NCBI RefSeq assembly: GCF_001422815.1
Contig: NZ_LMMP01000051.1
Coordinates: forward strand, 978 to 64,977
Origin: Methylobacterium sp. Leaf91
Lineage (GTDB): Bacteria; Pseudomonadota; Alphaproteobacteria; Rhizobiales; Beijerinckiaceae
DNA: 64,000 nucleotides
Reading direction: 5' to 3'
Under the pieces are notes generated by a model, which saw nothing but the letters and a program-made list of their open reading frames with translations, was not told the DNA's origin and ran no database searches. Positions 1 to 64,000 of this stretch are shown in pieces; within the stretch, counting starts at the first letter, position 1; each line of letters begins with the position of its first letter. A program made the translations under genes and the position numbers.

Positions 1-182
1 GCGGCCTCGCGCTGGTTGTCGAGGGAGGTGAAGGCCTGATCGAGCCCGTGCTCGGTGGATTTGCGGGTGTAGATCGCGCAGCGCAGGGTCTTCTGGGCTT
101 GGGGTTTAGGAGCCTGGTTTTTGGGTGCTTGGATCTTCGGAGGCTGGGCTTTGAGGTGCGACGGCTTGGAGAGGGATGCCAT
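1..182 (-). CDS. Serine recombinase, N-terminal part (cut by window edge)
   Basis: Reading from the ATG at 182 toward position 1 gives about 60 residues. A Lys/Pro/Gln-rich leader of about 30 residues is followed by RCAIYTRKSTEHGL and then SLDNQREAA. This is the start of the resolvase catalytic domain of large serine recombinases; the Ser of YTRKST is the expected nucleophile. The ATG shares one base with the stop of the upstream DUF2924 gene (TGATG), so the two are probably translationally coupled. Proteins of this kind catalyse site-specific integration or excision. The rest of the gene lies outside the window, so whether it is intact cannot be judged. Confidence 0.85.
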   Translation of the reverse strand, partial: MASLSKPSHLKAQPPKIQAPKNQAPKPQAQKTLRCAIYTRKSTEHGLDQAFTSLDNQREA

Positions 183-730
183 CACGCCATCCCTCCCGTG
201 GCCACAGCCGAAAAGGACTCGTCGCCGCTGCTTGGCGCCCTGGTGGCTCCCTTGTCCCGAAGCCCGAAGAAGCGGGGACCGTTCCAGCGGGTGCCGGTGA
301 TCGCGCGGGCGACCTCCGACAGGCTGGCATAAGTCGTCTCCCTCCAGGCAAACCCACCCGCCACCACAGTGACGGTGTGGACCTCGCCCCCGAACTCCCG
401 CACCAGCAGCGTGCCGGGTCGAAGCCCTGGGCTTGGGATCGGCGGGACGAGGGGCGGTGCCTTCGGCTTGGCGGCCCGCTCGGCGGCGGCGCGGCGGCGC
501 AGCCTCTCCTTCGCGATCCGATCGAGCAGCCGGGCACTGTCGCGATCGAGATCGCCCAGCATTTTGGCCTGGATGCGGTAGGCCAGGAGCCGCATCATCA
601 GGGTCCGAGACAGATGTGGGGGAGGGGCCGTTCGCAGATGCTGCCGCCAGCGGATGCGCAGGTCGCCCAGATCGAGTGAGGCAAGCGCCTCGATCTCGCG
701 CTTGAGCTCGGGGCTGATCACGGCGGCCAT
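182..730 (-). CDS. DUF2924 family protein
   Basis: A 182-residue protein. The N-terminus (EIEALASLDLGDLRIRWRQ), the central RLLAYRIQAKMLGDL and the C-terminal GTLLVREFGGEVHTVTV followed by ITGTRWNGPRFFGL match the DUF2924 family. That family usually sits directly upstream of a large serine recombinase, as here. Its molecular role is not known to me; helping the recombinase is an inference from context. The ATG at 730 overlaps the stop of the DUF3489 gene (TGATG), and its own stop overlaps the recombinase start, so the three genes form one coupled operon. Confidence 0.85.
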   Translation of the reverse strand: MAAVISPELKREIEALASLDLGDLRIRWRQHLRTAPPPHLSRTLMMRLLAYRIQAKMLGDLDRDSARLLDRIAKERLRRRAAAERAAKPKAPPLVPPIPSPGLRPGTLLVREFGGEVHTVTVVAGGFAWRETTYASLSEVARAITGTRWNGPRFFGLRDKGATRAPSSGDESFSAVATGGMA

Positions 731-1260
731 CACCGGGCCTCCGTCGTGGCAATATCAGCCAGGCGATAGACGGTCCGCTCCTCGGCATCGCGTGCTGTTG
801 CGAGGGTCATCCCTCGCTTGCGCAGGCCGGTCAGGGCGGCGCGCGTCGAATGGGCGAGCCAGCCGGTGGCCCCCATCAGGTCGGCGAGCGTGGCGCCCTC
901 GTCACGCCGCAGCATCGCGATGATCAGCGCCTGCTTCGTGCCGGGTCGCGCTTTCGTCTCGGCTCTACCCGATCTGGCATCCGCAACCGGCGGCGAGGCG
1001 TCGGAACCGGGTGCATCAGGAGAAAGGCCAAGGCTTTCCCGGCCGACTGGCGTGAGGCACAGTCCGATCGGACCGCGCTCATCGGTACGCCAGTGCGGCT
1101 GATCCTTTGGAACGACGACCTCGATCACTAACATCGTCTTGCAGAGCTTGGCGGACAGCGCCTTGGCGGCTCGGGCGTTCAGCCCAGAGGGCCGGGCGAT
1201 CAACTGGTCTGGTGATTCGGCGGCTGCCTTGAGCAGCGCCTGGTGTGTCTCGTCGATCAT
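730..1260 (-). CDS. DUF3489 domain protein
   Basis: A 176-residue protein starting at ATG 1260 (MIDETHQALLKAAAE). The C-terminal third contains GTKQALIIAMLRRDEGATL and ATGWLAHSTRAALTGLRKRG, a winged-helix-like DUF3489 domain common in alphaproteobacterial mobile regions beside DUF2924 and a serine recombinase. The middle (about residues 90-115) is a low-complexity linker. An upstream in-frame start near 1371 would add 37 Arg/Pro-rich residues and is less likely. A DNA-binding role is inferred from the fold only. Confidence 0.8.
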   Translation of the reverse strand: MIDETHQALLKAAAESPDQLIARPSGLNARAAKALSAKLCKTMLVIEVVVPKDQPHWRTDERGPIGLCLTPVGRESLGLSPDAPGSDASPPVADARSGRAETKARPGTKQALIIAMLRRDEGATLADLMGATGWLAHSTRAALTGLRKRGMTLATARDAEERTVYRLADIATTEAR

Positions 1261-1680
1261 GAGGGTGGACCTTGCGATGGGTCGGCAGCGGGTCTGCTGC
1301 CACCAGCGCAACCCCACCGATCGCGAGGGATCGGCAGGGGGTCGAAGGCGCAACCGCGTCGGCGGCCTCAAGGACGCTGACAGTTCCGCTCCATTCGCAG
1401 CGCAAGTCCAGTCCGAAGTGGCAGTAATTGCTCACACGCCAGTGTACGACCGCCAGCGAACCTCGGCTCCGCTGGCCTGCGAACCGGTCTCCAGCGCGAT
1501 GAGCAGGCATGTAGCGGAAGCTGCACCGGCAGCAGGCGAGAAAACGGCCAAAACCGCCCAGAATCGGGGTCGCAGCACCGCCCCGGAGAGGAGACCTCAA
1601 AACGGCAGCTTTTCGCTATGCCCTTGAGACGCCGCACGTCTCCCGCCAAACGCGAACGTCCGTCGTTCGCGGGGAGCGAG
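1261..1680. other. Intergenic stretch upstream of the recombinase operon
   Basis: No convincing gene is seen. Open frames here are Arg/Cys-rich and look like shadows. It should contain the promoter of the DUF3489-DUF2924-recombinase operon and, if the mobile region ends at the neighbouring tRNA, its junction. Confidence 0.5.
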
Positions 1681-1756
1681 TGGTGGGCCCGGCAGGACTC
1701 GAACCTGCAACCAGACCGTTATGAGCGGTCGGCTCTAACCATTGAGCTACAGGCCC
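1681..1756 (-). tRNA. tRNA with CAT anticodon, probably tRNA-Ile(CAT)
   Basis: On the minus strand the acceptor halves GGGCCTG and CGGGCCC pair (with one T-G), the D arm is GCTC...GAGC, the anticodon stem GACCG/CGGTC encloses loop CTCATAA, and the T arm is GCAGG...CCTGC. Discriminator A and an encoded CCA finish it at 1681. CAT could be Met or the lysidine-modified Ile2. The short D loop (AATGGTTA) resembles Ile2, and the anticodon stem is not the GGG/CCC of initiators. Its 3' end faces the recombinase region. Confidence 0.9.
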
Positions 1757-2195
1757 CACGCCTATCCCGTAAAAGGAAAGAGGGGGCTTCGTCCAGCCGT
1801 GGGGAGTCCGAAGATCACGGATTTTCGCTGGTTGGCCCTCTCCCGTCATTGCGCGATCGAGGCGTGCGGTATCCGTTCCGGGCAGCCTGTTTATGCCGGA
1901 CGGTTCAGATATTGACGGGTGGTGTAGAGCCGGATCGGCTTTTGTCGTCCTGTCAGCGAAGCTCCAGACGCCGACCGTCGCTGGTCGAGATTCATCCCTC
2001 GGCGGCCGGCAGGCCCTCCGACATATGCGCAGCGATGCGCTTCGGGCTGTCGGGTCGAATACGGGGCACAGCGGTGTTGGGTGAGAATGGAGACTCCCAT
2101 GAGGCAAGGTCGTCTTCGCGTTAAGGTCATGTTAACCCTAGGCCGACGATCGTTCCCGGACGGACCAGGGGTCTGCCGATCCGATTGAGGAGCCG
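1757..2195. other. Intergenic stretch
   Basis: Between the tRNA promoter side and the small secreted-protein gene at 2196. No gene is supported: the open frames on either strand are short and Arg/Pro-rich. The right half presumably holds the promoter for the plus-strand pair at 2196-3001. Confidence 0.4.
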
Positions 2196-2597
2196 ATGGG
2201 CCGCACGATCCTCGCTTGCCGGCTCGCCGCTTCATCTCTCGCCTGCACTCTTGCAGGATCGCCCGTTCTGGCCCAGGAACCGCTCCTCCTGAGAATCAGG
2301 CCTCCCGACGCCGCTCCGGCCGAGATCGGCGCCAGCGGGGGAATGCCATCGGCGGAGGAAGTGGCACGGGCCCGGGCCGCTCGTGAAGCGGTGTGGGAGC
2401 GAGCCGACCGCCGCGCCCGCATCGCGATCGCCTCCGTCTGCAGCGGCTGTCTGCAGCCGGAGCGGCCGGCGCGGCCCAATCCTCAACCGCGCCCGGAGGA
2501 CGCCGTCGTCCGGACGCAGACGACACCGCCCGCCGCCAACACGGCTCCGGCCCACACACTCGCCCAGACATCCACGAGCCAGACAGGTATTCCATGA
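2196..2597 (+). CDS. Small secreted protein of unknown function
   Basis: A 133-residue product with a clear signal peptide: MGRTILACRLAASSLAC, then ending near SPVLAQE, with cleavage likely after AQ or before. The mature part has an Ala/Arg-rich helix (about residues 50-75), a Cys pair CSGC at about 81-84, and a Pro/Thr/Ala-rich C-terminus. The CxxC motif could bind metal or be redox-active, but nothing else supports this. The stop overlaps the next start (ATGA), so the two genes are coupled. Family not recognised. Confidence 0.55.
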   Translation: MGRTILACRLAASSLACTLAGSPVLAQEPLLLRIRPPDAAPAEIGASGGMPSAEEVARARAAREAVWERADRRARIAIASVCSGCLQPERPARPNPQPRPEDAVVRTQTTPPAANTAPAHTLAQTSTSQTGIP

Positions 2598-3001
2598 CCC
2601 AGTCGCACCCCACCAGCGGCGCCGAGCCGGATCCCGCCTGCCCGGTCTCCCTCGACCTGCTCGGAGCGGTCTACCGTGCCGAGCCCGAGGACCTGCCCGA
2701 GATCCTCGCCGAAATCCCCCCCACCACTCGCGCCAAGCTTGCCGTCTATCTCTACGGCAAGAGCCACATGCATCAGCTCGGCCTCTCTGTCGCCCGAGCC
2801 TGCGAGCGGGACGACCTCGTGCGTGTCGCGGGCGAGATCGGCTCGGTGGTCCATGGCCAGGCGCAGATGAAATCCGCACGGCCCGCGGCTCCGAACCCCG
2901 CCGCCCCGCCGCCGCCCCGCAAGATCAGCCTCGGCGGCGGTTCGGCCCCGAAGAAGATCAGCCTCGGCGGGTCCTCCGCGAAGTCGCGCTCCTTCGATTG
3001 A
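2594..3001 (+). CDS. Hypothetical protein with a repeated KKISLGG tail
   Basis: A 135-residue protein whose ATG overlaps the preceding stop by four bases. Residues about 15-90 look folded and acidic (EDLPEILAEIPPTTRAKLAVYLYG), followed by a Pro/Ala linker. The C-terminus repeats a short motif: PPRKISLGGGSAPKKISLGGSSAKS. The two Lys-Ile-Ser-Leu-Gly-Gly copies look like a ligand-binding or targeting tail, but I know of no assigned role. No signal peptide or membrane segment is seen. Family not recognised. Confidence 0.6.
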   Translation: MTQSHPTSGAEPDPACPVSLDLLGAVYRAEPEDLPEILAEIPPTTRAKLAVYLYGKSHMHQLGLSVARACERDDLVRVAGEIGSVVHGQAQMKSARPAAPNPAAPPPPRKISLGGGSAPKKISLGGSSAKSRSFD

Positions 3002-3120
3002 GACGCGCTCACGGAATCGTGCATCCGTGACGTCGGTTCGACCGAGCCGCCCGTTTCGACCATGGCGAGCCGCGTGGCATAAGCGCGGCCATTGCGCCCG
3101 TCGGCGTGGAGAGGACTGAC

Positions 3121-3381
3121 ATGTTCGGTGCGTGGTGGAAGCTCGGTATGGACGCGACCCTGCTCGCGATGGAATCGCAGCAGGTGATCGGCCTTCGTCT
3201 CGCCAAGCTCTCCCTGGGCGGCCCGGCCGCGCAGATCGAGGCTCAGCGTATGGTCAGCGAGAAGATCATGGCGGCCGGCGAGGCGGCCATGATGATCGCG
3301 ACCGGGGTCTCCACGCAGAAGGTGGTCACGGGATACCGCCGAAAGGTCCGCGCCAACGCGCGACGCCTCTCGCAAGCCTGA
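3121..3381 (+). CDS. Small hypothetical protein, helical
   Basis: An 86-residue product starting MFGAWWKLGMDATLLAMES at the ATG of 3121, preceded by a purine-rich GGAGAGGAC site that fixes the start. The whole chain is predicted helical, with regularly spaced Ala/Met (EKIMAAGEAAMMIATG) and a basic C-terminus (YRRKVRANARR). It resembles phasin-like or other small amphipathic helical proteins only in general character. No specific family is assigned. Confidence 0.55.
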   Translation: MFGAWWKLGMDATLLAMESQQVIGLRLAKLSLGGPAAQIEAQRMVSEKIMAAGEAAMMIATGVSTQKVVTGYRRKVRANARRLSQA

Positions 3382-3465
3382 GACGCCCTGGCCGCGGGGC
3401 GACATTAACCGAGCATTAACCAACCTCCGCTTCCATCGGGGCCACCACCCACGAGGAGAGCGCGA

Positions 3466-3942
3466 ATGAATCCCTTCGAGCAGCTGGTGCGCGAGCGCGC
3501 CTATGACATTTGGGAAAGCGAGGGCCGAGTGTTCGGCCGCGCCGAGGATCACTGGCTGACGGCCGAGGCCGAGTTGCGCGCTGCGAGCCTTTCCGCACCG
3601 GTCTACGTTCAGCCCGTGACCGCCGATCTCAGCCTGGCACCGAGCCCGGCCAAGACCCTGAAACCCCGCGCCTCGCGGAGCACCGCCGCCAAGGCCGTCG
3701 CCGAGAAGGCCGTGGTCCAGGCGTCCGAGACCGCGCCGCGCCAGACCAAGACGGCCAGCGCCAAATCGTCTTCGGCCAAGGCTGCTTCTGCCAAAACACC
3801 GGCCGCGCCCAAGGCGCCCAAGGCCGCCTCGACCAAAACTGCCGCGACGAAGACTGCATCGAGCTCCACGGCGACGAAACCGCTCCGCGCCACGAAGCCG
3901 CGCGCCGTGGCGCCGATGGAATCCGCCGCGACCGTGCATTGA
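3466..3942 (+). CDS. DUF2934 protein with a histone H1-like Lys/Ala tail
   Basis: A 158-residue protein. Residues about 8-40 (RERAYDIWESEGRVFGRAED, then HWLTAEAEL) are a DUF2934 motif. After about residue 60 the chain becomes a Lys/Ala/Thr/Ser repeat (TKTASAKSSSAKAASAK, then KAPKAASTKTAATKTA), very like the C-terminal tails of histone H1-like proteins and bacterial AlgP/HctB-type proteins. Such tails bind nucleic acids electrostatically, so DNA or RNA binding is a reasonable inference. GGAGAG sits at the correct spacing before the ATG at 3466. A rho-independent terminator follows. Confidence 0.75.
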   Translation: MNPFEQLVRERAYDIWESEGRVFGRAEDHWLTAEAELRAASLSAPVYVQPVTADLSLAPSPAKTLKPRASRSTAAKAVAEKAVVQASETAPRQTKTASAKSSSAKAASAKTPAAPKAPKAASTKTAATKTASSSTATKPLRATKPRAVAPMESAATVH

Positions 3943-3960
3943 CGGCAAGCGGATCCGCTC

Positions 3961-3999
3961 AAGCCCGCCGCCCCTCGCCGGGCGTCGGGCTTCTTTTTT
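3961..3999 (+). terminator. Rho-independent terminator
   Basis: AAGCCCG (3961-3967) pairs with CGGGCTT (3986-3992). Inside it CGCCC pairs with GGGCG. The hairpin is followed by CTTTTTT. It ends the DUF2934 gene and separates it from the opposing MFS fragment. Confidence 0.85.
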
Positions 4000-4011
4000 G
4001 TACCTTGTGAT

Positions 4012-4701
4012 TCAAGCGGCGCGCCGTCGCTTGCTCCAGCACAAGAGCGCGGCCGCCACCATGGTGAGGGCGAGCAGGACAACGTTGAACACTGCCACAG
4101 CCGGCCAAGCCTGGGCTGTCCAGAACCATCCGCCGGCCAAACCAAGGCAGCTCGAACCGAGATAGTCAGCGCGAAGGTACAGGGACGCTGCATGGCCCTT
4201 GGACTCGGCCGCCATCCGACCGACCCAGCCGCTCGCCACCGAACGCGCCACGAAGAACCCGACCGTGACCGCCGCAACGCCGACGATCATGCCGGGAAGC
4301 GAGGGCAGCAGCGTGAGGGCGATGCCCACCGCCATGATCAGGATCCCCGAGGCGAGGACGGAACCACGACCGAACAGGTCCGTCCGGGAGCCTGCCGTCG
4401 AGGATGACATCACACCGAACAGGAAGACGGCGAAGACCAGACTGATCTGGGCCTGGTTGAGGCCGTAGGGCAGGGCACTCAGCCGGAACGTCAGGTCGTT
4501 GAAGGTCGCGACGAAGACGCCGAGAACAAGGATCCCGGTGGCGAAGAGCAGCGGCAGGCCGGGATGACGCAGGTGACAGGCCCAGGCTCCCAGATGGTAG
4601 GCCGTGTTGATGCCCGAACGCCTGATGAAACGGACCATGTCGAGCGCGGCATCTGGGTCGGGGAAATGCTGAGAGCGTAGGGACAGGTCGGGCAGAACCA
4701 A
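4012..4701 (-). pseudogene. C-terminal half of an MFS transporter (YnfM-like), N-terminal half missing
   Basis: The 229-residue frame contains about six transmembrane segments from HPGLPLLFATGILVLGVF to VFNVVLLALTMVAAALL, with family residues NDLTFRLSALPYGLNQAQ, DLFGRG and GHAASLYLRADYLGSSCLG. These match the second half of a YnfM-type MFS drug exporter, which has about 400 residues and twelve segments. The leader before residue 45 resembles the interdomain loop, and upstream DNA in all frames lacks the first six segments. A truncated gene that is probably non-functional is the simplest reading. A six-helix half transporter working as a dimer is not excluded. Confidence 0.75.
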
Positions 4702-4838
4702 TGGAGATCCTCTCCGTTCTGGTCCGCCCTTCCCATGGCGCAGCGATGGGATGGGCGGAACGTCGCGACAACCTTTGCTGTTATAGGATCACGTGATCGA
4801 TTCGCGCCGGATCCCGGCCAGTGCTTCCGAGGCCTGTG

Positions 4839-5132
4839 ATGAAGACCGCCTTTTCCGCCTTGCTCGCCCTGACGATGATGGCGGCTCCCTTTGCCGCCGA
4901 GGCCGGTTCCGGTCCCTATCGGGATCGTCCGGTGGTGCAGGACATCGACTCCACCGGTGGCATCACGGTGGGTGGCCGGGCGCCGTGGAACCAGGCCTGG
5001 GAATACGATTCCGGCAGCGATAACGACCGCCGGCCGGAACTGCCCTATTATCAGCAGGGCCGTGGCCAGCAGACCGGCGGGCCGGCACGCAACCTCTTGC
5101 CCGATGACGGTCTCCACATTGTCCCGCGCTGA
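4839..5132 (+). CDS. Small secreted protein
   Basis: A 97-residue product. The signal peptide is MKTAFSALLALTMMAAPFAA, with cleavage likely after the AEA that follows. The mature part is polar (GSGPYRDRPVVQDIDSTGG, later PELPYYQQGRGQQ) and ends LLPDDGLHIVPR. There is no cysteine and no known motif. The start at 4839 is chosen because it gives a canonical signal peptide; an upstream in-frame TTG-type start adds MLPRPV. The protein is periplasmic or extracellular, with function unknown. Confidence 0.6.
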   Translation: MKTAFSALLALTMMAAPFAAEAGSGPYRDRPVVQDIDSTGGITVGGRAPWNQAWEYDSGSDNDRRPELPYYQQGRGQQTGGPARNLLPDDGLHIVPR

Positions 5133-5291
5133 GGGTCCAGTCTGGAACCGCTCTGCAAGCCACACATGACACAAATGCGTCAGAACCGGCTGCCGGCTAT
5201 GAATAGTCGGCGAAAGGGACTGGCGGAGGCGGACGTCTTCGCGTAGCGAACCGCCCGGGGAAAAGTGATCCCGAGCGACGGAACGCAGACC

Positions 5292-5501
5292 ATGGCGCAT
5301 CAGGCCCAGTCGAGCTTCGATTCTCAGCGTCCTTATGAGCGGATGGCGCTCCAGGACCAGGTCGAGGCCGCAGTTCAAGACGGCACGACCCCGATCAGCC
5401 GGCTTCTGCGGCTGATGTTCGCCGTCGATGCGGATGCAACGGCCAACGAGAACCTGCGCCTGCGCCTGCGGGCGCGTATCGGCGCACCGCGCAGCGTCTG
5501 A
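5292..5501 (+). CDS. Small hypothetical protein
   Basis: A 69-residue product (MAHQAQSSFDSQRPYERMA and onward) ending LRLRARIGAPRSV. The start at ATG 5292 is favoured over a GTG 27 bases upstream because the extra residues are not helical. No signal peptide, membrane segment or motif is seen. The amphipathic segment ISRLLRLMFAVDADATANEN could mediate dimerisation. Function unknown. Confidence 0.45.
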   Translation: MAHQAQSSFDSQRPYERMALQDQVEAAVQDGTTPISRLLRLMFAVDADATANENLRLRLRARIGAPRSV

Positions 5502-5518
5502 TCGTCGGCAGACGTAGC

Positions 5519-5797
5519 CTATCGCCGCCGACGTGCGGAGCGTGGCTGGGAACGCGCCATGCAGGTCATGTAGATCTGCCGGCCGACCGCGTAGAGCCCA
5601 ATCCCACCCGGATCGGGCGTGACGAACACCTTCGCACGCGCCTCGTTACGGCAGGCTGCATCCTGCGGGCTCTTGATCGGGGCCTCTGCTCGAGCCTGCG
5701 AGACCAATCCCAACAATCCCACAGCGACCATGCAGGCGATGCGGCGTCCTCGACGGCCAGCCGATTCTCCACCGCATGATCCGGTAGTTTCACCCAT
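5519..5797 (-). CDS. Small secreted protein with a Cys pair
   Basis: A 92-residue product. A basic N-terminus (GRRGRRIACMVAVGLLGLV) and cleavage near ARAEAP give a signal peptide. The mature part contains DAACRNEARAKVFVTPDPGG, then IYMTCMARSQ, with two cysteines likely to form a disulfide. The C-terminus is Arg-rich (PRSARRRR). It fits the many short periplasmic proteins in this region. Family not recognised. Confidence 0.55.
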   Translation of the reverse strand: MGETTGSCGGESAGRRGRRIACMVAVGLLGLVSQARAEAPIKSPQDAACRNEARAKVFVTPDPGGIGLYAVGRQIYMTCMARSQPRSARRRR

Positions 5798-5895
5798 GAG
5801 TTTACCCCCCTTCGTTGCGGCTAAGGTAGGGCGGTTCGTCGGAAAAGCGCATCGGTATTAGGTGCCGAATATCCGCTTCCCTCCGGCACGACTCC

Positions 5896-6198
5896 CTATG
5901 GTTTGATCCAGAGGCAGGAGGGCTCGTCCCTCACCGCGAGGCATTCGAACGGAGCGCCGCCGATCATGGCGCGGTGTTCCGGTGCGCCGACACGATCGCG
6001 GGCGATTCGGCGGCAGCCGGGATGGTCGCCGAGATCGGCCCGAGCCTGCCCCATCAAGACCCGCAGGTTGACCAAGGTATCGCAGGCGACCACCTCGCTC
6101 GCCGACATCGAGCCGGCGCCGGCCAGGGTCGTTCCCGCCATGCCCACTCCCGTCATGATCAACAGGAGGGCGATTCCCCGGTGGTGCGGCGGCTTCAT
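5896..6198 (-). CDS. Secreted Cys/Trp small protein, paralogue A
   Basis: A 100-residue product. A hydrophobic leader (MKPPHHRGIALLLIMTGVG and a further Ala/Gly stretch) acts as signal peptide. The mature part reads C-x2-LVNLRVLMGQARADL, CRRIARDRV, FECLAV, then CLWIKP at the C-terminus. The order C, NLR-L, C..IARD, EC, C-W is repeated in the neighbouring gene at 6276-6704, so the two are diverged paralogues. Four cysteines suggest two disulfides in the periplasm. No function is known to me. Confidence 0.65.
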   Translation of the reverse strand: MKPPHHRGIALLLIMTGVGMAGTTLAGAGSMSASEVVACDTLVNLRVLMGQARADLGDHPGCRRIARDRVGAPEHRAMIGGAPFECLAVRDEPSCLWIKP

Positions 6199-6275
6199 AG
6201 TGTGGATCTCCGGCTTGGCTCTACCGGAGGCGATATAGGGCGCGCTGCGGCATCGCCCGCCGCTATGACGCGCCG

Positions 6276-6704
6276 TCAGCGCTTGGATTTGGGGGGCGGC
6301 GCCTTTTTGACCGCTCGCGCCGGATCGGCCGGGACGACCGTTCCGGCGATGGTCCAGGAACAGATGCTGGTTCCGGTGATGCCAACGCAGTCGTACTCGT
6401 TGCCGTTGAGGGCGGCATGGTCCGTGATGGCATTGACCGTATCACGTCCGAGAAGATTGCAACTCAGGTGGTCGGCCTTCGGATCGGCCAGGGTCGCGGA
6501 CGCTTTCTTGAGGTCACCTTCCGACTGGCGCAGGAGAAGACGCAGATTGGCCAATGACGGGCAGCCAATCGCCGGCGCGGAGGGCAGGGCCGCGGACGAC
6601 GGCAGGGGCGTCGGAGCTTTGGCCGGCTGCGCTTCGGCGCGCGCCGCCCCTATCGCTGCGAGGAACAAGGCCGCCAGCGGGCGGGAACGGGATCCACGCC
6701 TCAT
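6276..6704 (-). CDS. Secreted Cys/Trp small protein, paralogue B
   Basis: A 142-residue product. The signal peptide runs from MRRGSRSRPLAALFLAAIG to about AEA. A Pro/Ala linker follows, then the shared module: C-x2-LANLRLLLRQSEGDL, LSCNLLGRDTV, YDCVGI, CSW. A Lys/Pro-rich tail (AVKKAPPPKSKR) ends it. Its ATG overlaps the stop of the upstream deformylase-like gene (ATGA), so it is co-transcribed with that gene. Paralogous to 5896-6198. Function unknown. Confidence 0.7.
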   Translation of the reverse strand: MRRGSRSRPLAALFLAAIGAARAEAQPAKAPTPLPSSAALPSAPAIGCPSLANLRLLLRQSEGDLKKASATLADPKADHLSCNLLGRDTVNAITDHAALNGNEYDCVGITGTSICSWTIAGTVVPADPARAVKKAPPPKSKR

Positions 6705-7201
6705 GCCGCGCGCCTCGCCTTCGCGTAGCGCTTCACCGCACGGTCCCGACGAAGCCGCGACAGGCGCTCAATCCAGAAAATGCCGTCGAGCTGGTCGATC
6801 TCGTGCTGCAGGCAGGCCGCCTCGAACCCCTCCGATTCGATTTCATGCCAGGCCCCGTCGAGATCGGCATAGCGAAGGCGTATCCGCGCCGCCCGCTCCA
6901 CGGTGTCGGAGACGCCCGGCATCGAGACGCTGCCCTCGGTCTGAGGCTCCGTCTCGGGTGAGGCGAAGACGATCTCCGGATTGACGTAGATCGTCGCCGG
7001 CGTACCGGGCTCGAGCCGCAAAGCCACCACGCGGGCGAGCCACCCCACATGTGGCCCGGCGAGGCCGATGGCCGAAACCCGGGCGAGGGCGGCGACGAGA
7101 TCCGCGGCATCGCGGCGAAGGTCCTCGTCGAACACGCTTACCGGTTCGGCGCGCAGACGCAGCCGTGGATCGGGGTAGAGGATCAGCGACTGGACCGGCA
7201 C
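6701..7201 (-). CDS. Peptide deformylase-like protein lacking metal ligands
   Basis: A 166-residue product if it starts at GTG 7201 (PVQSLILYPDPRLR follows), with GAAGG 11 bases upstream. The length and all three deformylase motifs align, but in altered form. Motif 1 is GLAGPHVG (residues 46-53; usual GLAAxQVG), motif 2 is EGSVS (89-93; usual EGCLS, Cys is a metal ligand), and motif 3 is QHEIDQL (132-138; usual HExxH). Of the three metal ligands only His133 remains; Glu134 is kept. It is therefore unlikely to remove N-formyl groups as classic Def does. It is coupled to the downstream secreted-protein gene and divergent from the ABC-F gene. Confidence 0.8.
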   Translation of the reverse strand: MPVQSLILYPDPRLRLRAEPVSVFDEDLRRDAADLVAALARVSAIGLAGPHVGWLARVVALRLEPGTPATIYVNPEIVFASPETEPQTEGSVSMPGVSDTVERAARIRLRYADLDGAWHEIESEGFEAACLQHEIDQLDGIFWIERLSRLRRDRAVKRYAKARRAA

Positions 7202-7447
7202 GGGGTAGGGGACCTTCGGCAGAGAAGCTTCGGCGAATACCCTTTGAATGAGGCGATGCGTGGATACGCGATCGGCCCGGCGCTGTCCAAGCAAGGCCCT
7301 CGCGGCATCTGGGCTCGGGTCCGGCCGGGGCACCCATCCGCGACAGCGAGGCCGTGCCTCGCGGATCGTGCCCGCGGTGCCCCGCCTTCCGCTTCCGCGC
7401 GCCATGCCGTAAGGCCGCGGGACAGATCTCAGGACAACGATGCGCGC

Positions 7448-9070
7448 ATGATCCGCCTCGAGAAAATCGGCAAGCAGAACGGACGGCAGATCGTCTTCAT
7501 CGAGGCGTCGGCCGCTCTCCAGAAGGGCGAGAAGGTCGGCCTCGTGGGGCCGAACGGCGCCGGCAAGACCACCCTGTTCCGGATGATCACCGGCGAGGAG
7601 GAGCCCGACGAGGGTCAGGTCGCCACCGATCGGGGCATCACCATCGGCTATTTCAGCCAGGATGTCGGCGAGATGTCGGGCTGCTCCGTCGTCTCCGCCG
7701 TGATGGACGGGGCCGGCCCGGTGAGCGTGGTCGCCACAGAACTGAAGCAGATCGAGGCCGGCCTCGCCGATCCCGACCGGATGGACGAGATGGATGCGCT
7801 CGTGGAGCGCTACGGCGAGGTCCAGGCCCGGTTCGAAGAGCTCGACGGCTACGCCCTCGAAGGCCGGGCCTACGAGGTGCTGGCGGGCCTGAGCTTCTCC
7901 CAGGAGATGATGGACGGCGACGTCGGCAAGCTCTCGGGCGGCTGGAAGATGCGAGTGGCTTTGGCCCGCATCCTCCTGATGAACCCGGACGTGATGCTCC
8001 TCGACGAGCCCTCCAACCATCTCGACCTCGAAAGCCTGATCTGGCTCGAGGCGTTCCTCAAGAACTACGAGGGCGCCCTGCTGATGACCTCGCACGACCG
8101 CGAGTTCATGAACCGCATCGTCTCCAAGGTCATCGAGATCGATGGCGGCACCCTCACCACCTATTCCGGCGACTACGGCTTCTACGAGCAGCAGCGGGCC
8201 CTGAACGAGACGCACCAGCAGGCGCAGTTCGAGCGCCAGCAGGCGATGCTCGCCAAGGAGATCAAGTTCATCGAGCGGTTTAAAGCCCGCGCCAGCCACG
8301 CCGCACAGGTGCAGAGCCGGGTGAAGAAGCTCGACAAGATCGAGCGGGTGGAGCCCCCCAAGCGCCGGCAATCGGTGGCGTTCGAGTTCCAGCCGGCGCC
8401 GCGTTCGGGCGACGACGTCGTCATCATCAAGAACGTGCACAAACGCTACGGCAGCCGCACCATCTACGAGGGACTCGACTTTTCCATCCGTCGCCGGGAG
8501 CGCTGGTGCGTGATGGGTATCAACGGCGCCGGCAAGTCGACCCTGCTCAAGCTCGTGACCGGCTCGACCCCGCCCGACGACGGCAGCATCGCGGTGGGGG
8601 GAAGCGTCAAGCTCGGCTACTTCGCCCAGCACGCCATGGACCTCCTCGACGGCGACCTCACCGTGTTCCAAGACCTGGAGCGCTCGTTCCCGCAGGCGGG
8701 CCAGGGTAGCCTGCGGGCGCTGGCCGGCTGCTTCGGCTTCTCGGGCGACGACGTCGAGAAGCGCTGCCGCGTGCTCTCGGGCGGCGAGAAGGCCCGGCTG
8801 GTCATGGCCAAGATGCTGTTCGACCCGCCGAACTTCCTCGTCCTCGACGAGCCGACCAACCACCTCGACATGGGCACCAAGGAGATGCTCATCACGGCGC
8901 TGGCGAACTACGAGGGCACGATGCTGTTCGTGAGCCACGACCGGCACTTCCTCGCCGCCCTGTCGAACCGCGTCCTCGAACTCACCGCCGACGGCATCCA
9001 TCAATATGGCGGCGGCTACACCGAATACGTCGCGCGCACCGGCCAGGAGGCACCGGGGCTGAGGAGCTGA
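7448..9070 (+). CDS. ABC-F family ATPase
   Basis: A 540-residue soluble protein with two nucleotide-binding domains and no membrane segment. NBD1 has Walker A GPNGAGKTT (34-42), signature KLSGGW (161-166), Walker B VMLLDEPSNHLD (182-193) and switch SHDR. NBD2 has GINGAGKST (357-365), LSGGEKARL (443-451) and FLVLDEPTNHLD (463-474). The charged helical linker between them (about 250-305) is the P-site tRNA interaction motif of ABC-F proteins, which act on the ribosome in translation. The exact subfamily (EttA, YbiT, Uup) is not assigned. ATG 7448 begins at the beta strand of NBD1; upstream in-frame extension is antisense to the deformylase-like gene. Confidence 0.93.
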   Translation: MIRLEKIGKQNGRQIVFIEASAALQKGEKVGLVGPNGAGKTTLFRMITGEEEPDEGQVATDRGITIGYFSQDVGEMSGCSVVSAVMDGAGPVSVVATELKQIEAGLADPDRMDEMDALVERYGEVQARFEELDGYALEGRAYEVLAGLSFSQEMMDGDVGKLSGGWKMRVALARILLMNPDVMLLDEPSNHLDLESLIWLEAFLKNYEGALLMTSHDREFMNRIVSKVIEIDGGTLTTYSGDYGFYEQQRALNETHQQAQFERQQAMLAKEIKFIERFKARASHAAQVQSRVKKLDKIERVEPPKRRQSVAFEFQPAPRSGDDVVIIKNVHKRYGSRTIYEGLDFSIRRRERWCVMGINGAGKSTLLKLVTGSTPPDDGSIAVGGSVKLGYFAQHAMDLLDGDLTVFQDLERSFPQAGQGSLRALAGCFGFSGDDVEKRCRVLSGGEKARLVMAKMLFDPPNFLVLDEPTNHLDMGTKEMLITALANYEGTMLFVSHDRHFLAALSNRVLELTADGIHQYGGGYTEYVARTGQEAPGLRS

Positions 9071-9160
9071 GCGGCTGGTTTCCCCCTCTCCCCGCGGGCG
9101 GGGCGAGGGGATGCACGGTAACGAAAGCGCCTCGAACCCGATCACCCCAGGAGACCGACC

Positions 9161-9535
9161 ATGGATGCCAAACTCGCTGACATCGTCAGGGCGGCGGCGG
9201 CACAGGCCCGGCGCAAGGCCCGCGCCTTCGACGGATCGTCGTCGAAGGACGCATTGCCCTGGGCGGTGATCGAGGCCTTCGATGCCGACGTGCGTGGGCA
9301 TGTGGAGCGCGACCGCCGGATCGAAGAGGAACGCGACCGGGTTCTCATCGCCGCGGTCAATTTCGCCGAGACACCGGTCGAGGACGGCGAGGAGGCGGTC
9401 GGGGCCGCGCGGGATGCCCTTATCGATGCGATCGACTACCTCGAACAGGCTGTCCTGCGCTTCGGAAGCGTCAACCGCCAGGGAGCCAAGCTCGGCTACG
9501 GCGAGACGGGACAGAGGGTGACCGACGGACGGTGA
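9161..9535 (+). CDS. Hypothetical protein, helical and acidic
   Basis: A 124-residue protein with a good ribosome site (AGGAGACC) before ATG 9161. Residues about 35-90 are charged helix (ERDRRIEEERDRVLIAAVNF, then ARDALIDAIDYLEQAVLRFG). No signal peptide, cysteine or known motif is seen. It lies downstream of the ABC-F gene on the same strand with a 90-base spacer that contains a GC-rich imperfect palindrome. Function unknown. Confidence 0.65.
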   Translation: MDAKLADIVRAAAAQARRKARAFDGSSSKDALPWAVIEAFDADVRGHVERDRRIEEERDRVLIAAVNFAETPVEDGEEAVGAARDALIDAIDYLEQAVLRFGSVNRQGAKLGYGETGQRVTDGR

Positions 9536-9577
9536 GGGTTTCGCCCTCCGGGGGTGAACCCGGGCGGTCGACATGAG

Positions 9578-9610
9578 AACGGGCCAGGCTCCCGCGAGCC
9601 CGACCCGTTT
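9578..9610. terminator. Hairpin between convergent genes
   Basis: AACGGG (9578-9583) pairs with CCCGTT (9604-9609), and GGCTC (9587-9591) with GAGCC (9596-9600), followed by a weak T run. It lies between the plus-strand gene ending at 9535 and the minus-strand chemoreceptor ending at 9635, so it may stop transcription in both directions. Confidence 0.55.
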
Positions 9611-9634
9611 GTTGGTCCGCGCGGTGGAATCGGG

Positions 9635-11311
9635 TCAGGCGGCCCGCACCGTGGCAAGGAAGCGGTGCACTTCTCCGGTGAGATGTTCGGATTGCTGGGA
9701 GAGTTCGCCAGCGGCGCCGAGCACCTGGCTCGCGGCCGCTCCGGTCTCTTCGGCAGCACTGGCCACGCCGGCGATGTTGCTCGTCACCTCGTTGGTACCG
9801 GACGAGGCCTGCGAGACGTTGCGCACGATCTCCTGCGTCGCCGCGCTCTGCTGCTCGACCGCCGCCGCGATGGCAGTCGCCACGGCATTGATGTCCCGGA
9901 TCCGCATCGTGATCGAACCGATGGCCGAGACCGCCTGACCGGTGGCGCCCTGGATGTGGCCGATCTGCTGGGAGATCTCCTCCGTGGCGCGGGCCGTCTG
10001 ATTGGCCAGTTCCTTCACCTCGGCGGCGACCACCGCGAAGCCCCGGCCCGCTTCACCGGCGCGCGCGGCCTCGATGGTGGCGTTGAGGGCGAGCAGGTTG
10101 GTCTGGCTGGCGATCGTCGAGATCAGGCTCACCACATCCCCGATCCGGCTCACGGCACCGCTGAGTTCCTGCACGAGGCCGGCCGTGGCGTCAGCCTCCG
10201 TTACGGCGGATTGTGCGAGAGTGGCGGAGCTCGAGACCTGTCGGCCGATTTCCTGCACGGACGTGCCGAGTTCCTCGGCGGCGGCAGCGACGGTGTTCAC
10301 GTTGACGGCGGCCTCCTCGGCTGCGGCGGCCACGGTGGTGGATTGCGACGCGGTCTGTGTCGCCGTCACCGTCATGGCCTGCGCCGTGGCCTGAAGCTCG
10401 GTGGCGGAGGAGGAGACCATGCCGATGATGCCGCCGACAGCCGTCTCGAAATCCTCGGCCATCTTGCGCATTCCAGCACGGCGCTGCTCCTCGGCGGAAG
10501 CCCGAGTGAGGACCGTGTCCTCTTCGAGCTGACGCGTGCGGATCAGGTTGGTCCGGAACACTTCCACCGCCTGGGCCATCTCGCCGATCTCGTCGCGGCG
10601 GCCCATGGAGGGAACGGCGGTCGTCTCGTCACCGCCGGCAATGTGACGCATGGCCTGGGTCATGCGCTCGATCGGGCGGGCAACGCCGAGGAACGAGAAG
10701 ATCATGGCCGAGACGGCCATCACGATGCAGACCGTGAGCATGATGATCGAGATCCGGATCGCTTCGGCCTGCTGGCTGCGCGCCGCCTCTCCGGCGGCGT
10801 TGGCAGCTACCACGTTGATCTCGACCAGACGGGTGGCCGCGTCGGCGACCGCCCGATAATTCGCGTGGTTGCCTTCGCGGAAGAAGCTCAGCGCCTGGTC
10901 CCTGTCGGTCTCGCGCATGGAGCGGAGCTTTCCCCAATCGGCCTTCAGAATCTCCATCTTGGCGATCAGATCCTCATAGATCGCCTTTTCTTCCGCTCCG
11001 GAGATCAGGGACTTGTAGTCTTCGATGGACTTGTTGCGCTCCAGCATCATTTCGTTCGCAAGCTTGAGATCGGCCTGCTCGATGGTGCTGTTGGGAGCGG
11101 TCAGGTAGCGCAGCTGGGACGTGCGGACCCGGAGCACCAGACGATTGATCTTGTCGGCCTGGGTCACCGACGGCACGGCATTGTCGACCAGAACGGCAAT
11201 CTTCGTGCCGATGTCCTGAAGCTTGTATAGGGCCACCAAGCCCTGCGCTGCCGAAATCGAAACGACGATGCTGAACAGACTGATCAGTACGGCCTTGATC
11301 GACAATCGCAT
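9635..11311 (-). CDS. Methyl-accepting chemotaxis protein
   Basis: A 558-residue inner-membrane receptor. TM1 is about residues 7-28. A helical periplasmic domain of the four-helix-bundle type (about 30-185) follows, then TM2 (about 187-210), HAMP (about 211-265, beginning RPIERM) and a cytoplasmic signalling coiled coil. The highly conserved tip is present ([20 protein letters not shown], then [13 protein letters not shown]). No CheR-binding pentapeptide is at the C-terminus (FLATVRAA). It should signal to CheA/CheW; the ligand is unknown. It is a single gene, preceded by an unusually AT-rich upstream region. Confidence 0.95.
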
Positions 11312-11697
11312 GACTTATACTCCCCCAACGATACAATGATAATAACCGAATAAAGAGTCTTATTTAATATTTTATAACTACTTGTATGAAATATAGTTCA
11401 TCGATATTTGATTTATATTCGCTCCACTTGAACGATCGCGTATTCAAATTTACGTAAATAAAAACTCTGCCCGCCCCACCGATGACTTGAATAACGACAA
11501 AACATGTATTGTCACGTCCAACTCGCGAAAACCTTACCGCGAAACTTATTTCAGTATTCGCGAGCATCACAACTGACCACCAATATCGGCGCAGCAGCGG
11601 TAGTGTGAGGCGTGCCTGATTTCCCTCGACCACGAGCAGAAGGGTCTCGCGCGGAGGTTCGCGGCATCATGGCTCCAGGCGAGCCGGGCAAGATCGC
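11312..11697. other. AT-rich intergenic region upstream of the chemoreceptor
   Basis: This 386-base stretch is far richer in A+T than its neighbours, especially 11330-11470. A minus-strand frame (11364-11633) could encode 89 residues but has atypical composition and no recognisable motif. It probably holds the chemoreceptor promoter, or it is a recently acquired or decayed segment. Confidence 0.5.
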
Positions 11698-12705
11698 TCA
11701 GCCGAGCCAGCCCGTCAGGACGTAGCAGCATGCGGCGATGAGGGCGGCGGCGGGCAGGGTCAGGACCCAGGCGACGACGATGTTCCCGGCAATGCCCCAA
11801 CGGACCGCCGAGGTCCGGCGGGCCGCGCCCACGCCGACGATGGCGCCGGTGATGGTGTGCGTGGTCGAGACCGGGACACCGAGCCATGTCGCCAGGAACA
11901 GGGTGATTGCGCCACCCGTCTCGGCGCAGAAGCCCTGCATCGGGTTCAGGCGGGTGATCTTCGAGCCCATCGTGTGGACGATGCGCCAGCCGCCGAAGAG
12001 GGTCCCGAGCGCCATGGCCGATTGGCAGGCCAGGACCACCCAGAGGGGAACGTGGAAGCTGCTCCCCAGATGCCCCTGCGAGTAGAGCAGCACAGCGATG
12101 ATCCCCATGGTCTTCTGGGCGTCGTTGCCGCCATGTCCGAGGGAATAGAGCGAGGCCGAGACGAATTGCAGGAGCCGGAAGCTCCGGTCGACCCCGAAGG
12201 GCGTGGCGCGCCGGCAGGTCCAGGACACGATCAGCACGAGGAGGAGGGCGAGCAGGAACCCCACGAGCGGGGACAGCACGATGGCAGCGATCGTCTTCGA
12301 CAGGCCGGACCAGACCACGACGTCGAACCCCGCCTTGGTGATGCCCGCCCCGACGAGGCCGCCCACCAGCGCATGCGAAGAACTCGACGGAATGCCGAGC
12401 ACCCAGGTGGCGATGTTCCAGGCGATGGCGCCGACCAGCGCGCTCAGGATGACGCGCGGATCGACGATCCCGGCATCGACGATCCCGGTCCCCAGGGTCT
12501 GCGCCACATGGAGGCCGAAGAACAGGAAGGCGATGAAGTTGAAGAACGCCGCCCAGAGCACCGCGTATTGCGGGCGCAGCACCCGCGTCGAGACGATGGT
12601 GGCGATGGAATTGGCCGCGTCGTGCAAGCCGTTGAGGAAGTCGAAGAACAGGGCGACGGCGATGAGGCCGGCCAGCGCCGGCAGCGCGAGGGAGGCGGCG
12701 TCCAT
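11698..12705 (-). CDS. pit: PiT family inorganic phosphate transporter
   Basis: A 335-residue integral membrane protein with about ten hydrophobic segments. The duplicated PiT signature is present: FDFLNGLHDAANSIATIVST near the N-terminus and SLGHGGNDAQKTMGIIA in the second half. The conserved serine-rich loops IPSSSSHALVGGLVG and VPVSTTHTITGAIVGVG are also present. It imports phosphate (or metal-phosphate) with protons or cations. Start ATG 12705 lies 5 bases after the stop of the DUF47 gene, the usual pairing for low-affinity phosphate uptake in alphaproteobacteria. Confidence 0.94.
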   Translation of the reverse strand: MDAASLALPALAGLIAVALFFDFLNGLHDAANSIATIVSTRVLRPQYAVLWAAFFNFIAFLFFGLHVAQTLGTGIVDAGIVDPRVILSALVGAIAWNIATWVLGIPSSSSHALVGGLVGAGITKAGFDVVVWSGLSKTIAAIVLSPLVGFLLALLLVLIVSWTCRRATPFGVDRSFRLLQFVSASLYSLGHGGNDAQKTMGIIAVLLYSQGHLGSSFHVPLWVVLACQSAMALGTLFGGWRIVHTMGSKITRLNPMQGFCAETGGAITLFLATWLGVPVSTTHTITGAIVGVGAARRTSAVRWGIAGNIVVAWVLTLPAAALIAACCYVLTGWLG

Positions 12706-12710
12706 GCCCG

Positions 12711-13367
12711 TCACACGTTCTCGATCACGATGCCGCTGATCTCGTTGGCGACGTCCTCGAACCGGTCGACCACATCCTCCAGGTGCCCGTAGATCTCGGC
12801 GCCGATGATGTAGGCCATGGTGTCGCCGTCGCCGCCATCCTTGCGATGGGCCCGGTAGAGAGCCTTGAGGCCACGCTCCTGCAACTCGTCCGAGCGGCCC
12901 TCGACGCGGGTGATGCGCTCCGTGAGGGTGTTGATGCGTCCCGCATGGGTGCCGACGGCGTTGAGCAGGGGGATCGTCTCGGCCGTGAGACGCGCCGCCT
13001 CGAGCACGGTGTCGCCCATCTCGCGCATGAGGGGGTCGAAAGAACGGATTTCGTAGAGGGTGATCGTCTTCACGGTCTTGTTCATCTGGTCGATGGCGTC
13101 GTCCATCGACTGGATCAGATCCTTGATGTCGCCGCGGTCGAAGGGGGTGATGAAGCTGCGCCGGACCGCGAGCAGAACCTCTGCGGTGATCGCGTCGGCC
13201 TCGTGCTCGCGATCGACGATCACCTGGCAGTAGCGCGGCACGCCGTCGCCGCCCTTCAGGACGCCCTGGAGTGCCTCCGCTCCCGCGACGAGGGTCTGGG
13301 AATGGCGTTCGAATAGGTCGAAGAAGCGATCCTCCCGCGGCATCAAGGCCCGAAACCAGCCCATCAT
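12711..13367 (-). CDS. DUF47 / PhoU-like Pit accessory protein
   Basis: A 218-residue all-helical protein of the DUF47 (TIGR00153) family. It begins MMGWFRALMPREDRFFDLF, with core motifs CQVIVDREHEADAITAEVL, PFDRGDIKDLIQSMDDAID and YIIGAEIYGHLEDVVDRFED. The acidic ExxxD and DxxxD pairs resemble PhoU metal sites. Genetically such proteins work with the Pit permease encoded immediately downstream, probably modulating phosphate transport. Either of two adjacent ATGs may be the start. Confidence 0.92.
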   Translation of the reverse strand: MMGWFRALMPREDRFFDLFERHSQTLVAGAEALQGVLKGGDGVPRYCQVIVDREHEADAITAEVLLAVRRSFITPFDRGDIKDLIQSMDDAIDQMNKTVKTITLYEIRSFDPLMREMGDTVLEAARLTAETIPLLNAVGTHAGRINTLTERITRVEGRSDELQERGLKALYRAHRKDGGDGDTMAYIIGAEIYGHLEDVVDRFEDVANEISGIVIENV

Positions 13368-13513
13368 TCGGCGTGCCCCTTCCCGATGTGGCGGGCACTC
13401 TCCGCTCGGCGCCGCAGGCTATGTCAGCCGTCAGGTGACCGTGGCCCTGAGAGTCCTGCCGGCCGATAACGTCTTCGAGGCCGCTCCGGTGCCGGTCATT
13501 CGCTCCGACCCCA

Positions 13514-16500
13514 TCAATATTCCCATTCGGCGCCCACCCCCACGGCGGTGCGACCGTCGCTGCCGGCCTCGCCCTGGATCTTGATGCGACGGGTCACGTC
13601 GTAATCCACGGTGGCAGCGGTATCCTGGGGCTTGGCGCCCGCCTTCACGCCGACGCTGAGACGGTCGCTGAGATAGCGCGAGGCACCCAGGGCCGGACCG
13701 CCGCTGGCTCCGGTGGAAACGTCCAGGCTGTCGAGGCCGAGCCCCTTGCGGGCCTGTTCGAACACGTCCGGGCCGCCGGCCCCGCCGGAGAGCTGCGACA
13801 CGGCCTGGGCGAGCTGGAGCGCCTGGAAGGGCGAGAGTCCCCCGGCCGCCTTCTTGAACAGCAGCCGCGACAGCACTTCGTCCTGCGGCAGGGACGGGTC
13901 GGAGGTGAGGACGAAGTCGGGCTGGTTGGCGGGGCCGGTCACGGCGACGCGGGCGGTGACCTCGGCGGCCTTGGTCTCGGCCTGGAAGTCGAGATCGGGG
14001 ATCGCGAGCTCGCCGTTGAAGGCCAGGCGGCCGCGGGTGAAATCGAGGCGCTGACCGATGATGCTGAGGCGCCCGCGACGCATGGCGAAATCGCCCACCG
14101 CCACCGGGTCGCGCGAAGTGCCGGTGAGGCGCAGGTCACCGCCGAGTTCCGCGTCGATTCCGCGTCCACGCACGAAGATGCGGTTCGGCGCATGGACGGC
14201 CACGTCCAGCGTGGCGTCGAAGGGCGGGGGCGCCTTCCTGCGCTTGCCCAATGCGGCGACCTTCGCCTTGCGGTCGGCCTTCGCATCGAGGCGCACCCGT
14301 ACGTCGGCGGGCGTATTGACCCGGCGCACGCCGGGCAGGGGCTGCACGGTCGCGGGCAGCCGATCGGGGACCGTCACATCGACGGAGACGAGGTCGACCC
14401 GTCCCGACACTTTCGGCGTCCGCGCCAAAGGACCGCTCAGGGCGAGGTTGAGGCTCGCAGTGGCGGTGACGATGGGGCTGGAGACGAGCTCGGCCCGCTC
14501 GGCGGTGATCTTGAACGCGCCGGGGAACCCGCCATTCGGGTCCAGGGCCACGCGCCCGCTGGCCTGAAGGCCGCCGCCGTTCCGGGTCTGCGCTGTCAGG
14601 CGCTCCACCACGAGGGTATCGCCCCGCCCGGTGACGCGGCCCTCGATCTGCTTGAGGGCGATGCCCTGGAGCGGATCGGTGAAGCTGCCGCCGGAGAGGG
14701 TGGCGGCACCCTCGGCACGGGGCGCGTCGAGGGTGCCCGAGACGCCCCCGTCGAGGGCGATCCGGCCGGCGACCCGCTGACCGCCGACGCTGAGCAGGCT
14801 GTTGGCCATGGCCGCGTCGAGGGTGCCGCGCAGCTTCAGCGCGATGGGTCCGCCCGCCGAGACGGGCAGGAAGCCGGCAAGGGTCAGCTCGGCGCCGCGA
14901 CCGGCCGAGACCCGGCCCTCGATCCCGGCGCGGCCGTCGCCCAGTGTGCCACTCGCCTTGGCGTCGATGGGCGGCAGGCCGGCCTTGCGCGTCTCCGGTG
15001 TCACGACCTTCGCCACCGACAGGGCATAACGCCCTTCCGGCCGCGCGGCCGTGCCGTGGATATCGGCGTCCCCGTCGAGGGTGCCGGTGAGGGCGAGGCT
15101 CGGCGAGGCAATGCGGGCAAGAGCCAACGGCAGCGCCCGGATGCCGAGTTTCAGGTCGAGATTCGATCCGGCGCGGCCGGCGAGGCTGACCCGCCCGGTA
15201 CCGGCGGCGATGACGAGACCGTCGATGACGGCCGAGCCCCGGTCGAGGGTGATCGTGGCGGGACCAGCCAGCGCCAGACGGTCCTTGCCGCGTGACGCGG
15301 AGAAGCGCGACAGCTCGATCCGCGTGGCCTCGGCCGGAACCAGCCGGGCAGCCCCGTCGAGATCGAAACCTCGCGCCTTGGCGGTGAGGGTGATGTCGCT
15401 GGCATTGGGCGACCCCACGGCCAGGAGGCGCACGGTGTCGATGGACTCGCCGGCGGCGATGACCCGGTCGGCATTGACCCGGCCGTCCACCACGGGATGG
15501 GCGAGGAGATCGCGGCCGGTGAGGTCGGCGTCGAGCTGCGCGAGGCCGATCTCACCCGAGCGCAGGGAGGCGCCCTTGGCCTTCACCGACGCGTCCTGGC
15601 GTCCTCCCTCACGCGAGAGGGCGACGGTCGCGTCGAGGCTTCCGGCCATCGGCGTGAGGGCGAGCGGCGACAGATCGTCGAGATTGGCGGCCGAGAGCGT
15701 GACGCTGCCCTGCGCGAGGAGGGTGGCCGCATCGACGGCCGCCTTACCGGCGAGGGTAGCCGAGCCGAGATTCACCGCGAGCCGGTCGAGGGACCAATCT
15801 GCGCCCGAGCGGGCGAGATGCACGTCCCCGCGCAGGGTCTTGCCGCCGATCTCGCCGCCCAGCGCCACCGTTCCATCGAGCGCCCCGGTGAGGTCCTTGA
15901 GCGCCGCGGCTACGCGCACGTCCCGGATCGGGCGGCCGAGCGCCCGTCCGTCGGCAGCGGTGAGGGTGGCGGTGAGGTCCGGTTTCTCCAGGGTTCCGGA
16001 GAGCCGTCCGTCGAGGAGGGCGCGACCGGCAAGGCGCGGATCGAGGGCGGAGAGGGTCTTCACGTCCACCAGGAGCTTGGCGTCGGCGAGACGCGCCGTG
16101 GCCTTGCCCTCCAGCCGGGCCACCATCTCGGCGCCGTCGAGCTTCACACCATCGAAGCTGTACCCATCGAAAACCTGGGAAAGCCTGCCCGAGAAATGCG
16201 GCTCGCGGCCCAGGAGCCGGTCGAGGGCCGGCAGGCCGAGGACAAGCCCTTGTGTCGTCGCATCTACATCGGCGGTCACGGCCTTGCGGGCGGGGTCCCC
16301 GCTCAAGTTCGCCTTAACGGCGACGCTGCCGGCCAGGGTCCGGTCGGCGACATCGGAGAAGGCCGAGAGATCGGCGAGGCCCGCCTTCAGCGTGCCCGTG
16401 AGCGTGTTCTGGCCGACGCGGCCGGCATAGGAGAGCGTGGCGGTGGGCGCGTCAAGATCGAACGCCGCCACATCGACCACGCCATCGGGTTGGAGCGTGC

Positions 16501-17986
16501 CACGGAAGGTGAAGGCACCGCGCGATCCGACCGCACGGCGCAGGGCCGGGTCGGCGAGCTTCAATCCTTCCACATTGGCATCCGCACGGAGCGCGAAGCG
16601 GGTGGCATTGGGGTCGCCGCCCGTGGGTTCCATGGCGAGGCTGGCGGCGATCCGCTCGAGGACGTTGCCGTCCGCGCGCAGGCCCGCCGCCTTGAGGTCG
16701 CCGTTCACCCGTGGCCGCGCGATCGGCCCCTTCACGGTCCCGTCGAAGACGAGGGTGTCGAGCTCGGCATTGGCCGCCTTGGTGACGCTGCCATCGGTGG
16801 GGACGGCGCGGGCCGAGATGGTGAAGTCGGCGACCCGCTCGGGCGTGAGGCCGCCCGACGCGTCGAGGCGGGCGGTGCGGGAAGCGAGGGCGAGGCGGTC
16901 GATGCCGAACGCGCCGTTATCGGCAAAGCGCAGGGCGCCGTCGAGCTTGGTGGTGCCGGAGAAGATCGCAGCCGCCGGGCCGGGCAGCAGCCCCTCGATC
17001 CGCGAGGAGAGGTCGAGGGTGAGGGAGCGGTCGGCGCCGGCCCGGGCGATGCGGGCCGTGCCCTTGGCGCCGAGATCGGGGCCGGCATCGAAATCGAGCC
17101 GGGCGTTCCAGGCATCGAGGGTGCCGCGCCCGTCGAGATCGAGGTTGATCGGCGGCTCGCCGGGGAGATTGGCGAATTTGGAGAGGAGGCCACCGGCGGC
17201 CTCCACCAGGGTGGTCTTCACCTCGAGCTTCTCGCCCTTGGGCACGAAGAGCAGGCGGGCGACGAACTGCCCGGTGGCGTCGAGGCGGCGCACGGACAGG
17301 TCGAGGTCGAGCCCTTCGGACGGGGCGCCGAGCTTGGCCTTCCCCTCGGCGGACAGGCGCGCCGGCTGACCGGCGACGGTCTCGCCGAGGATGAGTTCGG
17401 CGAGCTTGAAGGCGGTGATCTCCACCTTCACGGGCAACTCGGGAAGCAGCGAGCCATCGGGCTCCGGCGTCGCCGAGACCGGGGCGGGGAGGGGACGGCG
17501 CAGCACTTCGAGGCGGCCGATCTCCAGGCTGTCGACCTGCAGCCGGCCGGAGAGGAGGGCGAGGCGGCTCCAGACGAGGCGCGCCTTGTCGAGCTTCAGC
17601 CAGGGACCGTTGCGATCGCTGATCACCACGTCGCGGATCGTGGCGTTCGACGAGAGCGCCCCGTCCACGGCACCGATGGACACCTGGGAGCCCGGCGTGG
17701 ACAAAGCCTTCGACAGGAGCCCGCCGAGCACGGTCTTCTCGCCGTCGTCGGCGCGGGTGTAGGTCGCGGGAACGGCGATGCAGACGGTCAGAGAGACGAT
17801 CGCCACGATGACGCGCGTTCTCCCTCCCCCCCTTGCGGGGGAGGGTGGCCCGCGAAGCGGGTCGGGAGAGGGGAGCGCCATGTCCGGAGAGGTCGGCCCC
17901 TCTCCCGCCTGCTCCGCAGGCACCCTCCCCCGCAGAGGGGGGAGGGTCGATGCGCACCGAACTATAACCCGTCCGAAAAATTCCAT
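13514..17986 (-). CDS. tamB: TamB, translocation and assembly module component
   Basis: A 1490-residue frame. The body is the long repetitive beta-rich structure of TamB/AsmA-like lipid-transport proteins. It ends in the DUF490 domain (about 1130-1490: FDATLDVAVHAPNRIFVRGR, DLRLTGTSRDPVAVGDF) and a terminal aromatic residue (GVGAEWEY). The membrane anchor is at about 59-75 (VIVAIVSLTVCIAVPATY). TamB spans the periplasm and works with TamA. The ATG at 17986 overlaps the tamA stop (TGATG), favouring that start. However, residues about 10-56 are encoded by a palindromic repeat and are Pro/Gly/Arg-rich. A start inside the repeat (ATG 17881) or a GTG at residue 61 are alternatives. Confidence 0.92.
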   Translation of the reverse strand: MEFFGRVIVRCASTLPPLRGRVPAEQAGEGPTSPDMALPSPDPLRGPPSPARGGGRTRVIVAIVSLTVCIAVPATYTRADDGEKTVLGGLLSKALSTPGSQVSIGAVDGALSSNATIRDVVISDRNGPWLKLDKARLVWSRLALLSGRLQVDSLEIGRLEVLRRPLPAPVSATPEPDGSLLPELPVKVEITAFKLAELILGETVAGQPARLSAEGKAKLGAPSEGLDLDLSVRRLDATGQFVARLLFVPKGEKLEVKTTLVEAAGGLLSKFANLPGEPPINLDLDGRGTLDAWNARLDFDAGPDLGAKGTARIARAGADRSLTLDLSSRIEGLLPGPAAAIFSGTTKLDGALRFADNGAFGIDRLALASRTARLDASGGLTPERVADFTISARAVPTDGSVTKAANAELDTLVFDGTVKGPIARPRVNGDLKAAGLRADGNVLERIAASLAMEPTGGDPNATRFALRADANVEGLKLADPALRRAVGSRGAFTFRGTLQPDGVVDVAAFDLDAPTATLSYAGRVGQNTLTGTLKAGLADLSAFSDVADRTLAGSVAVKANLSGDPARKAVTADVDATTQGLVLGLPALDRLLGREPHFSGRLSQVFDGYSFDGVKLDGAEMVARLEGKATARLADAKLLVDVKTLSALDPRLAGRALLDGRLSGTLEKPDLTATLTAADGRALGRPIRDVRVAAALKDLTGALDGTVALGGEIGGKTLRGDVHLARSGADWSLDRLAVNLGSATLAGKAAVDAATLLAQGSVTLSAANLDDLSPLALTPMAGSLDATVALSREGGRQDASVKAKGASLRSGEIGLAQLDADLTGRDLLAHPVVDGRVNADRVIAAGESIDTVRLLAVGSPNASDITLTAKARGFDLDGAARLVPAEATRIELSRFSASRGKDRLALAGPATITLDRGSAVIDGLVIAAGTGRVSLAGRAGSNLDLKLGIRALPLALARIASPSLALTGTLDGDADIHGTAARPEGRYALSVAKVVTPETRKAGLPPIDAKASGTLGDGRAGIEGRVSAGRGAELTLAGFLPVSAGGPIALKLRGTLDAAMANSLLSVGGQRVAGRIALDGGVSGTLDAPRAEGAATLSGGSFTDPLQGIALKQIEGRVTGRGDTLVVERLTAQTRNGGGLQASGRVALDPNGGFPGAFKITAERAELVSSPIVTATASLNLALSGPLARTPKVSGRVDLVSVDVTVPDRLPATVQPLPGVRRVNTPADVRVRLDAKADRKAKVAALGKRRKAPPPFDATLDVAVHAPNRIFVRGRGIDAELGGDLRLTGTSRDPVAVGDFAMRRGRLSIIGQRLDFTRGRLAFNGELAIPDLDFQAETKAAEVTARVAVTGPANQPDFVLTSDPSLPQDEVLSRLLFKKAAGGLSPFQALQLAQAVSQLSGGAGGPDVFEQARKGLGLDSLDVSTGASGGPALGASRYLSDRLSVGVKAGAKPQDTAATVDYDVTRRIKIQGEAGSDGRTAVGVGAEWEY
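17821..17948. repeat. Palindromic repeat pair (BIME/REP-like) inside the 5' end of tamB
   Basis: Two near-identical GC-rich units face each other: 17821-17872 and the inverted 17894-17948. Each has CCCTCCCCCC...TGCGGGGGAGGGTG, a small inner palindrome and GGGAGAGGGG. They are separated by about 20 bases. Each unit can also fold alone. They lie between the tamB ATG at 17986 and the membrane-anchor codons and keep the frame open. A shorter related CCCTCTCCCC tract occurs at about 9082-9112, which suggests a dispersed family in this genome. Confidence 0.85.
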
Positions 17987-19986
17987 CAGAACGACTGCCC
18001 CAGGCTGATGTACAGGGCCACGGGACGTTCGCGGTTCCCCTTGATGCGGTCGAGGGGGAACGCCACGTCGACGCGGATGGGGCCGATGCCGGTATAATAG
18101 CGAAGACCGAGGCCCGCCGCGTAGCGGATGCGCTCTTCGAAATCGGGCAGGCTGCCCTCGAAGGCTGTGCCGGCGTCGAAGAACGGCACGATTCCGATTG
18201 TGTCGGTGATCTTGACCCGCGCCTCCACCGAAGCTTCGAGCAGGCTACGCCCGCCCACCGGCAGGTTGAACGGCCCGCGTGGGCCCAAGGTCCGATAGGG
18301 GAAGCCACGCACCGAGCCGCCACCGCCGGCGAAGAAGCGGATATTGGCCGGGATGTCCTCCAGGCTCGCGCCCGAGATGGAGCCGAATCCGACGCGGCCG
18401 GCGAGGATGTAGCGGGCCTCGTCGTCGAGGGCGTAATAAGTAGAGCCCTGCGCCTTGGCGACGAAGATCGACGGATCCGAGCCCAGGAACCCGGCATAGG
18501 GTGTCACCGAGGCGGTGGCACGGAACCCCTGCGTCGGATCGAGCAGATTGTCGGTGGAATCGTAGGCGACGGAGAGTGGCACGCCGACGAGGCGGTAATC
18601 GACCTTTCCGAGCGCGTCCTGCGAGCGTCCGGCCTGACCGTCGACGCCGATCTGCGCGTAGAACGTGTCGGAGAACCGGTGCCGGATGCCGATCGTGCCG
18701 CCGGCCGCGTCCGAGACGTAGGATTGCTGCGCCTCGCGGCCCGCGAAGACATTGGCCACGAGATCGTTGCGCGTGCCCCATAGAGCCGGCTTGACGAAGG
18801 TTGCGGAGATCCGGCCGCCCAGCCCGTTCGAATCGATCCCGGCGGCCTTGCGCTGCGCAGCGTAGAGGTCGTTGCCGAGATAGTAGATGTCGGCATCGAG
18901 CCGCAGAGTCTCTCCGCCGCCGAACAGATTCCGGTTGGCATAATAGGCACGGATGCCCGGGCCATCGACCGTGGAGAAGCGGGCCGCGACCCCGATCAGG
19001 TTACGGTCGCGCTCGGTCACGTCGACGAAGATCGGCAGGTTGCCCTGCGCGTCGAGCGCCTCGCCCTCGCGTACCCGGACGGAACCCAGGGCCTCCACCT
19101 TGGCGACGGACCGGCGAATGTCGGCCACGGCCTTGGGTGAATAGGGATCGCCCGGCTCGCTATAGATGAAGGAGCGCACCACCGCCGGGTCGATGCCGGT
19201 GGTACCGCGCACGACGACCTCGCCCAGCCCCGCGATCGGCCCGGGATCGATGGTGAAGCGCACATCCATGACGTGGGCCTCGTCATCCACCACAGGATCG
19301 CGCGAAACCGCCTTGGCGAAGGGATGGCCCAGCGCCCGGAAGCGGTCGACGATCTTCGCCTCGCGGGCGAGAACGGTGGCGGAACGAGCGGGGACGTCGT
19401 CACCCACCCGGGTGAAACGCTCGGGCAGCACTTCGGACGGGAAATCGTTGCCGCGCGGATCGGAAGCCGTCACCGTGCGGAGCTTATAGAGCGGTCCGGC
19501 ATCGACGACGATCTTCACGGGCACCAAGGCCCGGTTCCGGCCGCCCTCGGCGGCACGCGCCGCAGCCGCCACCGAGGCCTCGCCCGTCAGTTCGACGCCA
19601 TCGATGCGGATGGCGACCTTGCCCTGGTAATAGCCGTAGCCGGAGAGCACGTCGGACAGGCGGCGAAGGTCCGCCTCCGCCCGCCGCACGATGCCCTCGC
19701 CGTCGGGCGGAGCGTCCTGGCGAAGGCGATAGAGCGTGGAGGTGTCCTGCAGAGCCTGCAGCACGTCGTCATCCTCGAGCCCCTGAAACTTCACCGAATA
19801 GGGCAGCGTGTCGCCGCTCGGTGCCGGCGGCTCTTCTTCGGAACCGAACATGCCGAACAGGTCGAAGGCGATGGCGGGGGAAGCGGCTAAGGTGCTCATC
19901 GACACGCCGCCGAGGACGGCCATGGCCACGCCCGCGCAGCCGTGTTTCAGGCCTCTGCCCTTTAGGTCACGCGTGTTCGACGTCAC
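17986..19986 (-). CDS. tamA: TamA, BamA-family outer-membrane protein
   Basis: A 666-residue protein. The signal peptide spans the first ~40 residues (LKHGCAGVAMAVLGGVSM, cleavage near SPAIA). POTRA-like repeats follow (about 60-330), including the GDPYSPKAVADIRRSVAKVE segment. The C-terminal 16-strand barrel has the conserved SVRGFPYRTLGP loop-6 motif (VRGF). The last strand ends VALYISLGQSF with a terminal Phe. Together with TamB it inserts outer-membrane proteins or moves lipids. The annotated start is GTG 19986 and no strong ribosome site is seen; a later start would lose much of the signal peptide. It is followed directly by tamB with one base of overlap. Confidence 0.94.
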   Translation of the reverse strand: MTSNTRDLKGRGLKHGCAGVAMAVLGGVSMSTLAASPAIAFDLFGMFGSEEEPPAPSGDTLPYSVKFQGLEDDDVLQALQDTSTLYRLRQDAPPDGEGIVRRAEADLRRLSDVLSGYGYYQGKVAIRIDGVELTGEASVAAAARAAEGGRNRALVPVKIVVDAGPLYKLRTVTASDPRGNDFPSEVLPERFTRVGDDVPARSATVLAREAKIVDRFRALGHPFAKAVSRDPVVDDEAHVMDVRFTIDPGPIAGLGEVVVRGTTGIDPAVVRSFIYSEPGDPYSPKAVADIRRSVAKVEALGSVRVREGEALDAQGNLPIFVDVTERDRNLIGVAARFSTVDGPGIRAYYANRNLFGGGETLRLDADIYYLGNDLYAAQRKAAGIDSNGLGGRISATFVKPALWGTRNDLVANVFAGREAQQSYVSDAAGGTIGIRHRFSDTFYAQIGVDGQAGRSQDALGKVDYRLVGVPLSVAYDSTDNLLDPTQGFRATASVTPYAGFLGSDPSIFVAKAQGSTYYALDDEARYILAGRVGFGSISGASLEDIPANIRFFAGGGGSVRGFPYRTLGPRGPFNLPVGGRSLLEASVEARVKITDTIGIVPFFDAGTAFEGSLPDFEERIRYAAGLGLRYYTGIGPIRVDVAFPLDRIKGNRERPVALYISLGQSF

Positions 19987-20557
19987 GAAACACGGCCCGC
20001 CCGTGATTCGGACCGGTCCGCTCTCGCCCCTTGCAACGGCATGCCCGCAAAGGTTCGTCTGTCAGCCGTCGATTCCGTCATCCCGCCCCCGCTTCGATGC
20101 CGGTCAACCTTCCGTGACGACCCCTCACCGGGTCGTTAAGGTCGTTCCTCGCCTCATGTCGCAGAGTGGCAAGCCTAGACCGCACCACCAACGAGGGCAA
20201 TCTCGGCCGGTGCCGCAGCCCTTCGTTCAGTCGGCTCCGGGGAAGGATGGAAATCGCGCATCTCGACGGGAACCCGGAACGGCCGGGAGCCTTGTCTGAA
20301 CATCGCAGGCACCCTAACTTTCACCTATCGGACCTTGTCTTCCACGATCCCCCGCCGGTTCAATCCGGGTCGCACGCCCAGCAGTCATTGCAGAACTGCC
20401 GCGGTCTGTCGCTTCGATCTCATCGCATCTCCGAAACCCTGCGCCCTGTCGGCCGCACGTCGTTTTCTGCGGCCCGAGAGGCCCCTCCCCACACAATTCG
20501 AGACGAGGGCGCGAAGACTGCAATCGCGTTCCTCCCGACGACGAGAAGGACATCACC
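19987..20557. other. Long divergent intergenic region before the cold-shock gene
   Basis: 571 bases between tamA (minus) and cspA (plus). No frame has protein-like composition. Long structured 5' leaders are typical of cold-shock mRNAs, so part of this is probably the cspA leader. The tamA promoter must also be here. I did not identify specific promoter boxes. Confidence 0.45.
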
Positions 20558-20767
20558 ATGAGCACGGGCACCGTGAAATGGTTCAACGAAACCAAGGGCT
20601 ACGGCTTCATTCAGCCCGATGACGGCGGCAAGGACGTGTTCGTCCATATCTCGGCCGTGGAACGCGCGGGTATGCGCAATCTCATCGAGGGACAGAAGCT
20701 GTCCTACGAGATCGAGAACGACCGTCGCACCGGAAAGCAGTCCGCCGGCAACCTTCAGGCGGCCTGA
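20558..20767 (+). CDS. cspA: Cold-shock domain protein
   Basis: A 69-residue single cold-shock domain. RNP1 is KGYGFIQP (about 14-21) and RNP2 is VFVHIS (about 28-33), with the start [14 protein letters not shown] typical of alphaproteobacterial Csp. It binds single-stranded RNA and DNA and acts as an RNA chaperone. A strong ribosome site (GAGAAGGA) precedes the ATG. The gene stands alone with a long upstream leader and a hairpin downstream. Confidence 0.96.
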
Positions 20768-20820
20768 ACTGCTAAGGGCGAGGGCTGCTCAGTGAGGCCT
20801 TCGTTCAACACATGCGTAGG

Positions 20821-20844
20821 AAGCCGCCCTGTCATGGGCGGCTT
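20821..20844 (+). terminator. Hairpin downstream of cspA
   Basis: AAGCCGCCC (20821-20829) pairs perfectly with GGGCGGCTT (20836-20844) around a six-base loop. The following CTGTTG has only a weak T run, so termination efficiency is uncertain. Confidence 0.65.
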
Positions 20845-20979
20845 CTGTTGATTCCGGCCGAATCGTGAGGCATTGGGCTTTTCGATTCGATCCCGTCTTC
20901 CGATGATTCACAGCAAGGCTCAGCGCCGCGCGCTTCCGCTCGCGGAACGGGCCGAGACGCACCACCCGAGAAAGGTCAG

Positions 20980-21354
20980 ATGAGCGCCTTCGACTACAGG
21001 AATTTCGACGACCGCCGTAAGAACTCCGCCAGCGCCAAGCAGATGCTGCTGGAAAAATTCAAGGCCCGTCCTCCGGCGGATGACCCGGAAATGGTTGCCA
21101 AGGCCCAGGCCCGCGCCGCGGTTGCCCGCGCCCGGGACGAGAGGGCTCGCGAACGCGAAGCCGCCCGCATCGCGGCCGAAAAGAAGGCCGCTGAAGAGAA
21201 GCGCGCCCGCGAGGAGGCGGAGCTCGCCGCACAGATCGCCCGCGAAGAGGAAGAGACGCGTCTCGCCGCCGAACGCAAGGCGATCGAACTCGCCGAGAAG
21301 AAGGCCCAGCGCGATGCGCGCTACGCGGCTCGCAAGGCCAAGGCTCGCCGCTGA
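20980..21354 (+). CDS. DUF6481 family protein, charged coiled coil
   Basis: A 124-residue protein starting MSAFDYRNFDDRRKNSASAK. Almost all of residues 45-124 is a continuous Glu/Lys/Arg/Ala helix (AARIAAEKKAAEEKRAREEA and similar), a predicted coiled coil ending in a basic tail (RYAARKAKARR). The length and N-terminal FDxRxxxSASAKQ motif match DUF6481 proteins of Methylobacterium relatives. No role is known; nucleic-acid binding by the basic end is possible. Confidence 0.7.
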   Translation: MSAFDYRNFDDRRKNSASAKQMLLEKFKARPPADDPEMVAKAQARAAVARARDERAREREAARIAAEKKAAEEKRAREEAELAAQIAREEEETRLAAERKAIELAEKKAQRDARYAARKAKARR

Positions 21355-21609
21355 CACCCACAGAGGAAGCCCTTCCCGGGGAAGGGTTAGCCTCGCCGCT
21401 CCGGGGGACGCCGGAAGCTGGATGAGTCAAGGGCTCGGAACGTCGTACCGGATTTCGCATCCGCTGCGGCGCTCCGGGCCCTTCGCGTTTCGACGCGGCA
21501 CACACGCCGAGAATGGAGCACGATGACAGGCATTGAACAGATGCTCGGAACACGAGATTCGGCGCGCCGGTTCAATGCCGCATCAGGACTAGCGACAGGA
21601 GGCCGAAGT

Positions 21610-21849
21610 TTAAGCCTCGCCCTCAGCTTCGCCTTCGTCTTTCTCGGAGGTCGTCTCGACCTCGCCCTTCGGCTCGGTATCGGCCTCGGGGCGGGGGCCG
21701 GCCTTGAACGAGCGGCGCGGGGCGTTGCCGCGCTTCATCTGCGCCGGCTTCTCGATAGCGCCGAGACGCTCGGAGAGCTGCTTGGCCCGTTCGTTGAAAT
21801 CGTTAGTGGTGCGCGACTGGGACGCACCACTTTTAAACGCATTCGCCAC
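21610..21849 (-). CDS. Small hypothetical protein
   Basis: A 79-residue product from a GTG at 21849 preceded by GAGGCC. The N-terminal half is polar and helical (TTNDFNERAKQLSERLGAIE). A short basic stretch follows (MKRGNAPRRSFKAG), then an acidic tail (TTSEKDEGEAEGEA). The opposite-strand frame over the same DNA (21523-21906) is less protein-like. The charge-segregated layout resembles small nucleic-acid-associated proteins, but no family is assigned. Confidence 0.5.
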   Translation of the reverse strand: MANAFKSGASQSRTTNDFNERAKQLSERLGAIEKPAQMKRGNAPRRSFKAGPRPEADTEPKGEVETTSEKDEGEAEGEA

Positions 21850-22002
21850 TTGGGCCTCATGGAGTTGCCCAGGGCACGGGTTCGTGCGGGGTTGCTCACC
21901 TTATAGCACGGTTTGTCATGCCGCGGGCAGCTAACTGTCCGACTTCGGTCTCATCGGTCCCGAAACGGGCCGGTGTGGCCCGTTTTGAGGAGGGCTCCGG
22001 CT

Positions 22003-24180
22003 TCAGAACCGGGCCGTCAGGAACAGCCGAACGTTGCGACCTGGCAGCAGGATCTCGTCCTTCTTGAACGACGCTGAGTTGCGGATATCGTCGTCGAGGA
22101 GGTTGCGCCCCTGGAGCCCCACCGTGACCTCGGTGGCACCGTAGATCGCCGGGTCGAGGGACTGCGTGTAGGCCAGTTCGGCGCGCAGGTCGTTCCAGCC
22201 CCGGGTCAGCGTCTCGAACGGCGCGATCTCCGTATGGTCGAAGGCGTGAAGGAGGTTCACACGGCCGAACCAGCCATTCGCCCGTAGGAAGGCGCCACCA
22301 CCCAGACGATGGGGAGGAATGCGCGGAACGTAGGAACCGTCGTCGAACTGCGCCCGTACGAAATCGTATTGCGCCTCGATCCCGGCCCAGCCGTCGCCAA
22401 CGGGAACGATGTCAAGCTGCGCGCCGATCTCGGCGCCGTAGAAGGTCGTGTTGGCCTGGGAGTAGACGATCTGGCGCAATTCGTCGCCGCTGCCGCAAGA
22501 GGCGAAATCGTCATCGCAGCGGTTGCCCGTATCCCGGCGGTAGATGAAGCCGGTATAGCGCGTGACATATCCGGTCGCGTCGAGACGCAGGGGGCCTTCG
22601 GCCCGGCGCAGACTGAGCTCCATCGTGCGGGCGCGTTCCAGCTTCAGGGTCGGATCACCGATCTCGAAGGTCGCGGAGGCGTGGTGCGGTCCCTGCGAGA
22701 ACAGCTCGTAGCTGGTGGGCGCGCGCTCGACATAGGAGCCGTTGATGCTCGCCACGAACCCGTAGGGGAGGTCCTGCAGAGCGCCGAAGCTCAGACTCTT
22801 GGGGGCGAAGCGGCGGGTCAGTGCGTAGCTCGACGGATCGATGCCGCCGGGCAGATAGTCGGTCGGGAACAGCGTGGCGATGCTGTTGAGCCGGTCGTTC
22901 CCGATCCGGCCGGCCGCCTGGAAGCGCAGGCCGCCCCCCACTGCGAGTTCCTCGAACAGATAAGCGGCCAGGGAGCGCGATTCCGTGGGCGGCAGGAAGC
23001 TCTCGAGCTGCGAATTGAGGACGCGCCGGCTAGTCTGCACGCCGACCGCGCCGGTCAGGGTGCCGAGCGCGGTGACGACCGGCACGTGCTGCGCCTCGAA
23101 CCTGGCCTCGACCTCGCGGTTCTTGAAGATGGCCTGCACGCCCTCGGGGCCGGCCACCTCCTCATGGTCGTGCTCATGCTCATGGTCGTGATGCGCCAGA
23201 CCGATCTCTTCGTGGCGGTAGACCGAGCCGCCGGCCCAGAACCGCAGAACCTCGAACGGCCCTTGGAGCGGTCGGTACTCGCCACGTGCGAGCACCCGGT
23301 CCTGCTTCGGGTTCAGACTTGAGCGGGTCTCTTCCGACTCGCCACCGGGGATCTGGTACATCGCCTCGTAATGGCTGAACGAAACGCCGAGAAATCCGCG
23401 ATCGCCGATCGCCGAGATTCCGATGGAGCCACCCTGCGTCTCGGTGGCCGAGTTGCGCTGGATGCCGCCGGGAATCGCGTAGGAATCGGTTGCCGTCTTG
23501 AACCCGTCGGCATGGACCGCGATGCCGTTGGCCCCGGCATCGACGCTCGCCGCGCCGAGCCGACCGTTATCGACACTGGAATAGCCGGTGGTGACCTGGC
23601 CGGAGACACCCCGGGCCGGAATGAAGGTCGGCACCTGGTTATTCTCGGACGAGACCACGCCGCCGATAGCGCCCGAGCCGTAGCGCAGGGTCGCGGGCCC
23701 CCGGATCACCTCGATCCGGTCGGCGGTGAGCGGGTTGACCGGCACCGCATGGTCCTCACCGAGATCGGATACGCCGCCATTGACGATTCCGTTCTCCTGA
23801 ATTCGCACCCGCGCATTGTCGAGGCCGCGAATGATCGGCCGCGAAGCCGCGCCCGGCGCATAGGTCGAGGACGAGATACCGGGGCGGTCGGACAGGGCGT
23901 CGCCGAGGGTGCGGGGCTGGTTGCGCTGAATCTCGGAGCGGGTCACCACCGTGACGGGGGAAAAGCTGTCGCCGACGACCGGCAGCACGCCGGTGGGAAA
24001 CCCACCCACGGCGGAAGGGCCGGGGGCGGGAAGGATCGGGCTCGCGGAGGTCACGCTGAGTTCGGAGAGCGTCGCCTCGGCCTGCTGGGCCGCCACGGGA
24101 GCGACCATCGCGCCGGATGTCAGGCCCGCGCCGGATAGCATCGTCCCGGCCAGCCAGATCCTCGATCGTCTCGTCCGCAT
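22003..24180 (-). CDS. TonB-dependent receptor, ZnuD-like, with a His-rich loop
   Basis: A 725-residue outer-membrane receptor. The signal peptide ends near VAAQQAE, followed by a TonB-box-like ELSVTS. The plug domain contains TLGDALSDRPGISS, RPIIRGLDNARVRIQENG and DRIEVIRGPATLRYGSGAIGG, followed by a 22-strand barrel ending FLTARF. A surface loop at residues about 330-341 reads HHDHEHEHDHEE, a zinc-binding feature of ZnuD-type zinc receptors. ATG 24180 is chosen over TTG 24192 because GAGGGG lies at the right distance. A Zur-like palindrome directly upstream supports zinc-repressed expression. Confidence 0.88.
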   Translation of the reverse strand: MRTRRSRIWLAGTMLSGAGLTSGAMVAPVAAQQAEATLSELSVTSASPILPAPGPSAVGGFPTGVLPVVGDSFSPVTVVTRSEIQRNQPRTLGDALSDRPGISSSTYAPGAASRPIIRGLDNARVRIQENGIVNGGVSDLGEDHAVPVNPLTADRIEVIRGPATLRYGSGAIGGVVSSENNQVPTFIPARGVSGQVTTGYSSVDNGRLGAASVDAGANGIAVHADGFKTATDSYAIPGGIQRNSATETQGGSIGISAIGDRGFLGVSFSHYEAMYQIPGGESEETRSSLNPKQDRVLARGEYRPLQGPFEVLRFWAGGSVYRHEEIGLAHHDHEHEHDHEEVAGPEGVQAIFKNREVEARFEAQHVPVVTALGTLTGAVGVQTSRRVLNSQLESFLPPTESRSLAAYLFEELAVGGGLRFQAAGRIGNDRLNSIATLFPTDYLPGGIDPSSYALTRRFAPKSLSFGALQDLPYGFVASINGSYVERAPTSYELFSQGPHHASATFEIGDPTLKLERARTMELSLRRAEGPLRLDATGYVTRYTGFIYRRDTGNRCDDDFASCGSGDELRQIVYSQANTTFYGAEIGAQLDIVPVGDGWAGIEAQYDFVRAQFDDGSYVPRIPPHRLGGGAFLRANGWFGRVNLLHAFDHTEIAPFETLTRGWNDLRAELAYTQSLDPAIYGATEVTVGLQGRNLLDDDIRNSASFKKDEILLPGRNVRLFLTARF

Positions 24181-24192
24181 CACGCCCCTCAA

Positions 24193-24214
24193 GAATTATG
24201 TTATAATGTTTCAT
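24193..24214 (-). promoter_or_regulatory. Putative Zur operator
   Basis: Read on the minus strand the site is GAAACATTATAACATAATTC, an AT-rich imperfect palindrome close to the GTTATAATATAAC-type Zur boxes of alphaproteobacteria. It lies just upstream of the ribosome site of the zinc receptor gene and would block it when zinc is plentiful. Match judged by eye. Confidence 0.55.
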
Positions 24215-24360
24215 CCGCGAGAGCGTCTATTTCCGCAAGGGGAGGAGGGCGCTGATGGACGGTTGGAGCCCCGCCTGTTGCCGAACTGCATCAACGGCAG
24301 GCGCCGCTGCGACGAAGGCGGCGCTTGCGGGAGGCTCGGCGCAGGCAAACATCCTTGCTC

Positions 24361-25125
24361 GTGATCTCCCTCTCCCTCCTTGGCACCACCGTCCGAATGC
24401 TCGGCCTCCTTCTGCTCGGCCTCTTCCTCCTGCCGCTCGGCACCCATGCGCTGTGGTGGACGGCGCGGGGCGGCGGCGCAGCGGATTGGGCAGTGGCCGA
24501 CTGGTCGAGCGCCGGGCTGTTGCGCCCGCCCAAAGCGACCGATCCGGCCCTCGTCAGGGTCTATGCGGCGCGTGTCGGGCGCTGGCGCGGGATCTTTGCC
24601 CATCACAGCTGGATCGTGGTGAAACCGGCCGGTGCCGCCCGCTACACCCGCTACGACGTGGTCGGCTGGGGGATGCCGGTCCGCACGGATGGCTGGGCCG
24701 CAGACGGCCGCTGGTTCGGCAACGATCCGCAAACCATTCTCGCCCTCGACGGGGACGATGCCGCCCGCGCCATCCCGGCGATCCGCGCGGCCGTGGCCGA
24801 CTACCCCTACCGGGCGCTCGGAACCTACCGGGCTTGGCCAGGCCCGAACTCGAACAGCTTCGCGGCGCATGTGCTGGCCCGCCTGCCGGAGCCGCAGGTC
24901 ACTCTTCCGCCGACGGCGCTGGGGAAGGATTGGGCGCCTCCCGGACGCATCGTCGAGCGCACGCCGAGCGGCACCGGAATCAGGCTGACCGTCGGCGGCT
25001 ATGCCGGTATCACTGTCGGCTGGGTCGAGGGGGTCGAGATCAACCTGCTCGGCCTCGTCGCAGGACTCGACCTGCGCCGCCCGGCGATCAAACTTCCCGG
25101 TTGGGGAAGAATCGGAGTGGCATGA
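24361..25125 (+). CDS. DUF3750 membrane-anchored protein
   Basis: About 254 residues if GTG 24361 is the start; ATG 24397 (MLGLLLLGLFLLPLGTHALW) gives 242. One N-terminal hydrophobic segment anchors or exports it. The DUF3750 core includes IFAHHSWIVVKPAG, YTRYDVVGWG, YRALGTYRAWPGPNSNSF and a C-terminal GVEINLLGLVAGLDLRRPAI. This layout suggests a periplasmic hydrolase-like fold, but no activity is established. It is divergent from the zinc receptor. Its stop overlaps the next gene start (ATGA). Confidence 0.8.
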   Translation: MISLSLLGTTVRMLGLLLLGLFLLPLGTHALWWTARGGGAADWAVADWSSAGLLRPPKATDPALVRVYAARVGRWRGIFAHHSWIVVKPAGAARYTRYDVVGWGMPVRTDGWAADGRWFGNDPQTILALDGDDAARAIPAIRAAVADYPYRALGTYRAWPGPNSNSFAAHVLARLPEPQVTLPPTALGKDWAPPGRIVERTPSGTGIRLTVGGYAGITVGWVEGVEINLLGLVAGLDLRRPAIKLPGWGRIGVA

Positions 25126-25649
25126 GCCCGGATCGAACGATGACGTCCCTTCTTATTCGTGCCGCCGAACCCGACGATTCCGATGCGATCTGGTCCATCC
25201 TCGAGCCGGTGATCCGGGCGGGCGAGACCTATGCGCTTCCGCGTGACGGATCCCGCAAGGCCATGCTGGACTATTGGTTCGCCCCGGCAAACCAGGTCTT
25301 CATCGCCGTGGACGAGGGCAGGGTGCTCGGTACCTTCATGCTCAAGGCGAACCAGCAGGGTGGCGGGGCCCATGTGGCCAATGCCGGTTTCATGACGCAT
25401 CCCGACGCGGTCGGCCGCGGCATCGCCCGCGCCATGGGACGACACGCCATCGACGATGCCGCCCGGCAGGGCTTCCTGGCAATGCAGTTCAACTTCGTCG
25501 TCGCCAGCAATACCCGCGCGGTAGCCCTGTGGAAGAGCCTCGGCTTCTCGGAACTTGCGCGCCTGCCCGACGCGTTCCGGCATCCGACCCTCGGATTGGT
25601 CGATGCCCTGGTGATGCACCGGAAGCTCGGGACCGACGCCGAATCGTGA
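25122..25649 (+). CDS. GNAT family N-acetyltransferase
   Basis: A 175-residue protein starting MSPDRTMTSLLIRAAEPDDS. GNAT motifs are present: VLGTFMLKANQQGGGAHVAN, the acetyl-CoA loop HPDAVGRGIARAMGRHAID, and SNTRAVALWKSLGFSE before the final strand. It transfers acetyl from acetyl-CoA to an amine; the substrate is unknown. ATG 25122 overlaps the DUF3750 stop by four bases, so translation is coupled; an internal ATG at 25140 is an alternative start. Confidence 0.88.
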   Translation: MSPDRTMTSLLIRAAEPDDSDAIWSILEPVIRAGETYALPRDGSRKAMLDYWFAPANQVFIAVDEGRVLGTFMLKANQQGGGAHVANAGFMTHPDAVGRGIARAMGRHAIDDAARQGFLAMQFNFVVASNTRAVALWKSLGFSELARLPDAFRHPTLGLVDALVMHRKLGTDAES

Positions 25650-25729
25650 AGCGCTCACGCGACCTTTGCGCTCGCGACGGAACCTCGGCTCGCCGGAAAC
25701 CTTGTCGGGTGATTCCTGCAGCGAGCCTC

Positions 25730-25975
25730 ATGCCAGATTCTTCCTTGCCACCCGACGCGACGCCACCCTTGCGCGTCACCGTCGATCTCAACCGTTGCCA
25801 AGCCTATGCTCAGTGCTGCTACGCGGCGCCGGGACATTTCGTGCTGCATGGGCGAGAGGCTTTGTTCTACGACCCCGCTCCCTCTTCCTCCGCCCGTCTC
25901 GCCATCGAGCGCGCTCGGGTGTCCTGCCCGGTCCAGGCGATCCGCGTCGAGGATCCGGAGCGACAGGGCCGATGA
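25730..25975 (+). CDS. [3Fe-4S] ferredoxin of the P450 type
   Basis: An 81-residue electron carrier. The cluster motif is CQAYAQC (Cys23, Cys29; the CxxXxxC form with X = Tyr) with CP at 66-67. That is three ligands rather than four, as in single-cluster ferredoxins that serve bacterial P450s. An extra Cys30 follows directly. The start MPDSSLPPDATPPLRVTVDL leads into the first strand. The stop overlaps the ATG of the ferredoxin reductase (ATGA), which in turn overlaps the P450, making a self-contained electron-transfer operon. Confidence 0.9.
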   Translation: MPDSSLPPDATPPLRVTVDLNRCQAYAQCCYAAPGHFVLHGREALFYDPAPSSSARLAIERARVSCPVQAIRVEDPERQGR

Positions 25976-27282
25976 GAAGCATGGACGCCGAAAGGAAGAA
26001 CACCGGGGGACATACGGTGGTGGTCGGCGCGTCCCTGGCGGGCCTGCGCGGGGCCGAGGCCCTGCGCCGCGCGGGCTTTGCCGGCCGCCTCACCCTTGTC
26101 GGCGATGAGCCACATCGCCCCTACGACCGGCCGCCGCTCTCCAAATCCGCTCTTACGGGCGAGGTGGCGCCCGAAGCGACGGTCCTGCCGAACCTCCACG
26201 CCCTCGCTGCCGATTGGCGGCTCGGCGTGGCCGCCACCGGTCTCGACAGGCAGGCGCGCGAGGTCCGCCTCGCCGACGGTACGACCTTGTCGTATGACCG
26301 GCTTCTCATCGCCACGGGTTCGCGCGCACGATCATGGCCGAACCCGACCGAGGCAGGCCTTGCCGGGGTCCATACCCTGCGCGGGCGCGACGATGCCGCC
26401 GCCCTGCGTCAGGCGCTCGCCCCCGGCCCCAAGCGCGTCCTCATCATCGGCGCGGGTTTCATCGGCTGCGAGGTCGCGGCCTCCTGCCGGGCCCTCGACC
26501 GCGCCGTCACGCTGATCGATCCGGGGCCGGCGCCCCTCGCCCGGATCCTCGGGCAGCCGGTGGGCGAGATCGTCGCTGCCCTGCACCGAGCTCTCGGCGT
26601 CGACCTGCGCAGCCGGACCAAGGTCGCGCGGCTCGAAGGCAATGAGGCAGGCCGGGTGGTCCGGGCCATTCTCGAGGACGGCAATGTAGTCGAAACCGAC
26701 CTCGTGGTGGTGGCGTTGGGCGCGGTGCGCAACACTGAATGGCTGAGTGGATCGGGGCTCGATGCCGGGCCGGGCGGCGTCGTCTGCAACGAGGCCGGCC
26801 ACGCCCTCGACACCGAGGGGCGTCCGGACAGGGCCATCGCCGCGGCCGGCGACGTGGCGCGGTTCCCCCATCCGCTCTTTGACGGACGTCCCGTCGCCCT
26901 TGAACATTGGGGACACGCCGTGGCGCAGGGCGAGCACGCCGGGCGCCTTCTCGCGGGCGAAGCCAATGAAACGGACTATGCCGAGATGCCCGCCTTCTGG
27001 TCGTCCCAGGGCGGGATCACGATCAAGTCGGTCGGCCTCACCGAAGGGGCGGATTCCATGGTCTTCGCGCAGGGGAGCCCGAAGGAGGGCCGCTTCGTCG
27101 TCGTCTACGGCGCGAAAGGCCGCTGCATCGCAGCCGTGTCGTTTGATTCCGCCCGGTGGCTTCCCGCCTATGCCGAGCAGATCGCCGCCCGCGCACCATT
27201 CCCTCCGATCTGCGGTGGAACCGACGAACACAATCTGACGGTGCTGTCGCCGGGCTTTCCCGAGAAACGGACATCGCCATGA
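25972..27282 (+). CDS. FAD-dependent ferredoxin reductase
   Basis: A 436-residue flavoprotein of the putidaredoxin/rhodocoxin reductase type. The FAD-binding GxGxxG-like motif is VVVGASLAGLRGAEALRR near residue 17. RPYDRPPLSK is typical of this family. The NAD(P)H site is VLIIGAGFIGCEVA in the middle. The FAD motif RAIAAAGDVARFPHPLF and the ending reductase domain complete it. It passes electrons from NAD(P)H to the upstream ferredoxin. ATG 25972 overlaps the ferredoxin stop, and its stop overlaps the P450 start. Confidence 0.93.
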   Translation: MRSMDAERKNTGGHTVVVGASLAGLRGAEALRRAGFAGRLTLVGDEPHRPYDRPPLSKSALTGEVAPEATVLPNLHALAADWRLGVAATGLDRQAREVRLADGTTLSYDRLLIATGSRARSWPNPTEAGLAGVHTLRGRDDAAALRQALAPGPKRVLIIGAGFIGCEVAASCRALDRAVTLIDPGPAPLARILGQPVGEIVAALHRALGVDLRSRTKVARLEGNEAGRVVRAILEDGNVVETDLVVVALGAVRNTEWLSGSGLDAGPGGVVCNEAGHALDTEGRPDRAIAAAGDVARFPHPLFDGRPVALEHWGHAVAQGEHAGRLLAGEANETDYAEMPAFWSSQGGITIKSVGLTEGADSMVFAQGSPKEGRFVVVYGAKGRCIAAVSFDSARWLPAYAEQIAARAPFPPICGGTDEHNLTVLSPGFPEKRTSP

Positions 27283-28532
27283 AGACCGGACAGCTGTTCG
27301 AGGCGGTCAAGGACGAGGCGAACCGGGCCGATCCCTATCCGCTCTATGCCCGACTGCGCGAGACGCCCGTCTCACGCCAGGACGACGGCATCTATGTGGT
27401 CTCGACCCATGCGGCGATCACGAGCCTCCTGCACGATCCGCGGATCAGTTCGGAGACACTGCCGCCGAGCGAACGCCCCCGGACTGGTAATCCGTTCTCG
27501 GACTGGATCGTCAACCCGGTCAAGGACCACCTCACCAACACCCATCGCCCCTTCATCTTCCGCGATCCACCGGATCACGACAGGTTGCGGATGGCCGTGA
27601 TGGGGCAATTCACCCATCAGCGCGTTCATGCCATGCGCGGGCGCTCGCATGACCTCGTGGCCGACCTCCTGGACAAGCAGAGCGATGCGACGAGCTTCGA
27701 CCTCGTCTGCGACCTCGCCTATCCGCTTCCCGTCACGGTGATCTGCGAAATGCTCGGCGTGCCGCCGGAGGACGAGCCGCAATTCCACGGCTGGGCGACG
27801 CAGCTCGCCTCGGCCCTCGAACCGGACAACCTCGGCAACGAAGAGGCACGAGCGAAGAACATCATCACCTTCGACGAGATCTCCACCTACATGCGTGGCC
27901 TCATCAAGGAAAAGCGCCGACATCCGCAAGACGACATGCTGTCGGGCCTGAGTGCCGGTTCCGGGCCAGGCGGCGAACCGGGGATGGGCGAAGTCGACCT
28001 CATCGCCAGCGCCATCCTGCTGCTGGTGGCCGGGCACGAAACCACCGTGAACCTCATCGCCAACAGCACGCTGGCTCTGGTGCGCCACCCCGATATCCTC
28101 GCGCGGCTCGCCGGCGAGCCGGACCTCGCGCCGCGTCTGATCGAAGAGATGCTGCGCTACGACCCACCGGTGCATTTCCGGACAAGGCGGGCATTGAGCG
28201 CCATCGACATCGCCGGCATCACCATCCCGGAGGGTGCCGACATTGTCCTCCTCCTCGCCTCCGGAAATCGCGACCCGGCGGTGTTCTGCGATCCGGACCG
28301 GTTCGATCCGGATCGCCCCGATATCCGTCATTTCGGCTTCGGCGGCGGACTCCATTATTGCGCGGGCGCGCCGCTCGCCCGGTTCGAGGCCGAGGCGGCC
28401 CTGGTGGCGCTGGCACAACGCCTCGTCCATCCGCGTCTGATCGACGATCCGCCTCCCTATCGCTCGGGCGCTGCCTTGCGCGGGCCCATGCATCTTCGGC
28501 TTGCCATCGATGGAGTGGCACCTCGGCGCTGA
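27279..28532 (+). CDS. Cytochrome P450
   Basis: A 417-residue soluble P450. I-helix oxygen-activation motif AGHETT is at 251-256, the K-helix ExxR is Glu290-Arg293, and the heme loop FGFGGGLHYCAGAPLAR (352-368) has the axial Cys361. PVHFRTRRAL after the K helix is normal. It inserts one oxygen atom into an unknown organic substrate using electrons from the adjacent ferredoxin and reductase. The length and layout fit soluble bacterial P450s; the CYP family cannot be assigned without alignment. ATG overlaps the reductase stop by four bases. Confidence 0.95.
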   Translation: MKTGQLFEAVKDEANRADPYPLYARLRETPVSRQDDGIYVVSTHAAITSLLHDPRISSETLPPSERPRTGNPFSDWIVNPVKDHLTNTHRPFIFRDPPDHDRLRMAVMGQFTHQRVHAMRGRSHDLVADLLDKQSDATSFDLVCDLAYPLPVTVICEMLGVPPEDEPQFHGWATQLASALEPDNLGNEEARAKNIITFDEISTYMRGLIKEKRRHPQDDMLSGLSAGSGPGGEPGMGEVDLIASAILLLVAGHETTVNLIANSTLALVRHPDILARLAGEPDLAPRLIEEMLRYDPPVHFRTRRALSAIDIAGITIPEGADIVLLLASGNRDPAVFCDPDRFDPDRPDIRHFGFGGGLHYCAGAPLARFEAEAALVALAQRLVHPRLIDDPPPYRSGAALRGPMHLRLAIDGVAPRR

Positions 28533-28700
28533 GGCCGCGAGCATGCGCGGGGGCGATTGAGGCCTTGCCGCCACACCGTGTCCGAAAAGCCAGAGCGATG
28601 CGCCTTTCCCCTCTCGGTCGTCCCGCATTGCCTTGCCGTCAGCGCAATTGGCGGTGACGCAGCGGTCTATTGCCGATGTCCCCGCCGGGAAGAGAGATCG

Positions 28701-29294
28701 ATGCCGCGTCAGTTCCTGTCGACCGTTGCCCTCGTCGCCCTTGCCGCAGGCCTCGGCGCCTGCAGCTCGTCGCGCCTCGATGGGCCGAGCCGCGGCAGCC
28801 GTGCCGGTCTCGGTGCCCAGGCCGCTCTCGAGCCGGCCGCACCGGCCATGCCCGCCGGTCCGGTGACCTCTTCCCCCCTTGCTCCTCCACCAGGCGCCAG
28901 CGCCGCCCCTGTCGACGCCCCGCCTCCGGTCGGCACGGACGTGGCCGTCGCGCCTGCCCCGGTCGTTGCCGAGCCGGTCTACGTGCCACCGCCGGCTCCG
29001 CCGGTCGTGTCGAGCGGTCGCTCCTCGGTGGTGGGAAGCTGGAACGCCAGGGACGCCACGGGCTCGACTTGCAAGGTCTCCCTGTCGAGCGCCCCCGCCC
29101 TCGACCTCTACAAGGCGAATGCGTCCGGTTGCGCCAACAAGGATCTGGCGAAGGTCACCGCCTGGGATTACCGCGACGGCGAGGTCTATCTCTACCAGCC
29201 AGGCGGCACCGTGACGGCCCGCCTGCGCCAGGGCGGCGGGGCGCTGGACGGTGCGCTTTCCAAGTCCGGCGCGTCGCTGGCATTGGCGCGGTAG
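28701..29294 (+). CDS. Lipoprotein with a protease-inhibitor (AprI/Inh) domain
   Basis: A 197-residue lipoprotein. The lipobox LGAC gives Cys21 as the acylated residue. A long Pro/Ala/Val linker (about 25-105) follows, then an Inh-type beta barrel (VVGSWNARDATGSTCKVSLS, LYKANASGC, AWDYRDGEVYLYQPGG). The two cysteines match the disulfide of AprI/Inh metalloprotease inhibitors. It probably sits on the periplasmic face of the outer membrane and guards against metalloproteases. AGAGAG precedes ATG 28701. The linker length is unusual and could let it reach through the periplasm. Confidence 0.82.
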   Translation: MPRQFLSTVALVALAAGLGACSSSRLDGPSRGSRAGLGAQAALEPAAPAMPAGPVTSSPLAPPPGASAAPVDAPPPVGTDVAVAPAPVVAEPVYVPPPAPPVVSSGRSSVVGSWNARDATGSTCKVSLSSAPALDLYKANASGCANKDLAKVTAWDYRDGEVYLYQPGGTVTARLRQGGGALDGALSKSGASLALAR

Positions 29295-29370
29295 GGCCTT
29301 ATCCGGCACTCGACAGAGGCCACCTAAAGCCCTGCGGATGCACAGGTTTCGGGAGGCGGCCCGAGCCCCC

Positions 29371-31125
29371 TCAAGGCGTGACCCGTAGCCCCAGCAGCCA
29401 AGTATTGGCACTGAAGCTCGACCCAGCGGAACTGCTGTCGATCTGCTGGTAGATGTAGCTGCCGCGCAGGGAGAGCCAGCGGTTGAAGCGGTAGTCGAGC
29501 CGTGCGGTGGCTGAGAAACCACGCTCGGTGATGTTGACCCGGTCGTAGTCGCTGGCGAGGTAACCGCCGCCCAGCGTGATCGACAGGTTGCGCAGGAGGT
29601 CGTGCTGCACCTCCAGCGTCACCGCCTTGGTCAGCACGCCGCTCGATCCCGGGACGGCGGTTTCGATGATGCCGGTGGCCGCGTTGAGCCGCACCGTGGT
29701 GAGCGGGCTCGCCGTCCAGATCAGGGCCGCATTGATGATCGGCGCGGTGAGGTCCTTCAGGCCCGGATCGACATAGGTCCGATGCTGGAGACCCGCCGAG
29801 ACCTCGCCGTTGATGAAACGGGTGAGCGCCACGCGCGCGCCGCCCGTGACCGTGATGCCATCGGAATTCCGGCGGATCCCGTTGGAATCCGTGCGCAGGT
29901 CATAGACGCGGGTATCGGCCAGGACGTCGACGAAGGGCGAGATGACGGGCGAGATCTCGTAGGAGGCGCGCAGCCTCAGCCCGTACTGGTTCAGGTTGCG
30001 GTCGCTCTGGTTCAGGATCGCCCCGTTGGAGAGCGTCGCGCTCTCGAACTCCGACCGGTCGATGAGGCCCCGCAGGGAGACCTGGAGACGGTTGAACGTC
30101 TCGGTGACACCGATCGTCGTGCCGTAACTCGCCACGATCGGGCGGTTCGAGAGCGTGGCATTGATGTCGGGCGAGCCCGGCCGCTGCGTGTCGACGAGGA
30201 AGCGGGTCTCCACATCGACGGTGGTGCTGCGGTTGGCGTCGAGGCGCAGGCGAACGGTACCCGCGCCGTTGGGCCGGCTGGCGGCCTGGTTGTCAGGGAA
30301 GTCGAGATAGCCGCCGCGGAGTTCGCCCGCGAGTTCGTGCGAGGACCAGTCGCTGCGGAAGGCGAGTTCGCCCTCGGTGCGCAGGGCGAGCGACCCCTTG
30401 GCGCGGTTGGGCGTGACCTGGTCCGGATTGGTGTCGTAGCCCACGCTCTGCTGGAACACCGGCAGGAAGGTGAAGGTCCCGAGCTTGATGCCGAGGGGGG
30501 CATAGGCCTCGTCCACCACCAGCGGCCTGCGCAGGGCCGAGCCGAGGAAAGCACCCGGCGTGCTGATCCCGGCGAGCGGTAGCAGGGTCAGGGACGGCGC
30601 CAGGGGCGGGGCGGGTGACGGGGTCGGCAGCGGCGCGCCGACGACGGCGTTGCGGATCACCGGGGTCAGGCGCAGGTCCGGCGACGGTGTCCGTACGATG
30701 GAACGGACCGGCCGCGTCGTCGCCACGCCGAAACGACGAGGTGGGATCGCGCGCAGGCGCAAGAGATCGGTGGGATTGCGGTTGTTGCCGGCGCTCGAAG
30801 CCACAGGCGGAACGGGCGAAGGGGAGCGCCGCCGGGCAGCGGTGCCGGCCGAACCATCGTCCGTCTGCGAAAAAGCGCCGTCGCTTGGGGAGGCGGCACC
30901 CGTCGATGCATCGCCGGACGCGCCGCTCCCACGCAGGGTCGGACCACCCGTGGTACCGGCACCCGTGGCGGAGGAGGGATTCGTGCTGCCGAAAGTCGGG
31001 GTAGCAAGCTGTGTCGCCGGGCGCGACTGGGCCTGCGCCTGCACCCCCGGCAAGGCGACGGCGGCCGTCAGGATCAGGCTACGAAGCCCCGTCCTGTGCC
31101 ATCCTGCGGTCGGCCCTGCACGCAT
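29371..31125 (-). CDS. Outer-membrane beta-barrel protein (BBP2-type)
   Basis: A 584-residue protein if ATG 31125 is the start (MRAGPTAGWHRTGLRSLILT, cleavage near QAQA); a GTG at 31182 would add 19 residues. Residues about 30-200 are a low-complexity Ser/Thr/Pro/Gly region. The C-terminal ~370 residues form a putative barrel of the BBP2 type: FLPVFQQSVGYDTNPDQ, SDWSSHELAGELRGGYLDF, and the final RFNRWLSLRGSYIYQQ and WLLGLRVTP. Such barrels are often found in exopolysaccharide loci, and the flanking genes agree. The direct substrate is unknown. Confidence 0.82.
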   Translation of the reverse strand: MRAGPTAGWHRTGLRSLILTAAVALPGVQAQAQSRPATQLATPTFGSTNPSSATGAGTTGGPTLRGSGASGDASTGAASPSDGAFSQTDDGSAGTAARRRSPSPVPPVASSAGNNRNPTDLLRLRAIPPRRFGVATTRPVRSIVRTPSPDLRLTPVIRNAVVGAPLPTPSPAPPLAPSLTLLPLAGISTPGAFLGSALRRPLVVDEAYAPLGIKLGTFTFLPVFQQSVGYDTNPDQVTPNRAKGSLALRTEGELAFRSDWSSHELAGELRGGYLDFPDNQAASRPNGAGTVRLRLDANRSTTVDVETRFLVDTQRPGSPDINATLSNRPIVASYGTTIGVTETFNRLQVSLRGLIDRSEFESATLSNGAILNQSDRNLNQYGLRLRASYEISPVISPFVDVLADTRVYDLRTDSNGIRRNSDGITVTGGARVALTRFINGEVSAGLQHRTYVDPGLKDLTAPIINAALIWTASPLTTVRLNAATGIIETAVPGSSGVLTKAVTLEVQHDLLRNLSITLGGGYLASDYDRVNITERGFSATARLDYRFNRWLSLRGSYIYQQIDSSSAGSSFSANTWLLGLRVTP

Positions 31126-31466
31126 CCCGGACGACTGTCTCTCCGCGGCCCTGGCGTCGAACGTCTCGCGCGACAAGACCACTGCCCGGGGTGTTTCTCG
31201 GACGTCCCTTCACGCATCCCGGACCGGCGCGACGGACGCGGCGGCCAAAGATCGCCCCAGAGGATCGCCCACGTCCAAGACGCACGGCCCTTACATCGGG
31301 ACGGCTCCTCGCCGACCCCAACGTGGTAAAAGAACAGGGTTAGCGTTGTCTTAAGGACGGGGCGCCGAAGGGGCTAAAGTCGTTCACGCCCGTGATCGGC
31401 TCACGGCGCGAACGCTCCCGGCCATAAGGGCGAAAAGACGGACGATCCAGGGCGCTGAGCCCTGCT
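31126..31466. other. Intergenic stretch upstream of the barrel gene
   Basis: About 340 bases, of which the part up to 31182 could be coding if the GTG start is used. No other gene is seen. It should hold the barrel promoter; no box is assigned. Confidence 0.35.
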
Positions 31467-31673
31467 TCACCAGGTTACGGACGAGCCAGGCGCGGCGCGC
31501 TCCATGGCGTTCAGGACGTCGACCAGTGCGTCGGCCGCAGCGAAGGCAAGCCCGACCTGCCGGACACCATTCACCAATGCCGGGCGGCCGGTCTTGGTGT
31601 CGAACACTGTCCAAAGGTCGAGGCTCCGATCATCTGATCGGAGGTCGTAGGTGATACGGCAATCGATGAACAT
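31467..31673 (-). CDS. Small hypothetical protein
   Basis: A 68-residue product from ATG 31673, preceded by GGAACAGAG at correct spacing; an in-frame start at 31757 would add 28 polar residues. The sequence MFIDCRITYDLRSDDRSLDL followed by WTVFDTKTGRPALVNGV and GLAFAAADALVDVLNAME has alternating strands and one helix like a small folded domain. No motif or signal peptide is seen. Function unknown. Confidence 0.55.
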   Translation of the reverse strand: MFIDCRITYDLRSDDRSLDLWTVFDTKTGRPALVNGVRQVGLAFAAADALVDVLNAMERAAPGSSVTW

Positions 31674-31849
31674 CTCTGTTCCATAGGAATCCCGGGTAAG
31701 GTCGAGCCCGTCGGTCCTGGGAACACTAGCATCCCGCCCATTGCTGCCATCCCCCATTTGGGGGATGAGGGACCTCCCGCTAGCAGCCGGATCCCCGACA
31801 GGACGCTGTCCATCTGCAATGCCGTCGCCGCGGGGGTGTCTGGTTCGTA

Positions 31850-32851
31850 TCAGCCGAGCCGGTGATAGGCCTTGAACCAGCGCACGAAGGCCGGGATGCC
31901 GATTTCGATCGGCGTCGTCGGGGCATAGCCGAGGTCACGGGAGATGGCGCTGAGATCGGCATAGGTCTCCCTCACGTCGCCGGACTGCATCGGCTCGGAC
32001 CGACGGATCGCCGGACGCCCGCAAGCTTCCTCCAGCACGTCGATCATGCGCAGAAGCGGCACCGACGTGTTGTTGCCGATGTTGTAGAGCCGGTGCGGCG
32101 CATGACTGCCGCCCGCCTTCTCCGCGCCGTCATCGGGCGGCGGATTGTCGAGGCAGGCGAGGATGCCGGCGACGATGTCATCGATATAGGTGAAATCCCG
32201 CCGCATCGCACCGTCGTTGAACACACGGATCGGCTCGCCCGCGAAGATGGCTTTGGCGAACAGCCACAAGGCCATGTCGGGCCGTCCCCACGGCCCGTAG
32301 ACGGTGAAGAAGCGCAGGCCCGTCTGGGGCAGGCGATAAAGATGGGCGTAGGTCTCGCTCATCAACTCGTCCGCTTTCTTTGTGGCGGCATAGAGCGAGA
32401 CCGGATGGTCGACACGGTCCTCGACCCGGAAGGGCAGGGAGGTATTGCCGCCATAGACCGAGGAGGACGAGGCATAGGCGAGATGCGCCACACCCCGGTG
32501 GCGCGCGAATTCCAGAATGTTGAGGTGACCGACCACGTTGGCCTGAACGTAGGCGCGCGGGTTCTCGATGGAGTAGCGCACCCCGGCCTGCGCCCCGAGA
32601 TGGACGATCCTGTCGATCCCATGCCCGTCCAGCCCCCTGTCCAGGGCCTCGTGATCGGAGAAGTCGAGGGGAAGGAAGCGGAACGAGTCGCCCCGGCGCG
32701 TCGCGATATCGGTAATCCGGTCACGCTTGAGTGCGACCGAATAATAATCATTGAGATTGTCGATGCCGAAGACCGTCTCGCCACGTGCGAGCAAGCGATC
32801 GGCCACATGGTAACCGATGAAGCCCGCCGCTCCGGTCACGAGAATCGCCAT
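31850..32851 (-). CDS. NAD-dependent sugar-nucleotide epimerase (UDP-glucuronate 4-epimerase type)
   Basis: A 333-residue extended SDR enzyme. The NAD site GAAGFIG is at 7-13, with GIDNLNDYY after the second strand. The catalytic Ser lies in ASSSSVYGG (about 127-135) and the YxxxK pair is Tyr154/Lys158. RRDFTYIDDIVAGI in the C-terminal half is typical of epimerases acting on UDP-hexuronic acids. It would interconvert UDP-glucuronate and UDP-galacturonate as donor sugar for the adjacent glycosyltransferases. The start at 32851 is chosen because MAILVTGAAG is the usual N-terminus. Confidence 0.88.
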   Translation of the reverse strand: MAILVTGAAGFIGYHVADRLLARGETVFGIDNLNDYYSVALKRDRITDIATRRGDSFRFLPLDFSDHEALDRGLDGHGIDRIVHLGAQAGVRYSIENPRAYVQANVVGHLNILEFARHRGVAHLAYASSSSVYGGNTSLPFRVEDRVDHPVSLYAATKKADELMSETYAHLYRLPQTGLRFFTVYGPWGRPDMALWLFAKAIFAGEPIRVFNDGAMRRDFTYIDDIVAGILACLDNPPPDDGAEKAGGSHAPHRLYNIGNNTSVPLLRMIDVLEEACGRPAIRRSEPMQSGDVRETYADLSAISRDLGYAPTTPIEIGIPAFVRWFKAYHRLG

Positions 32852-32921
32852 TTCGGGTCGAGGCCTCATCGTGGTCCGAACCGCCTGCCGACGAGGCCGG
32901 CGGCGGTCCGGAAAGGTTCGT

Positions 32922-34235
32922 TCAGAGTCGCTCGTAGAGTTCCTTGAGGCGGCCGCGATAGATCTCGGGGCTATACTTCGCCGCCTGGACCTTGCCCATC
33001 TCGGAGAGGCGCCCGCGCAGATCCGCATCCGAATCCACGGCGCGGATCGCGTCGGCGATGTCGCGGGCATCGTAGGGATTGATCAACAGGGCGGCATCGC
33101 CGGCGACCTCCGGCGTCGAGCCCTCCTTGGAGGTGATGACCGGGGTGCCGAGCAGCATGCTCTCCAACACCGGCAGGCCGAAGCCTTCGTAGAGGGAGGG
33201 GAACACCACGCCCTTGGCGCCGCGGATGAGACTGACGAGAAGGGAGAACGGCGCGTAGTCGAACCGCCGGATGCGGTCGCGCTGGTAGGTCATGTTGTCG
33301 ATCTGTTCGAGATACGAGTTCGTCGTCGGATTGATGAACTTGAACTCGACATCCGATTTCCAGGCCGCGCCGCCGACGATGACGAGAGGCGCCGAGACCT
33401 GGCTGGCAAGATAGGCTTCGACGAGGCGGCCGACATTCTTCTTGGGCTCGATGGCGCCAAAGAACAGGAAATAGCCCTTATAGGGCAAGCCGAACGCGCC
33501 CTCGATCTCGCGACGGACCACGTCTTCGGGCTTCTCGGCGAACTTCTTCGGGATTTCCACCGACTGGTAGGTGTTGGTGATCCGGTGCTCGGGGCAGCCG
33601 AGCAGGTTGATGATGTCGCGGCGCGAGGTCTCGGACACGGTGACGATGTGATCGGCATCCTTCACGATGCGCCGCATCAGGCGCAGGTAACGCCGCTTGA
33701 TGTCGCCGGTTGTGAAGGGCAGGCGCAGGGGCACGAGGTCGTGCAGGGTGTAGATGTTCTTGGCGCCCGGAATCCGGATCGGCAGAGGATAGGTCCAATG
33801 CATGATGTCGGGCGTGCGCAGGCCGCTGACGCGTAGCGTGCGGTTGTAGGTCTTGAAATAGCTGAGCGAGACGTCGAACAGATTCACGCTGTTCCAGATC
33901 TGATCGAAATACGGCATCCGCGCTTCGAACGTCTTGCTGATGACGGTGCCGGTGATCGGCACTTTCACCGCACGCCGCCCGAGAGGTGAGGTGAGCTGGT
34001 CGCGGATATAGCGCAGGATCACCAGCCATTGGGGCGGGGTACCGACCGCCGGATCGAAGAACGAGATCTCGCGCAGGAGCGGATCGATGCCTGGCGAGGC
34101 GCGGGTCCCGTAGAGGACATCGGTCCGATAGCCGAGCTCGTGCAACTCGTAGCTCAGGTTGCGGGCATAGGTGGCGACGCCGGTACCCTTCTCCAGCCCG
34201 AGGTTATACCCATCCAGCATCACACTTTTAGGCAT
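32922..34235 (-). CDS. Glycosyltransferase family 4
   Basis: A 437-residue GT-B fold enzyme. The N-terminal glycine loop is LGLEKGTGVATYARNL. FFGAIEPKKNVGRLVEAYL starts the donor domain. The C-terminal nucleotide-sugar motif LYEGFGLPVLESM carries the E-x7-E pair Glu350/Glu358. It transfers a sugar from a nucleotide donor to an acceptor during surface polysaccharide synthesis. Start MPKSVMLDGYN at 34235 is chosen as the beginning of the Rossmann domain. The spacing of 70 bases to the epimerase gene suggests one operon. Confidence 0.9.
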   Translation of the reverse strand: MPKSVMLDGYNLGLEKGTGVATYARNLSYELHELGYRTDVLYGTRASPGIDPLLREISFFDPAVGTPPQWLVILRYIRDQLTSPLGRRAVKVPITGTVISKTFEARMPYFDQIWNSVNLFDVSLSYFKTYNRTLRVSGLRTPDIMHWTYPLPIRIPGAKNIYTLHDLVPLRLPFTTGDIKRRYLRLMRRIVKDADHIVTVSETSRRDIINLLGCPEHRITNTYQSVEIPKKFAEKPEDVVRREIEGAFGLPYKGYFLFFGAIEPKKNVGRLVEAYLASQVSAPLVIVGGAAWKSDVEFKFINPTTNSYLEQIDNMTYQRDRIRRFDYAPFSLLVSLIRGAKGVVFPSLYEGFGLPVLESMLLGTPVITSKEGSTPEVAGDAALLINPYDARDIADAIRAVDSDADLRGRLSEMGKVQAAKYSPEIYRGRLKELYERL

Positions 34236-34465
34236 TCCAGACTTCCTTGGATGGTTCTGCGATGGGTCGTTGGCGACAAGGATAGAAGACTCGGACCAAA
34301 TGAAAGAGTTGGACCAAGTGCCGTCTTCGCGTCGGCGGCCCGGGTCCATGACGGAAGCATTTCGTTCCTGCTCCCCGGGCGGTGACGTCTCCGAAAGGGA
34401 CGGAGTTCAGCTCTCCCAGATCGCCGCGTGGACGACGATATGACGCGTTCCGCGGAGCCGGAAGC

Positions 34466-36670
34466 CTAGAACTTCAGCGCTTTGAGCACTTTCGGCTCCA
34501 CCGGCCAGGGGGTCGCCTCGTACTCGACCGCCTTCGGCAGCGGGAAGGCCTCGAACAGGGCCTGGGGCGAGTAGGCCAAGGGACGCCATGTGGCCTTGAT
34601 CCAGTCGAGGGCCTTGTCCCATTCAGGCTTGGCGCGCCGCTCCAGGCAGAAGGCGTTGAGGCGGGTCACACCGGCGCCGAGATAGAAATCCCGCACCCGG
34701 TGATCGACTTTCTCCTGATCGTCGTCGAGTTTGAGTTCCCGGCCTTCACCCTGGCCATAGGTAGCGAACCAGGAACTGGGAATACCGTAGCATTCCGCGA
34801 TCACGAGGCCGTGGAGCGAGGTGGAGAGGATGTGTCGGCAGGACACGATCTCCTCAACCTTGGCGCGCAGGGACGGCGCATCACGGTCGGTGATCGTGTT
34901 GATGATCCGGATGTCACCCTCGCGCTCGGGGGGAATGCCGTAGCGGGTCATCACGTCGAGAACAGTGGCGGCGGGGTCCTGGGAGGCAAGCTCGGTCAGG
35001 TGAACGATGACGCCGATCTCATGGGTTTTCACCACGTGATCCATGGGCCAGAATTTAGGCAGCAGGTAAACGGGGTCGCCGTAGATCTCCGGAACCGCGA
35101 TACCCTGCGCCCTCAGCACGGCGCCGGTCTTGGGGCCACGCACGGCATGGACGTGGAACTCGGTTCCCGCAGGCCGCTGATAAGGCGCCGGGTTCGGACT
35201 ACCCGGGCAGCGCTGGGCATCGAGACCGGTGCCCCACATGTGGACCGTCCCGTTGCGGATGGCGTGTCCAATGGTACCGACCGCGACGAGACGCTCGGAA
35301 TTGCTGTCGAAGGCCGCATGCCGCACGACGCATCCCGAGATGGCGGCGACCATCACGGCACTCAGTGCGTCACCAAAATTTGCGTGGGGAAACTTCTGAG
35401 AGCTGGCCGCCCAGGCCAAGGGAACTGAACCGGGCGGCAAGGTCGACCTAACGCGCTTCAGGAGAGCGGCGGAAGTCTTTTTTTTTTCTAACTTCGCCGC
35501 GTCGTCCAATGCAGCATCTTCGACAGTCGGTTGGGGGGCATTTTTTTCAGCCATAGCTTGGGGAGCGCCTTTGGAAGGTTCATCAGGAAATCGGGCAGCC
35601 ACCGCCTTGGCACCTCCCGGAAATTCCTTGCGGTCGAGACGGTTCAATTCGCCGACATCGTGGCGGAGTTTCAGGTCGGTCAGTGCCTTGTGCTCCCAGA
35701 TCGTCTCGCCGGGCGCGGCGGAGATCGGGCTCAGATCGACAGGGAAGGCGTTGATCAAGGCATCGCCATCGAAGCTCTTCGGCGACCAGCTCTTGTCGAT
35801 GGCCTTCATGATGGCGGGCCAGTCGCTCGGCTTGGGCCGCGGCTGATTGTAGACATCGATCTTCGGCAGGCCGAGGCCGGTATAGAGATCGACGATGCGC
35901 AGGTCGACATCCCCCTCGCGGGTAAGCTCCACCGATTGCAGCCCGTCTTTGCTCAGGCTCGGCGCGAAATACAGGCAGGGAATGCCGTAGGATTCCGCGA
36001 TCACCATCCCGTGGAGGCTGGTGGAAACGATCCGCTCGCAGGACAGGATCTCGTCGATCTTCGACTGAAGCGCGCCGACATGCAGTTCGGTGACGGTCGT
36101 GATGAGATGGACGTCGTCGGCGAGTTCGGCCGGAATTCTGAAGCGCGCGATTTCCTTGCGCGGCACCGCCTCCATCTCGCGATTGGCGAGCTCCGACAGA
36201 TGTAGGATGACACCGAGCTTGTAGCGCTTCTTGACGGTCGGCTTGTAGAAAAGCGGCAGCAGCCAGACTGGGTCACCGTAGGGAACGGCATGCGAGAGGG
36301 TCTTGGCCGAGAGGAGCGATTCCGAGACCGGCCCACGTGTGGCGGTCACGGTAAAGTGCGAATTCGCCGAAGGAACGAACGGCTTCTTTTCGTTCGCCGG
36401 CGCCGAGGGGTTGGCCCAGTTCGAGCAGCCCGTCCCCCAGAACCAGACCTCACCATTGGCGAAGCCGTGTCCGATCGTACCGACGCAGGACAGGCGAGGC
36501 GCGAAGGACTTCATCGGCGTTCTGCGGATCGGCTTGCCCGAAAGCAGCGCGATCATCACCGGGCTCAAAGCGTCGCCGAAGTTGAGATAGTTCATGTCCA
36601 TGGTCGAACCGGCCCAGGCCAGCGGAATCTCGCCTTTTTCACGCACGTACCGGGTGATGGATGTCGCCAT
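34466..36670 (-). CDS. Tandem two-domain polysaccharide pyruvyltransferase
   Basis: A 734-residue protein made of two homologous domains. Domain 1 (about 1-310) and domain 2 (about 402-734) both have NFGDALS (30-36; 431-437), VGTIGH, WGTG, ARGP- or VRGP-like strands, YGDPV, and STSLHG plus VIAE-YGIP (216-230; 616-630). These are hallmarks of polysaccharide pyruvyltransferases (PF04230), normally single-domain at about 300-400 residues. The linker (about 315-400) is Lys/Ala/Pro-rich and contains Lys-Lys-Lys encoded inside a run of ten A on the coding strand. It would add ketal pyruvate to sugars of the exopolysaccharide. Whether both domains are active is unknown. Confidence 0.88.
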   Translation of the reverse strand: MATSITRYVREKGEIPLAWAGSTMDMNYLNFGDALSPVMIALLSGKPIRRTPMKSFAPRLSCVGTIGHGFANGEVWFWGTGCSNWANPSAPANEKKPFVPSANSHFTVTATRGPVSESLLSAKTLSHAVPYGDPVWLLPLFYKPTVKKRYKLGVILHLSELANREMEAVPRKEIARFRIPAELADDVHLITTVTELHVGALQSKIDEILSCERIVSTSLHGMVIAESYGIPCLYFAPSLSKDGLQSVELTREGDVDLRIVDLYTGLGLPKIDVYNQPRPKPSDWPAIMKAIDKSWSPKSFDGDALINAFPVDLSPISAAPGETIWEHKALTDLKLRHDVGELNRLDRKEFPGGAKAVAARFPDEPSKGAPQAMAEKNAPQPTVEDAALDDAAKLEKKKTSAALLKRVRSTLPPGSVPLAWAASSQKFPHANFGDALSAVMVAAISGCVVRHAAFDSNSERLVAVGTIGHAIRNGTVHMWGTGLDAQRCPGSPNPAPYQRPAGTEFHVHAVRGPKTGAVLRAQGIAVPEIYGDPVYLLPKFWPMDHVVKTHEIGVIVHLTELASQDPAATVLDVMTRYGIPPEREGDIRIINTITDRDAPSLRAKVEEIVSCRHILSTSLHGLVIAECYGIPSSWFATYGQGEGRELKLDDDQEKVDHRVRDFYLGAGVTRLNAFCLERRAKPEWDKALDWIKATWRPLAYSPQALFEAFPLPKAVEYEATPWPVEPKVLKALKF

Positions 36671-37028
36671 AGATCACGTCCTCAATTCTTGGATTATCTA
36701 AACGAAAACGACGACCTCATCGTCACTGCACAACCTAGACCCACAAGCATCAACACGATCGACGCTATAGCTTTCGTCCCACGGCAATCAATATTTAGGA
36801 GCCAAACAAAGTGATATCGATGCTTAGGTGACTATAAACCCAGCAATCCAACGCGACCAAAGATCTTATCTCGCCGACAGACAGCAAGGTCATCTCGCAT
36901 TTGATTGCCTCGATCCCGAATCCATGGATCCTCTTCAAGTCATTGGTGCGCCTGATTAAGGCGGTTCCTGCGGGGTGTCCAGGGCAGGAGTTCACGTTAA
37001 TGGGAAGGCAGCGAGGGAGCGACCAGCA
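36671..37028. other. AT-richer intergenic stretch in the polysaccharide locus
   Basis: 358 bases between the pyruvyltransferase start and the 37029 glycosyltransferase stop. It is visibly richer in A+T, especially 36690-36960. No supported gene. It probably holds the pyruvyltransferase promoter. Confidence 0.45.
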
Positions 37029-38351
37029 TCACGATGTCGTCTGAGAGACGCGCTGCCTGGCGGTGTCCGCCGGCGCCGGGGTCCCGTGGGACGGGGTGGG
37101 ACGCTTGACGGCCCGAGCGGTCTTGGCCTCCTCGTCCACACGTCGAAGGGCCGCCATGATCTGCCGGCCCGTATCGGTCCAGGTAGCGGGGCGATAGTTC
37201 CTGTCGATCTCGCGCTCCTTCGCCCGGAGCAACCCGGGATCGCTAGCGTAAGATTTGATCTTGGCGGCCCATTCGCTCGTCATATGGGGAGGGGCATAAT
37301 CGACGAAGTGCTGACCGACTTCGGGCAGGGACGTGGTCTTCGAGACGATGCCGAATTTGCCAAAGCTCAGGGCCTCGGCGACCGGGAGGCCCCACCCCTC
37401 GTAGCGGGAGGGAAACAGGAACATCTGGCAGTTCTTGTAGAGGGTCCGCAGCGCCAGATCGTCCACTTTGGCGAGGAAGTGAAGCTTCCGGGCCAGCGGC
37501 GTGCGCCTGACAATAGCGCGTAGCATCATGCGCTTCCTGCGCTTGCTGTGCCCGACGCAGACCAGGCTCGGGGCCGCCTCCTCATTGCCCTTGAAGGCCA
37601 ATGACCAAGCCTTGATGGCGACCCGGTGATTCTTCCGCGGATGCACCGAAGAGACATAGAGGATGTAGGGCCCCTTCACCTTCAACGGCCTCGGCGGGGT
37701 GTTGTCACCGATCTGCGACACTCCGAAATCGAGGGTCACGATCCGCCCGCAATCGAACCCCTGATAGGTGATCAAGGCTTCCGCGGTGGCGCGAGATGGC
37801 GTGAAGATCACATCCGCCGTCTCGAGCACGAGATCGATCCAGCGCTTGAACGTCTCATGGGCTGAACGGAAGGTGAGCTTCGGCTGCTCGATCGGCAGCA
37901 TGTCGTGGACCAGGATCGCCTTGCGACAGGAGATGTTGGCGGATTTCAGCGCGCTGACGATGCCGGCATAATTCGAGCGCGACCAGCTCGCCCCGAGCAT
38001 GACGAGCCACGGGGCGGACCGGGGCATGGAACTGTCGGCAGCCGCCGCCGGCTGGTTCTTGAAGATGCGGACATAACTCAGCTCCTCCACCGCCTTGGCG
38101 ACGAGGGAGCGCCCCTTGACGGTATTGGTCCGGCCATAGGCCTCGATGAGCTCCAACATCGGGGCACTGATGGGCGCGAGCCGCCGTTTGAAGGGGGTGA
38201 TGCCGATGGGAGTGATGACGCAGTCGAGATCGTCCGCCTGTATAGCGCTGGTGATCTCATAGACGACGCGTTGGATCCCGGTGATCGGCAACCCTCTTTT
38301 GAAGAAGGACACCAGATCCGTGTAGTCCATCAGGATGTTTGCAGACTTCAT
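37029..38351 (-). CDS. Glycosyltransferase family 4 (mannosyltransferase-like)
   Basis: A 440-residue GT-B enzyme with a long N-terminal part (GLPITGIQRVVYEITSAIQ), HDMLP in the acceptor domain, YILYVSSVHPRKNHRVAIKA at the domain junction, and the donor motif SRYEGWGLPVAEALSFG (Glu318/Glu326). The N-terminal region and order resemble enzymes that build capsular and exopolysaccharide repeat units. The last 30 residues are a Lys/Ala/Pro tail without fold. It is probably part of the same locus as the pyruvyltransferase but has its own upstream gap. Confidence 0.88.
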   Translation of the reverse strand: MKSANILMDYTDLVSFFKRGLPITGIQRVVYEITSAIQADDLDCVITPIGITPFKRRLAPISAPMLELIEAYGRTNTVKGRSLVAKAVEELSYVRIFKNQPAAAADSSMPRSAPWLVMLGASWSRSNYAGIVSALKSANISCRKAILVHDMLPIEQPKLTFRSAHETFKRWIDLVLETADVIFTPSRATAEALITYQGFDCGRIVTLDFGVSQIGDNTPPRPLKVKGPYILYVSSVHPRKNHRVAIKAWSLAFKGNEEAAPSLVCVGHSKRRKRMMLRAIVRRTPLARKLHFLAKVDDLALRTLYKNCQMFLFPSRYEGWGLPVAEALSFGKFGIVSKTTSLPEVGQHFVDYAPPHMTSEWAAKIKSYASDPGLLRAKEREIDRNYRPATWTDTGRQIMAALRRVDEEAKTARAVKRPTPSHGTPAPADTARQRVSQTTS

Positions 38352-38683
38352 CGAACGTGCAATGCGGTTCCGACGATGGAGATAGACCGCAGCATGACAT
38401 GCCCCCGTCTCTGACTGCCCCCGGAGTCAGCGATCTTTGCCATCGTTAGGAAGGCCCCGTCCGCTCGAGAACATAGAAGCTCAATGCGAGCACTACACGC
38501 CGAAAATATGACGTCCCCCGCACCGAGTGACGCTACCGCATTGCACTACCCACGCATAGCCGGTCCGGCGGAACGAAGCGCTCATGGATGGCCGAGGTTG
38601 AACAGGAATAGGTTTGAAATGAGGAGACCGCTCGGCCTCACACCCATACCTCGTTCGGCGTCACAATCGACCGAAGAGGAAAT
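38352..38683. other. Intergenic stretch
   Basis: Between the glycosyltransferase start and the tRNA-Asn 3' end. No gene is supported. It should carry the glycosyltransferase promoter. Confidence 0.35.
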
Positions 38684-38759
38684 TGGCTCCCCGAGTAGGA
38701 CTCGAACCTACGACAAAGCGATTAACAGTCGCTTGCTCTACCAACTGAGCTATCGGGGA
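38684..38759 (-). tRNA. tRNA-Asn(GTT)
   Basis: Acceptor TCCCCGA pairs with TCGGGGA, the D arm is GCTC...GAGC, the anticodon stem AGCGA/TCGCT encloses loop CTGTTAA (anticodon GTT), and the T arm is GTAGG...CCTAC. CCA is encoded. All arms are canonical. Confidence 0.95.
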
Positions 38760-38966
38760 CCACGGCGGGGTCTCTACACACGGCTTTGGCGGGACGCAAG
38801 GCCTCTTCGCATATTTGTCGGCTTTGTTTACGGCCTCGCCACCGTTTGGCCTCCTGTCGCGGAATCCCCGTTGCGGATGGGGCCCGGGCTCTGTAAGAGA
38901 CCGGTCACCCCGGATCGACCGTCCGATCCGGTGGCGCCATTCCCTCATCGATGGGATGTGCGAGAG

Positions 38967-39040
38967 GCCTCGTGGCGGAGTGGTTACGCAGAGGACTGCA
39001 AATCCTTGCACCCCGGTTCGATTCCGGGCGAGGCCTCCAA
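38967..39040 (+). tRNA. tRNA-Cys(GCA)
   Basis: Acceptor GGCCTCG pairs with CGAGGCC. The anticodon loop CTGCAAA (anticodon GCA) sits between GAGGA and TCCTT. The T arm is CCCGG...CCGGG, with discriminator T and encoded CCA. Canonical fold. Confidence 0.95.
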
Positions 39041-39096
39041 TTTCTCTCTCAATGGGTCACGGTGAGGCGAAGAAGGCCGGCAATGGCCGACCTTCC

Positions 39097-40602
<1,506 letters not shown>

Positions 40603-40672
40603 GGCCGCCTCCCATCCTTGGAGCGTGTCGTTCCTGTACGGCTCGCGAGGCCGGGCGCGAGTCCATCGGCTC

Positions 40673-42181
40673 TCAGGCTGCGCTGGCCTTGCCGGTCATA
40701 TAGTCTTCGAGCCGGGCCTGTCCCTCGGGTGACAGATGCAGGCCGAGTTTCGAGCGGCGCCAGAGGATGTCCTGCGCGCTGCGTGCCCATTCGCGATCGA
40801 TCAGGTAATCCACCTCCGCCGCCGTGAGTCCCTCTCCGAAATCGGTGCCGAGATCGGCGAGGCTCCGTGCCGGGCCCAGTAGCTCGTCCGTGCAGGTGCC
40901 ATAGGCACGGGCCAGGCGCCGCGCCATCATCGGCGGTAGGAAGGGCCGTCGCGCCATGAGATCGTCGAGGAACCTCGTGATATCGGCATTCGGCAAGTCG
41001 CCGCCGGGAAGAATCCCAGTGGCGGTCCAGGCGGGCTTCAACCCCGGTCGATAGGGGGCGAGCTTACCGATCGCGTGTTCGGCGAGGCGCCGGTAGGTGG
41101 TGATCTTGCCGCCATAGACCGAGAGCACGGGCAGGAGGCCATCGCGGTCCGAGACATCGAGGACGTAGTCGCGAGTGACCGAAGAGACATTCGTGGCGGC
41201 ATCGTCGAAGAGCGGGCGCACGCCCGAGAAGCTCCACACCACGTCGTTGGGGCTGACCCGAGCCCGGAACGACCGGTTGATGCAGTCGCAGAGATAGCGG
41301 GTCTCGTCCTCGGAGATTCGGACCGGGCCCGGCTCCTCCCCATGGGGCACATCCGTGGTACCGATGAGGGTGAAGTCGCGCTCGTAGGGGATCGCGAAGA
41401 CGATCCGCCCGTCCGGCTGTTGCAGGATATAGGCCTGCGCTCCGTCATAGAGCCTCTTCACGACGATATGGCTACCCTTGACGAGCCTGACCGTCGCACG
41501 GCTTGCGAGGCCGAGCGTGCGCCCCAGGGTCTCACTGACCCAGGGACCAGCGGCGTTGACGACCATGCCCGCACGTACGGTCTCGCGGCGGCCGGATACA
41601 ACGTCGCGGATTGTGGCGACCCAGGATGTCTCATCGCGATGGGCGGATTCGACGGCGGTGCGCGTCCGGATTTCGGCGCCGCGCTCGCGCGCATCCATGG
41701 CGTTGAGCACCACGAGGCGGCTATCCTCGACCCAGCAATCCGAATAAGCGAACCCGCGCGTCAGGCGCGGCTGCAACGGCGCGCCCAGATCCGTGCCTTG
41801 CAGGCGCAGGGAGGCCGAGCCGGGCAGGGTCTGCAGGCGGGCGAGGTGGTCGTAGAGAAACAGACCGAGCCTCAGCATCCAGGCAGGGCGTAAGCCCTCG
41901 TCGTGTGGCAGGACGAAGCGCAGCGGCCAGATGATGTGGGGAGCGAGCCGCAATAGGCGCTCGCGCTCGGCCAGTGCCTCCCGCACCAGTCGGAACTCGT
42001 AATGTTCAAGGTAGCGAAGACCGCCATGAATGAGTTTCGTCGAGGCGGACGAAGTGAACTCGGACAGATCGCCCTTCTCGCAGAGCAGCACCCCGAGGCC
42101 GCGCCCGGCCGCGTCGCGAGCGATACCCGCGCCGTTGATGCCGCCGCCAATGACGAGAAGATCGTATTCGCGCGCGCTCAA
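40673..42181 (-). CDS. glpD: FAD-dependent glycerol-3-phosphate dehydrogenase
   Basis: A 502-residue flavoprotein if started at TTG 42181, which has GGGAGG seven bases upstream; an ATG-type extension to 42283 adds 34 Arg-rich residues and is unlikely. FAD motif [17 protein letters not shown] is at about 10-26. The family motif [20 protein letters not shown] follows. [20 protein letters not shown] lies mid-chain and [20 protein letters not shown] in the C-terminal part. It oxidises glycerol 3-phosphate to dihydroxyacetone phosphate at the membrane and feeds electrons to quinone. Operon with glpK. Confidence 0.96.
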
Positions 42182-42705
42182 CCCGCGACCTCCCTCGCCC
42201 CATGGCGGGAGCGCTCTTGTCCGGCGGGGCTCATTCCACGCGGACCCTGTGACGTTCCTCGAACACTGACGGTCCCTGCCCAAAACGCCGCCGGAATGAA
42301 TCGGGCCTCACGCTCTCTTCGCCAACCCCGGACAAGTATGGATGTTTCGGTGAGCTGACATTTACGCACGATTTTCCCATCGGACGAATGGCCCCACGGC
42401 CGCAGCACATACGGCCAGTCAGGAGCGGGGGCGCGCGTGCGTCGCGTCGGGAATGCGTGACATGGATGTCGGCGGGTTGCATCTCCCTCGGCAAGGCCGG
42501 TCTAGGCTGGGCGGGGAAGTCGACTCCGCCGCCCGCGAGACGCCGACCGTGGAAATCCATCCTCGGTGATTTTGGCGTCATCGGGGTGGTTGACCGGACG
42601 GGAGCAGTGGCTTATGCGAACAACCTCGTTCGGAGGCGCTCACGAAGCTTCCGGCCCAGTTCGAAGAGCGGCGGTAAAAAACGCCTTGTCTTCAAAGGGT
42701 TCGTT
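42182..42705. other. Intergenic stretch upstream of glpD and tRNA-Gln
   Basis: About 520 bases without a supported gene. It should hold the glpD promoter and the tRNA-Gln promoter. Frames here are short and Arg/Pro-rich. Confidence 0.4.
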
Positions 42706-42779
42706 GGGGGATAGTTTAACGGTAGAACAGTGGACTCTGACTCCTCTAGTCGAGGTTCGAATCCTCGTCCCCCAGCCAC
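42706..42779 (+). tRNA. tRNA-Gln(CTG), with a mismatch in the anticodon stem
   Basis: Acceptor TGGGGGA pairs with TCCCCCA, the anticodon loop CTCTGAC gives CTG, and the T arm GAGGTTCGAATCCTC and encoded CCA are intact. The anticodon stem is GTGGA/TCCTC. Pairing is broken at the second position (T opposite T), where relatives usually have C-G. An integrase remnant follows 117 bases downstream. Confidence 0.9.
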
Positions 42780-42895
42780 TGTCTCACCTAAGTCATTCAG
42801 ATCATTGAGCTCCTCGCGCAGTCGCCCTGCGGTGTGAGCCTGTTGCTACACACCGCTGCTACACAAGGCACCCAGCCAGGTGCCGAAGGAGCGGA

Positions 42896-43285
42896 GTGGC
42901 ACCGATCGCGAATGTCGTCCTGCGTGGACGAACCTTTCATTTCCGCCGACGCGTACCGACCGGCCTGCAGCCGAAATTGCGCCTCACCGAAATGGTGCGC
43001 AGCCTCGGGACATCGGACGGGCGGACTGCCAAGCTACGGGCCTGTCAGCTATACGTCGCGTCAGAGACTATCTTCTCGACGCTGAACGCGACGCCGATGC
43101 TGACCGACGCCCAACTCGCCCGCCTCGTACAGGATTTTTACGGGCTGATTCTCGATCAGGAGAACCAGGGGCGTCTGACGCGCGGTGCAATCCCGAACGA
43201 CATCCGTGAGCGCCGTGTCGCTCAGTACGAGACAATGGCGGCACCCCAAGCGGTCGTGTTCGGCTCGCTCATCGCCTGTCCTTGA
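42896..43285 (+). pseudogene. Truncated integrase, N-terminal part only
   Basis: A 129-residue frame from GTG 42896. It contains the start of a tyrosine recombinase of the DUF6538 type: VVLRGRTFHFRRRVPTGLQP, LRLTEMVRSLGTSDGRTAKLR and an early helical arm (LARLVQDFYGLILDQENQG). Full proteins of this kind have about 350-450 residues with a C-terminal catalytic domain (R-H-R-Y). Here the frame stops after SLIACP and the next gene, livF-type, ends at 43303, so the core and catalytic domains are lost. The position just after tRNA-Gln fits integration into the tRNA 3' end and later decay. Confidence 0.82.
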
Positions 43286-43302
43286 TCGAGAATGGGAAAT
43301 GG

Positions 43303-44070
43303 TCAGTGCCGCGTCGCCGTCGCAGCCCCCCCGAGGTAGATCTCGCCGAGGCGGCCGCTCGCGGCGAGGTCCGCAGCCGGGCCGGCTTCGACGACGCGAC
43401 CGCTCTCCAACACGTAGGCACGGTCGGCATAGGCCAGAACGAGGTTGGCGCTCTGCTCGGCGAGGAGGAAGCTCACGCCCTCCTCACGGTTGAGGCGACG
43501 GATGATCTCGAAGATCTCTCCGACGATGATCGGCGCGAGCCCCATCGACGGCTCGTCGAGGAGGACCAGGGTCGGGCGGGTCATCAGCGCCCGGCCGATC
43601 GCCACCATCTGCTGCTCGCCGCCGGACGTGAGTCCGGCCTTGGCCGAGCGCCGGTCGCGCAGGCGGGGGAACCACGCATAGACCCGCTCCAGGTCGTCCG
43701 CGAGCTGCCGCCGGCTCGGGCGGCGCAGGAAGCCACCCGTTCTGAGATTCTCCTCGACGGTGAGCTGCCCGAAGACGTGACGGCCCTCGAGCACCTGCAC
43801 GATGCCCTGCTGCACCAGATCGGCCGGATCGAGGGCGGCCGTCGACTCGCCCCGCCAGCGGATACTGCCGCCCCGCAGGGCGCCACGCTGCGGTCCGAGC
43901 AGGTTCGAGATCGCCCGCAGCGTCGTGGATTTGCCGGCGCCGTTGGAGCCCAGCAGCGCCACGATGGAGCCTTCCTCGACGGTGAGCGAGACACCGCGCA
44001 GGGCGGGCCCCGCCTGCCCATAGGAGGCCTCGATGGACTCGACGGCGAGGAAATCGTGCGACCGCGTCAT
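43303..44070 (-). CDS. LivF-type ABC transporter ATPase
   Basis: A 255-residue ATPase. Walker A is GSNGAGKST, the signature is LTSGGEQQM, Walker B is TLVLLDEPSMGLAP, and the switch region is FLLAEQSAN as in LivF. It ends with the family strand GRVVEAGPAADLAASGRLGE and YLGG. It powers import together with LivG, LivH, LivM and the binding protein upstream. It is the last gene of the eight-gene operon, 11 bases after the binding-protein stop. Confidence 0.94.
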   Translation of the reverse strand: MTRSHDFLAVESIEASYGQAGPALRGVSLTVEEGSIVALLGSNGAGKSTTLRAISNLLGPQRGALRGGSIRWRGESTAALDPADLVQQGIVQVLEGRHVFGQLTVEENLRTGGFLRRPSRRQLADDLERVYAWFPRLRDRRSAKAGLTSGGEQQMVAIGRALMTRPTLVLLDEPSMGLAPIIVGEIFEIIRRLNREEGVSFLLAEQSANLVLAYADRAYVLESGRVVEAGPAADLAASGRLGEIYLGGAATATRH

Positions 44071-44081
44071 GACGCCCCCTA

Positions 44082-45431
44082 TCAGCGTGCGCTGGCCTCG
44101 GAAGATTCGGCCGTGCGGGGGACGATGCCCTTCTCCTTCGCGTAGGCCGCGGCGCGCTCGTAGATCAGCGGCAGCAGGAGTTCGCGGTCCGACTTCACCC
44201 AGCCGTTGCTGACGACGGCCCATTTGGCACCGTCCCATTGCAGCACCTTGCCGGCGCCGCCGCCCTCGTGATCCTTGATCGAGAGCTCGAGGGGCTGCAC
44301 CAGCCCCTCGGCGCCGATCTGCTTAAGGCGGGCTTCGTCGAGGACGAGATGTTCGAGGCCCCATTGAGCCTCCTCGCCGGTGATGGGCCGGTGGCCGAAG
44401 CGCGCTTGCGCCGTTCGGATCGCCTCGACGGCGATGATCGTCTCGATGATCCCCGAATTGTAGTAGACCGAGCCGAAGCTCTTCGCATCCCGTAGGTCAC
44501 TGCGGTTCTTATCGACGATCTCCGTCTTGATCTTCTTGAGGATCTCGAAATCCTGGCCTGCGGGAAAGGGCGTGATCGCCAGATAGCCCTTGCCGACGCT
44601 CCCGGCGGGCCGGACGTCCTCTTCCGATCCCGACCAGATCCCACCGATGATCCGGTTGACGGGAAAGCCGGTCTTGGCCGCGGTCTTGATCGCCACCGGC
44701 GTCATCACGCCCCAACCGCGCAGGAACACCCAGTCCGGCTTGATCTGACGGACACGCGCCCATTGCGCGGACTGGTCGTTGCCGGGATGGGGCACCGGGA
44801 TCTGGATGTTCTCGAACCCGTATTCTTTCGAGAGGATGTCGAGGGGCGTCTGGGTTTCCTTGCCGTAGGGGCTATCGTGATAGATCGTGGCGATCTTGAC
44901 GCCGTTGAGCTTGTCCTTTCCGCCCACCCGCTCGGCGATGTAGTTCACCACCGAGGAGGCCTCGCTCCAGAAACTGAAGAGCACCGTGAAGCTATAGGGG
45001 AAGACCCGTCCGTCGATGGCCTCGGTGCGGCCGTAGCCGGTGGTGATCAGCGGGATCTTGTCGGCCACCGATTTCTCGGTCAGCGCCTTCGAGACCGGGT
45101 CGCCATGCGGTAGGAAGACCGCCACCGGCGACCCGTTCTTGCCGCCCTTCACCCGTTCGTAGCACTCGACCCCCTTCTCCACCGCCCATTCGGTCTCGCA
45201 CTCGTCCCAGAACAGCTTCACGCCGTTGATGCCGCCTTCGACCTCGTTGATGTAGCGCAGGTAGTCGATCACCCCCGCCCAGGAAGGGATGCCGGAGGAC
45301 GCGTAGGCGCCGACCCGGAAGGTCGCCAGCGGGAAGTACTGCTCCTTCGCCTCCCCGGCCGAGACAGGCGCCGCCAGGGCGAAGGAGGCCGCGACCGCGG
45401 CGGCGCGGATCGCACGGGTGAGGATCGTCAT
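44082..45431 (-). CDS. Substrate-binding protein of the Liv-type importer
   Basis: A 449-residue periplasmic protein. The signal peptide is MTILTRAIRAAAVAASFALA, cleaved near VSAGEA. The fold is a type I periplasmic binding protein of the branched-chain-amino-acid class (INGVKLFWDECETEWAVEKG, VFLPHGDPVSKALTEKSVAD, VPHPGNDQSAQWARVRQIKP). It binds the transported molecule; the neighbouring flavin oxidoreductases suggest the ligand is not a simple amino acid. Operon: 32 bases downstream of LivM and 11 bases upstream of LivF. Confidence 0.93.
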   Translation of the reverse strand: MTILTRAIRAAAVAASFALAAPVSAGEAKEQYFPLATFRVGAYASSGIPSWAGVIDYLRYINEVEGGINGVKLFWDECETEWAVEKGVECYERVKGGKNGSPVAVFLPHGDPVSKALTEKSVADKIPLITTGYGRTEAIDGRVFPYSFTVLFSFWSEASSVVNYIAERVGGKDKLNGVKIATIYHDSPYGKETQTPLDILSKEYGFENIQIPVPHPGNDQSAQWARVRQIKPDWVFLRGWGVMTPVAIKTAAKTGFPVNRIIGGIWSGSEEDVRPAGSVGKGYLAITPFPAGQDFEILKKIKTEIVDKNRSDLRDAKSFGSVYYNSGIIETIIAVEAIRTAQARFGHRPITGEEAQWGLEHLVLDEARLKQIGAEGLVQPLELSIKDHEGGGAGKVLQWDGAKWAVVSNGWVKSDRELLLPLIYERAAAYAKEKGIVPRTAESSEASAR

Positions 45432-45463
45432 CGGGAAACTCCGGGAGTGTAGGGGCGAGGGGA

Positions 45464-46522
45464 TCAGGCGCGCGCGGCGAGGCGGCGCCAAAGGCGGCTG
45501 GCGAGGGCCGACAGGCCGTCCGGCTCGTGGATCAGCAGCCAGACGATCAGGCCGCCGAAGAGGATGTGCTGGAGGTTCTGCAATTGGCCGCCATCGATGG
45601 CGCCTCCGAACGCGATCCCGGCCACGTGGCTGAGGAGGATCGGCAGCAGGACGATGAAGGCCGCGCCGATGAACGAGCCGGCGAGGCTGCCCATCCCGCC
45701 GATGATGATGACGAACATCACCTGGAACGAACGGTCGAGATCGAAGCTGCGCGCATCCACCGTGCCGAGATAGGCGAAGGCCCAGAGCGCACCGGCGATG
45801 CCGCAGACGGTGGCGCCGACGAAGAAGGCCTTGAGCTTGGCCTGCACAACCGGGATGCCGATCACCGCGGCGGCGGTGTCCATGTCGCGCACGGCCATCC
45901 AGATGCGGCCGGTCTGGCTTCGCACCAGGCGCCACGCCACGGCCGTCACCAGCACCACGGTGCCGAGGGTGAGGAGGTAGCGCCCACCCGGCCGCGACAG
46001 GTCATACCCGGCGATGGCCAACCGTGGCGCCGAGATCGTGCTCGATGAGGCGTAGTTGGAGAACCACGGATACTGGTTCAGCACCCACTCGATCAGGAAC
46101 TGCGCGGCCAGTGTCGTCGCTACGAGGTAGAAGCCTTTGATGCGAAGAGACGGCAGGCCGACGACGAGCCCGACCATACCGGCGATGAGGCCGCCGAGGA
46201 CGAGACTCACCGGCAACGGCAGTTCGGGCACCCGCAGGAGCAAATTGTAGGTGGCGTAGGCCCCCGCCGCCATGAAGGCGCCGGTGCCGAGCGAGGCTTG
46301 GCCCGCATAGCCCATGGTCAGGTTGAGGCCGAGGCCCGCGAGCGTCATGATCAGGAACGGGATCAGGATCGCGTTGAGCCAGTAATCGCTGGCAATGGCC
46401 GGTACCGCTAAGGCGGTGGCGACGAGGAGCGCCAGCATCACGGCCCGGGCCGGCAGGATCGGGACGATGACGCGGCGCAGGAATGCGGGGGCGGGCATCA
46501 TTGAGGCCGAGGCGGGGGGCAT
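45464..46522 (-). CDS. LivM-type ABC permease
   Basis: A 352-residue integral membrane protein with about ten hydrophobic segments. Conserved LivM stretches are NLTMGYAGQASLGTGAFMAA, SLRIKGFYLVATTLAAQFL and the EAA-like VMFVIIIGGMGSLAGSFIGA. It forms the channel with LivH and couples to the two ATPases. Its start lies 4 bases after the LivH stop. Confidence 0.93.
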   Translation of the reverse strand: MPPASASMMPAPAFLRRVIVPILPARAVMLALLVATALAVPAIASDYWLNAILIPFLIMTLAGLGLNLTMGYAGQASLGTGAFMAAGAYATYNLLLRVPELPLPVSLVLGGLIAGMVGLVVGLPSLRIKGFYLVATTLAAQFLIEWVLNQYPWFSNYASSSTISAPRLAIAGYDLSRPGGRYLLTLGTVVLVTAVAWRLVRSQTGRIWMAVRDMDTAAAVIGIPVVQAKLKAFFVGATVCGIAGALWAFAYLGTVDARSFDLDRSFQVMFVIIIGGMGSLAGSFIGAAFIVLLPILLSHVAGIAFGGAIDGGQLQNLQHILFGGLIVWLLIHEPDGLSALASRLWRRLAARA

Positions 46523-46526
46523 CTGG

Positions 46527-47408
46527 TCAGACCCTCTCGATGGTGCGCTCGCCGAACAGGCCGGAGGGCCGGGCGAGCAGGAAGGCGACGGCGAGCACGT
46601 AGGCGAACCAGGTGGAGACGCTGCCGCCGAGCAGCGGGCCGAGATAGATCTCGGCGAGACTGTCGCTCGCCCCGACGATGAGACCGCCGACGATGGCGCC
46701 GGCGATCGAGGTGAAGCCGCCGATGATGAGGACCGGCAACGCCTTCAGGACCACGAAGCTGAGGGAGAACTGGACGCCCTGGCGTGCGCCCCAGAGTAGG
46801 CCCGCCACGAGGGCGACGAAGCCGGCGGCGGCCCAGACCACCGCCCACAGGGTCTGCAGCCGGATGCCGATGGAGAGGGCCGCACCCGGATCGTCGGCGA
46901 CGGCGCGTAGGGACAGGCCGATCCGCGTCCGGTCGAAGAAGAGCGACAGGGCGATGACGAGCGCGCCCGCGCTGGCTGCTGCGGCGAGATCGAACTGGCT
47001 GAGCTGGATCGGCCCGAATGCGATCGGCGTGTCGGGAATGCCGAGATCGAGCTCATGCACGCTCGCTCCCATCAGGAGCTGCGACGTCCCCTCGATCACG
47101 TAGGAGAGCCCGAGGGTCGCCATGAACAGGGTGATCTGAGGCCGGTTGGCCAGGGGGCGAAGCACGACCCGCTCCACCGCCACCGCCACCGCTACCAGGA
47201 TCGCCAGGGTGATCAGGCCCGAGAGCCAGAGTTCGATCCCCTTCTCCCGCAGGGTGACGAAGGTGAGCGCAGCGCAGAGTACCATCGCGCCTTGCGCGAA
47301 GTTGAAGACGCCCGACGCTTTGTAGACCAGCACGAAGCCGATCGCGACGAGGGCATACATCACCCCCGCCAGCAGGCCGCCGGCCAAGGTCTCGAGGAAG
47401 AAGCTCAT
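46527..47408 (-). CDS. LivH-type ABC permease
   Basis: A 293-residue integral membrane protein. It starts MSFFLETLAGGLLAGVMYAL, and GFVLVYKASGVFNFAQGAMV is the LivH signature. The EAA-like loop reads LIIGGFTSIAGAIVGGLIVG. It pairs with LivM to form the channel. The start is 13 bases after the LivG stop, and GGGAAGG-like purines precede it only weakly. Confidence 0.93.
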   Translation of the reverse strand: MSFFLETLAGGLLAGVMYALVAIGFVLVYKASGVFNFAQGAMVLCAALTFVTLREKGIELWLSGLITLAILVAVAVAVERVVLRPLANRPQITLFMATLGLSYVIEGTSQLLMGASVHELDLGIPDTPIAFGPIQLSQFDLAAAASAGALVIALSLFFDRTRIGLSLRAVADDPGAALSIGIRLQTLWAVVWAAAGFVALVAGLLWGARQGVQFSLSFVVLKALPVLIIGGFTSIAGAIVGGLIVGASDSLAEIYLGPLLGGSVSTWFAYVLAVAFLLARPSGLFGERTIERV

Positions 47409-47421
47409 GGCTGGGAAGGCC

Positions 47422-48192
47422 TCAATGGGGCGTGCCGAGATAGGCGGCGATGACGGCCGGGTCGGTGCGGATGGCCTCCGGCGTGCCGTCCCCGACCTTG
47501 CGGCCGTAATCCAGCACGACGACGTGGTCCGAGAGGTCCATGATCACCCCGATATCGTGTTCGATGAGGACGATGGTGGTGCCGAACTCGGCTCTCGCAT
47601 CCGCGATGAAGGCGCTCATGGCGCGCTTCTCGTCCTGGTTCATGCCCGCCATCGGCTCATCGAGCAGGAGGAGCGTCGGCCGGCCGACGAGGGCACGGGC
47701 CAGGTCGACGCGCTTCTGGACCCCGTAGGACAGGGTGGAGACGATGGCGTCGCGATGGGCCGACAGATCGAGAAAGGCCAGGATGGCCTCGGCGCGGTCG
47801 CGGAAATCCGCGGTCTCGGATGCGTCGCGGAATACTCCGAAGGCATGCTCGACGAGGGTTGTGCGGCTATGGCGCGTCAGACCCGCCAGGACGTTGTCGA
47901 GGACGCTGAGTTTCCCGAACAGGGCCGCATGCTGGAAAGTGCGTCCGATGCCGCGTCGCGCCGCCTGCAGGGGACGGATACGGGTGAAGCGCTCGCCCTC
48001 GAACACGACCTCTCCGGAATCCGCCCTGTAGACGCCGTTGAGGATGTTCAGCAGCGAACTCTTGCCGGCTCCGTTCGGCCCGATGAGCGCGCAGATCTCG
48101 CCGCGCTCCACCGTGAAGCTCAGGGCGTTGATCGCCTTGATGCCCTTGAAGGCCAGGGAGACATCGGTGAGTGTGAGGATCGGATCGGGCAT
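47422..48192 (-). CDS. LivG-type ABC transporter ATPase
   Basis: A 256-residue ATPase. Walker A is GPNGAGKSS, signature LSYGVQKRV (LSxG form typical of LivG), Walker B LLLLDEPMAGMN and switch His in VLIEHDIGV. GRTFQHAALFGKLSVLDNVL is the LivG Q-loop region. ATG 48192 gives the normal N-terminus (MPDPILTLTDVSLAFKG). It lies 8 bases downstream of the FMN monooxygenase stop, which binds the importer and the enzymes into one transcript. Confidence 0.94.
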   Translation of the reverse strand: MPDPILTLTDVSLAFKGIKAINALSFTVERGEICALIGPNGAGKSSLLNILNGVYRADSGEVVFEGERFTRIRPLQAARRGIGRTFQHAALFGKLSVLDNVLAGLTRHSRTTLVEHAFGVFRDASETADFRDRAEAILAFLDLSAHRDAIVSTLSYGVQKRVDLARALVGRPTLLLLDEPMAGMNQDEKRAMSAFIADARAEFGTTIVLIEHDIGVIMDLSDHVVVLDYGRKVGDGTPEAIRTDPAVIAAYLGTPH

Positions 48193-48200
48193 GGCCGGTC

Positions 48201-49610
48201 TCACTCGGCCGCCGCGGCGGGGCGGAGCGCGGCCTCCCGTGCCTTCACCGCCTCGATATCGCGATAGGCATGGGCCGGGTGGGTCTCGGGCAGGAGCGGC
48301 CCGCGACCGAACAACTTCTCGCGCAGCGTTCCGGGGCGATAGGCTTTCGGATAGGCGCCACGCTTCTGGAGCTCGGGCACGAGCAGGTTCACTGCGTCCT
48401 CGAATGTCTCCGGCGTGACCGCATAGGCGAGGTTGAAACCGTCGACGTCCGTCTCCTCGGCCCATTCCTGGAGGATGTCGGCGACCGTCGAGGGAGAGCC
48501 GACGAAGACCGGCCCCAGGCCGCCGATCCCGCCCCAGCGGGCCAGCTCCTCGATGGACCAGGGCTTCTCCGAGCCGGCAAAATTCTCCACCATCGAGACG
48601 ATGGCGTTGGTCTCGACCTTTCGGATCTGATCGGTGGGCGCGTATTGCCCGAAATCGATCCCGCTCCAGCCCGACATGAAGACCAAAGCACCGTCATAGG
48701 ACGTATAGCTCTGGTATTCTTCGAACTTCGCTTGCGCCTTCTCGTCGGTCTCGGCCACGATGACGGTGGTGAGGTTGTAGACGAGGACGTCGCGCGGATC
48801 GCGGCCCGAGGCCGCCGCTTTGGCGCGCACGTCAGCCACATAAGCCTTGAGGGTCGCCTTGATCGGGGACGCCACGAACACGCATTCGGCATGTCCCGCG
48901 GCGAATGCCTTGCCGGGGCCTGACGCGCCGGCCTGATAGAGTACAGGCGTGCGCTGGGGCGACGGCTCGCAGAGATGATAGCCCGGCACGGTGAAGTGAC
49001 GGCCCTGATGCGCGATCTCGTGGACCTTGGCCGGGTCGGTGAAGATACGCCTGTCGCGGTCGCGCTGGACGGCACCGTCCTCCCAGCTGCCCTCGAACAG
49101 CTTGTAGAGAACCTCGACATACTCGGCCGCGACCTCGTAGCGGTTATCGTGCCGCTTGAGTCCGCCTTCGCCGATATTCTTCGCCCCACTCTCCAAATAG
49201 GAGGTGACGATGTTCCAGCCGACCCGGCCCTTGGTGTGGTGGTCGGCTGTCGAGAGGCGGCGGGCGAAGGTGTAGGGGTGCTCGAACGAGGTCGAGGCGG
49301 TGATGCCGATGCCGAGATGCTCGGTGGCGAGCGCGATCGGCGCCGCGAGCTGGATCGGGTCGTTCACAGGGATCTGCGCCGCCTGATGCAGCGCGTGCCA
49401 GTTCGATCCCTTGTAGACGTCGTAATAGCCCACGACGTCGGCGATGAAGATCCCGTCGAAGATGCCCCACTCCAAGGTCTTGGCGAGATCTGTCCAGTAT
49501 TCCAGGTCCTTGTACTGCCAGGACCGGTCGCGCGGATGCGCCCAGAGGCCCGGCGACTGGTGGCCGACACAATTCATGTCGAAGGCGTTGAAGCGGATCT
49601 GGCGGGTCAT
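48201..49610 (-). CDS. FMN-dependent monooxygenase, NtaA/DszA/DmoA family
   Basis: A 469-residue luciferase-like enzyme of the NtaA/SnaA/DszA group. Conserved are FNAFDMNCVGHQSPGLW near the N-terminus, EWGIFDGIFIADVVGYYDVY, STSFEHPYTFARRLSTADHH, the flavin region GRVGWNIVTSYLESGAKNIG, and TPVLYQAGASGPGKAFAAGH. These enzymes use reduced FMN from a separate reductase to oxidise sulfones, chelators or sulfides. The neighbouring SfnB-like protein and the importer suggest an organosulfur substrate, but nitrilotriacetate-like compounds cannot be excluded. No flavin reductase gene is in this operon. Confidence 0.92.
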   Translation of the reverse strand: MTRQIRFNAFDMNCVGHQSPGLWAHPRDRSWQYKDLEYWTDLAKTLEWGIFDGIFIADVVGYYDVYKGSNWHALHQAAQIPVNDPIQLAAPIALATEHLGIGITASTSFEHPYTFARRLSTADHHTKGRVGWNIVTSYLESGAKNIGEGGLKRHDNRYEVAAEYVEVLYKLFEGSWEDGAVQRDRDRRIFTDPAKVHEIAHQGRHFTVPGYHLCEPSPQRTPVLYQAGASGPGKAFAAGHAECVFVASPIKATLKAYVADVRAKAAASGRDPRDVLVYNLTTVIVAETDEKAQAKFEEYQSYTSYDGALVFMSGWSGIDFGQYAPTDQIRKVETNAIVSMVENFAGSEKPWSIEELARWGGIGGLGPVFVGSPSTVADILQEWAEETDVDGFNLAYAVTPETFEDAVNLLVPELQKRGAYPKAYRPGTLREKLFGRGPLLPETHPAHAYRDIEAVKAREAALRPAAAAE

Positions 49611-49657
49611 GGATCAAGTCCGTTGAGGCGGGCGGTCGGCTCCGAAGCGCGGTTGCG

Positions 49658-50926
49658 TCAGCTCCAGGGATGGCGCGGCGGGTGAATACCGTTGAGGTAG
49701 TGGTTGCCCACGTGGAACAGCTTCCAGCGAACCGGGTCGTGGAGCGTGTGGGTGCGGGCGTTGCGCCAATGGCGGTCGAGACCGTGCTGGGCCAGGGTCG
49801 AGCGGGTTCCCGCCAGTTCGAACAGCTTGTTCGTCGCCAGGATCGCGATATCGGTGGTCAACACCTTGGATTCGGCGGTCCGCACGGTGGCCTCGCCAAC
49901 ATTGGCTTCGGACGGATCGGTATGGGCGCGGTCGATGGCCTTGCCGGCAATGTCCAGAAGGGCTTCGGCGGCGTGCAACCGGATGGAGAGGTCGCCGATT
50001 GCCGCGATGGTGAACACGTCCTCCGACGCCCGGTCCTGGCCGCTATCGACCCAGGGCCGGCTCTTCGTCCGCACGAACGCGATGGTGTCCTCGATGGCGC
50101 CCCTGGCGATGCCGGCATCGATCGCCGACTGGATGATCTGCGAGACCGGTCCGGCGATGGTGGGACGGTCGAACGCCTTGACCGGCAGGAGGCAGCGGCG
50201 CGGGAGGCGCACATTGTCGATGTTCACGCTTCCCGATGCCGTCGTGCGTTGCCCGAAGCTCGACCAGTCGTTGCTGATGCTGATCCCGGGCGCGTCCCGG
50301 TCGGCGAAGGACAGGAAGCCTTGCCCGTCCGGGTCTATGGCGACGATGGGAATGATATGCGCGAGAAGCGCACCGGTGCTGTAGAATTTCTGGCCGTTGA
50401 TGACCGCCTCGTCGCCCTCATAGCGGATGGTGGTCTCGAAGGCGGCGACGGTCTTGCTGTTGAGTTCGGAGAAGGCGTTGCCGAAGCGCAGTCCCGCCAG
50501 GACCCAACCGAAGAATTCGGCTTTCTGGGCGTCGGTCCCGTCGATGTCGATATGCGCATTGATCGCAAGATGGTTCTGGGTGATTTGCGCGAGGGAACTG
50601 TCGGCCGCCGCGATGATCGCGATCACCTTCGCGAGCGTCGCATAGGAGAGCCCGGGGCCGCCATAGGCTTTCGGCACGTTGATCGCCCACAGGCCGCTCT
50701 GGGAATAAGCGTCGAGTTCCGGCAGGGGCAGGAGTCCTTCCCGGTCCCTCAGCGCGGCTCCCACCGCGAAGTCCGCCGCGAGCCGCGTCGCGGTGGCGAT
50801 GGCGTCCTCATCCGTCCGGATCACGTCCGCAGGTCGGTCCGGCCGTGGCCGCGGCGGGATCGGGTCGTGTGAATTGACCCGGGGGTGCACGGTATAGTCG
50901 ATGCTGGTCTCGGTCAGGGAACCCAT
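49658..50926 (-). CDS. sfnB: SfnB-like sulfur acquisition flavoprotein (acyl-CoA dehydrogenase fold)
   Basis: A 422-residue flavoprotein. ADFAVGAALRDREGLLPLPE, SGLWAINVPKAYGGPGLSYA, LAQITQNHLAINAHIDIDGT and INGQKFYSTGALLAHIIPIV match the SfnB/DszC group, which has an acyl-CoA dehydrogenase fold but acts as a flavin monooxygenase or oxidoreductase in sulfur scavenging. ARTHTLHDPVRWKLFHVGNH is the typical C-terminus. The SfnB name is by similarity of motifs and of context, not by alignment. Second gene of the operon, 47 bases after the porin. Confidence 0.85.
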   Translation of the reverse strand: MGSLTETSIDYTVHPRVNSHDPIPPRPRPDRPADVIRTDEDAIATATRLAADFAVGAALRDREGLLPLPELDAYSQSGLWAINVPKAYGGPGLSYATLAKVIAIIAAADSSLAQITQNHLAINAHIDIDGTDAQKAEFFGWVLAGLRFGNAFSELNSKTVAAFETTIRYEGDEAVINGQKFYSTGALLAHIIPIVAIDPDGQGFLSFADRDAPGISISNDWSSFGQRTTASGSVNIDNVRLPRRCLLPVKAFDRPTIAGPVSQIIQSAIDAGIARGAIEDTIAFVRTKSRPWVDSGQDRASEDVFTIAAIGDLSIRLHAAEALLDIAGKAIDRAHTDPSEANVGEATVRTAESKVLTTDIAILATNKLFELAGTRSTLAQHGLDRHWRNARTHTLHDPVRWKLFHVGNHYLNGIHPPRHPWS

Positions 50927-50973
50927 GATGGCCCTCCTTCTGAATGATGGTGGCTGTGCGACGATCCGGGGCT

Positions 50974-52443
50974 TCAGCCCGGAGACAGACCGAAGATCGC
51001 TCCCAGCGGCACGATCAATGTCGCACCGACGTAGAAGCCGTCCTTGCTGCGGTTGGCGGTGTAGGGGTTCCAGTAGGAATTCCCGTTGACCAAGTATTGA
51101 ATCACCGGTTCGAAGAAGATGCCCTGGCCGAGCGCCAGATGGGCGTTGGCCTCGAAGACAAGCTTGTCGCGGGAATACGGTGCGCCGGTCCCGCCCGAGA
51201 TGAAGTTGGCATCCGAGAGGAACTGCGCGTAGTCACCCGCGATCCGCTGCCAGTTCACCTTGACCCCGTAACGGTCGAAGGGACGCGATTGGTCGGGGGC
51301 CTGGAGGGTGACGCCCGCGAACGCGTTCCAGCGGATCGGAATGGTCGGGTCGGGCGCGTAGGCGAGGCTGGTATAGGCCTGGATGGAGGTCGGGTTCAGG
51401 TTGGCCGCGTCGGCACCGCCATCGGCTCGCCAGACGACCTGGCTCGCGGTGAGGATCACGCCCGAAGTGCCCGATTTCTGCAGCACCGGGGCGCCGGGAT
51501 CGAGTCCCTTCGAGGTGCCGAACACCGTCTTGAAATTATCGGCGTGGTCGGCCGTGTTGTAGAAGCCGGTCAGCGCCACCCGGCTCGGATAGGGATCCGT
51601 CACGAAGGTCGTGGCGTGCCCGGCCTCCGCGAGGACCAATGCGCCAGTAAGCGGCTCGTAGTTCCAGTCGTAGCCCGACAGGAAGTTGGCGCCGCTTGTG
51701 ACCGCGAAAGCGCCGGCCTGAACGTAATCCTGCGCCGACAGCTTGTAGGCGACGTTGCCGCCCCACACGCCGTAAAGCGGTGAACTCAGGCCGGCATTGA
51801 TCTGGAGGATGTCCTGAAAGCAGCTGACGCTCGATTGGCAGGGCGGCAGCGCATAATAGCGATTGGGATGGGTGCGTCCGACCTCTATGGCCAGCCGATC
51901 GTCGAACAGGCGCTGCTCGTAGGTCAGCACCGAGAGGCGGGCGAAGTCGCGGTTGAAGGTCGGCTGATAACCGATCGTGGTATCGCCGATGTCTCCGCCC
52001 ATGTTGCGGTTGTTCCAACGCAAGCCGAAGAAGGTCTGCGTGTAGTGGAACCAGCCGCCCTTGATGCCGGCGATCCTGTCGAGATCGGCGTCGAGGCTCA
52101 GCAGATAATAGGTCGAGTTGGATAATTGTCCCGGACGAAGTCCGGCGCTCGGATTGGAGAAGAAGTATTCGTAAGCATTGACGTCGAAGCTGAGGCCATG
52201 GGCGGCGAGGCTGGCCGCATAGGGCGCCAGCGGCCCATGCCATTTCTCGGTGCCGTCCGGTGCGACGCCGATCGCGCTCGGATCGGTACGGGGGCCGGCC
52301 TCTCCGGTAAAGGTCTCGATCGCGCTCGGCGACTGAGCCCATGCGCCCGTCAGACCGAGCGGCAGGGTGCAGGCGAGGCACGTTCCCAGCAGGGCGCTCT
52401 GAAGGCGGCGGCTATGAGACGGGGAATTCGCGAAATCGGTCAT
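50974..52443 (-). CDS. OprB-type outer-membrane porin
   Basis: A 489-residue porin if started at ATG 52443 (MTDFANSPSHSRRLQSALLG; cleavage near AWAQSPS). An in-frame start at 52557 adds 38 residues and is unlikely. The barrel has OprB motifs: VNAYEYFFSNPSAGLRPGQL, GGWFHYTQTFFGLRWNNRN, GRTHPNRYYALPPCQSSVSC, and the final strand GFYVGATLIVPLGAIFGLSPG in pieces. It is the first gene of the operon and would let the substrate cross the outer membrane. OprB porins usually pass sugars, so the substrate assignment rests on context only. Confidence 0.88.
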   Translation of the reverse strand: MTDFANSPSHSRRLQSALLGTCLACTLPLGLTGAWAQSPSAIETFTGEAGPRTDPSAIGVAPDGTEKWHGPLAPYAASLAAHGLSFDVNAYEYFFSNPSAGLRPGQLSNSTYYLLSLDADLDRIAGIKGGWFHYTQTFFGLRWNNRNMGGDIGDTTIGYQPTFNRDFARLSVLTYEQRLFDDRLAIEVGRTHPNRYYALPPCQSSVSCFQDILQINAGLSSPLYGVWGGNVAYKLSAQDYVQAGAFAVTSGANFLSGYDWNYEPLTGALVLAEAGHATTFVTDPYPSRVALTGFYNTADHADNFKTVFGTSKGLDPGAPVLQKSGTSGVILTASQVVWRADGGADAANLNPTSIQAYTSLAYAPDPTIPIRWNAFAGVTLQAPDQSRPFDRYGVKVNWQRIAGDYAQFLSDANFISGGTGAPYSRDKLVFEANAHLALGQGIFFEPVIQYLVNGNSYWNPYTANRSKDGFYVGATLIVPLGAIFGLSPG

Positions 52444-52745
52444 CGAGGCTCGTCTCTCGCGGGCATGCGGGTGCCATCGGCGGGCGCAAGCACGCATTCG
52501 TGAAGTCGAAACGGAATGGAGTGCAGGCCGGCACAAGACAAAGCATGTCTCGCGCAATGTTCCCGCTGTTGTAGCCCTGTCTCGAAGTGGAAAATTCCCG
52601 CTTCTGAACGAGCTTAGCTTATGAATAAATATGCAATGATATCGAAACGAACGTCAATGAACGGTGTTGCCTAATTTATCGACTCTCTCGGAAGATGATT
52701 TCCTCCTGGGACCACATTTGAAAATACGATTGCTGACGTCGTGAT

Positions 52746-52853
52746 ACCGGCGGTCCTGGCATTCAATCCGAGATAAAACGTCTCGATGCCGTCGTGCCCA
52801 CGGAGGTCCACGGCCGTGCCGTTCAGGACGCTGTGACCGTTTTCGAAAAAGAC
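52746..52853 (-). pseudogene. C-terminal fragment of a LivF-like ABC ATPase
   Basis: A short frame reads AVFFENGHSVLNGTAVDLRG, then HDGIETFYLGL. This resembles the last strand and C-terminus of LivF-type ATPases (ENGRVVLxGTAxxL ... FYLGL). No Walker motifs are nearby in any frame. It is debris of another importer gene, abutting an IS3 fragment on the same strand. Confidence 0.55.
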
Positions 52854-52865
52854 CGCCCGAACCGT

Positions 52866-52974
52866 CGATCTTGGCCGAGATCGAGGTGATCGCCGTCCAT
52901 TGCGAGGCATGCTCGCCCTGGTGGTCCAGGACCATCCGCACCGCGCCGGCACGAACCTCAGGGGAATACGGTGG
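52866..52974 (-). mobile_element. IS3-family transposase OrfA, 5' fragment
   Basis: In frame the sequence reads PPYSPEVRAGAVRMVLDHQG, then EHASQWTAITSISAKI. This is the N-terminus of an IS3-family OrfA helix-turn-helix (usual RRYSPEVRARAVRMVLDHQ). The rest of OrfA and all of OrfB are absent, so it is a relic. The frame downstream changes to the LivF-like fragment within about 15 bases, marking a recombination or deletion joint. Confidence 0.75.
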
Positions 52975-53116
52975 GATTCACTTCGCCCTCGCTCCGCCCT
53001 CTCGAGAGTGGGAGCCTCTGGGAAACACGGAGCGGTTCAACGGCCGAACGGGCCGCAATTACGATAACGCTCCTCACGATCGGACGGGCGACGTCTCTGC
53101 CGATCTCGTGTGGCGC

Positions 53117-54118
53117 TCAGGCGCTGAGGCTCCGCATCCAGCCGAGCAGCACCGGAATGCTATCTTGGCTACGGTGCGCGACCAGCCGCTCCTCCAGTGC
53201 CTCGCTCGGAAGGAATCCGAAGCGTCTGCGAAAGGCACGGCTGAAGGTCTTCTCGTCGGAGAAGCCCGTGGCGTAGGCCACCGACGAGATGCGCGGGCGC
53301 CCGCCCGCCGCGCCGAGGAGCTTCATCGCCCGCAGCAGGCGCCGCTCGCGGATGTAGCTGGCGACCCCGCCCTCATGCTCGAAGAGCCGGTAGAGGGTGG
53401 CCCGCGAAAGCCCGAACTGGGTGATCAGCGTATCGATCCCAAGGGATTCCGAGGCCAGTTCCTGCTCGATGAACTGGCAGATGGCGATCTTGTTGAGCCG
53501 GTCGAGGGCCGGCGCCTGGTTCACGTCGGGCTGGAAACAGGCGGCGCAGAGATCGGCGGCCGCGCTCGACAGGTAGCGCAGCTGGTGCGCCTCGGCGGAG
53601 GCGGCGCTGGCCACCAGGCCGGACAGGTACGTGTAGGAGAGGTGCCGCACGGGGGCCGAGCGGTAATCGAGGGGTTGCCCGTGCAAATTCTCGATGGTGG
53701 CGATCTGGTCGCCGAGGAGCTTGCGCGGCAGCATCACGTTGGTGGCAGAGACCGGCCCGGCCTCGCTGACGATCGGCTGGGTGAGGTCGAAGACCACGAG
53801 CTGGGAAGCCTTGATCTCCACTGAGCGTCGAGCGGCGCCCATCCGGCTTTGGCCGGCGGTGTAGAACTGGATCAGGATGTGGTCGACGCCCTGCCGGGCG
53901 ATGGTCCGGGCCGAGCGCTTCAGGCGCTGGGCCGGCGCGGTCACGGAGCCGATCAGGGCTTCCCCGAAATGATACGTGGTCAGGGCGATCGGCGAGGCCA
54001 GATCGGCATCCGACGCGAGCTCGGCCTCGAAGACCGGCGCAAGATGATTGCACCAGGACTGAGCCAGCAAAGCCGGATCGGTGGGAGCGATGAAACGGTC
54101 GCAGAGAATGCCCGTCAT
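53117..54118 (-). CDS. AraC-family transcription regulator
   Basis: A 333-residue regulator. The N-terminal sensing domain (about 1-215) has the sequence VDHILIQFYTAGQSRMGAAR and a beta-strand VVFDLTQPIVSEAG. The C-terminal double HTH spans about 230-320 (ITQFGLSRATLYRLFEHEGG, AYATGFSDEKTFSRAFRRRF). The sensor resembles the AraC-ligand-binding type of the FeaR/NphR group. It reads in the same direction as the organosulfur operon, 674 bases upstream, so it is a candidate activator. It also neighbours the flagellin gene, so the target is not certain. Confidence 0.9.
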   Translation of the reverse strand: MTGILCDRFIAPTDPALLAQSWCNHLAPVFEAELASDADLASPIALTTYHFGEALIGSVTAPAQRLKRSARTIARQGVDHILIQFYTAGQSRMGAARRSVEIKASQLVVFDLTQPIVSEAGPVSATNVMLPRKLLGDQIATIENLHGQPLDYRSAPVRHLSYTYLSGLVASAASAEAHQLRYLSSAAADLCAACFQPDVNQAPALDRLNKIAICQFIEQELASESLGIDTLITQFGLSRATLYRLFEHEGGVASYIRERRLLRAMKLLGAAGGRPRISSVAYATGFSDEKTFSRAFRRRFGFLPSEALEERLVAHRSQDSIPVLLGWMRSLSA

Positions 54119-54686
54119 AAATCAAGGCCTTCAAAACGGTGAAGGCCCATGGTCGTCACGCCGCAGCACGGAACCTGATGTCTTATGGAAGCTTCGCCCT
54201 GAGACAGATTTTCTAATGGCGGCATCATCAACCGATACTCGAAAGAGAATTCATCTCGACCATGACTTTGTACAAACAGACCACATCCTAGAGATAGAGA
54301 AGTACTTACGTACAACATCACCAGCATAACATCATATTTTAATAAATCTTTAATTTACGGAGACTTGGATTTCAACGTGATCGGGTCGCGATGAACAGTC
54401 TTATCGGCCGATTGTGATCCGGCCGGCCGTCAGGGTCATTTGAAACGGGCCGGCGACCAAGGCAAGCAGGCCAATCCGCATGGGGGCTCGATTATGAGAC
54501 AAAAACGACTATGTTTGAGATACGAAGTAACCTAAAGACGATTTGAGACACTATGCTACTTAGGTGAGACGCATTGCCCCTCAATACAAACACAATTCGA
54601 GCATCAATTAAGATGTCGATAAGTGGATCACCCCCTGTCTGGGGCGTCGCCAACAGGGCGATGTCTCGATCAACAGGATCCGCCCG
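54119..54686. other. Intergenic region upstream of the flagellin gene
   Basis: 568 bases without a supported gene, AT-richer than the neighbourhood (54230-54360 and 54490-54610). It should hold the promoters for the AraC gene and the flagellin. I could not find a convincing sigma-28 or sigma-54 box by eye. The ribosome site of the flagellin is a weak AGGA (54678-54682). Confidence 0.4.
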
Positions 54687-57600
54687 ATGTCCGGCAGCAT
54701 CACCCTCACATCCGCAACGCGCCAAAACCTGCTCTCGCTCCAGGACACGGCAAACCTGCTCTCGACCACCCAGAACCGGCTCTCCACCGGCAAGAAGGTG
54801 AACTCGGCGCTGGACAACCCCACCAACTTCTTCACGGCGCAGAGCCTGTCGGCGCGCTCCAGCGACATCAGCTCGCTGCTCGACGGCATCTCCAACGGCG
54901 TCCAGGCGATCCAGGCGGCGAGCCAGGGCATCACCTCGATCACCAAGCTTCTCGAAACCGCCAAGTCCACGGCCAGTCAGGCGCTCGCCGACAAGACCGG
55001 CGGCAGCAGCGGCATCAGCGGCGGCGCGACGGAGCAGGCTGCCAAGGTGACGGGCACCTCGACCTTGGCCTCCCTCGGCACCACCGACGCCACCGGCGAA
55101 ACCACGTTCGACTTCTCCGGCCCGACCAAGGACGCCTCTCTCGAGATCACCCTCGGCGGCACCAAGTCGACCATCCGCATCGATTCCGCGACCCTCGCCT
55201 CGTCCGGCACCGACCTCTCCAAGATCACGTCGGACCAGCTCCTCACCGCCATCAACGGCCAGATCGCCAACAACAGCGCGCTGGCCGGCAAGGTCACGGC
55301 CGGCACCAGCCCCGACGGCCGCATCACCTTCGCGACCACGACGACGGGCGCGTCCGCCAGCCTGACCGTGGCGGGCTCGGCCAATTCCACCATGGATATC
55401 GGCTACGGCAAGTCCACCACCACGCCGACCTCCGCCACCGTCACCGCCAATGCCGCCCTGGCCGTCGCCACGGACTTCTCCACCGGCAGCGCCTCCCTGG
55501 TGGTCAGCGACGGCAACACCTCGGTCCAGGTGCAGCTCGACAAGAACTCGGCCACCGACGAGCTCGGCGGTACGCTCGGCGCCTCGGCCTCGCGGGAGGA
55601 TGTCGCAAAGGCGATCAACAAGCAGCTCAAGGATAGCGGCTCCACCGCGACGGTTGAACTGTCCAGCACCAACAGCCTCGTATTCAAGTCGGCCGATGTC
55701 GGCCCCGACGCGCAGATCTCCGTGATCGGCGGCATCGACACCACGGGCGGCAACAGCGCGGCCGGCATCGGCTTCAGCACCTTCACCGCGAGCACGCCGG
55801 TCGCGAGCTCTCCCGCGGCGGCGGATTCCACGGACTCAACCGACAGTACCGCGGTAGCCGCCCAGACACTGACCACCGGTACAGCGTCGGTCAAGGGTGC
55901 CGTAGCTTCCACTACTGCAGTCCCCGAAACATCCGACCTCGGCGCCGGTCAGAGCACGACCTTTTCGGTCACCGACGCAGTCGCCAACAAGACCATCAAC
56001 ATCACGATCAACAAGGACTCGCTCGACGCGAACGGGGCTGCTCTTGGAACGACAGGCATCACCGACGATAAGATCCTCGAAGCAGTCAAGCGGCAGCTTA
56101 CGGCCGCCGGATCGGGAATCGTCGCGACCTTGTCCGGAGGCACGGAAGGTGCACTGAAGTTCGAGAACGCGGCCGTCGGCGCTGGTAGCGACCCAGTCCT
56201 CACGACCCAGGGCAACAACCTCACCGATCAGATCGGCCTGTTCAGCGCGCCCTCGACGACGGTAGCCGGGACGATCGCCGCGAACACCGACCTGACGGAG
56301 GGCAAATCCGCCACGTTCACCGTCACCGACGGCACGACGCCGAAGACCATCACCATCGATGCGGCGAAGCTCGACGCATCCGGCACCGCGATCGGTACCA
56401 ACCCGAACCAGCAATCGCTGGTAGAGGCCATCAACAACCAGCTCAGCGGCTCGGAATACTCCGCCTACATCGATAGCTCCAACAAGCTGACCTTCGTCGG
56501 GCCGAACGATACGGCCGCAGCCCCGCAGATCACCAACGCCTCCGATACGATCGGCCTCGGCCTCGGCACAGCCAACACGCTGACGGCCACCAACGAGGCG
56601 ACCACGCCGTCCGCCAGCACCGCCGCGAAGGTGACTGCGACCGGTACGGCGGTCTCTGGAGCATCGGGCGATCTCTTTGCCCTGACCACCACCGCGAACA
56701 CGTTCTCGATCAGCGACGGCACCAAGACGGCCAACATCTCGATCGCTTCTGACACCCCCTCCAGCAGTAGCACACTCGGCGAAGACCCGAGTCAGGACGA
56801 GATCAAGGCCGCGATCCAGGCACAGCTCGACGAAGCCGGCGTCAACGTCACCGCCGCCTTCAATGCCAACAAACTGGAATTCACCTCGAAGGGGGTCGGC
56901 ACCAGCGGCACCGTCACGCTGACGCGCGGTGTCGACGGCACGGGCGCTGCGGGGCTCGGCATCGGCTCGGCGGTTGCCGGCGAGGAGCCCGTGACCGCGA
57001 CCGGCATCCCAGCCGGTTCCATCGACCTGTCGGGCGGCAAGTCGAGCGCCTTCACCATCGGTGACGGCACCAGCACCAAGGCCGTTACGGTCTCGTCCAC
57101 CAGCCTCGACAAGGATGGTAATGCCATCGGCGAGGCGGCGACGCAGGACAAGGTCGCCGAAGCCATCCAGGTCCAGCTCGACACCGGCGGCATCAAGGCC
57201 ACCGTCTCCTTCGTGGACGACAAGCTCCAGGTGAAATCGAACGCCGTCGGCACCGGCGCCGCCGCTCCGACCCTGACCGCGACCAGCGACACCGCCGGCC
57301 TCGGCCTCGGCACCACCACCACCGCCAGCAGCACCCCCGCCGCGGGCGGAGGCACCGCCGCCGCTGGCGTCACCGCCTCCGGCACCGAGGCGACGGACGG
57401 CTCGTCCAAGGCCTCCATCGTCGGCACCGAGCAGACCGTGACCAAGGATTTCAGCGGCACGAAGGACGCGTCCTTCACCCTGAAGCTCGGCACCGGCCCG
57501 CTCAAGCTGATCACGCTCAACAACACGAACCTCGGCACTTCGGCCGCCACCAGCCAGACCGCCATCGCCAAGGCGATCAACGACCAGATCAACGCCGATA

Positions 57601-58337
57601 CCGGTCTCGCCGGTAAGGTCGAGGCGAGCTACGTCAACAGCAAGCTCGTCATCTCGACGAAGTCCTCCGGCTCCGACCAGAAGCTGACCATCCAGGCCGC
57701 CCAAGTCACGACGGGCGGAACCGCAGGTGTCGATATCGGTTTCGGCGTCTCTGGATCCGGCGCCACCTCCCAGACGGCGTCGGGCACGGATGTGGGCGGC
57801 AGCAAGGGCACCAGTTCGGTGCGCTCGGCCCTGGCGCAGCAGTTCAACCTGATCCTCGAGAAGATCACCCAGCAGGCCCAGGATTCCGGCTATAACGGCG
57901 TCAACCTGCTGTTCCGCAACAGCAACAGCGCCGCCGACAACACCCTGCACATCGCCTTCAACGAGAAGAACACCTCGGCGCTGGACATCCAGGGCGTGAA
58001 GTTCGATGCCGCCGGCCTCGGCCTCGACGCCGTCGAGGGCGGGTTCCAGTCGGACACCGATATCAACGCCGCCATCGAGCAGCTGTCCGAAGCCACGACC
58101 CAGCTGCGGACCCAGTCCTCGACCTTCGGCGCCAACCTGTCGATCGTGCAGAACCGTCAGGACTTTTCGAAGAACCTGATCAACATCCTCGACACCGGCG
58201 CCGCCAACCTCGTGAACGCGGACCTCAACGAGGAAGCCGCCAACTCACAGGCGCTGTCGACCCGCAACTCCATCGCCACCTCGGCGCTCTCGCTGGCCAA
58301 CACGGCCCAGCAGGGCATCCTCCAGCTCCTCCGCTAA
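54687..58337 (+). CDS. fliC: Giant flagellin with about seven internal modules
   Basis: A 1216-residue flagellin, against about 275-550 in most bacteria. D0/D1 N-terminal helices span 1-100 (LSTTQNRLSTGKKVNSALDN, SLSARSSDISSLLDGISNGV). The C-terminal D1/D0 is about 1040-1216 (TFGANLSIVQNRQDFSKNLI, ATSALSLANTAQQGILQLLR). Between them are about seven modules of roughly 110-160 residues, starting near residues 140, 255, 417, 535, 665, 780 and 918. Each has a variant of the flagellin-IN motif (xFxVxDGTxxKxI-I, then a helix like IxxAINxQL). Modules are separated by Ala/Thr/Ser linkers. These would form the outer shell of the filament. No deletion or frameshift is seen. Confidence 0.92.
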   Translation: MSGSITLTSATRQNLLSLQDTANLLSTTQNRLSTGKKVNSALDNPTNFFTAQSLSARSSDISSLLDGISNGVQAIQAASQGITSITKLLETAKSTASQALADKTGGSSGISGGATEQAAKVTGTSTLASLGTTDATGETTFDFSGPTKDASLEITLGGTKSTIRIDSATLASSGTDLSKITSDQLLTAINGQIANNSALAGKVTAGTSPDGRITFATTTTGASASLTVAGSANSTMDIGYGKSTTTPTSATVTANAALAVATDFSTGSASLVVSDGNTSVQVQLDKNSATDELGGTLGASASREDVAKAINKQLKDSGSTATVELSSTNSLVFKSADVGPDAQISVIGGIDTTGGNSAAGIGFSTFTASTPVASSPAAADSTDSTDSTAVAAQTLTTGTASVKGAVASTTAVPETSDLGAGQSTTFSVTDAVANKTINITINKDSLDANGAALGTTGITDDKILEAVKRQLTAAGSGIVATLSGGTEGALKFENAAVGAGSDPVLTTQGNNLTDQIGLFSAPSTTVAGTIAANTDLTEGKSATFTVTDGTTPKTITIDAAKLDASGTAIGTNPNQQSLVEAINNQLSGSEYSAYIDSSNKLTFVGPNDTAAAPQITNASDTIGLGLGTANTLTATNEATTPSASTAAKVTATGTAVSGASGDLFALTTTANTFSISDGTKTANISIASDTPSSSSTLGEDPSQDEIKAAIQAQLDEAGVNVTAAFNANKLEFTSKGVGTSGTVTLTRGVDGTGAAGLGIGSAVAGEEPVTATGIPAGSIDLSGGKSSAFTIGDGTSTKAVTVSSTSLDKDGNAIGEAATQDKVAEAIQVQLDTGGIKATVSFVDDKLQVKSNAVGTGAAAPTLTATSDTAGLGLGTTTTASSTPAAGGGTAAAGVTASGTEATDGSSKASIVGTEQTVTKDFSGTKDASFTLKLGTGPLKLITLNNTNLGTSAATSQTAIAKAINDQINADTGLAGKVEASYVNSKLVISTKSSGSDQKLTIQAAQVTTGGTAGVDIGFGVSGSGATSQTASGTDVGGSKGTSSVRSALAQQFNLILEKITQQAQDSGYNGVNLLFRNSNSAADNTLHIAFNEKNTSALDIQGVKFDAAGLGLDAVEGGFQSDTDINAAIEQLSEATTQLRTQSSTFGANLSIVQNRQDFSKNLINILDTGAANLVNADLNEEAANSQALSTRNSIATSALSLANTAQQGILQLLR

Positions 58338-58351
58338 GCGCGCGCACTTAC

Positions 58352-58378
58352 GGGGACCGGCGGTCAGCGCCGGTCCCC
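58352..58378 (+). terminator. Perfect 11-bp hairpin between fliC and flbT
   Basis: GGGGACCGGCG (58352-58362) pairs perfectly with CGCCGGTCCCC (58368-58378) around loop GTCAG. There is no T run. It may stabilise the flagellin mRNA 3' end, attenuate read-through into flbT, or act as an RNA target. FlbT is known to bind flagellin mRNA in Caulobacter, there at the 5' leader. Confidence 0.7.
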
Positions 58379-58428
58379 GCCCCATCCGACGATCGATCCA
58401 GGCCCGTTTCCAGAAGGGATTCACCGCC

Positions 58429-58812
58429 ATGGCCCTGCGCCTCGACCTCAAGCCCTACGAGGGCTTCCTCATCAACGGCGCGCTCATCCGCAACGGATCG
58501 CGGCGCTCCGACTTCCTCATCGAGACCCACTGCAAGTTCCTGCGCGAATCCGAGGTCATCAAGGAGAGCGAGGCCGACACGCCCGCGAAGATGCTCTGCG
58601 TCACCTTGCAGATCCTCTACCTCGCCGACGACCCGGCCGAGGCCGAGGACCTCTTCGCCCGCCAGGCCACCGAGATCATGCGGACGAGCCCGTCGCTCGC
58701 CCCCCACCTGCTCGCGATTCACGACGCGATCGCGGACCGCCGCCACCACGGAGCGATCAAGCTGGGCCGCGCCCTCGTGGTCGCCGAGCGGAGCCTTTCC
58801 GAGGCCGCGTGA
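58429..58812 (+). CDS. flbT: FlbT, flagellin translation regulator
   Basis: A 127-residue protein. It starts MALRLDLKPYEGFLINGALI, contains FLIETHCKFLRESEVIKESE and ADTPAKMLCVTLQILYLADD, and ends with a helical region. The length matches FlbT of Caulobacter and rhizobia, where it controls flagellin mRNA stability and translation. It lies 91 bases after the flagellin stop on the same strand, which agrees with that role. Confidence 0.95.
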   Translation: MALRLDLKPYEGFLINGALIRNGSRRSDFLIETHCKFLRESEVIKESEADTPAKMLCVTLQILYLADDPAEAEDLFARQATEIMRTSPSLAPHLLAIHDAIADRRHHGAIKLGRALVVAERSLSEAA

Positions 58813-59316
58813 TCGATAAGGGCGCCGCGTGGCAGGCTCCCTCCCGCCGGCCGTCACGGCGCAACCTCGCGCTTGTAGCGCGGCGGCCCGATGCAGGAAT
58901 TCCCCGAACGGAGCATCGGCCTGACCGGTTGCCGCGACGCGGTGACGATATGCAGCGAGGCTGCCTCATGGCGCCTCGTCGAACTCTTGGAGCCTCGTCG
59001 AACTCTTGGAGCCTCGTCGACCCGGCAGATGAGAGAGGCTGGCGTTGTCCTCCACCGACGCGCCGATGCAGCGCAGGCCCGTAACCGGGCCAGAGCCCTG
59101 CTCACATCGCCCCTTCGTCGCGACGCTCGACCCTTCGCTGATCCCCGCCCATCGACGGCACGAGAGAAGTGGATCGTCGATCGGGAGTCTTCCTCTCGCC
59201 CCGACCCTGCCACCATCCGCTCCATGACCGTTTTGACCGGTTCGAGCGCTCTGGCACGCGCCGTGCTTTGTGGTTTTTGACCACTTTGACGGATACGTGG
59301 CTTTGGGAGTTTCGGG
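58813..59316. other. Intergenic region between flbT and the peptide importer
   Basis: About 500 bases without a supported gene. It contains the 19-base tandem repeat at 58973-59020 and should hold the promoter of the importer operon. Frames here are short and Arg-rich. Confidence 0.5.
58973..59020. repeat. 19-base direct tandem repeat (two and a half copies)
   Basis: The unit GCCTCGTCGAACTCTTGGA occurs at 58973-58991 and 58992-59010, with the first ten bases again at 59011-59020. The copies are identical. The repeat is in noncoding DNA between flbT and the importer and could arise by replication slippage or bind a regulator. Confidence 0.85.
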
Positions 59317-60888
59317 ATGGCCGACGGGATTGATCGCAGGCGTTTTCTGCAAGGCAGTGCGGCACTGGCCGGTGTCAGCCAGATCAATCCGGACTTCCTG
59401 ATCTCCTCCGCTTTCGCGCAAGGGGGAAAGCCGCTGGTGTTCCTGTCCGCCGAGAACATCACCGGCAACTGGGATCCAACCGCTCACACCACGCTCTCGC
59501 AGAAGAACATCGAGGGATTCGTGATGGGCTTCCTCACCCGCACGCCGATGACGCTCGATGACCCGAGCAAGGTGGTCTACGAGCTCGCCACCGATATCCA
59601 GCTGATCGAGCCCACCCGCCTGCAGATCAAGCTGCGCAAGGGCATCCACTTCCACGACGGCAAACCGTTCAAGGCCGAGGACGTCAAGGCCACCTTGGAA
59701 TACGGCTCGGGCAAGGACCGGCCGGCGCAATGGTATCCCGGCCCGACCGACACGCTGACCATCACGACGCCCGACGACGAGACCGTCATCGTCGACACGT
59801 CGAAGGGCGGCTATCCCGCCCATCTCTTCATCTTCCTGGCGTCGTTCCTGCCGATCATGTCGGCCAAGGACATCGCGGAAGGGCCGGGCGGCGCCCTGAC
59901 CCGCCGGCTCAACGGTACGGGTCCGTTCCGCTTCGTCGAACAGCGCGGCAACAGCACCGTCCTCGCCGCCTTCGACGGCTACTTCAAGGGTAAGCCGGCG
60001 ATCCCGGGCATCGACTTCACCTTCACCGGCGACTCGACCACCCGGATGCTCTCGCTGATGAACGGGCAGGCCTCGATCGTCGAACGGCTCGAGCCCGAGC
60101 AGGTCGAGACCGTGAAGGCCAACCCGAAGATCGCGATCAATCAGGTCGTCTCCGTCGAGAACAAGTATCTCTGGTTCCGCTGCTCCAAACCGCCCTTCAA
60201 CGACGTGCGCGTCCGGATGGCGGCCTGCCACTCCATCGACCGGGCGATGATCGTCGAGCTTCTGGGTGCGGCCGGCCACGCATCCGCGAACTACGTCTCG
60301 CCCGTGAAATTCGGCTACGTCGATCTTAAGAACTATCCGGCCTACGACCCCGCCAAGGCGCAGGCGCTGCTGGCCGAGGCCGGCTTCCCGAAGGGGAAGG
60401 GGCTGCCGCCGCTCGAATACATCACGTCGGTGGGTTTCTACCCGAAGACCAAGGAATACGGCGAGGTCATCACCGCGATGCTCAACGAGCAGGGGTTCCC
60501 GGTGAGCCTCACCGTCCTGGAACCGGCGGCATGGAACGAGCGACTCTACCATCGCCCCGGCGGCGGCCCGGGCCACATGGTCGATTGCGGCTGGTCCACG
60601 GGCTCGCCGGAGCCGGATCTGGTGCTGCGCACCCATTTCCACTCGTCCTCGCACCGGATCACCGGCATCGAGGACGCCGCGATCGACGCGAGCCTCGACA
60701 AGGAGCGGGCCGCGCCCACGCTGGAAGCACGCAAGGCGATCCTTCAGGACGAGACCATGCCGCTCCTCGCGGCGAAAGTGCCGGCTTTGTCGCTGTTCAC
60801 CTCCGTGATGATCCACGCGATGCAGAAGGAGCTGCAGGGTCTCTATGTCTACCCCGACGGCTCCATCGACGCCTCCAAGACGGTCTGA
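59317..60888 (+). CDS. Dpp/Opp-type substrate-binding protein with a Tat signal
   Basis: A 523-residue periplasmic protein. The N-terminus carries a twin-arginine signal DRRRFLQGSAALAG (6-19), with cleavage near AFAQGG. It belongs to the SBP_bac_5 class: GNWDPTAHTTLSQKNIEGFV, LRKGIHFHDGKPFKAEDVKA, GTGPFRFVEQRGNSTVLAAF, and NDVRVRMAACHSIDRAMIVE. Such proteins bind peptides, nickel, sugars or opines. Tat export means it folds before export. First gene of an operon with two permeases and a fused ATPase. Confidence 0.93.
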   Translation: MADGIDRRRFLQGSAALAGVSQINPDFLISSAFAQGGKPLVFLSAENITGNWDPTAHTTLSQKNIEGFVMGFLTRTPMTLDDPSKVVYELATDIQLIEPTRLQIKLRKGIHFHDGKPFKAEDVKATLEYGSGKDRPAQWYPGPTDTLTITTPDDETVIVDTSKGGYPAHLFIFLASFLPIMSAKDIAEGPGGALTRRLNGTGPFRFVEQRGNSTVLAAFDGYFKGKPAIPGIDFTFTGDSTTRMLSLMNGQASIVERLEPEQVETVKANPKIAINQVVSVENKYLWFRCSKPPFNDVRVRMAACHSIDRAMIVELLGAAGHASANYVSPVKFGYVDLKNYPAYDPAKAQALLAEAGFPKGKGLPPLEYITSVGFYPKTKEYGEVITAMLNEQGFPVSLTVLEPAAWNERLYHRPGGGPGHMVDCGWSTGSPEPDLVLRTHFHSSSHRITGIEDAAIDASLDKERAAPTLEARKAILQDETMPLLAAKVPALSLFTSVMIHAMQKELQGLYVYPDGSIDASKTV

Positions 60889-60987
60889 GCAACCAGCCCG
60901 ATCCCATGCGCGTCGGGCGCGCGACACGGTCCGCTCCGGCGGGAGCCGTGTCGCGCCCTGCCGAACCCGTCACCGGACCCGCACCCG

Positions 60988-61968
60988 ATGTTCGTTCTCA
61001 GTTTCCTCACCCGGCGCCTCGCGCAGGGTGCGGTCATCATCTTCCTGGTCTCGCTGCTGATCTTCACGCTGCTTCGGGTCGTGCCGGGCGATCCCGTGCG
61101 GCTCATGGCCGGCGGCATGGCGCCCGAAGCCCTGATCGAGCAGATCGCCACCCAGATGGGTCTGCGCGATCCCATCCCGGTCCAGTTCGGACGCTACATG
61201 GTGCGCGTCGTCCAGGGCGATCTCGGCCAGAGTTTCGTGCGGCCGGCCAACGGCGCGTCGACCGGCGGCGCGACCTTCAACGACACCACCCGCGGCGAGC
61301 GTGCGAAGGTCCTGGACCTCATTTTCGATGCCCTGCCGATGACCCTGCAACTGGCGGCATTGGCCCTGCTCTTCGCCCTCGTTTTCTCCAGCCTTCTCGG
61401 GATCGCGGCGGGCCTGCACCCGGGCGGCATCGCCGATAAGCTGGCTTTCACCGTCTCGTCGGTCTTCGTCTCGCTGCCTAATTTCTGGCTCGGCATCGTC
61501 CTGGCGCTGCTTCTGTCAGTGAAGCTCGGCTGGCTGCCGGCGATCGGCTATGGCGGCTTCTCCTACACCGTGCTGCCGGCCCTGGTGCTCGCGGTGGAAC
61601 TGTCGCCGGTGCTGATCCGGACTTTGTCGGGGGCCGTCGCCGCGCAGATGAGCGAATCCTACGTCGCCGTCGGCCATGTCCGCGGATTGTCGCCGAGCCG
61701 GATCGTCGCCGCCCATGCCCTGCGCAACGCCTCCGTCCCGCTGCTCAACCTGCTCGGGGTGCAGTTCTCCAGCCTGCTCGGCGGCGTGATCATCGTCGAA
61801 TACATCTTCGATTATCCCGGTCTGGGGCTGCTCACCATCAATGCGGTGCTGCAGCGCGACTTCCCGCTGATCCAGGGCATCGCGATCGTCACCAGCGCGA
61901 TCTTCGTCCTCATCAACATCCTCGTAGATCTCGCCGCCACCTCCATCGATCCGAGGCTCGAATACTGA
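60988..61968 (+). CDS. DppB-type ABC permease
   Basis: A 326-residue integral membrane protein with six segments. The start MFVLSFLTRRLAQGAVIIFL and LLRVVPGDPVRLMAGGMAP are typical of DppB. The EAA motif region reads SYVAVGHVRGLSPSRIVAAH. It makes the channel with the next permease. Its stop overlaps the next ATG (TGATG). Confidence 0.93.
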   Translation: MFVLSFLTRRLAQGAVIIFLVSLLIFTLLRVVPGDPVRLMAGGMAPEALIEQIATQMGLRDPIPVQFGRYMVRVVQGDLGQSFVRPANGASTGGATFNDTTRGERAKVLDLIFDALPMTLQLAALALLFALVFSSLLGIAAGLHPGGIADKLAFTVSSVFVSLPNFWLGIVLALLLSVKLGWLPAIGYGGFSYTVLPALVLAVELSPVLIRTLSGAVAAQMSESYVAVGHVRGLSPSRIVAAHALRNASVPLLNLLGVQFSSLLGGVIIVEYIFDYPGLGLLTINAVLQRDFPLIQGIAIVTSAIFVLINILVDLAATSIDPRLEY

Positions 61969-62891
61969 TGAGCGCCCTCGACGCCACCCTGGTCGCCCAG
62001 CCATTGCGGGTCGACGTCGCCGCCTCCCGCTCGATCGGCCGGCGCATCCTCTCGCATGCCGGCCGCTCCACCGAGTTCCGCATCGGCTTCGCGCTGTTCA
62101 CGCTCCTCGCCCTCGCCGCTGCCTTCTACCCCGAGCTCAGCGGCATCGATCCCTTGAAGATGAACGTGCGCGCGCGCCTGCTGCCGCCGCTGTTCGTCGG
62201 TGAGACCTGGAGCTGGGCCCACCCGCTCGGCACCGACCAGATCGGCCGCGACATGCTGGTGCGCAGCCTCGTCGGCCTGCGCTACTCCTTCCTGATCGGC
62301 GTTGCCTCGGTCGCCGTCACTCTCCTGATCGGTTGTGCCCTCGGCACGATCGCGGGTTATTTCGGCGGTCGCACGGATACGGTGGTGATGCGCATCACCG
62401 ACGCGCAACTCTCGATCCCGATGATCATCCTGGCCATCGCGGTGCTCGGCGTCTCGCGTCCGACGATCCCGGCAATCATCCTGGTACTCGGCCTGTCGAA
62501 CTGGCCAGTCTATGCCCGGGTGATGCGGTCGATGGTCATGGCCGAGCGGGGCCGTGAATACGTGCGGGCCGCGCAGGTCTCCGGGGCGACGCACCCGCGC
62601 ATCATCCTCACCCTGCTGGTGCCCCTACTGGTGCCGCCGCTGCTCTTCACCTCGGTGCTCGACGTCGCCCGGATGATGATCTTCGAGTCGACGCTCGGAT
62701 TCCTCGGTCTCGGCGTGCAACCGCCGACACCGACCTTCGGCAACATCATCGCCGATGGCCGCAAGTACCTCCTCAATGCCTGGTGGATCGCCACCATGCC
62801 GGGAGTCTTCCTGTGCCTGACGCTGACCAGCATCAACCTGATCGGCGCTGCCTTCGAGCGCGCGCGCAACACGATTCACGGAGGCGCCTGA
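61968..62891 (+). CDS. DppC-type ABC permease
   Basis: A 307-residue integral membrane protein. The DppC signature HPLGTDQIGRDMLVRSLVGL follows an N-terminal segment (SGIDPLKMNVRARLLPP) outside the core. The EAA motif is YVRAAQVSGATHPRIILTLL. TPTFGNIIADGRKYLLNAWW near the end is typical. ATG overlaps the upstream stop, and its stop overlaps the ATPase start (TGATG), so the three are coupled. Confidence 0.93.
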   Translation: MSALDATLVAQPLRVDVAASRSIGRRILSHAGRSTEFRIGFALFTLLALAAAFYPELSGIDPLKMNVRARLLPPLFVGETWSWAHPLGTDQIGRDMLVRSLVGLRYSFLIGVASVAVTLLIGCALGTIAGYFGGRTDTVVMRITDAQLSIPMIILAIAVLGVSRPTIPAIILVLGLSNWPVYARVMRSMVMAERGREYVRAAQVSGATHPRIILTLLVPLLVPPLLFTSVLDVARMMIFESTLGFLGLGVQPPTPTFGNIIADGRKYLLNAWWIATMPGVFLCLTLTSINLIGAAFERARNTIHGGA

Positions 62892-64000
62892 TGGGCCCCG
62901 TCCTCTCCGTCCGCGACCTGCGGATCGACCTGAACCTTCCGGGGCGCGAGCGCCGAATCCTCGACGGCATCTCGTTCGACGTCGCGCCACGTGAGATCGT
63001 CGGCGTGGTCGGCGCTTCCGGCGCCGGCAAGACGGTGCTGTCCCGGGCGGTGGTCAACTGGATCGCCCCGCCCCTGGTCATCGGCGGCGGCGAGGTTCGG
63101 TTCCGCGACCGCAACCTTCTCACGCTGCCCCCGCGCGAGATGCGGCGGCTACGCCGCGACATCGCCTATGTCGGCGCCAATCCCATGGGTGCCCTCGATC
63201 CGACCCTCCCGGTCGGGCGCCAGATCGTGGAGAAGATCCGGGCAGTGGCGCCGGAGGTGAATGCGGCCGAAGCACAGGACCGCGTGATCGCGATGCTCGA
63301 CGCGGTGCGCATTCCCTCGGCGAGCGCGCGCTTTCACGATTACCCGTCGCAATTCTCCGGCGGAATGATGCAGCGGGCCCTGATCGTCGACGCCATGATC
63401 TCGAACCCGGCGCTTCTGGTCGCCGACAACGTGACCCAGCCCCTCGACGTCACCGTCGCCGCCCAGGTGATCCGCCTGATGCGCGAGCTGACCGAGGGGT
63501 TCGACACCGCGATCCTGTTCGTCTCGTCCTCGCTCCCCGTCGCCCGCGAGGCGGCGAGCCGTATCCTCGTCATCGATGAGGGCAGGCTGGTGGAGGAGCA
63601 GCCGACCGAAGCGCTGATCGCCGCGCCCCGCCATCCCTATACCCGCGAACTCGTGGCGCAGATCCCTGCGATCTGGAGCGCGCGGCCGACGGTGCCGGCC
63701 ATCCCGCGGAAGGCCGTAATGCCGGGCTCCGCCATCGTCAGCCTGCGGGACGTGTCGCAGACCTACCGGGTGAAGAAGCGCGGCAGCTTTGCCGGGACGA
63801 GCGCGCTGCGCGCGGTTCGCCACGTCACCTTCGACATCCACAAGGGCGACAGCTTCGCGGTGGTCGGCGAATCCGGCTGCGGCAAGTCCACCCTGATGCG
63901 CCTGCTCAGCCGCCTGGAGCGGCCCAGCAGCGGCGAGGTCCTGTGTGAGGGGAGGGACATTGCAGGGCTTTCCGGGTCCGAGCTTCTCGCCTTCCGGCGC
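62891..64000 (+). CDS. Fused dual ATPase (DppD-DppF type), first domain degenerate, cut by window edge
   Basis: The frame from ATG 62891 runs to the window end, 370 residues so far. Domain 1 has Walker A GASGAGKT (41-48) and signature QFSGGMMQR (154-162). The Q-loop Gln is replaced (YVGANPMGALDP, Ala96), the catalytic Glu is Asn180 in LLVADNVTQPLD, and the switch His is Ser213 in FVSSSL. Domain 2 begins near 282 with a canonical Walker A GESGCGKST (326-334) and continues outside the window. Fused dual ATPases serve Dpp/Opp importers, normally with two working sites. Confidence 0.9.
   Translation, partial: MGPVLSVRDLRIDLNLPGRERRILDGISFDVAPREIVGVVGASGAGKTVLSRAVVNWIAPPLVIGGGEVRFRDRNLLTLPPREMRRLRRDIAYVGANPMGALDPTLPVGRQIVEKIRAVAPEVNAAEAQDRVIAMLDAVRIPSASARFHDYPSQFSGGMMQRALIVDAMISNPALLVADNVTQPLDVTVAAQVIRLMRELTEGFDTAILFVSSSLPVAREAASRILVIDEGRLVEEQPTEALIAAPRHPYTRELVAQIPAIWSARPTVPAIPRKAVMPGSAIVSLRDVSQTYRVKKRGSFAGTSALRAVRHVTFDIHKGDSFAVVGESGCGKSTLMRLLSRLERPSSGEVLCEGRDIAGLSGSELLAFRR

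Follow-up and report, generated by a model that had tools for sequence, protein, structure and literature searches.

The described system closest to the locus considered here is the dnaX gene of Thermus thermophilus, where a run of nine A's gives rise to two proteins, the tau and gamma subunits: transcripts that hold 9 or 9+3n A's yield the full-length form, and transcripts of other lengths yield a short form that makes up about 50% of the product (PMC1088944). Frameshifting is also reported for two tssM genes, at about 20% for tssM1 of C. rodentium, which has eleven A's, and at 15-25%, to a truncated form, for tssM3 of Y. pseudotuberculosis (PMC4256274). In T. thermophilus the RNA:DNA hybrid is 9-10 bp long and slippage in vivo is efficient at 9 A's or T's (PMC5009743), and the polymerase of E. 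coli, which needs at least 7 T's and more A's, is less prone to slip on A runs than on T runs (PMC6260861). Judged by these figures, which come from the polymerases of other species rather than from that of Methylobacterium, a run of ten A's is within the slippery range. The complement of lysine tRNAs enters the comparison as well: the frameshift site of E. coli dnaX depends on one weakly pairing tRNA-Lys, and the presence of two lysine tRNAs may be relevant to the use of polymerase slippage by T. thermophilus (PMC5009743). A published screen for such sites was confined to longer slippage products; the truncating class, whose short products contain no long stretch of new coding sequence, is difficult to assess through comparative analysis (PMC1088944). 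On the side of the enzyme, the PEP-binding Arg and His of the pyruvyltransferase CsaB are R148 and H308 (PMC10435577).

Here we describe a run of ten A's between the two domains of a tandem pyruvyltransferase in Methylobacterium sp. Leaf91, in a window (the whole stretch of DNA that was analysed) of 64,000 nt. The run itself, its uniqueness, its conservation, the frames around it and its placement would together fit a conserved transcriptional slippage site of the T. thermophilus dnaX type, a reading that we favour by a slight balance and in which slippage would proceed at some rate and the short form would be put to use.

The run and the gene that carries it

An earlier note on this DNA had described a T run encoding Lys-Lys-Lys between two domains of a tandem pyruvyltransferase, and its position, codons and placement in a linker are all confirmed. 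Ten T's occupy 35478-35487 on the plus strand, which are ten A's on the coding (minus) strand; they form nt 1184-1193 of the gene and fall in codons 395-398, GAA AAA AAA AAG, which encode the end of a Glu and Lys-Lys-Lys. The features of the locus are as follows.

34466..36670, minus strand: tandem polysaccharide pyruvyltransferase gene, 734 aa (open reading frame; Pfam PF04230 in two stretches, E 4e-21)
35660..36670, minus strand: domain 1, residues 1-337 (boundary placed at the drop in pLDDT at 338; free-standing homologues in genomes G251, G279 and G358)
35447..35659, minus strand: interdomain linker, residues 338-408 (modelled with low confidence; its part ahead of the run is variable)
35541..35547, minus strand: shorter A7 run in the linker (GAA AAA AAT; found in none of the six relatives with the gene)
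35478..35487, minus strand: A10 run, codons 395-398, the proposed RNA-polymerase slippage site (ten A's long in all seven genomes that have the tandem gene)
35448..35477, minus strand: stretch after the run with the stops of both shifted frames (TGA 35458-35460, TAG 35448-35450)
34469..35446, minus strand: domain 2, residues 409-734 (absent from any frameshifted product; a separate gene in G251, G279 and G358)

The protein scores 76.6 bits against PS_pyruv_trans (PF04230), whose gathering cut-off is 25.3, in two stretches, and the longest low-confidence segment of its AlphaFold model, residues 338-408, includes the run; the two agree on a tandem pyruvyltransferase with a linker, as the gene had been described. 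The model, built with 9 sequences, is of modest quality (mean pLDDT 63.8, pTM 0.45) and was used only for the linker and the family fold. The best solved fold that Foldseek found for this modest-confidence model is yeast Pvg1p (5ax7; E 2.5e-3, prob 0.95); none of the 614 Foldseek matches reached E 0.001 or better, a sequence search of solved structures returned nothing at E up to 1, and the NCBIfam CsaB equivalog scored 18.7 bits, far under its cut-off of 213.1. Both domains keep R-G-P and S-T-S-L-H-G motifs, which by the family pattern would contain the counterparts of the Arg and His that bind PEP in CsaB. Genes nearby on the same strand encode, by Pfam, two glycosyltransferases (Glycos_transf_1) and a protein of the NAD-dependent epimerase family, and another neighbour has a sub-cut-off match to PEP-CTERM-associated outer-membrane families.

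Runs of this kind are rare in this DNA. The A10 is the only A/T run of at least 8 in the 64,000-nt window and, as a run of at least 9, it lies within a coding sequence; no A10 arose in any of 100 dinucleotide shuffles of the window, and codon usage in 12 window ORFs gives a probability of 0.005 that EKKK is spelled GAA AAA AAA AAG. It is also the sole A10 and the longest A run of the whole assembly (5.26 Mb, 52 contigs), where the one other run of A9 or more is a T9 on contig C45, behind an apparent GC hairpin. On these counts of bases and codons, the run stands out from what ordinary chance would produce. The next-longest run of the window, a T7 on the plus strand at 35541-35547, lies in the same linker, 53 bases away from the A10; at its site five relatives have GAC or GAA AAG ACT, and a sixth (G049) is without that stretch.

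Conservation of the run in Methylobacterium

A search of 111 genomes of the genus found any match, at E up to 1e-3, in 10 of them, and the whole tandem protein in 7, the window's own included. These seven form one clade and stand for one species each, five of them being 95-97% alike at the DNA level, and the tandem proteins of the six relatives are 92-94% identical to the window protein. Within this one clade the run is exactly ten A's, with identical codons, in every genome that has the whole gene, at a dS between the window and its relatives of 0.29-0.57 in the domains. Mean dN is 0.107 in the linker as against 0.015 and 0.010 in the two domains, about seven to ten times as high, and it is the part of the linker upstream of the run that is least conserved and also variable in length: among the six relatives 75 of its 135 nucleotide columns are identical, compared with 56 of 57 from just before the run onward and with 919 of 1050 and 830 of 972 in the domains. 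If only the six relatives are compared, no stretch of the gene is invariant over a greater length than the 56 nt that cover the run and the sequence just after it; with the window species included, the invariant stretch at the run falls to 15 nt and is outside the gene's nine invariant stretches of at least 20 nt.

Two probabilities can be set beside the unchanged codons, both as guides only, the columns being non-independent and the counts small: a product over the four codons of about 0.17 from the tandem gene itself, and a chance of conserving GAA AAA AAA AAG of 0.007 (by window codon) or 0.025 (by majority codon) from neighbouring ORFs. Within the tandem gene the codon is kept at 26 of 36 invariant Lys columns and 16 of 35 invariant Glu columns (the run's own four included), and by this yardstick alone the conservation of the run is unremarkable. 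In 19 neighbouring ORFs, compared in six genomes, AAA was kept at 4 of the 24 invariant Lys columns that have AAA in the window (4 of 14 by majority codon), GAA at 20 of 68 and AAG at 130 of 152 invariant columns; on these counts AAA is a rare, unstable codon here. The neighbour count used a third-position filter and 6 of the 7 genomes (G008, whose contig there is 20 kb, was omitted), and its ORFs were chosen mechanically, so that at least one (26412-26966, minus strand) overlaps a likelier plus-strand gene.

Other long A runs of the seven genomes provide a control. There are 112 places of A8 or longer, of which 108 were compared by orthology, the 4 omitted being places of one genome (G009) at two long poly-T tracts. 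Four groups of runs are present in all seven genomes. Besides the A10, which is ten long in each, these are a run next to a GC-rich hairpin (8 or 9 long), an apparently intergenic A8, and an A8 at the end of clpS. The A10 is the longest of the four, the only one of at least 9 in every genome and the only one shown well inside a gene, and in the one-contig genome (G049) it is the sole run of A9 or longer. At the end of clpS, ATG GAA AAA AAA TAG, the A8 abuts the stop codon in 7 of 7 genomes (Pfam ClpS 7.3e-23; L126:698-712, minus strand, G000:C34). We know of no slippage role for this A8, and conservation of an A run does not by itself imply that it is programmed.

Three side observations belong to these runs. 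Slippage at the clpS A8 would carry reading past the stop toward the next gene. The apparently intergenic A8 (L119:701-708, G000:C6), which all seven genomes keep, may serve as a promoter up-element. In G009:C1, T tracts of 52, 22 and 14 bases (1691842-1691893, 3787458-3787479 and 1869293-1869306; L033, L151) exceed any run listed in the six other genomes, and are possibly an assembly or insertion artefact.

Consequences of a shift at the run

A one-base change had been predicted to drop domain 2 and spare domain 1, and the prediction was borne out when the run was changed in length by script: four of the six changes made, from -3 to +3, alter the reading frame, and each of these leads to a stop at residue 403-407, leaving a product made of domain 1 and part of the linker. 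In the window gene, 9 A's lead to TGA and a 403-aa product and 11 A's to TAG and a 407-aa product. The arrangement is shared by all seven genomes: both shifted frames are closed 5-9 codons past the run, and the products, of 398-411 aa, end just beyond domain 1. With 9 A's the C-terminus is EKKR(L/A)P(P/S)LS in 7 of 7, followed by TGA; with 11 A's it is EKKK(D/E)(F/L)RRSPEA(R/H) in 7 of 7, followed by TAG in the window species and by TAA in the six relatives. As a yardstick, both shifted frames are closed within 10 codons at 1.2-4.2% of codon positions, gene by gene. Up to 60 codons past the run, only one start codon stands at the same place in all seven genomes, the ATG of window residue 440, which is inside domain 2 and about 33 codons beyond the early stops; it was considered as a place where translation of domain 2 might begin anew.

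RNA structure around the run was also considered. A hairpin with the A10 in its loop was rejected: its shuffled-arm p ranged from 0.01 to 0.34 in 6 of the 7 sequences (G052 omitted), and no pair had changed on both sides. Single folds gave whole-stretch z values of -1.36 for the window and of -0.97 and -2.41 for two relatives (L009 and L010), the second of these relatives having a different fold near the run. None of the structures considered makes a convincing stimulator.

Relatives outside the clade

In a sample of 397 genomes from the order, matches at 1e-10 were found in 21, two of which are among the seven. In three of them (G251, G279 and G358), of other genera, a domain-2-like and a domain-1-like protein are each encoded by a gene of their own, with the domain-2 gene coming first; a fourth (G205) has a fused form of 725 aa and a separate domain-1-like gene, and a fifth (G197) has a fused form. 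Since domain-1 proteins are free-standing in G251, G279 and G358, a domain-1-only protein is a natural form in the family; the C-terminus of these proteins is an Ala/Lys-rich tail, which falls roughly where a slipped product would stop. The A run was observed only in the Methylobacterium clade, and no A/T run of at least 6 was found in the fused relatives of two other families (four loci with fused genes, from G205 and G197).

At the locus in G205:C27 (L085, L063) the domain-1-like gene lies directly upstream of the fused gene, so that one- and two-domain forms stand side by side. In the fused relative of G197:C1 (L087), domain 1 reads STSLYG where the other aligned sequences have STSLHG, and by this substitution that domain may be inactive.

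Alternative explanations

The chief rival to programmed slippage is a slippery run without function, one that arose once in the ancestor of the clade, where some slippage occurs and its short product is tolerated, and that persists by lag or through a need of the linker for EKKK. We think this rather unlikely. The smallness of the clade speaks for it, as do the within-gene figure for codon invariance, which is only about 0.17, and the clpS gene, which keeps its A8 in 7 of 7 genomes; and a screen limited to genes with longer products saw no sign that slippage is used in 40 of the 53 bacterial A9/T9 gene groups (PMC1088944). It accounts less well for a run of AAA codons held constant where neighbouring genes keep AAA at so few invariant Lys columns (4 of 24) and where the rest of the linker is fast-changing, or for the early closing of both shifted frames. 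A shift could also arise on the ribosome: the zero-frame heptamer A_AAA_AAG, present in 7 of 7 genomes, could direct programmed -1 frameshifting, as in E. coli dnaX, to a domain 1 product ending EKKKDFRRSPEAR. However, a tRNA scan of the genome (44 matches, 43 with an anticodon assigned) found tRNA-Lys(ctt) (CUU) besides tRNA-Lys(ttt) (UUU); none of six Shine-Dalgarno core motifs was found in the 25 nt upstream in any of the seven genomes; and there is no well supported stem downstream, where folds are weak and without double changes. Because of the second tRNA-Lys and the missing or weak stimulators we rank ribosomal frameshifting lower and consider it improbable.

Slippage during DNA replication, rather than transcription, would turn domain 2 off and on in sublineages, and this was how surface sugar decoration had been suggested to become phase-variable. 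A homopolymer within the ORF of a likely surface-polysaccharide gene, at which a one-base change removes domain 2, is what such a mechanism would call for, but the run is constant at 10 in 7 of 7 genomes, one per species, and shows no difference in length among them. A weak point against it is that, among the abstracts considered, the two that specify a tract (PMC8355987 and PMC3786947) give G/C or poly-G, and the others specify none. The constancy of run length across species favours programmed slippage over phase variation, the other of the two earlier ideas, and we now regard phase variation as very improbable. On the opposite strand, the T10 might be the T tail of an intrinsic terminator acting on antisense transcripts, its conservation then being unrelated to the reading frame. 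In one relative (L009, the one scanned) a terminator-like hairpin does precede the plus-strand T run, with the same letters in six relatives; but there is no such hairpin at the run in the window species, and the number of matches was within shuffle expectation in both scans (window and L009), and an antisense terminator seems to us extremely improbable.

Proposed programmed transcriptional slippage and what it would mean

Under programmed transcriptional slippage, RNA polymerase, with an RNA:DNA hybrid about as long as the run, would slip in a fraction of transcripts and add or drop A's. Messages with 10 (or 10 +/- 3) A's would be translated into the full tandem enzyme, and messages of other run lengths would reach a stop 5-9 codons on and leave domain 1 followed by a short tail rich in Lys, so that one gene would provide two enzyme forms in a set ratio. 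The early stop would leave about 1 kb untranslated and could reduce expression of the downstream glycosyltransferase gene. That some slippage occurs at the A10 in this organism is probable; that the short form is made and used we would put at an even chance; and that the A10 sets the ratio of one-domain to two-domain pyruvyltransferase and, through the early stop in translation, tunes the downstream glycosyltransferase gene is a tentative and somewhat doubtful proposal. The earlier idea of two products by polymerase slippage thus gains indirect support, in that the unique run, the conserved codons, the early-closed frames, the placement in a linker, the free-standing relatives of domains 1 and 2 and the two lysine tRNAs are all consistent with it.

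A literature search that covered few subscription journals found no work joining transcriptional slippage with Methylobacterium and nothing by title on this gene; for Methylobacterium and pyruvyl transferase it returned only a placental microbiome study. If true, the proposal would add a Methylobacterium enzyme of polysaccharide decoration to the cases of programmed slippage, and would do so in the truncating class, which the published screen left aside (PMC1088944). If confirmed, one gene would dose two pyruvyltransferase forms in a set ratio without a regulator, and lone A/T runs in the domain linkers of other GC-rich genomes would be worth a look. As a candidate, the locus is compact and open to testing, its genome has no other A10, and run length compared across species can tell slippage sites from phase variation.

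Comparison with known systems

As an enzyme, the protein resembles the PF04230 members CsaB and Pvg1p in its Pfam match, found in two stretches, and in having Pvg1p (5ax7) as its best solved fold; it differs from them in carrying two copies per chain and in falling far beneath the CsaB equivalog cut-off. With E. coli dnaX the run shares the zero-frame heptamer A_AAA_AAG and a shift that leads to a short product, whereas here there is no upstream Shine-Dalgarno-like motif and no clear downstream stem, and a second tRNA-Lys is present. The likeness to tssM3 of Yersinia pseudotuberculosis lies in the outcome, with the zero frame giving the full protein and slippage a truncated one (PMC4256274), although that is a secretion-system gene for which the effect was shown by blots and reporters, and the present case is known from sequence alone.

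Thermus thermophilus dnaX belongs to another gene and pathway, its run has 9 A's rather than 10 and lies seven-eighths of the way along the protein rather than at 54%, and its two products were measured where ours are predicted from the letters of the gene. In their design the two are nevertheless alike: an uninterrupted run of A's on the sense strand, a zero frame that gives the long form, nearby stops in both other frames, a short form without the C-terminal part, and two tRNA-Lys in the genome (PMC1088944, PMC5009743).
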